Positions 1-32,407 of a DNA stretch of 32,407 nt are shown here, in pieces. The notes beneath the pieces were generated by a model. That model did no database searches, was not told where the DNA came from, and was given only the letters and a program-made list of their open reading frames with translations. A program made the position numbers and the translations under genes. The DNA is from Ruminococcus sp. (GTDB taxonomy: Bacteria > Bacillota > Clostridia > Oscillospirales > Ruminococcaceae): assembly GCA_017935865.1 (NCBI GenBank), contig JAGBGT010000070.1:1-32407 (forward strand). Direction: 5' to 3'. Numbering within the stretch: the first letter of the stretch is position 1; each line of letters begins with the position of its first letter.

Positions 1-143
1 AGTGACGGTAAAAACGATGATAAAGTTACCGTCACGCAGAGGTGTCTTGAAGTGTCACAAACGTCTATACAGCGTTGATTGCGGTGCGTGTCGGTAGAAA
101 TTTCAATGCAAAGTTACTGTCACGGAATAAAGTTACTGTCACG
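1..143. repeat. Short repeated TTACYGTCACG motifs near the end of a mobile element
   Basis: The 15-base word AAAGTTACYGTCACG occurs at 22-36 (Y=C), 110-124 (Y=T) and 129-143 (Y=T). The first 10 bases of the window (AGTGACGGTA) are the reverse complement of the same core, so 2-10 and 27-35 form an inverted pair. The two T-type copies are 19 bases apart start to start. Such closely spaced repeats can be protein-binding iterons, element-end repeats or remnants of a tandem array. The window starts inside this region, so its full extent is unseen. Confidence 0.6.
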
Positions 144-535
144 CTCAATTCAGCCGAAATTCGCCCTCCTTTTTTAAATGGAGTAATTACACCACAAAAT
201 CAGTTGAGGGCGAAATATGCTCTGAATTTGCAGAGTATGAACGCATTAAAACGGAGATAAAATAAGATTGGATTTTGCCAGAAATGTGGGATTCGATAGA
301 GTCCTCCAACGAGGGCAAGCATAGCGCATGGCTTGCCGCCTGCGCCTTCAAGACGTGAGAACCCGAACCCCTTTTCAGAAAAACAAGCACTTGAAATCGG
401 TGCGTAACGAATCGGTTTGTAGTGAATGCATTTTTGGCTTGTAGTCCAAAAGTACAATTATATAAATATTCTCCCAATAAATAATTGTAAGCGAAAGCTT
501 ATGAAATAAAAAATACAAGAACGGAGTGATCTAAA
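144..535. other. Gene-poor stretch of the mobile element; possible transfer or regulatory site
   Basis: I see no convincing gene here. The short reading frames on both strands lack ribosome binding sites and have non-protein-like composition. Two structures are visible. One is a 9-base inverted repeat, TTCGCCCTC at 160-168 with GAGGGCGAA at 206-214. The other is a tight hairpin, TTTTGG at 432-437 with CCAAAA at 446-451. A compact inverted repeat in a non-coding stretch upstream of element genes could be an origin of transfer, but no relaxase gene is in the window and no nick site can be assigned. Confidence 0.3.
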
Positions 536-676
536 ATGTTCAAAGGCAAATCAACTTATGACGTAAACAGGAGAGTGATATATTGGCAAAGAAAATTGAA
601 GTCCCTAAGATTAATCAGGTTGTTGTTCAGTACAATGGTAATGAAAAAGCATTTGATTTCTTTATGGAATCCATGA
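536..676 (+). CDS. Possible 46-residue basic small protein (hypothetical)
   Basis: A short frame opens with ATG at 536 behind a good ribosome binding site (GGAG, 9 bases upstream) and ends at TGA 674-676. The product is basic, starting MFKGKSTYDVNRRVIYWQRK and ending in a hydrophobic stretch. It overlaps the next small frame (583-765) by 94 bases in another phase, so at most part of each is likely to be a real product. The first 25 or so residues look protein-like and the remainder may be read-through of the overlapping gene. I do not recognise the family. It could be a small accessory protein of the element, or the start of a gene now broken by frameshifts. Confidence 0.25.
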   Translation: MFKGKSTYDVNRRVIYWQRKLKSLRLIRLLFSTMVMKKHLISLWNP

Positions 677-765
677 TTAATGAGTTTCTCAATTCATGTA
701 GTATTGCCAAAGCTGAACAGAATCATTTTATTGATAACGTAGAAATTATTGAGAAATCGTCTTAA
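583..765 (+). CDS. Small hypothetical protein preceding the recombinase, possibly frameshifted at its 3' end
   Basis: The frame starts at TTG 583 with AGGAG at 569-573, nine bases upstream, and gives 60 residues (MAKKIEVPKINQVVVQYN...). It has no recognisable domain, signal peptide or membrane segment. It ends at TAA 763-765, but immediately afterwards the frame one base back stays open from 753 to 857. That frame gives plausible protein (...LNAGLAGRYVVVSVVAQAL...) and ends in an ATGA overlap with the recombinase start. This suggests a product of about 92 residues originally, broken by one indel between about 753 and 763 or joined by a -1 frameshift. Small genes ahead of large serine recombinases are common in Firmicutes mobile elements, so an accessory role is possible but unproven. 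Confidence 0.5.
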   Translation: MAKKIEVPKINQVVVQYNGNEKAFDFFMESMINEFLNSCSIAKAEQNHFIDNVEIIEKSS

Positions 766-857
766 ATGCTGGACTTGCAGGTCGTTATGTGGTAGTGTCT
801 GTTGTAGCACAGGCACTCCATAACGTACCTGTCAACTTTAAGGCTGATAAAATATGA
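753..857 (+). pseudogene. Start-less open frame, probable continuation of the 583 gene in the -1 frame
   Basis: This frame has no ATG, GTG or TTG start behind a ribosome binding site, and it is closed upstream by TGA 750-752. It encodes 34 residues of ordinary protein composition and its TGA (855-857) overlaps the recombinase ATG (854-856) as ATGA, the usual arrangement for translationally coupled genes. The upstream gene in the adjacent frame stops at 765. I infer a -1 shift in or near GAGAAATCG (751-759). It is either a mutation that made the small gene a pseudogene or, less likely, a programmed shift. No canonical slippery heptamer is visible. Confidence 0.4.
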
Positions 858-2446
858 GAGCTTGGTTATACTACAGACTTTCCCGTGACGAAGATCAAGA
901 AATGAATAGTCTGCATAATCAAAGGCAGATTCTGGTTGACTATGCAGAGCAGCATGGATATGAAATCGTTGGTGAAAGCTTCGATGATAACGTCACAGGA
1001 ATGACATTTGCCCGTGAGGGAATCGGTAAAATTGAAGATGCTGTTGAAGCTGGATTGGTTGATACCATACTTGTAAAAGATCTTTCAAGACTTGGTCGAC
1101 ACAGAACGCAGACAGCAATATTCATTGACTACCTCAGCGAAAATAATGTAAACGTAATATCTGTTACAGAGGGAATAAACTCGGCTGATGAAAATGATGA
1201 TCTTATCATCGGATTCAAGCAGATTGTAAATGACCTTTATGCTAAAGACATAAGCAAAAAAGTCCGTGCAGGTGTTCGTCAGAAGCAAAAGGACAAAGGA
1301 CTTGTAGAAACGCTACCACTCGGATATTACAAGGATAAAAATCTGAATAAGGTTCTGATTGATGAAGTGGGAGCTGAGATAGTTCGTGAAGTATTCAATC
1401 TGTATGTACAGGGTTATGGACTTACCACCATAGCCAAGATGATGAATGCAAAGGGAATTAAATCTCCCGAATATTATCAGCGACGCAGGCTTGCAGATTG
1501 GAAACCTGAAATATCAAAGAAATATTTATGGGTACAGACATCTGTGAAAAGGATACTCACAAATGAATTGTATATCGGAGTTATGGTAAATCACAAGACA
1601 GTAACAAATAAAATCAGAAAGACAAAGACACAAGTTCCGAAAGATGAACAATATCGACATGAGAATTTCTGTGAACCGATTATAGAAGAAAGCGTATGGA
1701 ATCAGGCACAGTTTCTGTTATCGCAGAGAGCTGTAATAAAGCCACGCTCCAAGAATGGGAACAAGCTTCACAGGTACACAGGCATAATCAAATGTGCTGA
1801 TTGTGGTTCAAGTATGATTGCAAGGAAACGGAAATGGAGAGGTAATGAATATACGGAATACACTTGTAACAGCTGTCACAGATATGGAAAGCAATATTGC
1901 ACTCCGCACACAGTCAGAGAGAGTCAGCTTGATGAGCTTGTAGTAGATGAGATTCGACAGCTTCATGAGTATATACTCTCGGAGAGTGAAAAATACGATA
2001 AGATAGTCCGTGACTGGAATCAGAAGAAACCGCTTTATGATAAGCAGATTGAAAGCCATGAAAACTCAATAAATGGATTGAATAAGCAAATCGAGGAGCT
2101 GATAATAGAGAGGATATCAGACCGTGAACACGCTGAAATTTACAACAGGATGATAGCTGAACGAGAATCCCAAATTGAAGAACACCGCAACAAAATCAAT
2201 GAATGCAGAGAATACGACAAGGTCAGCAAGCAGAAGCACAAGGATTACAAAGAAGCCTCACAGGTTATTCAAGGGATAATTGATGAAGGAATCATAAGCG
2301 ACACACATCTCAGAATGCTGGTGAATCAGGTTCAGATTCATCAGAATGAAGATAAATCACTCGACATTAAATTCAGAATGAATGGAAACTGGAATGGTGG
2401 TGTGGCGGTTTATGTTGAGCCTGAAAATGAAGTAATAACTTGCTGA
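854..2446 (+). CDS. Large serine recombinase (site-specific integrase of a mobile element)
   Basis: This 530-residue protein has the full large-serine-recombinase layout. An N-terminal resolvase domain carries the catalytic region YYRLSRDE with nucleophile Ser10 and Arg8, and KDLSRLGR follows near residue 75. Then come the recombinase DNA-binding domain (about 165-280), a zinc ribbon with C314, C317, C338, C341 and C349, and a long charged coiled coil (about 370-470). Enzymes of this family integrate and excise phages, transposons and ICEs through a 5'-phosphoserine intermediate, often aided by a directionality factor. The start overlaps the preceding open frame as ATGA. The gene is the last on the element side, facing the tRNA-Leu scar at 2499-2746, which makes that scar the natural candidate att site. 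Composition is more A/T-rich than the chromosomal genes, as expected for acquired DNA. Confidence 0.93.
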   Translation: MRAWLYYRLSRDEDQEMNSLHNQRQILVDYAEQHGYEIVGESFDDNVTGMTFAREGIGKIEDAVEAGLVDTILVKDLSRLGRHRTQTAIFIDYLSENNVNVISVTEGINSADENDDLIIGFKQIVNDLYAKDISKKVRAGVRQKQKDKGLVETLPLGYYKDKNLNKVLIDEVGAEIVREVFNLYVQGYGLTTIAKMMNAKGIKSPEYYQRRRLADWKPEISKKYLWVQTSVKRILTNELYIGVMVNHKTVTNKIRKTKTQVPKDEQYRHENFCEPIIEESVWNQAQFLLSQRAVIKPRSKNGNKLHRYTGIIKCADCGSSMIARKRKWRGNEYTEYTCNSCHRYGKQYCTPHTVRESQLDELVVDEIRQLHEYILSESEKYDKIVRDWNQKKPLYDKQIESHENSINGLNKQIEELIIERISDREHAEIYNRMIAERESQIEEHRNKINECREYDKVSKQKHKDYKEASQVIQGIIDEGIISDTHLRMLVNQVQIHQNEDKSLDIKFRMNGNWNGGVAVYVEPENEVITC

Positions 2447-2460
2447 TAGCTATATGTGAA

Positions 2461-2489
2461 AAGGCTTCCCGATTTATTCGAGAAGCCTT
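2461..2489. terminator. Hairpin between the recombinase and tRNA-Leu, usable in both directions
   Basis: AAGGCTTC (2461-2468) pairs with GAAGCCTT (2482-2489) around a 13-base loop. Read on the minus strand, the stem follows the tRNA-Leu and is followed by TTTTC, fitting an intrinsic terminator for the tRNA. Read on the plus strand, it lies just after the recombinase stop, with a weaker T-rich tail. Confidence 0.7.
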
Positions 2490-2498
2490 GATTCTTTA

Positions 2499-2585
2499 TG
2501 GTGCGGATAACAGGAGTTGAACCTGCACCGGGTTGCCCCGACTGGCACCTGAAGCCAGCGCGTCTGCCTATTCCGCCATATCCGC
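2499..2585 (-). tRNA. tRNA-Leu (anticodon CAG)
   Basis: On the minus strand the acceptor arms GCGGATA and TATCCGC pair, followed by an encoded CCA (2499-2501). The anticodon stem is CTGGC/GCCAG around loop TTCAGGT, giving anticodon CAG, which reads CUG leucine codons. A long variable arm (CGGGGCAACCCG) and a T arm with GGTTCAACTCC are present, all typical of a class II leucine tRNA of 87 bases. The nearest promoter is at 2800-2828, so the transcript first passes through a broken tRNA-Leu (2709-2746). The hairpin at 2461-2489 is a suitable terminator. Confidence 0.95.
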
Positions 2586-2708
2586 TTATTTTTTGAATCC
2601 GTAATTTTTACTCGGTCGGACTCTTTACCGAGGTGGATTTCATAAGAAATTGTTCCACTCAACTGTTGTGATGATGACGAAATGAATAAATTCAATAGCG
2701 TGACGCTA
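2586..2708. other. Spacer between the intact and the broken tRNA-Leu; candidate attachment-site DNA
   Basis: There is no gene here. The stretch ends in a near-perfect palindrome, TAGCGT-G-ACGCTA at 2696-2708, directly abutting the point where the second tRNA-Leu loses its tRNA character. The core GTGACG also occurs in the inverted motif at the left end of the window (GTGACGGTA, 2-10). The stretch may be element DNA next to the crossover point, but the precise att core cannot be fixed without the unoccupied site. Confidence 0.35.
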
Positions 2709-2746
2709 CCCGAAGCTAGCGCGTCTGCCTATTCCGCCACACCTGC
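2709..2746 (-). pseudogene. 5' half of a second tRNA-Leu, truncated after the anticodon loop
   Basis: On the minus strand this begins GCAGGTGTGGCGGAATAGGC, a leucine-tRNA acceptor 5' strand and D arm, continues to the anticodon stem CTAGC and loop TTCGGGT, and then stops resembling a tRNA. The expected GCTAG 3' stem strand, variable arm and T arm are absent. Bases 2712-2739 match the intact tRNA (2551-2578) at 27 of 28 positions, but the acceptor sequences differ (GCAGGTG against GCGGATA), so it is not a simple duplication. The loop as it stands would read CGG, not a leucine anticodon. I infer disruption by integration of the neighbouring element. Confidence 0.75.
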
Positions 2747-2799
2747 CTATTAAGAAGATGAAACTCAGTCAGATTTGACCTCACTCACATTGCTTATAT

Positions 2800-2828
2800 A
2801 TTATATCATACATTTTTCCATTTGTCAA
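2800..2828 (-). promoter_or_regulatory. Consensus sigma-A promoter for the tRNA-Leu locus
   Basis: On the minus strand, -35 TTGACA (2828-2823) and -10 TATAAT (2805-2800) are separated by 17 bases, a perfect match to the vegetative consensus. Transcription would start near 2793 and run through the broken and then the intact tRNA-Leu. Such a strong promoter is typical of stable RNA genes. Confidence 0.85.
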
Positions 2829-2853
2829 TAGTTTTCTGAAGTTAAAAGAAAAA

Positions 2854-2899
2854 AATAATTTGGCAGGCAGGCAAATCAGTCACTGCCTGCCGAATTATT
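2854..2899. terminator. Strong bidirectional terminator after the efp-CD1247 unit
   Basis: AATAATTTGGCAGGCA (2854-2869) pairs with TGCCTGCCGAATTATT (2884-2899) with one mismatch, around a 14-base loop. The flanking A/T runs give U-tracts on both strands. It lies just past the stop of the minus-strand gene at 2905 and separates it from the tRNA promoter. Confidence 0.88.
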
Positions 2900-2904
2900 A
2901 ATAA

Positions 2905-3390
2905 TTACTTCTCGTCTGTGCCATCCTCAGCCTCATCAGAAGGCTCAAAATCCTCGATCGTAAGATCGTCACAGTCAAACTCCAGAAGCTCGTTGCAGTT
3001 TGGGCAGTTAATGCTTCCCTCTTCCAACATTCCTTCATCCACAAGAATAGTATCGCCGCAGGAGGGGCAAGTGATCTCATAAAGCTCATCGTCATCGAAG
3101 TCAAACTCATCGTCCTCTTCGTCGTCATCCTCAGAATACTCGTCGCATTCCTCGCAGTCAATATCATCTTCATCGTAAATGTCATCCTCAACCTGACCGA
3201 GATCCTGGTCGAGAATATCGCAAAGCTCTGTCAGCTCATCCACCTGTGACTGGAGATCTTCCACATAAGCGACCATTTCGCTCATGACCTCGGACATTTT
3301 AAGGATAGCCTTGCCCTCCTTAGTGCTGCCGTCGATCTCCATGCCATCCAGCATTCCCTGCAAATAAGACATTTTCTCAGTAAGCTTCAT
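2905..3390 (-). CDS. CD1247-family acidic zinc-ribbon protein
   Basis: A 161-residue acidic protein. The N-terminal part (about 1-65, MKLTEKMSYLQGMLDGM...) is a helical, coiled-coil-prone region resembling the CD1247 N-terminal domain of Clostridia. An extremely Asp/Glu-rich linker follows (about 68-103), then a C-terminal zinc ribbon with CPSC and CPNC pairs, then another acidic tail. A strong ribosome binding site (AAGGAGGG) precedes the ATG at 3390. It sits 57 bases downstream of efp with no terminator between, so the two are probably co-transcribed from the promoter at 4113-4141. The neighbourhood with efp is, from memory, recurrent in Clostridia. The molecular role is unknown. The zinc ribbon and acidity suggest protein or RNA contact, but this is inference. 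Confidence 0.8.
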   Translation of the reverse strand: MKLTEKMSYLQGMLDGMEIDGSTKEGKAILKMSEVMSEMVAYVEDLQSQVDELTELCDILDQDLGQVEDDIYDEDDIDCEECDEYSEDDDEEDDEFDFDDDELYEITCPSCGDTILVDEGMLEEGSINCPNCNELLEFDCDDLTIEDFEPSDEAEDGTDEK

Positions 3391-3447
3391 AATTATATAC
3401 CCTCCTTGATATCAGCCGAACATCGCCGGCTATTTTTCACGCGCAAA

Positions 3448-4005
3448 TTATGCTCTTGACATATATTCGCCGGTACGTGTATCCACCTGGATCTTCTCGC
3501 CCTCGTCGATGAACAGCGGAACCTTGATCTCTGCGCCGGTCTCGAGAGTAGCGGGCTTTGTAGCGTTTGTTGCAGTATCGCCCTTGAAGCCGGGGTCTGT
3601 CTGTGTAACTACCAGTTCAACGAAGTTGGGCGGCTCAACGCCGAAAACACTGCCCTTGTATGACAGGATCTTACAGATCATCTCTTCCTTAACGAACTTG
3701 AAGTTATCGCCAAGAACAGATGCGCTGATAGGAAGCTGCTCGTATGTCTCCATATCCATGAAGTAGTAAAGATCGCCGTCATTGTAGCTGTACTGCATAT
3801 CCTTTCTCTCAACAAAAGCTGTGGGGAACTTTGCAGTAGGGTTGAAAGAAGTCTCAACAACAGAACCGGTAATAACATTCTTATACTTGGTTCTTACAAA
3901 AGCTGCACCTTTACCGGGCTTAACATGCTGAAATTCAACTACCTGAACAACCTGTCCGTCCAGCTCAAAGGTTACGCCGTTTCTGAAATCGCCTGCTGAA
4001 ATCAT
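3448..4005 (-). CDS. efp: Elongation factor P
   Basis: A 185-residue protein, the standard EF-P length. EF-P binds ribosomes stalled on polyproline stretches and stimulates peptide bond formation. The KOW-like N-domain contains the conserved tip KPGKG with Lys32, the position post-translationally modified in Bacillus. Two OB-type domains follow, ending in the usual basic terminus ([11 protein letters not shown]). I chose ATG 4005 ([10 protein letters not shown]) because GGAGGT lies about 10 bases upstream. A frame extending to 4050 has no such signal. The gene is the first of a two-gene unit with CD1247. No modification enzyme gene is in the window. Confidence 0.97.
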
Positions 4006-4112
4006 ATTAATTATACCTCCATCGTCCGGTTTCAAAGAAAGTCGGACCAATTATAAACTTGACCGGAAATTGAAGCCGAAGCCCACTTCTCCGAACCATA
4101 ATTATATGTATC

Positions 4113-4141
4113 ATTATATCATATTTTAAAACGCTTTGCAA
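4113..4141 (-). promoter_or_regulatory. Sigma-A-like promoter of efp
   Basis: On the minus strand, -35 TTGCAA (4141-4136) and -10 TATAAT (4118-4113) have a 17-base spacer. The predicted start near 4106 leaves a 5' leader of about 100 bases before efp. The promoter lies in the gap after pepQ, marking a new transcription unit. Confidence 0.8.
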
Positions 4142-4158
4142 TACCTAAAATGATATTA

Positions 4159-5232
4159 TTACAAAGATATTATATTTTTTGCACATTTCGTCAAATTTAT
4201 ACAGCCATTTTCGGTTAAAATGACAAAATCCTCTATGCGAACGCCGAATTTCCCCGGCAGATATATACCCGGCTCTACGGTAATCACAGAGCCTACTTTC
4301 AGTTTGCTGCTATATTTTGGCGCAGCATTGGGAGCTTCGTGTATCTCCAGTCCGACGCCGTGTCCGAGAGAATGTCCGAAATTCTCGCCATAGCCAGTCT
4401 GCTCAATAATATGTCTGGCAGCGAAGTCAAGCTCCGAGCCGGAAATTCCTGGCCTCGCAGCATCAATAGCCGCTGCCTGAGCCTGCAAAACTATGTCGTA
4501 AACTCTTTTCATTTCCTCAGTTGGCTCGCCCACGCAGACAGTCCTGGTCATATCGCTGTGATAGCCTCTGTAGACCGCGCCATAGTCCATGAGCACGAAA
4601 TCGCCCTCCTGCACCTTTGTCTCAGAGGGAACGCCATGGGGCATGGACGTATTTTTTCCCGTGAGGGCAATGGTATCAAAGGACACACGCTCTGCGCCAT
4701 TCTCCAGCATCACCCTGTCAAGCTCCAGGGCGATCTGCCTCTCCGTGACGCCCGGATGGATAAACCTCAATATGCTGTCGAAAGCGATCTCAGCTATTTC
4801 CTGCGCCTTTCTGATGCACGCCAGTTCCTCGGCGTCCTTGACCATACGCATGGAGTCGATCGCATTGCTGAGAACATCGGTGTCGATGATCTCCACCTCT
4901 CCCCTGATATTCTTTTTCAGGGAGTTGAGGCTGCTCACCGTCATTTCTCTCGACTCTATCGCCATATTTTTTGCACCGTGACGCTTTACCAGCTCAATTA
5001 TCATCGGCATCAGGCGCTTTCCAGGGTCGATCACCTCTGCGTCCCTTACCGTTGCCCTCGCCTTTTCAATGTAGCGAAAATCAATAAGCAGGTACGCCTT
5101 GTCACGAAAGGCAAGAAATGTTCCGGCAGATGAACGCATCCCCGTGAAATAAGCTCTGTTCACATCAGAGGTTATAATCGCGCAGTCCACGCTTTTCGGC
5201 AGTTTCACGAAAAGCTTCTCAGTTCTCGTCAT
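4159..5232 (-). CDS. pepQ: Xaa-Pro peptidase, M24 (pita-bread) family
   Basis: A 357-residue metallopeptidase that removes N-terminal residues next to proline, or splits Xaa-Pro dipeptides. The N-terminal creatinase-like domain (about 1-130) is followed by the M24 catalytic domain. The five metal ligands are visible: Asp and Asp in DYGAVYRGYHSDMTRT, His in GHSLGHGVGLEIHE, Glu in TVEPGIY and Glu in RIEDFV. ATG 5232 is chosen because GGAGATG lies just upstream and the sequence then begins MTRTEKLF. A frame extending to 5262 would run inside aroQ. Only one base separates it from the aroQ stop, so the pair is co-translated. The symbol follows common usage; aminopeptidase P-like (YqhT) is an equally valid name. 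Confidence 0.9.
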   Translation of the reverse strand: MTRTEKLFVKLPKSVDCAIITSDVNRAYFTGMRSSAGTFLAFRDKAYLLIDFRYIEKARATVRDAEVIDPGKRLMPMIIELVKRHGAKNMAIESREMTVSSLNSLKKNIRGEVEIIDTDVLSNAIDSMRMVKDAEELACIRKAQEIAEIAFDSILRFIHPGVTERQIALELDRVMLENGAERVSFDTIALTGKNTSMPHGVPSETKVQEGDFVLMDYGAVYRGYHSDMTRTVCVGEPTEEMKRVYDIVLQAQAAAIDAARPGISGSELDFAARHIIEQTGYGENFGHSLGHGVGLEIHEAPNAAPKYSSKLKVGSVITVEPGIYLPGKFGVRIEDFVILTENGCINLTKCAKNIISL

Positions 5233-5233
5233 A

Positions 5234-5665
5234 TCACATCTCCGCCATTGCCTTGACCGCAAGATAATAGCTCATGAAGCCCAGTCCGCAGATACTGCCG
5301 CGGCAGACGGGAGCAATAACAGAGTTTGCCCTGAACTCCTCCCTAGCGTCAATATTGCTGATATGCACCTCGATCACCGGGATCTTTATAGCCGCAATGG
5401 CATCACGTATGGCATAGCTGTAGTGTGTGTACGCACCTGCATTGATTATTACGCCGTCAAAAGTTGTCCGGGCAGCGTGAAGCCTGTCGATTATCGCGCC
5501 CTCATGGTTTGACTGGAATATCTCGCATTCCAATCCCTCTTCCTTGGCTCTGTCGATAATATTTTCGTTGAGCACGTCGATTCCCGAGCTGCCGTAAACT
5601 CCTGGCTCGCGCTCTCCAAGAAGATTGAGATTAGGCCCGTGAATGACCAGAATTTTCTTTACCAT
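5234..5665 (-). CDS. aroQ: 3-dehydroquinate dehydratase, type II
   Basis: A 143-residue cytoplasmic enzyme of the shikimate pathway, converting 3-dehydroquinate to 3-dehydroshikimate by anti elimination as a dodecamer. Type II hallmarks are present: the start HGPNLNLLG, the lid Arg19 and catalytic Tyr24 (GVYG), NAGAYTHYS, the general acid His101 in EVHISN, and REEFRANS. The length is usual for the family. The start ATG 5665 follows GAGGTGATAAT, a strong ribosome binding site. It overlaps nothing upstream and is followed after one base by pepQ. A terminator hairpin (5682-5706) separates it from rpsU, so the promoter for aroQ is not obvious and read-through from rpsU is possible. Confidence 0.96.
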   Translation of the reverse strand: MVKKILVIHGPNLNLLGEREPGVYGSSGIDVLNENIIDRAKEEGLECEIFQSNHEGAIIDRLHAARTTFDGVIINAGAYTHYSYAIRDAIAAIKIPVIEVHISNIDAREEFRANSVIAPVCRGSICGLGFMSYYLAVKAMAEM

Positions 5666-5681
5666 ATTATCACCTCATGAG

Positions 5682-5706
5682 AAAAGCGGACGTAAAACGC
5701 CCGCTT
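5682..5706 (-). terminator. Intrinsic terminator after rpsU
   Basis: On the minus strand, AAGCGG pairs with CCGCTT around a short inner stem (GCG/CG) and an A/T loop, and is followed by a short T run. It lies 34 bases past the rpsU stop and overlaps the leader of aroQ, so partial read-through may feed aroQ-pepQ. Confidence 0.65.
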
Positions 5707-5739
5707 AGTCAACATTATAATGTCATAAGACAAACAAGA

Positions 5740-5913
5740 TCAATACTTGCGCTTACGAGCTGCCTCAGACTTCTTCTTGCGCTTTACGGAAGGCTTCTCG
5801 TAATGTTCTCTTTTACGAACTTCAGCGATAACGCCGTCCTTTGCGCATGATCTCTTAAATCTTTTAAGAGCAGCGTCAAGTGACTCATTCTTGTTAACAC
5901 GAACTTCTGCCAT
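5740..5913 (-). CDS. rpsU: 30S ribosomal protein S21
   Basis: A 57-residue, strongly basic protein reading [20 protein letters not shown] and ending [12 protein letters not shown], the signature of bacterial S21. S21 joins the small subunit late and aids mRNA start-site engagement. ATG 5913 is preceded by AAGGGAGGG, a near-perfect ribosome binding site. The gene is monocistronic or nearly so. A promoter lies at 6040-6068, a structured leader of about 120 bases at 5914-6033, and a terminator at 5682-5706. In many Firmicutes rpsU is paired with yqeY, which is not the case here. Confidence 0.96.
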
Positions 5914-5934
5914 TTATCTTTTCCCTCCCTTGTC

Positions 5935-6001
5935 AGAGGTTGCCCATCGGAAACCCCGGGCTATATACCAACGCTCATAGAGCGGCAGTTAGCACACCTC
6001 T
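5935..6001 (-). promoter_or_regulatory. Structured 5' leader of rpsU (candidate autoregulatory element)
   Basis: On the minus strand AGAGGT (6001-5996) pairs with ACCTCT (5940-5935), closing a domain just before the ribosome binding site. Inside it is a perfect hairpin CGCT(C)/GAGCG with a TAT loop, plus a possible CCC/GGG pairing. The leader is about 120 bases from the predicted start, longer than a plain untranslated region needs. Ribosomal protein leaders often bind their own product; whether this one does is inference. Confidence 0.4.
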
Positions 6002-6039
6002 AATTACACATCCAAAAAATGTATAACGAACATATCTTT

Positions 6040-6068
6040 ATTTTACCACATTTATTCGTCTGTGTCAA
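6040..6068 (-). promoter_or_regulatory. Sigma-A-like promoter of rpsU
   Basis: On the minus strand, -35 TTGACA (6068-6063) and -10 TAAAAT (6045-6040) are separated by 17 bases. It is placed between the leuS stop and rpsU, giving rpsU its own strong start. Confidence 0.85.
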
Positions 6069-6095
6069 GGTTTTTTTTCTTTTTTGAAAAATTCG

Positions 6096-8498
6096 TTATT
6101 TTGCAACAATATTAACAAGTTTATTTGGTACATATATCTGTTTTACAATGTTCTTTCCCTCGACGGTCTCCTTGACCTTTTCATCGGCAAGAGCCATTGC
6201 AATAACAGAATCCTTGTCAGCATCCACCGCAATATTAAGCTTCGCCTTGAGCTTGCCGTTGACCTGAACGACTATCTCAATCGTCTCATCCTTGCAGAGA
6301 GCCTCGTCATAAGTAATCCAGCTCTGCTCGCTGAGTATCCTGCCAAAATTGTTGCTGTAGATCTCCTCGGAAATATGCGGGGCAAAGGGATAAAGCATAG
6401 TCGCGAACGCACCAAGCTCCGCCTTTGTGATGCTTCCGGCGCTGTAGATCTCGTTGATAAGAGCCATCATCGCCGCAATTGCGGTATTGAACTTCATTGC
6501 CTCTATGTCCTCCGAGACCTTTTTGATAGTCTTGTGGAAAGAAGCTCTCAACTTGTCGCTGTAGTCGTCTCCGTCCACCAGAATATCCTGGAGTCCCCAG
6601 ACTCTGTCCGCGAAACGCTTACAGCCCTTGATGCTGGATTCACTCCAGGGTGCAGCCTTCTCGTAGTCGCCCATAAACAAAACGTACAGCCTGAGAACGT
6701 CTGCGCCGAACTCCTCCACTACATCGTTAGGGTCGATGACATTGCCGCGGGATTTCGACATTTTTTCGCCGTCCGGTCCGAGAATAAGTCCCTGAGCCGT
6801 TCTCTTGGCGTATGGCTCGGATGTGGGCACCAGTCCCTGATCGTAGAGGAATTTGTGCCAGAAGCGGCTGTAGATCATATGACGCGTAACGTGCTCCATA
6901 CCGCCGTTATACCAGTCAACGGGCATCCAGTAATCCAGAGCCTCCTTGGAAGCGAATTCTTTGTCGTTTCCCGGATCGCAGTAGCGGAGGAAGTACCATG
7001 AAGAACCTGCCCACTGAGGCATGGTGTCAGTCTCTCTCCGTGCATCCCTGCCGCACTTCGGGCACTTGCACTTCACAAAGCTCTCGATTTTAGCAAGAGG
7101 GCTTTCACCGTCGGTACCAGGCTCGAAATTCTCGACCTCCGGCAGTCTCAGCGGCAGCTCATCGTATGGAACTGCGACCATTCCGCAGCATTCGCAGTGA
7201 ACGATCGGAATAGGCTCGCCCCAGTAACGCTGACGATTAAACGCCCAGTCCTTCATCTTGAACTGTACGCCCTTTTCACCGCAGCCCAGCTTTTCCAGTA
7301 TCTCAAGAGCCTTTGCAATGGCGTCTTTCTTGTTGCTGATGCCGTTAAGCTCGCCGGAGTTGACCAGCTCACCCTCGCCGGTATACGCCTCCTGAGAAAC
7401 ATCGCCGCCCTTGATGACCTCGATAATATCAATCCCGAATTTCTTCGCGAAATCATAGTCACGGGTATCGTGAGCCGGAACAGCCATGATCGCGCCCGTA
7501 CCGTAGCCCATCATTACGTAATCCGAAATGTACACGGGAATTTCCTTGCCGGTAATGGGATTTATGGCAGTCAGCCCCTGTATCTTCACGCCAGTCTTGT
7601 CTTTCACAAGCTGCGTGCGCTCAAATTCGCTCTTCTTGGCGCACTCTGCCTTGTATGCGTCCAGCTCGTCGATGTTTGCGATAGAATCGCGGTATTTCTG
7701 GATCATCGGGTGCTCCGGGGCAATAACCATAAAAGTTACGCCGTAGAGCGTATCAGGACGGGTCGTATAGATGCGGAGGGTCTCCTCCTGCTCCTTGATC
7801 CTGAAGTTAACAAATGCACCGGTGGACTTGCCTATCCAGTTCTCCTGCTGGAGTCTGACATTGGGAAGATAATCCACTTCGTCCAGCCCCTGGAGCAGCT
7901 TATCCGCGTACTCGGTTATGCGAAGATACCACACTTCCTTTGTTTTCTGGATAATATCGCTGTGACAGACGTCGCACTTGCCGCCCTGAGAATCCTCGTT
8001 GGAAAGAACGACCTTGCAGCTCGGGCAGTAGTTTACGTTGGTTTTGTCGCGGAAAACAAGTCCTTTCTCGAACATCTTGAGGAAGATCCACTGCGTCCAC
8101 TTATAGTAGCCCTCTTCCGTGGTGTCTACAACTCTGTCCCAGTCGAAGGAGAATCCCACGGTTTTAAGCTGATCTGTAAATTTCTTGATGTTCCTGTCGG
8201 TGACCACTCTGGGGTGGATATTTTCCTTGATAGCCGTATTTTCCGTTGGCAGACCATAGGCATCAAAGCCGATGGGGAAGAGGACATTGTAGCCCTCCAT
8301 ACGGCGTTTTCTGCTGATTACTTCCAGTCCGGAGTATGCCTTGATATGACCTACGTGCATACCGTGTCCTGACGGGTACGGGAACTCTACCAGAGTATAA
8401 TATTTCTTCTTGCTGTAGTCGTCGGAAGCCTTGAAAGTTCCGTTTTCCTCCCAGAATCTCTGCCACTTCTTCTCTACAGCTCTAAAATCATATTTCAT
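6096..8498 (-). CDS. leuS: Leucyl-tRNA synthetase
   Basis: An 800-residue class Ia synthetase that charges tRNA-Leu with leucine. The HIGH-type motif is HVGH at residues 48-51 (YPSGHGMHVGHIKAY) and the KMSKS loop is at 579-583. The CP1 editing domain that hydrolyses mischarged tRNA is present, with TTRPDTLYGVTF. A zinc-binding segment with CPSC and CDVC lies near residue 160, and the C-terminal domain ends VPNKLVNIVAK. Length is at the lower end of the family's normal range. The start ATG 8498 has AAAGGA upstream. The gene is last in the long minus-strand run and no intrinsic terminator is evident after it. No T-box is visible; only 21 bases separate it from the preceding gene. Confidence 0.97.
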   Translation of the reverse strand: MKYDFRAVEKKWQRFWEENGTFKASDDYSKKKYYTLVEFPYPSGHGMHVGHIKAYSGLEVISRKRRMEGYNVLFPIGFDAYGLPTENTAIKENIHPRVVTDRNIKKFTDQLKTVGFSFDWDRVVDTTEEGYYKWTQWIFLKMFEKGLVFRDKTNVNYCPSCKVVLSNEDSQGGKCDVCHSDIIQKTKEVWYLRITEYADKLLQGLDEVDYLPNVRLQQENWIGKSTGAFVNFRIKEQEETLRIYTTRPDTLYGVTFMVIAPEHPMIQKYRDSIANIDELDAYKAECAKKSEFERTQLVKDKTGVKIQGLTAINPITGKEIPVYISDYVMMGYGTGAIMAVPAHDTRDYDFAKKFGIDIIEVIKGGDVSQEAYTGEGELVNSGELNGISNKKDAIAKALEILEKLGCGEKGVQFKMKDWAFNRQRYWGEPIPIVHCECCGMVAVPYDELPLRLPEVENFEPGTDGESPLAKIESFVKCKCPKCGRDARRETDTMPQWAGSSWYFLRYCDPGNDKEFASKEALDYWMPVDWYNGGMEHVTRHMIYSRFWHKFLYDQGLVPTSEPYAKRTAQGLILGPDGEKMSKSRGNVIDPNDVVEEFGADVLRLYVLFMGDYEKAAPWSESSIKGCKRFADRVWGLQDILVDGDDYSDKLRASFHKTIKKVSEDIEAMKFNTAIAAMMALINEIYSAGSITKAELGAFATMLYPFAPHISEEIYSNNFGRILSEQSWITYDEALCKDETIEIVVQVNGKLKAKLNIAVDADKDSVIAMALADEKVKETVEGKNIVKQIYVPNKLVNIVAK

Positions 8499-8519
8499 GC
8501 GTTTTCAATCCTTTGTTTA

Positions 8520-8948
8520 TTACTTCTGAATAAGATTTCCGATCTCGCTCCACTCATTTGTGAAGTGCTCCTTAACGTCATTATTCATAACAAGAAGCAA
8601 AATGCCCAGGATAAGACCGGCAGCCCACACCAGGTTAAGAAGCAGACTGATAACACCGATAAAGGTTATCCACTTAAAGATGTTGATTATGCCGAGCAGA
8701 TAGTAGAGTGCAAGAATGCCAAAAATTCCGCATACGCCGTAATTGATGTATCTGAGTCCGCTGTACATGGCGGCAATAAGGATCACATCAAGAATGAGCA
8801 TACCGATAAATCCTCCGATAGCGCCGCCGATGCCTCCGTAGAAGATGCCGGAAAGAATACCTACTACCAGACCGATAACTTCCTTGGCAAGCAGTCCGCC
8901 GCTCAGAAGAATGATTAAGCTTCTTCCTTTTTCGTTATTTGTTTTCAT
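8520..8948 (-). CDS. Small integral membrane protein, unknown function
   Basis: A 142-residue protein I do not recognise. It has about four hydrophobic segments: a glycine-rich pair spanning roughly 10-60, including GGIGGAIGGFIG (a glycine-zipper-like pattern), then about 66-88 and 92-120. The C-terminus is a short soluble tail (NNDVKEHFTNEW...). The N-terminus is polar and basic, without a cleavable signal. The start ATG overlaps the rsfS stop as ATGA, with AGGAGGAATT just upstream, so translation is coupled to the ribosome-silencing factor. leuS follows 21 bases later. The position inside a translation operon suggests co-expression, not function. Confidence 0.8.
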   Translation of the reverse strand: MKTNNEKGRSLIILLSGGLLAKEVIGLVVGILSGIFYGGIGGAIGGFIGMLILDVILIAAMYSGLRYINYGVCGIFGILALYYLLGIINIFKWITFIGVISLLLNLVWAAGLILGILLLVMNNDVKEHFTNEWSEIGNLIQK

Positions 8949-9313
8949 GATAATTCCTCCTTTGTTATCAGTGAATCAATGTTCACTCTTTCTCCGTCAG
9001 CCCATACGCCCTCCAGCTTATAGAACTGACGTGTTTCTTTATAAAATACATGGACGATAATATCCCCGTAATCAAGGATTATCCAAGTATTTCCAGTATC
9101 CGCCTCACGCCTCTCCGGCTCGATGCCCTTCTGCGAAAGCTGAAATTCAACTTCGTCTGCAAGAGTTCTTGCGTGAGTGTTGCTCGTACCGTTTACGATG
9201 ACGAAATAGTCCGCTAAAATCGTAAGATCCGAGATTTTCAGTGCCTGAATATCCTCGCCTCTCTTGCTGTCAAGCGCCTTGACGATGATCTCAAGCTTTT
9301 CCTGTTCTGTCAT
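8945..9313 (-). CDS. rsfS: Ribosomal silencing factor RsfS
   Basis: A 122-residue member of the RsfS/Iojap family, which binds L14 on the free large subunit and blocks subunit joining in starvation or during assembly. Conserved features are KISDLTILADYFVIVNGTSNTHARTLADEVE and the core DYGDIIVHVF followed by RQFYKLEGVW. I take ATG 9313 (MTEQEKLEII) because AGGGG lies nine bases upstream; longer starts at 9322 or 9334 have that signal too close or inside. The gene overlaps the next frame by 4 bases and begins 15 bases after the LCP stop. Position between an LCP/yqeK/nadD block and leuS is a familiar Firmicutes order. Confidence 0.93.
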   Translation of the reverse strand: MTEQEKLEIIVKALDSKRGEDIQALKISDLTILADYFVIVNGTSNTHARTLADEVEFQLSQKGIEPERREADTGNTWIILDYGDIIVHVFYKETRQFYKLEGVWADGERVNIDSLITKEELS

Positions 9314-9327
9314 TTCACTCATCCCCT

Positions 9328-10905
9328 TCACCATGGTGTAACATTCGGATCCCTTATCGGTTCCGTTGAACCCTGTATATCATCAAAGCTTGCCGTTGTA
9401 TCGTCCAGTATATTGTACTGATAATCGGTAACAAGCTCAACGATCGAGGTGTCCGCCTCTGTCATAGCTGTCTGATACGGACGGTAGTACTTGTTCAGCA
9501 GGTCAATAGTCGCCTGCTTGTGGACGGAATAAACAGAGTAGACCTTTCCGTCCGCGGCGTAGAAGCTGGCGTCCTCTCCGGGAACCATATTCACCACTGC
9601 ATTTTCCATTGAAATCGTCGAAGCAAAATCCGCAAGCTTTCCTATATCGCCGACAGAAAGGTCGGTATACAGCAGATCGTTGTCGTAGATCTCCTTGATA
9701 TAGCTGTAGAGCTTTACCTTTCCCTCGTCCTCAACGATACTGTTGAGCTTACTCATTGCCGCCGCCATAAAGCGCCGCTGATTCTGCATTCTGCCGATGT
9801 CTCCCTGGAGCCATTCACGTCTGAAACGGATGAACCATTCCGACTGCTCACCGCTGAGGACTACGTCTCCTGCCGGGATGACCTTGTCCGGCTCGAAAAC
9901 TATCTCGTTCTCGATATGGATAGGCACGCCGCCGATGAGGTCAATAATTTTCACAATATCCGGACAGGTCGTAGTGACATAAGCGTCTATCGGAATACCG
10001 AAATTCTCCTGAACAGCATTTACGGTACGCTGTATCGGAGGGTTGATGGTCTGATCTCCCATACTGTAAATACTGTTGAATTTCCGTGTAACGGAGGTGG
10101 TATAATCCGGCAGACAGGTGTCACGTGGGATCTGCAAGATATTCAGCTTTCCGTGACCGATATCAAACTGCATCACCCACATAATATCCGTGTTGTACTC
10201 ATCCGGCTCAAAGCCCAGGAAAAGTACGGTATACTGCCCCTCTATCAACTGCGGCAGGTCGAGACCGTCGTTGTAGTCGTCGCCGACTACATCCGTATCC
10301 TTGTTGAGGATGACATTTTCCTTATCCAGGAAGCCTTCCTTAGCCGCCGGCTGCCATTTCTTGAACAGCGTTACCAGCGAGATATTTTTTCCGGTCTCCT
10401 TGTCAACACAAATCGGTACATTGAGAACCAACAGGCACATGACCACGAGAGTGACGGCAATTGAAACTATCTTTACAATTATATTCTTCGCCCTGCCGGT
10501 CTCTGCGGCCTCTTCCTCGTCCTCATAAAAATCGTCGTCATCCACTACAGCGTTGTATTTCCTGGTTTTTTCGGCATAGGAATTTCTGTCCGCAGCCGGC
10601 TTCGGCGGAGCTTCATGTTTACCGCGGTATTCCGACGGCTCCGCTTCATATTTTCCGCGGTATACGGCAGGCTCTGCCTCATATCTGCCGTGATATTCCG
10701 ACGGCTCAGCTTCGTGCCTGCCGTGATATTCCGACGGCTCAGCCTCATGCCTGCCGTGATATTCCGACGGCTCAGCTTCGTGCTTGCCGTGATATTCTCC
10801 TATGATATCTTTTTTGACCCTCACAAGAGGTTTAAGAGGCTTCGGCTCAGATGACCTGTCTGCCGCGCCCTCCTTTTCCTCCGGACGGAACTCTTTATCA
10901 GTCAT
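9328..10905 (-). CDS. LytR-CpsA-Psr (LCP) family protein with an 11-residue cytoplasmic repeat
   Basis: A 525-residue type II membrane protein. A long cytoplasmic N-terminus contains six near-identical 11-residue units (EYHGRHEAEPS-like, residues 37-102) and an acidic patch (DDDDFYEDEEE). One membrane helix follows at about 141-165, then an extracellular LCP domain (about 225-470) with LFLGFEPDEYNTDIMWVMQFD, QIPRDTCLPD and an Arg-rich RFRREWLQGDIGRMQNQRRFM. LCP proteins transfer lipid-linked glycopolymers such as teichoic acids to peptidoglycan. The start ATG 10905 has GAGGA upstream; yqeK ends 13 bases before. The repeat is unusual for the family and changes little between copies at the DNA level, suggesting recent expansion. 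Confidence 0.9.
   Translation of the reverse strand: MTDKEFRPEEKEGAADRSSEPKPLKPLVRVKKDIIGEYHGKHEAEPSEYHGRHEAEPSEYHGRHEAEPSEYHGRYEAEPAVYRGKYEAEPSEYRGKHEAPPKPAADRNSYAEKTRKYNAVVDDDDFYEDEEEAAETGRAKNIIVKIVSIAVTLVVMCLLVLNVPICVDKETGKNISLVTLFKKWQPAAKEGFLDKENVILNKDTDVVGDDYNDGLDLPQLIEGQYTVLFLGFEPDEYNTDIMWVMQFDIGHGKLNILQIPRDTCLPDYTTSVTRKFNSIYSMGDQTINPPIQRTVNAVQENFGIPIDAYVTTTCPDIVKIIDLIGGVPIHIENEIVFEPDKVIPAGDVVLSGEQSEWFIRFRREWLQGDIGRMQNQRRFMAAAMSKLNSIVEDEGKVKLYSYIKEIYDNDLLYTDLSVGDIGKLADFASTISMENAVVNMVPGEDASFYAADGKVYSVYSVHKQATIDLLNKYYRPYQTAMTEADTSIVELVTDYQYNILDDTTASFDDIQGSTEPIRDPNVTPW
10600..10797 (-). repeat. Six tandem 33-base units within the LCP gene
   Basis: Each unit encodes a variant of E-Y-H-G-[KR]-[HY]-E-A-E-P-S. 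Units 1-3 are almost identical, while 4-6 drift (RYEAEPA, VYRGKYEAEPS, EYRGKHEAPPK). The unit length is a multiple of three, so copy-number change keeps the frame. A slipped-strand origin is likely. Confidence 0.9.
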
Positions 10906-10918
10906 TCAAATCCTCTTT

Positions 10919-11512
10919 TCATTTGCCCTGCTTTTTCTCTTCTTTTAAAAGGCGTGTGTAGAAGTTATATCCCTCAACAGTGCACAGCGGCAGAACTCCG
11001 CCTTTTTTGACAACACTTTTGATCGAAAATGTAAATGCTTCCAGCATAGCCTTGTCAAGGTCGCTGTGAACCAGCTTGCGCATTTTGTCCACATCCTTAT
11101 AATCGCGGTCGGCGGAAACAAGATCGCCAAGATAGACGATCTCCTCAAGCCGCGTCATACCTGCTCTTCCGACTGTATGAAAGCGAATGGAATTGATTAT
11201 ATCTATATCCTCAACTCCAAAAACTGATTTAACAAAATAAGCTCCTGCAACAGCGTGCCAGAGAGAACGGGTGTCCAGCTCCTCACGGCAGACCTTGAAG
11301 CCGCTTTCAGCCACAAGTCTCTGCTGCTCCTCGCCGGGAAGCTCCTTACAGACATCGTGAAGAAGTCCGGAAAAATAAGCCTTATCCGGATCTTCGCCGT
11401 ATTTCTCCGCAAGCCTTCTGCATTCCGCAGCCACATTCAGGGAATGCTGATACCTTTTCTGTGAAAGATGTTCTTTAAGGTATTTCTTTTTCTCGTCCTG
11501 ATCGTAAAACAA
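10919..11512 (-). CDS. yqeK: HD-domain protein YqeK, probable diadenosine tetraphosphate hydrolase
   Basis: About 197 residues of the HD superfamily. YqeK proteins hydrolyse Ap4A symmetrically to ADP. Metal-binding residues visible are His in RYQHS, the HD pair in GLLHDVCKELP, WHA, RFHT and the distal Asp in YLGDLVSADRD. The start is uncertain: TTG 11512 sits behind GAGGTGA at a good distance, whereas GTG 11521 (overlapping the nadD stop) has no ribosome binding site. I prefer 11512, giving MFYDQDEKKKYLKEH. Neighbours are the classic nadD-yqeK-LCP-rsfS order, so the gene is translated right after nadD. Confidence 0.88.
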   Translation of the reverse strand: MFYDQDEKKKYLKEHLSQKRYQHSLNVAAECRRLAEKYGEDPDKAYFSGLLHDVCKELPGEEQQRLVAESGFKVCREELDTRSLWHAVAGAYFVKSVFGVEDIDIINSIRFHTVGRAGMTRLEEIVYLGDLVSADRDYKDVDKMRKLVHSDLDKAMLEAFTFSIKSVVKKGGVLPLCTVEGYNFYTRLLKEEKKQGK

Positions 11513-11517
11513 AAAGC

Positions 11518-12117
11518 TCACCTCTGCAAATATAGATTATTCCGCTTTATATATTGTACTACATTTTCGGGAAGATAGCAAGAGATATTTTCATTTTTTT
11601 TTATTTTTTTTCTGATCTCTGTTGACGATACCTCCTGCGGAGGTGCGCCGCAAATGAATATTTCGCCGAATTTCCGGAGCTTTTCCGCTTTTTCCTCCAG
11701 CTTCTCCCTGTCGCCGTTTTCCCTTGACAGAGCCGCAAGCTTTACGTGCTGCAAGATCTCATCGAATCTGTACCAGTTGTCGAAGCTCAGCAGCATATCG
11801 CTGCCCACCAGAAGAAACAGCTCATCCTCCGGAAATCTCCGGCGAAACTCCCGGACGGTATATACCGTGTAGCTCTTTCCCCCGTTTCGCAGCTCAAAAT
11901 CGCATGGAATAAGCTTTTCGTGTCCCATACAAGCGAGTCTCAGCATCTCCAGTCTGTCATCTCCCGACGCATATTCAAGGCTGGAACGGTGCGGACTTAT
12001 TCCGGAGGGCAGCAGAAATATCCTGTCAAGCCCAAGCTCCGCCGCCGCCGAATCCGCCAGGTGGATATGCCCGTTATGTACCGGATTGAAGCTTCCGCCG
12101 TAAATGCCCGTTCTCAT
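11518..12117 (-). CDS. nadD: Nicotinate-nucleotide adenylyltransferase
   Basis: A 199-residue cytosolic enzyme that joins nicotinate mononucleotide and ATP to give deamido-NAD, a required step in NAD synthesis. The nucleotidyltransferase motif GGSFNPVHNGHI is at the N-terminus and the second motif SSTEIRKKI near residue 165. LLVGSDMLLSFDNWYRFDEI is also characteristic. The ATG overlaps the yhbY stop as ATGA, with AAGG a few bases upstream. Length and order (yhbY-nadD-yqeK) are standard for Firmicutes. Confidence 0.96.
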   Translation of the reverse strand: MRTGIYGGSFNPVHNGHIHLADSAAAELGLDRIFLLPSGISPHRSSLEYASGDDRLEMLRLACMGHEKLIPCDFELRNGGKSYTVYTVREFRRRFPEDELFLLVGSDMLLSFDNWYRFDEILQHVKLAALSRENGDREKLEEKAEKLRKFGEIFICGAPPQEVSSTEIRKKIKKNENISCYLPENVVQYIKRNNLYLQR

Positions 12118-12419
12118 TTGTTTGCCTTGGGGATGTTCTCGATCACCGGCTCTTTGGGATTACGCTTGAACAGCACGAATTTGCTGCCGATGACCTGCAC
12201 TACATCCGCACCGGTCTGCTCTGCGATGGCGTCGGCAGCCTCCCGGGATGTCCAGCCGGAATTGTCCAGTACACGGAGCTTCACCAGCTCTCTCTTGCGC
12301 AGCGCGTCATCTACCTCTTTGCAGATCGTCTCTGTCACGCCGCCCTTGCCTATCTGAAAAATCGTATCGTATTCAGCCGCGATGCTGCGGAGATACGCCC
12401 TCTGTTTACTTGTCAGCAT
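12114..12419 (-). CDS. yhbY: RNA-binding protein, CRS1/YhbY domain
   Basis: A 101-residue single-domain CRM protein (MLTSKQRAYLRSIAAEYD...). The characteristic QIGKGGVTE, corresponding to the GxxG loop of the fold, is at about 23-31 and is followed by RELVKLRVLDN and the C-terminal IGSKFVLFKRNPK. YhbY-type proteins associate with pre-50S particles and are thought to help large-subunit assembly. GAGGAAG precedes the ATG. It lies between rdgB and nadD, overlapping the latter by four bases. Confidence 0.93.
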   Translation of the reverse strand: MLTSKQRAYLRSIAAEYDTIFQIGKGGVTETICKEVDDALRKRELVKLRVLDNSGWTSREAADAIAEQTGADVVQVIGSKFVLFKRNPKEPVIENIPKANK

Positions 12420-12439
12420 AAATTCTTCCTCACTAATTA

Positions 12440-13009
12440 TTATTTGCTCAGCGCGTCGTACAGCGCCCTCAGCGCCGCACCTCTGTGGCTGATCTTATTT
12501 TTCTCCTCCGAGGTCATTTCAGCCATCGACTTCTCCCCTACCATAAAGACCGGATCGTAGCCGAAGCCGTTCGTGCCCCTTTCCTCATAGCCGATTTTTC
12601 CCTGTACATCGCCGGAAACAGTAAATTCTGCATCTCTGTCAACATAGGCTATAACGCACCTGAAAGCTGCCCTGCGGTCACTGTCCTGGACATTCTCCAA
12701 CTCTGAAAGAAGCTTTCCGCACTCCTGTCCTTTCGGTGCATATCGTGCGGAATAGACGCCTGGTCTGCCGCCAAGAGCGTCCACGCAAAGTCCGCTGTCG
12801 TCCGCAAAAACAGGCATTTTCACGCAGTCATACACTGCTTTGGCCTTTATCATGGCATTCTCAGCAAATGTTGTGCCGTTCTCCTCCGGGTCACAGTCTG
12901 CGCCTGCCTGAGCCTGCGACAGCACCTCGATTCCCAAGGGCGAAAGTATCTCACGGGCTTCCCGGAGCTTATTCTCATTATTTGTGGCAAAAACGATTTT
13001 TTTCATCAT
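12440..13009 (-). CDS. rdgB: XTP/dITP pyrophosphatase (Ham1/RdgB)
   Basis: A 189-residue house-cleaning enzyme that hydrolyses dITP and XTP to monophosphates, keeping deaminated purines out of nucleic acids. The substrate-binding start FATNNENKLREA, the catalytic FADDSGLCVDALGGRPGVYSARYA and the late GFGYDPVF and SHRGAALRAL motifs are all present. Two tandem ATG codons (13009 and 13006) overlap the ftsY stop, so one residue of start ambiguity remains. The 3' end is 20 bases before yhbY. Confidence 0.95.
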   Translation of the reverse strand: MMKKIVFATNNENKLREAREILSPLGIEVLSQAQAGADCDPEENGTTFAENAMIKAKAVYDCVKMPVFADDSGLCVDALGGRPGVYSARYAPKGQECGKLLSELENVQDSDRRAAFRCVIAYVDRDAEFTVSGDVQGKIGYEERGTNGFGYDPVFMVGEKSMAEMTSEEKNKISHRGAALRALYDALSK

Positions 13010-14400
13010 TCGTCGCCTTTCTTTCCGAAAAGCCTGCTGAAGAAGCCTTTCTTTTTCTTCTTCGGCTCTTCCTCTGCCACAGGTTCTTCCTCGACTACAG
13101 TCTCTTCCTCGACCGCAGTCTCTTTCTCGACCGCAGTCTCTTCCTCGACTACAGTCTCTTCCTCGACCGCAGTCTCTTCCTCGGCTACAGTCTCTTCCTC
13201 GACCGCAGTCTCTTCCTCGACCACAGTCTCTTTCTCGACCGCAGTCTCTTCCTCGACCGCAGTCTCTTCCTCGACTACAGTCTCTTCCTCAGTCGCACTC
13301 TCTTCCTCGATTGGAGTCTCTTCTTCGACTACAGTCTCTTCCTCAATCGCAGTTTCTTCCTCGGCTATGGGCACTTCCTCAACCATAGTCTCTTCTTCGA
13401 TCACAGTTTCTTCCTCAATCGCAGTCTCTTCCTCAGTTGCATCCGATTCCCCGGCATCATTCGCTTTTTCCGCGGCATTTCGTTTAGCCTCGTCGAGATC
13501 GAACAGGGCGTCAGAGAACATCCGGCTGTCAAATGGCTGCAAATCGTCGATTTTCTCGCCAACGCCTATAAGCTTGACCGGGATCCCCAGCTCGTTCTTT
13601 ATCGAGATAACGATACCGCCCTTTGCCGTTCCGTCCAGCTTTGTGAGTACGATTCCGGTAATATGTGCAGTTTCGCTGAAAAGCTTTGCCTGACTGACAG
13701 CATTTTGTCCGGTAGTCGCATCGAGAACAAGAAGAACCTCCCGTGAACATTCTCCCGCCTTGCTGTCGATGATGCGGTTGATCTTTTTCAGTTCCTCCAT
13801 AAGGTTTTTCTTGTTATGGAGTCTTCCGGCGGTGTCGATCACCACAACGTCGCACTGACGCGCCTTTGCAGCCTCCAGAGCGTCATATACAACAGCTCCC
13901 GGGTCGCTTCCCTCAGCGTGCTTCACAATGTCCACTCCGGCACGGTCAGTCCACACCTGGAGCTGGTCTATAGCCGCCGCGCGGAAAGTATCGGCTGCCG
14001 CAACGAGCACTTTCTTGCCCTCCTGCTTGAACTGGTGGCAGAGCTTGCCGATAGTTGTCGTCTTTCCTGCGCCGTTTACGCCGATAACCATGATGACCGC
14101 CGGGGAAACAGACAGATCAAGTCCGGTATCGTCCCCCATCATCTCCGAAACGACTTCATGTATAAGCTCCATAATGTCATTAGGGTCGGTTATACCGCGC
14201 TCCTTTACCTTTTTGCGGACGCGGTCGCAGATCTCTACCGAGGTCTCCACACCGATATCGCTCATTATCATCTGCTCTTCAAGCTCCTCGAAAAGCTCCT
14301 CGTCTATTTTCGTAAAAGAATTAAAAATTCTCTGCAATCCGCCTAAAAAGCTGTCCTTCGTCTTTTTCAGACCGCTTGCAATTTTTGAAAAAAGTCCCAT
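13006..14400 (-). CDS. ftsY: Signal recognition particle receptor FtsY with a long acidic repeat tail
   Basis: A 464-residue SRP GTPase that docks ribosome-SRP complexes at the membrane. The NG domain is complete by about residue 304: G1 [10 protein letters not shown] at 107-116, DTFR at 137-140, DTAGR at 189-193, TKLD at 253-256 and GVGE at 279-282. The N-terminus [18 protein letters not shown] is the usual short amphipathic membrane-contact helix. Unusually, residues about 305-464 form a C-terminal extension of roughly 20 hexapeptides of type [12 protein letters not shown] (322-446), finishing with the basic [18 protein letters not shown]. In FtsY an acidic region is normally N-terminal and variable. 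GGAGG precedes ATG 14400; smc ends 19 bases before. Confidence 0.96.
13063..13437 (-). repeat. About 20 imperfect 18-base units in the 3' part of ftsY
   Basis: Plus-strand units read TCTTCCTCGACYRCAGTC with point variants, encoding [AV]-[VI]-E-E-E-T on the minus strand. The period is 18 bases, always in frame. Copies near the centre are almost identical while outer ones are degenerate, as in a tandem array that grew by slippage or unequal exchange. Copy number is expected to vary between strains. Confidence 0.92.
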
Positions 14401-14419
14401 AATTACCTCCGTTCTATAT

Positions 14420-17400
14420 CTATTGATTCTCGTCCTGGAAATCTACCTGCTCCATTTTCAGCAGCTTGGATATACCGTCCTCCTGCATTGTTACACCGTA
14501 CAGCACATTTGCCTCCTCCATTGCACTGCGCCGGTGCGTTACCAGAACAAACTGCGTAGTATCAGTAAATTTTTTCAGATACTGAGCATATTTTCTTACA
14601 TTAACTTCGTCAAGAGCAGCATCGATCTCGTCCAGAATACAGAACGGCGCAGGTCTTAGCTTTAGTATGGCGAAATAGATCGCTATTGCCACAAAGGACT
14701 GCTCTCCTCCCGAAAGCGAAATAAGATTCTTTATCACCTTTCCCGGAGGCGCAACGCTTATCTCGATTCCCGATTCCAGTACATTTTCCGGATCGGTAAG
14801 GATAAGCTCCGCCTTTCCTCCGCCGAAAAGCTCCACGAATATCTCCTTGAAATTCGAGTTTATCACCTGGAAGCTTTCCCCGAATATCCGGCACATCTCC
14901 TGAGTCAGATCACAGATTATCCGCTCCAGCTCGCGCTTTGAATCCTGAACGTCTTTCAGTTGGGCGGACATGAACTCATATCTCTCGGAGACCTCCCGGT
15001 ACTCGTCAATGGCGTCCACATTTACGCTGCCCAGATTCCGTATTTTATTCTTTACAGAAGTCAGCTCTGCCTGAGCCGCCGCCACGTCGTCAATTTTCTC
15101 CGCCGCAGCCGCAGCCTCGGAAAACGTCAGTTCATAAACGTCCATAAGCTGACGTATAATGCTGTCGGAATCACGCTCTGCCGCCTCGCGCCGCTCCTCC
15201 AGCCGGGTGATCTCGCCGGAAAGCTTTTCCTTGGCTTCGTTCAGGGCTTTCACGCCTTTCTGCGTTTCGTTGGCAAGCCTGTTCTGCTCGGAGTGTACTG
15301 TCTGATATCGGTTGATCTCGGCCGTGTACTGCTCGGAATTGCTCTTGACGCTTTCAAGCTGTGATCTCAGTTGGGAAATTTCTTTCTCCTTGTCGGCGAT
15401 AATGCCGTTCTGCCTGTGGATCTCGTCCTCAAAGCCCTTGTTTCCGCTATTAAGCGACTCCAGCTCTCCGTTTATGCGTCCGATCTCAGCCTCATGCGCC
15501 TGAATGTCCTTCGCCAGCTCCATATCACGGATCTTCAGAGCCGAAAGCTGCTCCGAAAGCTCACCCCGGCGCAGACGAAGCTGTTCCCGGCTGCTCCGGC
15601 TTTCTGAAAGCCTCTGTTCCGTGGCGATTATCTCATCTGCCAGGCTCTCTCCGGCTTTTACGGCATCCTCCTCCGCCCTGACGGCGGCGGCGATTTTTTC
15701 CTCATATTCGGCTTTTTGCCGCTCAAAGCTGTCCGTCTGCGAACGCAACTGCTCTACCAGTACCGTCAGGCTGGAAAGCTCGGCGTTCAGGCGGACATTT
15801 TCACTTTCCAGCTCCGAAATTTTCGACCTTGCGGCTTCTCTGTCATAACGCAGCTTCTCCGACTCGCCCCGGAGCTTCTCCATTCTCGCTTCGACTTCTT
15901 TCTGCCGGGAACTAAGCTCCGCGATCTTTCTTTCCAGATTGTCTATCTCGTTTTTCCGCGTGATTACTCCGACGGATTTCTGCGCCGAACCGCCGGTAAA
16001 TGAACCTCCGGCATTAATGACCTGTCCGTCCAGGGTAACAATACGGAGTTTGTAGCCGTATTTTTTTGCAATGACGGCAGCGCAGTCAATGTCTTCCGCT
16101 ATTACGATCCTGCCCAGCAGGGACGCGATAATTCCGCTGAATTTCTCGTCATATCCCACTATCCTGCTTGCAATGGAAACAAAGCCCTGGCAGCTCTCCA
16201 CGCCCTGCTCGCGAAGCTCATAGCCCTTTACAGATGTAACCGGCAGAAACGTGGCGCGTCCGCCGTGCTGCTCTTTCAGAAAGCGTATTCCCCGCTTGGC
16301 GCTCTCCTCGTTCTCCACTATAATGTTCTGCATCGCACCGCCAAGAGCTGTCTCAACAGCCGTTGCATATCTGGCATCAACGCTTATATTCTGAGCGACC
16401 GTTCCGTGTACGCCTGTAAGCCTGCCCTGCTTTGCAGCTTTCAGGATCTGCTTGACGCTGCCGGCAAAGCCCTCCATGCTGTTTTCCAGGTCGATGAGTA
16501 TTTTCTTCCGCTGCTGAACGCTTTTCAGCTCATAGAGCACCTCCTCGAATTCCGTCTTTGCTTTCTCGAAGCCGTCTCTCCGTGAGCTGTAGAGCCGCTC
16601 GATACCGCTCGCCTTATTCGTTATTCCGGCGAGCATTTCCTGATTTTTCTCCAGATGTTCGCTGTTTTTCTTGATTTGTTCGTCATATCCGGCGGCAGTG
16701 CCCTCGATATCGCTTCTGCCCTCTATAAGCTCCGCCAGACGCTTTTTCTCCTCCGCAGCCGTCTGTCTCGCAGATTCCGCGGCAAATTTCAACTCGCTCT
16801 GCTTAATGTAAAGCCCGTTTATTTCGCTGCCGGCTTTGCTGACGGAATCCCCGATCTCAGAGCTTTCTGCTTCCGCCTTTTCAAACTCGTCTGCGACCTG
16901 TGAGATCTCCGCAAGAAGCCGCTCTCTCTGCTCCTGCAATTCCCCGATACGCTTCTCAGTCTCCTTTATACGGAGCTGCATATCGCGCTTTGTTTCCTCA
17001 GATTCAGCTATGCTCCTCTTCGCTCGCTGTATAGCTTCACGGCAATGACTGATGTCGTTTTCGCAGACGGCAATGTCGGATTTTTTTCGTGAAGAGCTTT
17101 GTTCCTCCTCGATCATCTTCCGCCGCAGCTCATCGGATCTCATGGTACATTCCTGCATCCGGCGATAGCAGTCCTGCATTTTCTGTTCCTCGCGCTGAAT
17201 GTCATTTTCCGTATTCTCATATTCTCCGCGGCTGACCAGGATCTTTCTCTCCAGCTCCTCCAGACGTTTTTTTAACTCGTCAAGCTTCGTTATCCAGACG
17301 GAAATTTCCAGCCGCTTGCGCTCCTCCGCAAGCTTTACGAATTTCTTTGCCTTTTCCGATTGTATCCGCAGCGGTTCAACGCGGCTTTCCAGCTCCGAGA

Positions 17401-17983
17401 GAATATCCGTCAGTCTCAGGAGATTTTCATGCGCCGCAGTCAGCTTTCTCTCAGCCTCCAGCTTTTTATAGCGGAATTTTGATATTCCTGCCGCCTCCTC
17501 AAAAATGTCGCGGCGCTCACTGCTTTTCGCACCCACTATCTCGGCGATGCGTCCCTGACCGATAATAGAGTAGCCGTCTCTGCCCAGTCCGGTGTCCATG
17601 AAAAGCTCATTTATATCTTTCAGACGGCAGCTCTTGCCGTTTATCATGTACTCGCTTTCACCGCTTCTGTACAGCTTTCTGGTAACGGCGACCTCCTCGC
17701 CCAGATCTGCAAGAGTGCCGTCGGAATTGTCGATATTCAGAGTTACAGCCGCAAAGCCCATAGGTTTTCTTGCAACAGTACCGGAAAAAATAACGTCCTC
17801 CATTTTATTTCCGCGGAGAGTTTTTGTGGACTGCTCTCCCAGAACCCAGCGAACCGAGTCACCGATATTACTTTTTCCGCTGCCGTTGGGACCTACTACC
17901 GCCGTAAGACCCTTGTCAAAATTAAGGCTTATCTTGTCCGGAAAGGACTTGAACCCCTGTATTTCCAATGATTTAAGGTACAT
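14420..17983 (-). CDS. smc: Chromosome segregation protein SMC
   Basis: A 1187-residue condensin ATPase that, with ScpA and ScpB (not in the window), extrudes DNA loops and helps partition origins. Walker A GPNGSGKS is at residues 31-38. Two long coiled coils flank a hinge at about 500-660 that includes [21 protein letters not shown]. The C-terminal head has the ABC signature LSGGEQSF from residue 1090 and Walker [13 protein letters not shown]. Length is normal for Firmicutes SMC. AGAGGTGA precedes ATG 17983. It stands between the radical SAM gene and ftsY, extending the conserved rnc-smc-ftsY order. Confidence 0.98.
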
Positions 17984-18018
17984 CCGTTCACCTCTGTTCA
18001 GATAAGGTATTCACCTGA

Positions 18019-19017
18019 TTATTCTATAACGTCGATCTGATATTTTGGTATAGTTTCGTCTTCCAGGATCTTTATATCAATTCCCCGGCTTCTGAAATAC
18101 TCCGCATTTGCCTTTTTATGCCCCAGAGCCTTGCTTATGCAGTTCGCCGAGACCGCGAAGATATATCTGCTTCGTTCCGCGCCGCAGGAGCTTATTGCCA
18201 GCTCCATGTTGTGACGGTAGATCAGCCCCTCGCACAGTTCCCGGAACGCCGGATGGTAGAATCCGCCTATCATGTCGCGCTCCACAAATTCGCTGGCATG
18301 GAGTCCGCATTTTATAACGCGTATGCCGCCTGACTCCGCCATTACCATAGCCGCCGCCGAGATCTCCACAGCCTTTTCAAACGAAAACGGCTTGTACTCC
18401 CCGGACTTGAAAAGCTCTCCAAGACGGGTATTTTCCAGAATTACCGTGGGATAGATTCGCAGAGTATCCGGGGAAAGATCTACTATTTTTTCGATTGTCT
18501 CCATTTCGTCCGCCGGAGCGCTCCTGTACAGCCCAACCATCATCTGCAAGCCAAGCTCGAAGCCAAAGGCTCTTATAAGCTGACAGGCATCCGCCACATC
18601 ATCAGCCGAGTGACCCCGTTCGTTTGCTTCAAGGACGTGATCGCACATGGACTGCGCGCCAAGCTCGATCGCGGTAACGCCGCTGTTTTTCAGTAAATTC
18701 AACACCGGAATGTCAATACAGTCCGGACGGGTGGAAATGCGTATGCCGCGAAATTTTCCCTCGCCGATAAAATCCTGCGCGGCATCGAGAAGCTCCGTCA
18801 TGTACTCCCTGGGGATTGCCGTGAAGCTGCCGCCGAAGAACGCGATCTCCGTATTCTCCGGGGACATTACCTCCCCCAGAGCCTTTTCGCAGATGCTCCG
18901 CACCTCTTCTCCGGAGGGCGCGTGCTGTGCGCCGCTGATAGTCCGCTGGTCGCAGAAGCTGCACAAATGCGGACAGCCTATATGGGGCACGAAAATTGAG
19001 ATATTAGAATGTTTCAT
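18019..19017 (-). CDS. Radical SAM protein, Elp3/YhcC-like
   Basis: A 332-residue protein with the radical SAM cysteine triad C15, C19, C22 (CPHLCSFC), a [4Fe-4S] cluster site for SAM cleavage. Features resembling the Elp3/YhcC branch are FFGGSFTAIP, ISTRPDCID and AIELGAQSMCDHVL. The substrate is unknown. ATG 19017 (MKHSNISIFVPH) lies inside the rnc 3' end and is preferred to 19050 because the conserved sequence begins there. It lies between rnc and smc, an arrangement repeated in Clostridia. Without an acetyltransferase domain it is not a complete Elp3. Confidence 0.88.
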   Translation of the reverse strand: MKHSNISIFVPHIGCPHLCSFCDQRTISGAQHAPSGEEVRSICEKALGEVMSPENTEIAFFGGSFTAIPREYMTELLDAAQDFIGEGKFRGIRISTRPDCIDIPVLNLLKNSGVTAIELGAQSMCDHVLEANERGHSADDVADACQLIRAFGFELGLQMMVGLYRSAPADEMETIEKIVDLSPDTLRIYPTVILENTRLGELFKSGEYKPFSFEKAVEISAAAMVMAESGGIRVIKCGLHASEFVERDMIGGFYHPAFRELCEGLIYRHNMELAISSCGAERSRYIFAVSANCISKALGHKKANAEYFRSRGIDIKILEDETIPKYQIDVIE

Positions 19018-19705
19018 AGCCCATAAGCTCCAGAGCTTCCCTGGCGGCAAGCTGCTCGGCGTCCTTTTTGCTTCTGCCCTTGCCCTTGCCGATGACCTGA
19101 GAATTGAGCATGACTTCTACCACAAAGCGCTTGTTATGGTCGGGGCCCTCCTCGCCGATAAGAACATACTCTACCTTTTCCTCGGGATTCTTCTGGACGA
19201 CTTCCTGCAAAACGGTCTTGAAATCCCCGAATGCAGCCTTTGCGCCCTTTTGCAGATCCTGTGGCATGAAACGGAGGATGTGCGCTCTCGCCGCCTCCAT
19301 TCCGCCGTCCAGGTAGATAGCGGCGATAACAGCCTCAAAGGCGTCTGCCAGAATAGAGGGACGCTCACGTCCTCCGGTGTTCTCCTCGCCCTTTCCCAGA
19401 AGGAGATATCTGCCCAGGTCAATTTTCCGCGCAAAGCCGTGGAGACTCTTCTCGCACACCAGCGATGCCCGGAGCTTTGTAAGGTCGCCCTCCGCAACGG
19501 ATGTCAGATGAGTATAGAGATACTCAGACACCACTACCGAAAGAACGCTGTCTCCGAGAAATTCCAGCCTTTCATTGCTGCCCTGGGGCTGCTTGTTTTC
19601 ATTCGCATATGAAGAATGAGAAAGGGCGTTGACAATCAGATTTCTATTCTTGAATTTATAGCAGATACTTTCCTCTAATTCCGAAATAATTGATGTGTTA
19701 TTCAT
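19004..19705 (-). CDS. rnc: Ribonuclease III
   Basis: A 233-residue double-strand RNA endonuclease that processes rRNA precursors and regulates mRNAs. The catalytic signature NERLEFLGDS is at residues 44-53, with the second acidic cluster in LADAFEAVIAAIYLD. A C-terminal dsRNA-binding domain (about 160-230) includes GKGKGRSKKDAEQLAAREAL. The start ATG 19705 is preferred because AAGGAG lies upstream; the frame extending to 19816 runs inside plsX and reads unlike RNase III. It overlaps plsX by 8 bases and the radical SAM gene by 14. Confidence 0.96.
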   Translation of the reverse strand: MNNTSIISELEESICYKFKNRNLIVNALSHSSYANENKQPQGSNERLEFLGDSVLSVVVSEYLYTHLTSVAEGDLTKLRASLVCEKSLHGFARKIDLGRYLLLGKGEENTGGRERPSILADAFEAVIAAIYLDGGMEAARAHILRFMPQDLQKGAKAAFGDFKTVLQEVVQKNPEEKVEYVLIGEEGPDHNKRFVVEVMLNSQVIGKGKGRSKKDAEQLAAREALELMGYETF

Positions 19706-20708
19706 TATCCTGCTCCTTTTCGCCGAGTGCCTTGACATATGCTTCGATCGAGCCGATAACATTACCCTCGACGCATTTTTGTGCCTGACGGACTGCGTTG
19801 AAAAACGCTTTCGCATCAGAACTGCCGTGAGCCTTGATAACAGGCTTCTTCACTCCTAAAAGGGCTGACCCACCAGTTTCACGGTAATCCATCTGTTTCT
19901 TGAACGTTTTGATTTTTCCGAGGAAAAAAAGCGCGCCTATTTTTCCCGCGCCGGAGAAGATCCACTTCAGCTTCTTCGAGAAGAATGAGCCCATTCCCTC
20001 GTAGAGCTTCAGCACGATATTTCCCGTAAATCCGTCGGTGACCACCACCTGGCACTCGCCCTTTGGCAGATCTCTCGCCTCGAGATTTCCGATGAAATTC
20101 AGTCCCGACTTCTCCAGCATCCTGTAGGCTTCCTTGTCCAGCTCTCTGCCCTTGGTATCTTCTGCGCCTATGTTCAGCAAGCCGACTTTAGGCGATCTTA
20201 TGCCCATGACCTTTTCCATATATGCGCTTCCCATGACAGCAAACTGCACCAGCATCTCCGGGCGGCATTCCGTGTTCGCGCCTGCATCCAGCAGGATGAA
20301 GCTGCCCTTATCCGCCGGCAGAACAGGCGACGGGGCAACGCGCTTTATCCCCTTGATGCGCTTGACGATAAAGGTCGCGCCCATTACAAGCGCACCCGTG
20401 CTTCCTGCGCATACAAACGCATCGCCGGCGTCCTCGGAAAGAAGCTTCATTCCCAGCGCCATAGATGTGTTTTTCCCCGATTTTATGATGTTTCCGGGGT
20501 CATCGTGAATATCGAATACCTCAGCCGTATGCTGAATTTCCATTCCAGAAATGCTGACTCCGTTATCAGCCGCGCATTTCTCGATCTTCTCACGGTCGCC
20601 TGTAAGGATTATCTCAGCGCCAAGCTCTTTTACGGCTCTTTCACATCCCTTTATTACCTCCAGGGGCGCATTATCTCCGCCAAAGGCGTCAACTATTATT
20701 CTTGCCAA
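19698..20708 (-). CDS. plsX: Phosphate acyltransferase PlsX
   Basis: A 336-residue enzyme that makes acyl-phosphate from acyl-ACP, the donor for PlsY in phospholipid synthesis. IVDAFGGDNAPLEVIKGCE at the N-terminus and VVTDGFTGNIVLKLYEG near residue 210 are characteristic. The start is a TTG at 20708 because GGGGAG lies 10 bases upstream, yielding MARIIVDAFGGD. The alternative TTG 20717 has only one base between it and the same signal. It overlaps the trmFO end by 20 bases. In many genomes acpP lies between plsX and rnc; it is absent here, and rpmF does not precede plsX. Confidence 0.94.
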   Translation of the reverse strand: MARIIVDAFGGDNAPLEVIKGCERAVKELGAEIILTGDREKIEKCAADNGVSISGMEIQHTAEVFDIHDDPGNIIKSGKNTSMALGMKLLSEDAGDAFVCAGSTGALVMGATFIVKRIKGIKRVAPSPVLPADKGSFILLDAGANTECRPEMLVQFAVMGSAYMEKVMGIRSPKVGLLNIGAEDTKGRELDKEAYRMLEKSGLNFIGNLEARDLPKGECQVVVTDGFTGNIVLKLYEGMGSFFSKKLKWIFSGAGKIGALFFLGKIKTFKKQMDYRETGGSALLGVKKPVIKAHGSSDAKAFFNAVRQAQKCVEGNVIGSIEAYVKALGEKEQDNE

Positions 20709-22023
20709 TTTTCTCAAGCTCCCCTCTCAGCGCTTTTAATGCACGATCTGCATAGGCGGCATATTTTTCTTTTTTGTCACGAATTTTTCTGCCGATATCC
20801 GGGAGAATACCCATATTTGCACCCATAGGCTGGAATTTTCCGCTGTTGAAGCTGTCGCTGACATATGCGGTCAAAGCCCCTGTCATAGTCTCCGCAGGCA
20901 GCTCTACAGGCTCAAGCCCCAGCAGCTTCCTTGCGGCGGCTGTACCTGCAATGATACCGCTTGCCGCCGACTCCATATAGCCCTCGACTCCGGTTATCTG
21001 CCCTGCAAAATAAATGCTGCCGTTACTGCGCATGGAAAGATCTCTGTTCAGCAGCTCCGGACTGTTGATAAACGAGTTCCGGTGCATTACCCCATAGCGC
21101 ATAAATTCGGCATTTTCCAATCCCGGTATCATAGAAAAGACCCGTTTCTGCTCGCCGAATTTCAGATTCGTCTGGAATCCCACCAGGTTGAAGAGAGTCG
21201 CCTCCCTGTTTTCGCGCCGAAGCTGAACAACGGCATAGGGACGCTTTCCAGTGCGCTTATCCGTAATTCCCACCGGCTTCATCGGTCCGAAACGCATGGT
21301 GTCCTCGCCCCGGGATGCAAGTACCTCTATGGGCATACAGCCCTCATAAACGCTGAACGGATGTGTCTCGAAATCTTTCAGCTCCACGCGCTCCGCGGCT
21401 GCAAGCTCCCGGTAGAACGCCTGGTATTCCTCCTTGTTCATGGGGCAATTGATGTAGTCGGCATCTCCTCTGTCATATCTTGACGCGAAGAAAATCTTTT
21501 CCTTATCCAGGCTCTCATATGTCACGATAGGCGCGGCGGCATCATAGAAGCTCAGTCCATCGCCGCACAGTTCTTTTATGATATCAGCCATAGCGCCGCT
21601 TGTGAGAGGTCCGGTGGCAATTACGGTAACGCCCTCCGGAAGCTCTGTCACCTCCCGTTCTATAACCTCGATCAGCGGATTTTCGCGGATCTTAGCCGTT
21701 ACAGCATCAGAGAATTTTTCCCTGTCAACGGCGAGCGCCCCTCCTGCCTCCACGGCATTTGCCTTGGCGCAGGGAACTGTCAGCGAACCCAGAAGCTCCA
21801 TTTCAGCTTTCAAAAGACCGGCTGCCGATTCAAGCCTTGCCGCTTTCAGAGAATTTGAGCAGACAAGCTCCGCAAATCCTCCGTACTTATGGGCAGGGCT
21901 AAATTTCTTCGGCTTCATCTCAAAAAGCCGCACATTTATACCATAGGATGCAGCGCTCCATGCCGCTTCGCAGCCTGCAAGACCTGCTCCAATTACATTT
22001 ATAGTCATTTCCGGGATGCTCAT
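20689..22023 (-). CDS. trmFO: Methylenetetrahydrofolate-tRNA (uracil-5-)-methyltransferase TrmFO
   Basis: A 444-residue FAD-dependent enzyme making ribothymidine at position 54 of tRNA, using methylenetetrahydrofolate. The N-terminal FAD-binding motif INVIGAGLAGCEAAW is followed by the GidA-like YGGFAELVCSNSLKA with its catalytic-region Cys. RFGPMKPVGI and MRSNGSIYFAGQITGVEGYMES also match. The ATG overlaps the topA stop as ATGA, with AAAGGGA ten bases upstream. The topA-trmFO pair is common in Firmicutes. Confidence 0.96.
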   Translation of the reverse strand: MSIPEMTINVIGAGLAGCEAAWSAASYGINVRLFEMKPKKFSPAHKYGGFAELVCSNSLKAARLESAAGLLKAEMELLGSLTVPCAKANAVEAGGALAVDREKFSDAVTAKIRENPLIEVIEREVTELPEGVTVIATGPLTSGAMADIIKELCGDGLSFYDAAAPIVTYESLDKEKIFFASRYDRGDADYINCPMNKEEYQAFYRELAAAERVELKDFETHPFSVYEGCMPIEVLASRGEDTMRFGPMKPVGITDKRTGKRPYAVVQLRRENREATLFNLVGFQTNLKFGEQKRVFSMIPGLENAEFMRYGVMHRNSFINSPELLNRDLSMRSNGSIYFAGQITGVEGYMESAASGIIAGTAAARKLLGLEPVELPAETMTGALTAYVSDSFNSGKFQPMGANMGILPDIGRKIRDKKEKYAAYADRALKALRGELEKIGKNNS

Positions 22024-24101
22024 TTCTTCAATTCCCTTTCATATCCGCAGCCGTCGTTTTCGCAGATCAGCTTTCCTGATTTTCCGCCCTTGTTGAACAG
22101 TGTCTTGCCGCACTGAGGGCATTTTTCTGCCACCGGCACATTCCAGGTCATAAAGGTACATTCAGGATAGCCCTGACAGCCGTAAAAGCTTCTGCCTTTC
22201 TTGGACTTTTTCAGCAGCATCTTTTGGCCGCATTTCGGACAGTTTCCCTCGGATTCAAACACAAGCTGCTTGGCATTCTTACATTCCGGAAATCCGGGGC
22301 AGGCAAGGAACTTTCCGTATCTGCCGTACTTGATGACCATGTTTCTGCCGCAATTTTCGCATACTATATCCGTTTCCTCATCCGGTACCTTGATACGCTT
22401 GCCGTCCATAGCCTCCTCCGCTTTCTGGAGGTCGGCGGCAAATCCTGTATAAAACTCCCTGAGAGTGGACACCCAGTCCTTCGTGCCGTTTTCCACACGG
22501 TCGAGATTGCTCTCCATATCAGCCGTGAATTTGGCATCAACGATGTCCTTGAAATGCTCTTTCATCAACTCCGTTGTTATCTCGCCGAGAGCAGTAGGCT
22601 TCAGTTGCTTGCCCTCGTGCTCCACATACTGCCTGGACGTTATAGTGGAGATAGTCGGGGCATAGGTACTCGGTCTGCCGATGCCGTTTTCCTCGAGAGC
22701 CTTGATAAGGGTCGCCTCGGTATATCTCGCCGGCGGCTGCGTGAAGTGCTGATTTCCGTCTAAGGATTTTATCTTAACGACGTCCTGTTTTTCAAGAGGC
22801 GGCAGCATTTTCTTCGTGCCGTCCTTTCCGTCGCCGGTCTCCTCGTACAGAACGGTATATCCGTTGAATTTCACGCTGTAGCCGGAAGCTCTGAAAACGC
22901 AGCCGTTTGCCGAAATATCAACCGAAACGGTGTCCAGAACAGCATTTGCCATCTGGCTTGCTATAAAACGCGACCATATCAGCTCATACAGCTTGAACTG
23001 GTCGGAAGTGAGTCCGGACTTTACCCTTGCCGGGGTAAGATCGGCAATAGAAGGTCTTATCGCCTCGTGAGCATCCTGGGCATTGCCCTTGCTCTTGAAA
23101 GTCCTGGGCTTTTCGGGAAGATATTCCTTGCCGTAAACCGTCTCGATATACTGTGCCGCAGCCGCTTTCGCCTCGTCCGATATGCGGAGGCTGTCGGTTC
23201 TCATATAGGTGATAAGACCGACTGCGCCGATACCCTCGATGTCAACGCCCTCGTACAGCTCCTGAGCCGCTTTCATGGTTCGCTTTGAAGTGAATCCCAG
23301 CTTCTTTGAAGCCTCCTGCTGGAGGGTAGACGTAATGAAAGGCGGCGCAGGCTGTTTTCTGGTGAGCCGCTTTTTCACGTCCGTTACGACATACTGAGCG
23401 TCATTCAGTCTGTTCAGTATATCGTCCGCAGCCTCTTTTGATGCAAGCTCTGCCTTTTCACCGTCAACAGTAAGAAGAGACGCCTCGAAGACCCGCCTCG
23501 AGCCTGGCGCAATGAACTTTGCATCCACCGACCAATACTCGCGGGGTATAAACTTCCGTATCTCATTTTCTCTGTCTACCACTATGCTCACCGCAACCGT
23601 CTGTACTCTTCCGGCAGACAGTCCGCGCTTCACCTTTTTCCACAGGAAAGGGCTGAGCTTGTAGCCGACAAGTCTGTCGAGTATACGTCTCGCCTGCTGA
23701 GCGTTCACAAGGTCAATGTCTATCTTATGCGGATTGCTCATTCCGGCGCTTACTCCCGACTTGGTTATCTCGTTGAATGCCACGCGGTTGTTCTCATTCA
23801 TATCCAGCTTGAGCATCTGTGCAATATGCCAGGATATCGCCTCGCCCTCACGGTCGGGGTCGGTCGCCAGGAACACTTTTTCGCACTTCTTGGCGCGCTT
23901 TTTCAGCTCCTTGATAATGTCGCCCTTGCCCTTCATATCTATATACTGGGGCTTGAAGTCGTCCTCCGTATCCACGCCGAGCTTGGATTTCGGCAGATCG
24001 CGGACATGACCCATAGAAGCCACGACCTCGTATCCCCTGCCCAGGTATTTCTGTATCGTTTTCGCCTTTGCAGGCGACTCAACTATAACTAAATCCGACA
24101 T
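22020..24101 (-). CDS. topA: DNA topoisomerase I
   Basis: A 693-residue type IA topoisomerase relaxing negative supercoils. The TOPRIM domain begins MSDLVIVESPAKAKTI and has the acidic DPDREGE. The active-site Tyr is in GLITYMRTDS, followed by DAHEAIRPS. The C-terminus has three zinc-ribbon modules: CENCG...CPGFPEC, CPKCG...CQGYPEC and CPQCG...CENDGC. I take ATG 24101, where homologous sequence begins, though its GGAG is 13 bases away. ATG 24113 is possible but has the signal only one base away. It lies 52 bases downstream of dprA, a usual pair. Confidence 0.97.
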   Translation of the reverse strand: MSDLVIVESPAKAKTIQKYLGRGYEVVASMGHVRDLPKSKLGVDTEDDFKPQYIDMKGKGDIIKELKKRAKKCEKVFLATDPDREGEAISWHIAQMLKLDMNENNRVAFNEITKSGVSAGMSNPHKIDIDLVNAQQARRILDRLVGYKLSPFLWKKVKRGLSAGRVQTVAVSIVVDRENEIRKFIPREYWSVDAKFIAPGSRRVFEASLLTVDGEKAELASKEAADDILNRLNDAQYVVTDVKKRLTRKQPAPPFITSTLQQEASKKLGFTSKRTMKAAQELYEGVDIEGIGAVGLITYMRTDSLRISDEAKAAAAQYIETVYGKEYLPEKPRTFKSKGNAQDAHEAIRPSIADLTPARVKSGLTSDQFKLYELIWSRFIASQMANAVLDTVSVDISANGCVFRASGYSVKFNGYTVLYEETGDGKDGTKKMLPPLEKQDVVKIKSLDGNQHFTQPPARYTEATLIKALEENGIGRPSTYAPTISTITSRQYVEHEGKQLKPTALGEITTELMKEHFKDIVDAKFTADMESNLDRVENGTKDWVSTLREFYTGFAADLQKAEEAMDGKRIKVPDEETDIVCENCGRNMVIKYGRYGKFLACPGFPECKNAKQLVFESEGNCPKCGQKMLLKKSKKGRSFYGCQGYPECTFMTWNVPVAEKCPQCGKTLFNKGGKSGKLICENDGCGYERELKK

Positions 24102-24153
24102 TTTGTCTATCATTCTCCATTCCGGCGGATGAACGGGATTCCGCCTTATATCA

Positions 24154-25380
24154 TCATATCTTTGCACTATACGATCTTCCCGGCAGCGCTTCCACCGCGC
24201 CGATAATTTCAAGCTCTGTAAGCTCCGGCATCAGCTCTGACGCGTCAACGCCGAGCTTTACAGCAATAACGTCAGCGTGAAGCGGACTCTCCTCCGAAAG
24301 CAGCTTCATAATGTCACGCTGAACGCCCTCGGGAATATCGTCCAGGTCGATCTCAGCTCCATCCTCGTCATCCGCATCACCGTCAACCTCATCCTCAGCT
24401 TCGTCGTCCTCGTCGTACAGTTCGTCAGACGCCCCCGAAGCTCCGCGTGATATGCTGCCGCCGTTTAAGAAGTCGAAAGCGTCCAGTCTCAGTTCGGCAG
24501 CGGATGCCTCCATGGTGAAAAATTCCAGCACGTCCTCTGTGCTCAGAAGCGGTATTGCGCCGTCCCTCAGCAGATCAGAATTGCCCGAATAGGAATTACT
24601 GAAAATATCCGCAGGAGGAAGCACAAAAAGCTCCTTTCCCTGATCCAGCGCGAGCCTTGCGGTGATAAGCGAACCGCTGCGGATCGAAGCCTCAAAGACC
24701 ATCGTCGCCCTGCCGAGCGCGGAAAGTATCCTGTTCCGCCGCGGAAAATTTCCGGGCGCAGGAGATGTGCCCGGCGGATATTCCGATACGAAAACGCCGC
24801 CGGAGGCTAAAATTTTGTCACGAAAAACAATATTCTCCCGTGGATAATCCACATCTATTCCGCAGCCAAGCACACAGGCAGTAGGTTTTCCCATCTCTGC
24901 GGCGGCAAGCTGGGATGCAATGTCTATTCCCGTTGCAAATCCGCTGATGATGACCACATCCTCCATAGCAAGCTCGGAACAGATACGTCTTGCTGCGGAA
25001 GTGCTGTAGCGTCCGGCGTGTCTTGTGCCGACGGATGTGATCGTCTTCGCTCCCGAAAGGCAGCGGATATTTCCCTTGTAATAAAGAATAAGCGGCGGAT
25101 CGGCTATATATTCCAGTTGAACAGGGTAATCGTCCGAATCATAGCGGACTATCTCAATGCTTTTTTTGCGGCAGACGTTAACGATCTCCTCCGCACTTTC
25201 CAGAGAATACGACCTGACTTTTTCTTTCTCTTTCTGCGAGAGCCTGTTATTCGCACCGCTCGAAATAAACTCGTGGTATGCCTCCTCGGCATTCTCATAA
25301 TAGCTCATCAGATTCCATAGACGTTTGACGGTATTCCCGAAAACTATGGAAAGCCATACCCAATATTTTGTATCGTTCAT
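24154..25380 (-). CDS. dprA: DNA processing protein DprA
   Basis: A 408-residue protein that loads RecA on incoming single-stranded DNA in transformation. The Rossmann-like domain has SVGTRHAGRYSTSAARRI, ISGFATGIDIASQLAA and LGCGIDVDYPREN, followed by SEYPPGTSPAPGNFPRRNRI and SLITARLALDQGKELFVLP. An acidic linker (about 316-345, Asp/Glu-rich) leads to a C-terminal winged-helix DML1-like domain. The ATG at 25380 overlaps the methyltransferase stop as ATGA. DprA is also kept by organisms with no known competence, so its presence alone does not prove transformability. Confidence 0.95.
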   Translation of the reverse strand: MNDTKYWVWLSIVFGNTVKRLWNLMSYYENAEEAYHEFISSGANNRLSQKEKEKVRSYSLESAEEIVNVCRKKSIEIVRYDSDDYPVQLEYIADPPLILYYKGNIRCLSGAKTITSVGTRHAGRYSTSAARRICSELAMEDVVIISGFATGIDIASQLAAAEMGKPTACVLGCGIDVDYPRENIVFRDKILASGGVFVSEYPPGTSPAPGNFPRRNRILSALGRATMVFEASIRSGSLITARLALDQGKELFVLPPADIFSNSYSGNSDLLRDGAIPLLSTEDVLEFFTMEASAAELRLDAFDFLNGGSISRGASGASDELYDEDDEAEDEVDGDADDEDGAEIDLDDIPEGVQRDIMKLLSEESPLHADVIAVKLGVDASELMPELTELEIIGAVEALPGRSYSAKI

Positions 25381-26165
25381 TTTTTCTTTTCCAGCTCCCA
25401 CATAAGTATTCCGGCAGCCATAGCCGCATTCAGTGAGTTTATGCGTCCGTTCATTGGAATAGTTATCCGCCTGTGGCAGCGTTTCACTATCTCTGCCGGC
25501 AAGCCGTTTCCCTCGTTGCCTATAAAGACAGCCTGTTTTCCGCCGAATCCGCAGCTTGTAACATTTTCCGCATCCTTGTCGATAACGGCTGCCGAGGTTT
25601 CAACGCCGCTCTCTTTCAGAAGCTCAAACAGCTTTTCGGCATTGTTTTCAACTGTGATCTCCATGCGGAAAACCGAACCCATAGTTGAGCGTATGACCTT
25701 GGGGCTGTACAGATCGCAGCTCCCGGAAAGGATAACGCCGTCAATTCCCAGCGCATCGGCAGTACGGATTATCATGCCCACGTTGCCCGGATCCTGAAGC
25801 CCGAACAGAACCGCGTACCGGCAATTCTCCCGGAAAGCCGGCGTCTTTGCCCCGGGGATCCTGCAAATCGCGAAAACTCCCTGGGTGCTGTCCGTAGAAG
25901 CAATTTTATTTCCAAGTTCATTTGAAATAACAAGTGTTTTTGTATTTCTCAAATCAGCCTGAAAAATAGTTTCTCCGAATTTTTCCTGCGCCTGCTTTGT
26001 AAGTATAATGTGGGTGATTCCGCTGTCCTCTTTCAGGGCGTCCTCCACTATGCGCAGTCCCTCCAGCACGAATAAGCCGTATTGAAGCCTGTCTTTTTTA
26101 GAGGAAGATAGCTTCTGATACAGCTTGACTGTCGGGTTGTCTTTAGATGTTATAATATTTTCCAA
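25377..26165 (-). CDS. TrmH/SpoU-family RNA 2'-O-methyltransferase
   Basis: A 262-residue SPOUT methyltransferase. It has an N-terminal L30e-like substrate domain (LENIITSKDNPTVKLYQKL...FVLEGLRIVEDAL) and the knotted C-terminal domain with the three SpoU motifs: LQDPGNVGMIIRTADALGI, IGNEGNGLP and IPMNGRINSLNAAMAAGI. It probably methylates a ribose in rRNA or tRNA, and the exact target (RlmB, TrmH or related) cannot be told from sequence alone. TTG 26165 is the best start, with CGGAGG ten bases upstream; the frame's ATG at 26207 lies before that signal. A hairpin (26199-26246) separates it from rplT. Confidence 0.92.
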   Translation of the reverse strand: MENIITSKDNPTVKLYQKLSSSKKDRLQYGLFVLEGLRIVEDALKEDSGITHIILTKQAQEKFGETIFQADLRNTKTLVISNELGNKIASTDSTQGVFAICRIPGAKTPAFRENCRYAVLFGLQDPGNVGMIIRTADALGIDGVILSGSCDLYSPKVIRSTMGSVFRMEITVENNAEKLFELLKESGVETSAAVIDKDAENVTSCGFGGKQAVFIGNEGNGLPAEIVKRCHRRITIPMNGRINSLNAAMAAGILMWELEKKK

Positions 26166-26198
26166 TACGAAATAACCTCCGGTTGATGACGCTGCTAT

Positions 26199-26246
26199 GT
26201 ACAACAAAACACGCTCTTATTATATGTAAGAAGCGTGTCGTTGTAC
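26199..26246 (-). terminator. Large hairpin after rplT
   Basis: GTACAAC (26199-26205) and GTTGTAC (26240-26246) pair, and inside them ACACGCT-CTTA pairs with TAAG-AGCGTGT around a short A/T loop. On the minus strand the inner stem is followed by TTTTGTTG, so it can end the infC-rpmI-rplT transcript. The loop contains TATAAT, but a convincing -35 is lacking, so I do not call a promoter for the downstream run. Confidence 0.6.
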
Positions 26247-26258
26247 TTAACTAATCAA

Positions 26259-26612
26259 TTAAAGAGCAGCCTTTGCCTTCTCAGCGATCGCTGTGAAGCC
26301 GGCAGCATCTGTGATCGCGATCTCAGAGAGCATCTTTCTGTTCAGCGTGATGCCAGCCTTCTTGCAGCCGTTCATGAATGTGGAATAGTTCATTCCGTTC
26401 ATCTTGGCAGCAGCGGAGATTCTTGTGATCCAAAGCTGTCTGAAGGTTCTCTTCTTCTGCTTTCTTCCGATGTAAGCATAGTTGCCGGACTTCATCACAG
26501 CCTGCTTAGCCATCTTGAAGTGCTTGCTCTTTGCGCCCCAGTAGCCCTTAGCAAGCTTTAAAACCTTATTTCTTCTCTTGCGAGTCATCATTGCACCCTT
26601 AATACGTGCCAT
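26259..26612 (-). CDS. rplT: 50S ribosomal protein L20
   Basis: A 117-residue basic protein ([24 protein letters not shown]...) matching L20 over its full usual length, including [15 protein letters not shown] and [20 protein letters not shown]20 binds 23S rRNA early in assembly and in Bacillus also represses its own operon through the infC leader. It follows rpmI after 62 bases and ends the unit before the hairpin at 26199-26246. Confidence 0.98.
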
Positions 26613-26674
26613 AGTCTTATACCTCCAATATTATTACAAAAACGATGTGAGTAACTGTAGCCTGAGCCGGCAGA

Positions 26675-26878
26675 TTACATATAAGGAACGAGCTGCTTGA
26701 TCGTAGGAGCATTTGCACTGCCTGCAACGCCTGCGTTACGAGCGATTCTCTTACGCTTAGTATCCTTCTGTGTAAGTCTGTGTCTCTTGTTTGTGTGCTG
26801 ATACTTTACCTTGCCGCTTCCTGTGATCTTGAAACGCTTCTTTGCACCGGAATGAGTTTTAACCTTAACCTTTGCCAT
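26675..26878 (-). CDS. rpmI: 50S ribosomal protein L35
   Basis: A 67-residue basic protein beginning [20 protein letters not shown] and containing [17 protein letters not shown], standard L35. It lies between infC and rplT in the conserved order, 35 bases after infC. AAGGAGGAAT precedes the ATG. Confidence 0.98.
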
Positions 26879-26913
26879 TGAATATTCCTCCTTAAATTAA
26901 GAACAAACAGCTC

Positions 26914-27432
26914 TTATTTACTTGATTTTGGGTTCACAAACATAACAATGCTGCGACCTTCCATTTTAGCCGGCTTGTCAACAGAACCTGCTGCGGAAAC
27001 AGCCTCTTTGAACTTATCAAGAAGCTCTGCTCCCAGTTCCGGATGCGCGATGGCTCTCTTACGGAATCTTACGGAAACCTTAAGCTTATCGCCTCCCTGA
27101 AGGAACTTGACAGCCTGATTGACTTTCGTTTCAAAATCGTGGGTGTCAATCGTTGAAAACATTCTGATCTCCTTGATTGAAACGATCTTCTGATTCTTCC
27201 TCGCCTCTTTTTCGCGTTTAGCCTGCTCGAAGCAATACTTTCCGTAGTCCATAATGCGGCACACGGGCGGCGTTGCCTGCGGTGCGATCTTAACCAGGTC
27301 AAGATCCTTTTCGTAGGCTAATTTCTGGGCATCCCTGGCAGACATATTGCCAAGCTTCTTTCCTTCATCGTCGATAACGAGAACTTCCTTGTCTCGAATT
27401 TCTTCGTTGATCTGCAGTTCCTGTTTGCTAAT
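26914..27432 (-). CDS. infC: Translation initiation factor IF-3, AUU start
   Basis: A 172-residue factor that keeps 30S free of 50S and checks start codons. It begins (M)SKQELQINEEIRDKEVLVID and includes GKKLGNMSARDAQKLA, CRIMDYGKYCFEQAKREKEA and the C-terminal IF3 domain with MFSTIDTHDFETKVNQA. The start is ATT 27432-27430: GGAGG lies nine bases upstream and the sequence then matches the IF-3 N-terminus. AUU is the known start of infC in many bacteria and lets IF-3 repress its own translation. An upstream ATG at 27489 would add a Cys-rich, unrelated extension. It is the first gene of infC-rpmI-rplT. Confidence 0.96.
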   Translation of the reverse strand: MSKQELQINEEIRDKEVLVIDDEGKKLGNMSARDAQKLAYEKDLDLVKIAPQATPPVCRIMDYGKYCFEQAKREKEARKNQKIVSIKEIRMFSTIDTHDFETKVNQAVKFLQGGDKLKVSVRFRKRAIAHPELGAELLDKFKEAVSAAGSVDKPAKMEGRSIVMFVNPKSSK

Positions 27433-27459
27433 GTTCAAGCACCTCCGGACATAAAATAA

Positions 27460-27485
27460 GTGAGTGCAGAATCGTCCACACTCAC
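27460..27485 (-). promoter_or_regulatory. Leader hairpin before infC (candidate L20-type attenuator)
   Basis: On the minus strand, GTGAGTG (27485-27479) pairs with CACTCAC (27466-27460) and is followed by TTATTTTAT, giving a terminator-like shape. A second perfect hairpin AGAACG-ATC-CGTTCT lies at 27563-27549 near the predicted start. A leader of about 140 bases with such stems ahead of infC-rpmI-rplT matches the position of the L20 leader known in Bacillus. Actual L20 binding is not shown. Confidence 0.55.
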
Positions 27486-27579
27486 ACAATACGCAATCAT
27501 CTCATAAAAGACTCAACATATTGACCGTTTAAGCTTAGCCTGACGGTGAGAACGGATCGTTCTGCTTTCTTACTTGATT

Positions 27580-27608
27580 ATTATATACCATTCTCAGGCA
27601 AATGTCAA
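27580..27608 (-). promoter_or_regulatory. Consensus sigma-A promoter of infC-rpmI-rplT
   Basis: On the minus strand, -35 TTGACA (27608-27603) and -10 TATAAT (27585-27580) are separated by exactly 17 bases, a perfect consensus. The transcript would start near 27573. Confidence 0.88.
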
Positions 27609-27642
27609 TAGAATATCTAATTTTCATCACATTACACAAAAT

Positions 27643-28248
27643 TCACCCGAATATTTCTTTTAATTTATCCCAGACGGCAAAACGAACCCTGTATTTCTTC
27701 GGGTGGCAGAGAATGTCCAGCTCATCCTCCGAAAAAACGGACGGGTCTTCCTCCACCGTCTCCGCCGCCGGAATGCACAGGGGCGGGTACATAACGCACC
27801 ACCAGTTATGCCCCTCAGCCTTACCGATCTTCACCCTCAGCGCGCGATATTCTCCGGCAGGCATCGTAATATCACCGTAAACGCGGGTGTCGAACTCCAC
27901 GTCAGCAAGCTCCGCTGTTACGCCGGAAGCGCAGCCGTTTTCCAGAAGAACATCCTCCGCCGTTCTGACTATTTCCGGTAGCTTTTCGGCAGCAGTTTTT
28001 TCCGCCTCCTCAAGGCTTACGCAATCGGAGAAAAAGTCTGCCTCCAGCAGTTTGTCCCGTACCATAAGCTTGAGGCGCTGATCCTCCTCGCTGTCCGACT
28101 CCGCCAGAATATGAAGCCGTAGCACGCTTGCACGCAGGTCGTCAAGCCGCCTGCCGTCACGGATGAGTTTTATTCCGTTGGAGATAAGTATAGTCAGCAA
28201 CAGCGCCACAGCAGCAATTATAAGAGTCATATTTCTTCTTGATTTCAT
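27643..28248 (-). CDS. spoIIR: Stage II sporulation protein R
   Basis: A 201-residue secreted or membrane-tethered signalling protein. In Bacillus the forespore makes SpoIIR, which crosses the intermembrane space and activates SpoIIGA to process pro-sigma-E in the mother cell. Visible are an N-terminal membrane segment (about 8-27), the family motif VLRLHILAESDSEEDQRLKL, VRDKLL and a late GHNWWCVMYPPLC. AAAAGGAGA precedes ATG 28248. A forespore-type promoter candidate lies at 28294-28322. No other sporulation gene is in the window, so whether the organism sporulates cannot be judged from this alone. Confidence 0.95.
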   Translation of the reverse strand: MKSRRNMTLIIAAVALLLTILISNGIKLIRDGRRLDDLRASVLRLHILAESDSEEDQRLKLMVRDKLLEADFFSDCVSLEEAEKTAAEKLPEIVRTAEDVLLENGCASGVTAELADVEFDTRVYGDITMPAGEYRALRVKIGKAEGHNWWCVMYPPLCIPAAETVEEDPSVFSEDELDILCHPKKYRVRFAVWDKLKEIFG

Positions 28249-28293
28249 GGAAAATCTCCTTTTCGCAAACTTGTCGAAATTTCTTAGCGATAA

Positions 28294-28322
28294 TATTATC
28301 GCCCGGTAAAATTAGGTTATGC
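28294..28322 (-). promoter_or_regulatory. Sigma-F/G-like promoter of spoIIR
   Basis: On the minus strand GCATA (28322-28318) and GGCGATAATA (28303-28294) are 14 bases apart, matching the forespore sigma-F pattern GYATA-N14-16-GGNNANNATR. The match is meaningful because spoIIR belongs to the sigma-F regulon in Bacillus. The -10 lies within a perfect 16-base palindrome, GCGATAATATTATCGC (28287-28302), which might bind a dimeric regulator. Confidence 0.55.
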
Positions 28323-28441
28323 AATTTATTTTCCGCAGCTTTCGACACGATATGCTAAGTGAATCTGCCGCACAGTGAAATAATATGGCAAACGCTGTCG
28401 GAAATCAGCCGATTTTGGCGTAATATAGCGCAAACTTTCCC

Positions 28442-28470
28442 TTTACAAGCTAAAAAAATTGTCGTATAAT
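28442..28470 (+). promoter_or_regulatory. Sigma-A-like promoter of the leucine-rich-repeat gene
   Basis: -35 TTTACA (28442-28447) and -10 TATAAT (28465-28470) have a 17-base spacer. The predicted start is near 28477, about 24 bases before the ATG, so the leader is short. Confidence 0.8.
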
Positions 28471-28500
28471 AAGGACGTAGAGCAAAGGAGGAGACAACCC

Positions 28501-29418
28501 ATGAAAAAAATTCTTTCGGCTGCATCGGCAGCGTTCCTCATTCTCACTGCCATGATGTCAATGTGCGCAAGGGCGTCAGAGAGCGAAAAAACGGGGTTTA
28601 TTTATACTATTATTGACAACGAAGCCACCGTCACAGGATTCCAGGGCGAACCGGTCTACATCGACATCCCGGAAACCGTAGAAGGCTGCCGTGTGACGGA
28701 GATACGAGACAACGCTTTCTATGAGTGCGGCTCGCTGAAACAGGTAACGCTGCCCGGTACGATCGAAAAAATCGGACATCACGGCTTCTATGGCTGCTAT
28801 TCCCTGGAGAGTATCGTCATTCCGGATTCCGTAACGGAGATCGGCATGGGCAGCTTCTCCGGCTGTACGGCTCTTACATATGCGGCTCTCCCAGAAAGCA
28901 TCGTAAGCCTCCCCGAGTCCTGCTTCCGGAGCTGCACGTCGCTGAAAAATATAATCATCCCGGACACTGTAGAGAAAATAGGCGATTTCTGCTTTTCTTC
29001 GTGTACGTCCATAACGTCAGTTTCTCTGGGAGGGGCTGTGGCTGAGCTGGGAGACTGCGCATTTTATATGTGTACCTCCCTGAAATCCCTCTACATTCCG
29101 CCCTCTGTGAAAGATTTAGGATTCTGCTCCGTGGGATATATCCCCACTAACGACGGTGCAGTTCCCGATGAAGAATTTACCCTTGTGGGAACGAAAAACT
29201 CAGCCGCCCAGGATTACGCCGACGAAAACGCCGTTTCATTTGAAAAAGCCGAGGACTCCGTACACGCCTTTGCGATCCAGCGGATAAACGGTCAGAGAAT
29301 AGGCATCCCTTCTATTTTTATTATGGCAGCTTTTGCTGCGCCGGTTTTCGCCCTGCTTGTCATCGCACGAAAAAACATAGCAAGAAAAAAACATCGCAAA
29401 AAAATGACCAAATTTTGA
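28501..29418 (+). CDS. Secreted, membrane-anchored BspA-type leucine-rich-repeat protein
   Basis: A 305-residue surface protein. The signal peptide is at 1-26 (MKKILSAASAAFLILTAMMS, then an Ala-rich end). About five to six LRR_5 units follow (about 45-220) with repeats such as IPDSVTEIGMGSFSGCTAL and IPDTVEKIGDFCFSSCTSI, the BspA-like cysteine-containing type. A linker and a C-terminal hydrophobic helix (about 268-288) with a basic tail (RKKHRKKMTKF) follow. There is no LPXTG motif, so it is a membrane anchor, not a sortase substrate. ATG 28501 has AAAGGAGGAG upstream; the ATG at 28459 lies before the promoter -10. BspA-like repeats bind host or substrate proteins in other bacteria. The role here is unknown, though its position before a cellulase hints at a surface function. 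Confidence 0.85.
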   Translation: MKKILSAASAAFLILTAMMSMCARASESEKTGFIYTIIDNEATVTGFQGEPVYIDIPETVEGCRVTEIRDNAFYECGSLKQVTLPGTIEKIGHHGFYGCYSLESIVIPDSVTEIGMGSFSGCTALTYAALPESIVSLPESCFRSCTSLKNIIIPDTVEKIGDFCFSSCTSITSVSLGGAVAELGDCAFYMCTSLKSLYIPPSVKDLGFCSVGYIPTNDGAVPDEEFTLVGTKNSAAQDYADENAVSFEKAEDSVHAFAIQRINGQRIGIPSIFIMAAFAAPVFALLVIARKNIARKKHRKKMTKF

Positions 29419-29437
29419 ATTTTCCGCAAATAAAGTA

Positions 29438-29466
29438 TTGCATTTTTCTGAATAATATGTTATGAT
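29438..29466 (+). promoter_or_regulatory. Sigma-A-like promoter of the GH9 cellulase gene
   Basis: -35 TTGCAT (29438-29443) and -10 TATGAT (29461-29466) have a 17-base spacer. The start would be near 29473, leaving a leader of about 67 bases. No clear operator or catabolite-response palindrome is visible beside it. Confidence 0.7.
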
Positions 29467-29539
29467 ATTTATACAAGATGACGACCTGCTTTGATTTGTC
29501 ATTTCAGGCGTCCAATACTTTTTTGAAGGGATGAAGAAA

Positions 29540-31969
29540 ATGTTCAGTATGAAAAAAATTGCAGCAGCCGCCATGTGCGCTGCCGTGACCCTTTCCTCTG
29601 TACCGTCTGCCTTTATCGCTGACGCTGCCGATGCTACAGTCGAAAACTCCGGTCTCGACTACGACTACGCACGCGCGCTGCAATACTCAATGTACTTCTA
29701 CGATGCCAATATGTGCGGTGACCAGGCTGAGGAAAACTCACGTCTTGCCTGGCGCGGAGACTGCCACAGCTATGACAGCAAAGTCCCGATGGTGAACGGG
29801 GTTTCCGACGGCTTCAAAAACGGCACTAACCTTTCCGAAGCGTTTATGGAAGCCAACAAAGACGTTCTCGACCCAGACGGCGACGGCTGTATCGACGTTT
29901 CCGGCGGATTCCATGATGCCGGCGACCACGTAAAATTCGGTATGCCCGAAAACTATGCAGCCGCAACTCTCGGCTGGGGCTATTACGAGTTCCGTGATTC
30001 CTACACAAAGTTGGGTCAGGACGATCATATCGAGACGCTGCTCCGCTACTTCAACGACTACCTCATGAAGTGTACTTTCCGCGATTCTGACGGCGAGGTC
30101 ATAGCGCACTGCTACCAGGTCGGCGAGGGCGGCATCGACCACGCTATATGGCAGTCCCCCGAGGTTGACTCAATGGCTCGCCCGGCATGGTTTCTCACTG
30201 CCGAAAAGCCCCAGACGGACTATGTCGTTTCTGCGGCTGCATCCCTGGCTATCAATTACCTCAATTTCAAGGATTCCGACCCCGAATATGCGGAAAAATC
30301 TCTGGACTATGCAAAATCACTGTGGAAATTTGCCAACGACAATCCCAAGGAGCTGAGTGACAACGCGGACGGCCCGATGCAGTTCTACAGCTCCAGCAAG
30401 TGGGAGGACGACTACTGCTGGGCTGCCGCATGGCTCTTCCTCTGTACAGGCGACAAGTCCTACATGGAGTCGGCTGCGCCCTACTATGACTATTATGCTC
30501 CTAGCGGCTGGTGCTACTGCTGGAACGATATGTGGAGCGGTACGGGCTGTCTCTGGGGACGCATTAACCAGGAATATCCCGAGCTTGACCTTGTAAACGT
30601 AGTCAGAAAAGCTCAGGGAAAGAATGAATATGTTTTCGACGATTTCTGGGACGAGGTAGAAAAGTGCTTCAAGGTCTGGAAAGGTCTTGAATCTCCCGGG
30701 GGATACGCTTTCCTGAATCAGTGGGGCTCGGCAAGATACAACACGGCAATGCAGCTTATTGCCCTCGTTTACGACAAATATAACAACGACGGAAAGCCCG
30801 GTCCGTACAGCGAATGGGCTGAGGGTCAGATGAAGTACATCATGGGCAACAACCCTCTGGACAGATGCTACATCGTAGGTTACAACGAAAAATCCGTTAA
30901 ATATCCTCACCACCGTGCGGCTTCCGGTCTGCTTTCTGCGGAAGATACCCGCGAGCAGAGACACGTGCTCTGGGGCGCTCTGGCTGGAGGCCCTGACGGT
31001 CAGGATAATCACAACGACACAACAAACGATTATATCTACAACGAGGTAACTATTGACTATAATGCCGCTTTCGTAGGCGCCTGCGCAGGTCTTTACGAGT
31101 ACTTCGGCACGCCGGAAATGGCTGTTACGGCTGATTTTCCGCCTCCGGAAAAGCCGCTGGAGGGCGAAGAGGATGTAAGCGGAACATGGGTCGAGGCGTG
31201 CGGTATCGACGACCTTCACAGCGACGGTGCAGGAGTTACCAAGGTTTCATTCAAGGTCATGACCGGTGCAACAAAGCCCTCGGATAAGATCTCCGTTCGA
31301 TACTACTTCAATACAAGCGAGATGGCTGGCGGAGTAAGCTCTGTTACCCATGTCAACGAGCTGTACGACCAGTCCTCCGCAGAGGTAGAGGGCGCAGACG
31401 GCGTTATCAGCGGCCCTTACAAGTATGACAAGCTGCCTGATACCTACTATGTCGAGATCGCATGGGACGGCTATATGATAGCAAATTCCGGCAAAAAATA
31501 TCAGTTCAGCGTAGGTATGTACTACGGCGACAAGTGGGATCCCACCAACGACTGGAGCTATCAGGATCTTGAAATGTACAAGGAGGACGACGCTTTCTTC
31601 GGCAACGGCAATGAAAAAACCGCTTCGCACATCTGCATTTACGATAACGGCGTGCTTATCGGAGGAATCGAGCCTGACGGAACTACTGCCGAGGAAGAAA
31701 AGCCCACAGAAGCTACGAAGCCTGCAACGACAGAGGGCGGCGAGACTTCACTTCTGGGCGATGCCAACACCGACGGCATCGTGGATATTGCGGATGCAAC
31801 GATCATTCTCCAGAGCATAGGCAACGCAGACAAGTATAAGCTTTCCGCAGCCGGCGAGAAAAATGCAGACTGCTATGCCCCCGGCAGCGGAATTACGGCT
31901 ATGGATGCTCTTGCAGTTCAGAAACTTGATGCTAAGATAATTGATAAGCTTCCCGAAATTCCGGAATAA
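29540..31969 (+). CDS. GH9 endoglucanase/cellulase with CBM3-like module and dockerin
   Basis: An 809-residue secreted enzyme hydrolysing beta-1,4-glucan with inversion. The signal peptide is at about 1-30. The GH9 catalytic domain (about 38-520) has the base Asp residues in HDAGDHVKFG (126-130 region), KYPHHRAASG and the proton donor Glu502 in NEVTIDYNAAFVG. A CBM3c-like module follows (about 548-715; VSFKVMTGATKPSDKISVRYYF, KYDKLPDTYYVEIAW), then a Thr/Pro/Glu linker. A type-I-like dockerin (738-809) has a canonical first loop GDANTDGIVDIAD and a divergent second one. ATG 29540 is preferred because AAGGG lies nine bases upstream; ATG 29531 directly abuts it. The dockerin implies attachment to a scaffoldin, making this a cellulosome component. 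No scaffoldin gene is in the window. Confidence 0.95.
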   Translation: MFSMKKIAAAAMCAAVTLSSVPSAFIADAADATVENSGLDYDYARALQYSMYFYDANMCGDQAEENSRLAWRGDCHSYDSKVPMVNGVSDGFKNGTNLSEAFMEANKDVLDPDGDGCIDVSGGFHDAGDHVKFGMPENYAAATLGWGYYEFRDSYTKLGQDDHIETLLRYFNDYLMKCTFRDSDGEVIAHCYQVGEGGIDHAIWQSPEVDSMARPAWFLTAEKPQTDYVVSAAASLAINYLNFKDSDPEYAEKSLDYAKSLWKFANDNPKELSDNADGPMQFYSSSKWEDDYCWAAAWLFLCTGDKSYMESAAPYYDYYAPSGWCYCWNDMWSGTGCLWGRINQEYPELDLVNVVRKAQGKNEYVFDDFWDEVEKCFKVWKGLESPGGYAFLNQWGSARYNTAMQLIALVYDKYNNDGKPGPYSEWAEGQMKYIMGNNPLDRCYIVGYNEKSVKYPHHRAASGLLSAEDTREQRHVLWGALAGGPDGQDNHNDTTNDYIYNEVTIDYNAAFVGACAGLYEYFGTPEMAVTADFPPPEKPLEGEEDVSGTWVEACGIDDLHSDGAGVTKVSFKVMTGATKPSDKISVRYYFNTSEMAGGVSSVTHVNELYDQSSAEVEGADGVISGPYKYDKLPDTYYVEIAWDGYMIANSGKKYQFSVGMYYGDKWDPTNDWSYQDLEMYKEDDAFFGNGNEKTASHICIYDNGVLIGGIEPDGTTAEEEKPTEATKPATTEGGETSLLGDANTDGIVDIADATIILQSIGNADKYKLSAAGEKNADCYAPGSGITAMDALAVQKLDAKIIDKLPEIPE

Positions 31970-32214
31970 GAGTTAACATTTGGTTTCCAAATAGACAGTT
32001 TCCAATATCGATTGCAGGTCGATAACACCGGGTTTCCAAAGGGACAATGTCCCTTTGGCAGAGTCCAGAGGCAGTGCCTCTGCAGGGCATGGGACAGAGT
32101 CCCATATCGACCGTAGGTCGATGCAGCCTTTAGGCGCTCTGCAAGGGGTGAATCCGAAAACAGTCCAGTGGACTGTTTTTGGAGAGGGGACGCCCTGCAA
32201 GAGAGGGCGTTCCC
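31970..32214. repeat. Array of short near-perfect palindromes after the cellulase gene
   Basis: There is no gene here. Successive hairpins occur with small spacers: 32006-32024 (imperfect), 32036-32058 (arms of 11, one-base centre), 32066-32082 (arms of 8), 32089-32105 (arms of 7), 32106-32122 (arms of 7), 32157-32179 (arms of 11) and 32187-32214 (arms of about 10 with a G-T pair). The first and fifth are variants of the same word, ATCGACC/GGTCGAT. The words CTCTGCA and CCCTGCA recur in the spacers. In RNA these would give a chain of small stable stems. The stretch probably serves as the 3' end of the cellulase transcript and may be a mobile or multiplying intergenic repeat. Confidence 0.85.
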
Positions 32215-32245
32215 TTAGAAACTGATAGTCTGTATATAAAGAAAT

Positions 32246-32290
32246 AGAGAGAAATTTTCTCGTTTAAAGGGAAGATTTCTCTCTTTTTTG
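32246..32290 (+). terminator. Hairpin with T run, possible terminator
   Basis: AGAGAGAAAT (32246-32255) pairs with ATTTCTCTCT (32275-32284) around a 19-base loop, followed by a run of T to 32289. It is A/U-rich and so moderate in strength, but correctly shaped on the plus strand. It lies in the segment (32215-32352) enclosed by inverted copies of the palindrome unit. Confidence 0.55.
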
Positions 32291-32352
32291 ATGTATCTTT
32301 TGTAGAAACTGAAATTATTCTGTAACCGCAAAAGAAGAAAACCGGGAGTTTT

Positions 32353-32407
32353 AGGGGACGCTCTCTCTTGCAGAGCGTCCCCTCTCCAAAAACAGTCCAC
32401 TGGACTG
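32353..32407. repeat. Inverted second copy of the terminal palindrome pair, cut by the window end
   Basis: AGGGGACGCTCT (32353-32364) pairs with AGAGCGTCCCCT (32372-32383), followed by AAAACAGTCCACTGGACTG. Reverse-complemented, this block matches 32161-32214 closely, apart from C/T changes in the second stem. The two blocks therefore form a long inverted repeat with about 138 bases between them. The continuation lies outside the window. Confidence 0.85.

Follow-up and report, generated by a model that had tools for sequence, protein, structure and literature searches.

The hairpin block directly behind a cellulase gene in a Ruminococcus genome is one copy of a high-copy, non-coding repeat family of the Ruminococcus group, which we read as REP/BIME/BOX-like; it probably serves as a structured 3' untranslated region (3' UTR) and has probably spread as a non-autonomous element. 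The family resembles REP, BIME and BOX repeats in position and structure and fails two tests that define REPs, the tag and the RAYT. Below, the window denotes the whole analyzed stretch of DNA (contig C119, 32,407 nt), and the source genome is the draft assembly that contains it (2.03 Mb, 125 contigs, 87.7% complete).

Results

A block of close-packed hairpins behind a cellulase gene

We counted perfect hairpins whose arms are 7 nt or longer and whose loops do not exceed 7 nt, and found six within positions 31985-32216: modules P, Q, R and S (Table 1), plus 32157-32179 and 32190-32210. In 500 dinucleotide shuffles of the same segment the count averaged 0.098 and reached at most 2. The remaining 31,969 nt of the window contained eight perfect hairpins, with no more than one in any sampled 232-nt stretch. 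An earlier note had counted at least seven compact hairpins; two weaker ones, at 31979-31991 and about 32006-32023 (judged by eye), bring the total up to that figure. The spacer word CTCTGCA is indeed reused, at 32078 and 32137, and the last two modules do recur in inverted orientation at the window end (32161-32215 versus 32353-32407; 55 nt, 95% complementary). The arm word ATCGACC/GGTCGAT, said to be used twice, was found twice as GGTCGAT, with its partner reading ATCGACC once and ATCGATT once. The RNA fold of 31970-32295, which includes the terminator-like hairpin, gave z = -12.9 (100 shuffles); the small GNRA-loop hairpin at the start of the core is absent from the window's minimum-energy fold. 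The facing partner array is incomplete at 32407 because the contig ends there.

The upstream gene ends in a TAA stop codon at 31967-31969. By eye its product has a dockerin-like C-terminus, and no Pfam dockerin match was obtained at 1e-3. A known RNA family was considered for the block, and none of the 17 Rfam matches up to E 5 in 31900-32407 attained the gathering score.

Table 1. Features of the hairpin block and its surroundings in the window
Feature	Position	Strand	Basis
Upstream gene, GH9 cellulase; array directly behind	29531..31969	+	PF00759, E 2.4e-124
Degenerate 5' modules: TTTGG-TTT-CCAAA and imperfect S (ATCGATT..GGTCGAT)	31979..32023	+	sequence, fold
Module P hairpin, arms 11 nt	32036..32058	+	repeat comparison, hairpin count
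Module Q hairpin, arms 8 nt	32066..32082	+	repeat comparison, hairpin count
Module R hairpin, arms 7 nt, center 3 nt	32089..32105	+	hairpin count
Module S hairpin, ATCGACC-GTA-GGTCGAT	32106..32122	+	hairpin count
Possible small hairpin with a GNRA loop, part of the conserved core, CTCT-GCAA-GGGG	32137..32148	+	core alignment
Core: GGTGAAT foot, covarying hairpin C, AGAGGG	32147..32188	+	106 genome matches, covariation, foot in blast-found loci
Hairpin C of the core	32153..32183, loop 32167..32169	+	covariation
Terminal hairpin T, conserved loop GCAAGAG	32185..32215	+	repeat comparison, covariation
Intrinsic-terminator-like hairpin and T run, between two facing arrays	32246..32288	+	terminator prediction
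Conserved tail of facing array	32305..32352	-	same tail beside other copies in genome
Facing partner array, with its terminal hairpin and an incomplete hairpin C	32353..32407	-	inverted repeat

Copy number and distribution of the family

The block is neither unique in its genome nor absent from relatives, an outcome that would have spoken against the earlier proposal of an intergenic repeat family with a shared module vocabulary. A core-hairpin pattern allowing up to three mismatches matched the source genome 106 times, and the arrays share common module strings; the reversed control pattern matched 0 times, and a slightly looser pattern 112 times. By blast, the source genome contains at least 42 other long copies (176 nt or more, with 85-93% identity), a figure based on scoring 40 of 231 candidates, plus shorter matches. 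One of 92 cores of named records lay inside a predicted gene. Within the source genome, 68 of 102 arrays lay at most 400 nt from a contig end; since arrays coincide with assembly breaks, they are probably one reason for the fragmented assembly.

Within the genus, 39 of 60 genomes, counting the source genome, matched by blast. Across the family, the core pattern occurred in 16 of 247 genomes (source counted) and 10 of 126 genera, and two of the four same-genus genomes within this sample lacked the core. Three of 391 genomes in the class sample matched, all from the same family, and none of the 385 genomes in it that the kinship column places outside the family had the core. Among the 80 of 115 stretches listed, the named carriers included the R. 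flavefaciens strains YL228, XPD3002, MA2007 and ND2009, together with many metagenome-assembled genomes labeled Ruminococcus, Oscillospiraceae or Clostridia. Plasmid and phage collections gave no match to the window's 201-nt block, and viral contigs gave a single exact core (L309), at positions 21-60, the extreme contig edge. One record labeled Alistipes (L201) carries an array close to the source-genome type; its label may be wrong or its bin mixed. We recognized no description of this repeat in the open-license PMC papers searched.

Nearly fixed module order and a conserved core

Source-genome arrays carry R-S-P-Q in varying numbers of repeats at their 5' side, followed by R-S, core hairpin C and terminal hairpin T. 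Five module transitions were common (RS 131, SC 96, QR 82, PQ 80 and SP 66) and four were rare (PR 17, SR 3, RP 3 and QS 1). The interchangeable modules supposed by the earlier note were not supported: their order is nearly fixed in the source genome, where gain or loss falls chiefly on the 5' side. Elsewhere the core and T were more constant than the upstream hairpins, and the P start and Q were recognized in order in 41 of 131 arrays; the 200 nt upstream of the core there contained a mean of 3.09 perfect hairpins (arms of at least 6 nt) versus 0.27 after shuffling.

An alignment of 60 cores had 19 invariant columns, part of them fixed by the search pattern. That pattern (up to three mismatches, or exact for the named-carrier scan) partly imposes the conservation of the GTGAAT foot, the hairpin tip and AGAGG; no such bias affects hairpin T, the GNRA stretch or the five lower positions of the arms. 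The foot of hairpin C read GGTGAA in 97 of 102 loci, which had been selected with the foot. Among blast-found loci, GTGAAT stood at the foot of 24 of 29 hairpin tips in the source genome (of the other five, four read like the opposite strand and one was GTGAAC) and of 15 of 19 elsewhere. A GNRA tetraloop preceded the foot in 53 of the 60 aligned cores (GCAA 44, GAAA 7, GAGA 2), with at least three of four flanking pairs in 50 of 60 and the closing pair formed in 40 of 60. The T loop was GCAAGAG in 126 of 188 terminal hairpins; in L219 it is inverted, reading CTCTTGC for GCAAGAG, as from a template-switch inversion.

Another repeat (X) takes the place of T in 17 of 102 source-genome arrays, for example in L133, L143 and L144, and is a nested repeat of the TGATTCCCCACGGGG... 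type. In the relative G047, a comparable nested insert accompanies the 360-362-nt copies in L061, L065 and L066; L069 was also noted in that genome.

Arms covary and the arrays are predicted to fold densely

In the alignment of 60 cores, 95.9% of cells paired and 15 of 26 pairs showed double changes. Double-change cells numbered 145 versus 34 after shuffling, and 0 of 500 shuffles were as high, which bears out the expectation that arms covary between copies. The number of further pair types was less clear (36 versus 31 shuffled; 10 of 500 as high). Shifting the partner lowered pairing to below 60%. At the five free arm positions, pairing reached 98.7% in 89 cores of named records (shuffled mean 70.5%, maximum 75.3%), 94.2% in 52 cores of other ("handle") genomes (shuffled 68.0%) and 94.7% in 94 source-genome cores (shuffled 62.9%). 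Counting each arm pair once gave 96.7%, 96.0% and 81.5%, respectively, the last against 61.0% for shuffled distinct arms. Perfect palindromes can be maintained by template-switch repair without selection, and part of the arm covariation could reflect palindrome repair between arms.

Among distinct hairpins, 1581 of 1708 pairs were Watson-Crick and 40 were G.U. On the sense strand, G.U pairs exceeded A.C by 40 to 20 (p 0.013); in the source genome alone the ratio of 23:13 was not significant (p 0.13). This sense-strand excess argues for RNA, and it could also stem from transcription-linked mutation. In 58 copies, folds of the RNA running from the stop codon as far as the terminal hairpin had medians of 72% paired bases and a longest unpaired run of 7 nt, compared with 60% and 12 nt among 83 coding controls.

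Source-genome arrays usually begin at stop codons, and convergent gaps are enriched

We fetched 102 of the 106 source-genome cores and excluded from the position counts eight with less than 450 nt upstream, leaving 94. Genes were called with a home-made hexamer score rather than a standard gene finder. Of these cores, 83 lay behind a gene in the sense direction and 11 otherwise. With gene ends sought at most 30 nt into the array, the median distance between called gene end and array start in those 83 was 3 nt, and 73 fell between -30 and +35 nt; 72 of these 73 gene ends were true stop codons and one was an open-frame artefact. The arrays start in differing module phases, and some overlap the stop codon. 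Outside the source genome, a gene lay in sense ahead of 50 of 73 and 41 of 63 copies; there the distance between stop codon and core was larger, typically 100-260 nt.

Convergent gaps made up 11 of 22 occupied versus 1 of 22 unoccupied gaps in the source genome (p 0.0015), and 22 of 66 versus 14 of 149 at named loci (p 4e-5). Restricting the named loci to gaps of at least 250 nt weakened the difference (19/60 versus 9/66, p 0.019); the figures for handle-genome loci were 18 of 57 occupied and 3 of 23 unoccupied. In convergent gaps the orientation of an array is uninformative. Co-directional gaps had sense-to-antisense ratios of 9:2 in the source genome, 21:15 at named loci and 22:14 in the other handle genomes. 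This sense bias is weak, and tolerance of insertions downstream of genes could therefore explain much of the placement.

Of 17 pairs of cores separated by less than 450 nt, 15 faced each other (9/9 in the source genome, 6/8 elsewhere); the other two were tandem, and none were back to back. Among the 43 source-genome copies that have 300 nt or more of downstream sequence, 23 had a partner's terminal hairpin 164-241 nt past the core, and 24 had a AGAGAGAAA...TTTCTCTCT terminator hairpin, which was not found in the other 19. The window copy has both. The zero count for GTAGGGGCG-type hairpins has no evidential value, as the search expression was too strict. At L035, L037/L306, L038 and L043, nearly the same terminator-like hairpin flanks the array on both sides and differs between loci, as if duplicated or copied upon insertion.

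Signs of mobility in a relative

The earlier suggestion that the repeat is possibly mobile was supported in one relative, G047. That genome contains 13 near-identical copies of 298-362 nt that share a sharply defined left edge and have inverted ends AAATCATAATTTA/TAAATTATGATTT; as a candidate target-site duplication, flanking TA on both sides would fit most of the 13, not all. Among the source-genome copies we noticed no inverted ends or target duplications in passing. At the L066 site, G047 carries the array and its sister G045, with flanks 92-96% identical, carries other repeats; at the L070 site both carry the array. The comparison covers these two sites, and the direction of change is not readable from it. 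In place of the G047 array, the G045 loci L300 and L301 show a plain palindrome, AAATCAAAATTTAGC-TTT-GCTAAATTTTGATTT, that resembles the array end, together with an unrelated repeat.

Mobilization by a RAYT (PF01797) was rejected for the source genome, which gave 0 matches at 87.7% completeness; G047 (99%) also gave 0. Across the genus, 23 of 60 genomes gave a PF01797 match, 20 of them above the cut-off, so an ancestral RAYT is possible. Nor did we find an autonomous copy sharing the array's left end in G047, where 15 of 16 left ends belonged to array copies and one to a contig start. A protein gene linked to the arrays' 3' side in other genera was likewise discarded; we read the shared sequence as further hairpins rather than as coding.

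At the other end of the window, a serine recombinase gene (854-2446; PF00239, PF07508 and PF13408) lies beside a tRNA-Leu(cag) gene (2499-2585), part of which, GCGCGTCTGCCTATTCCGCCA, recurs by eye about 160 nt further on, at about 2721-2741. This region is possibly the edge of an integrated element.

Discussion

Relation to known repeat systems

Like REPs and BIMEs, the family consists of short palindromes in high copy that are extragenic and lie mostly between convergent or unidirectional genes; BIMEs are composites as well. In Pseudomonas entomophila and S. wittichii, conv-REPs are reported to lie for the most part no more than 20 bp from the 3' end of an ORF (PMC3733652), and our family also adjoins gene 3' ends; that classical REPs share this closeness weighs against a functional reading of it. 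It differs in carrying a conserved GTGAAT foot at its core, whereas REPs carry an unpaired GTAG or CGTC tag. At the hairpin feet, CGTC was found 0 times; GTAG-type tags stood at 1 of 102 feet of hairpin C and at 26 of 63 feet of T, those at T being the GGAG of a variable arm. The PF01797 result for the source genome and G047 is a second difference, and the frequent facing of arrays around a terminator is a third, which also sets the family apart from BIMEs. In the available parts of the REP papers PMC3733652 and PMC2817692, Firmicutes are not named, and Ruminococcus is not named in one of them.

The BOX elements of Streptococcus (boxA-boxB(n)-boxC), as described in the accessible text of PMC3049150, are similarly ordered modular composites with a repeatable middle and predicted RNA stem-loops, and are over-represented between convergent genes. 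They occur in another host group and are built of other modules, a distinction drawn from their description rather than from sequence comparison; our arrays, by contrast, start at stop codons and form facing pairs. The same portion of that paper describes SPRITE of S. pneumoniae as a repeat with a terminator-like hairpin that is over-represented between convergent genes; SPRITE is a single 18-bp duplex carrying a uridine-rich tract, whereas here the terminator-like hairpin lies between two arrays. The G047 copies resemble MITEs, being non-autonomous units of about 300 nt with inverted ends and near-identical dispersed copies. Source-genome copies differ from MITEs in their variable 5' end, no such ends were seen there, and no partner transposase was identified.

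Weighing the explanations

We consider the REP/BIME/BOX-like family with a likely role as a structured 3' UTR the probable explanation. The array would be transcribed as the 3' UTR of the upstream gene, and its close-packed hairpins, running from the stop codon, would leave little single-stranded RNA until the intrinsic terminator. That arrangement might deny landing sites to 3' exonucleases, single-strand endonucleases and Rho. Facing arrays with a central terminator may close off both convergent transcripts. Copies would have spread as a non-autonomous element, in G047 as a 300-nt unit with inverted ends. A more specific version is tentative and, on balance, rather doubtful: that the block is a dispersible 3'-end cassette, distributed over part of one bacterial family, which in the source genome occupies scores of untranslated gene tails from the stop codon, combines hairpin armor with an RNA core, composed of the GNRA hairpin, the GTGAAT foot, the covarying hairpin and the GCAAGAG-loop hairpin, that a host or element protein reads, and in facing pairs closes convergent units.

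A selfish non-autonomous element of the MITE or REP type, with no host function and placed at gene ends by tolerated insertion, is conceivable though somewhat unlikely. The near-identical G047 copies with inverted ends, the site difference between G047 and G045 and the weak orientation bias in co-directional gaps are all in its favor, as is the over-representation of pneumococcal BOX, RUP, SPRITE and IS between convergent genes, which according to the authors may be taken to indicate mobile, parasitic entities (PMC3049150). Arrays that start at the stop codon in varying module phase are not what plain insertion of a unit with fixed ends would give, and the facing pairs and the conserved T and GNRA loops, both outside the search pattern, also weigh against pure selfishness. 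We judge quite improbable that the arrays are DNA-level sites, either cruciforms or binding sites for a protein such as gyrase or a nucleoid protein, with RNA folding incidental. Their strict Watson-Crick palindromes with few G.U pairs and their high genomic density would suit such a role, but the sense-strand excess of G.U over A.C, the variation of the tetraloop among GCAA, GAAA and GAGA, and the start at stop codons do not. Ordinary intrinsic terminators elaborated by chance would account for the terminator-like hairpin that follows over half of the 43 copies with enough downstream sequence, yet the window's plus-strand array is not itself called terminator-like, the call falling on the separate hairpin at 32246-32284, and the core of the array recurs 106 times in the genome; this explanation is extremely unlikely. 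A single terminator does not suffice, as the earlier note had argued, and its dismissal of a CRISPR was equally sound, there being no identical direct repeats with unique spacers.

Significance

The family adds a REP-like repeat whose core foot is unlike GTAG and CGTC, in a group not named in the available parts of PMC3733652 and PMC2817692. If the RNA reading is true, scores of transcript ends in the source genome, including that of the cellulase gene, would share one structured tail, and 3'-end control in these bacteria would be testable by one set of constructs.
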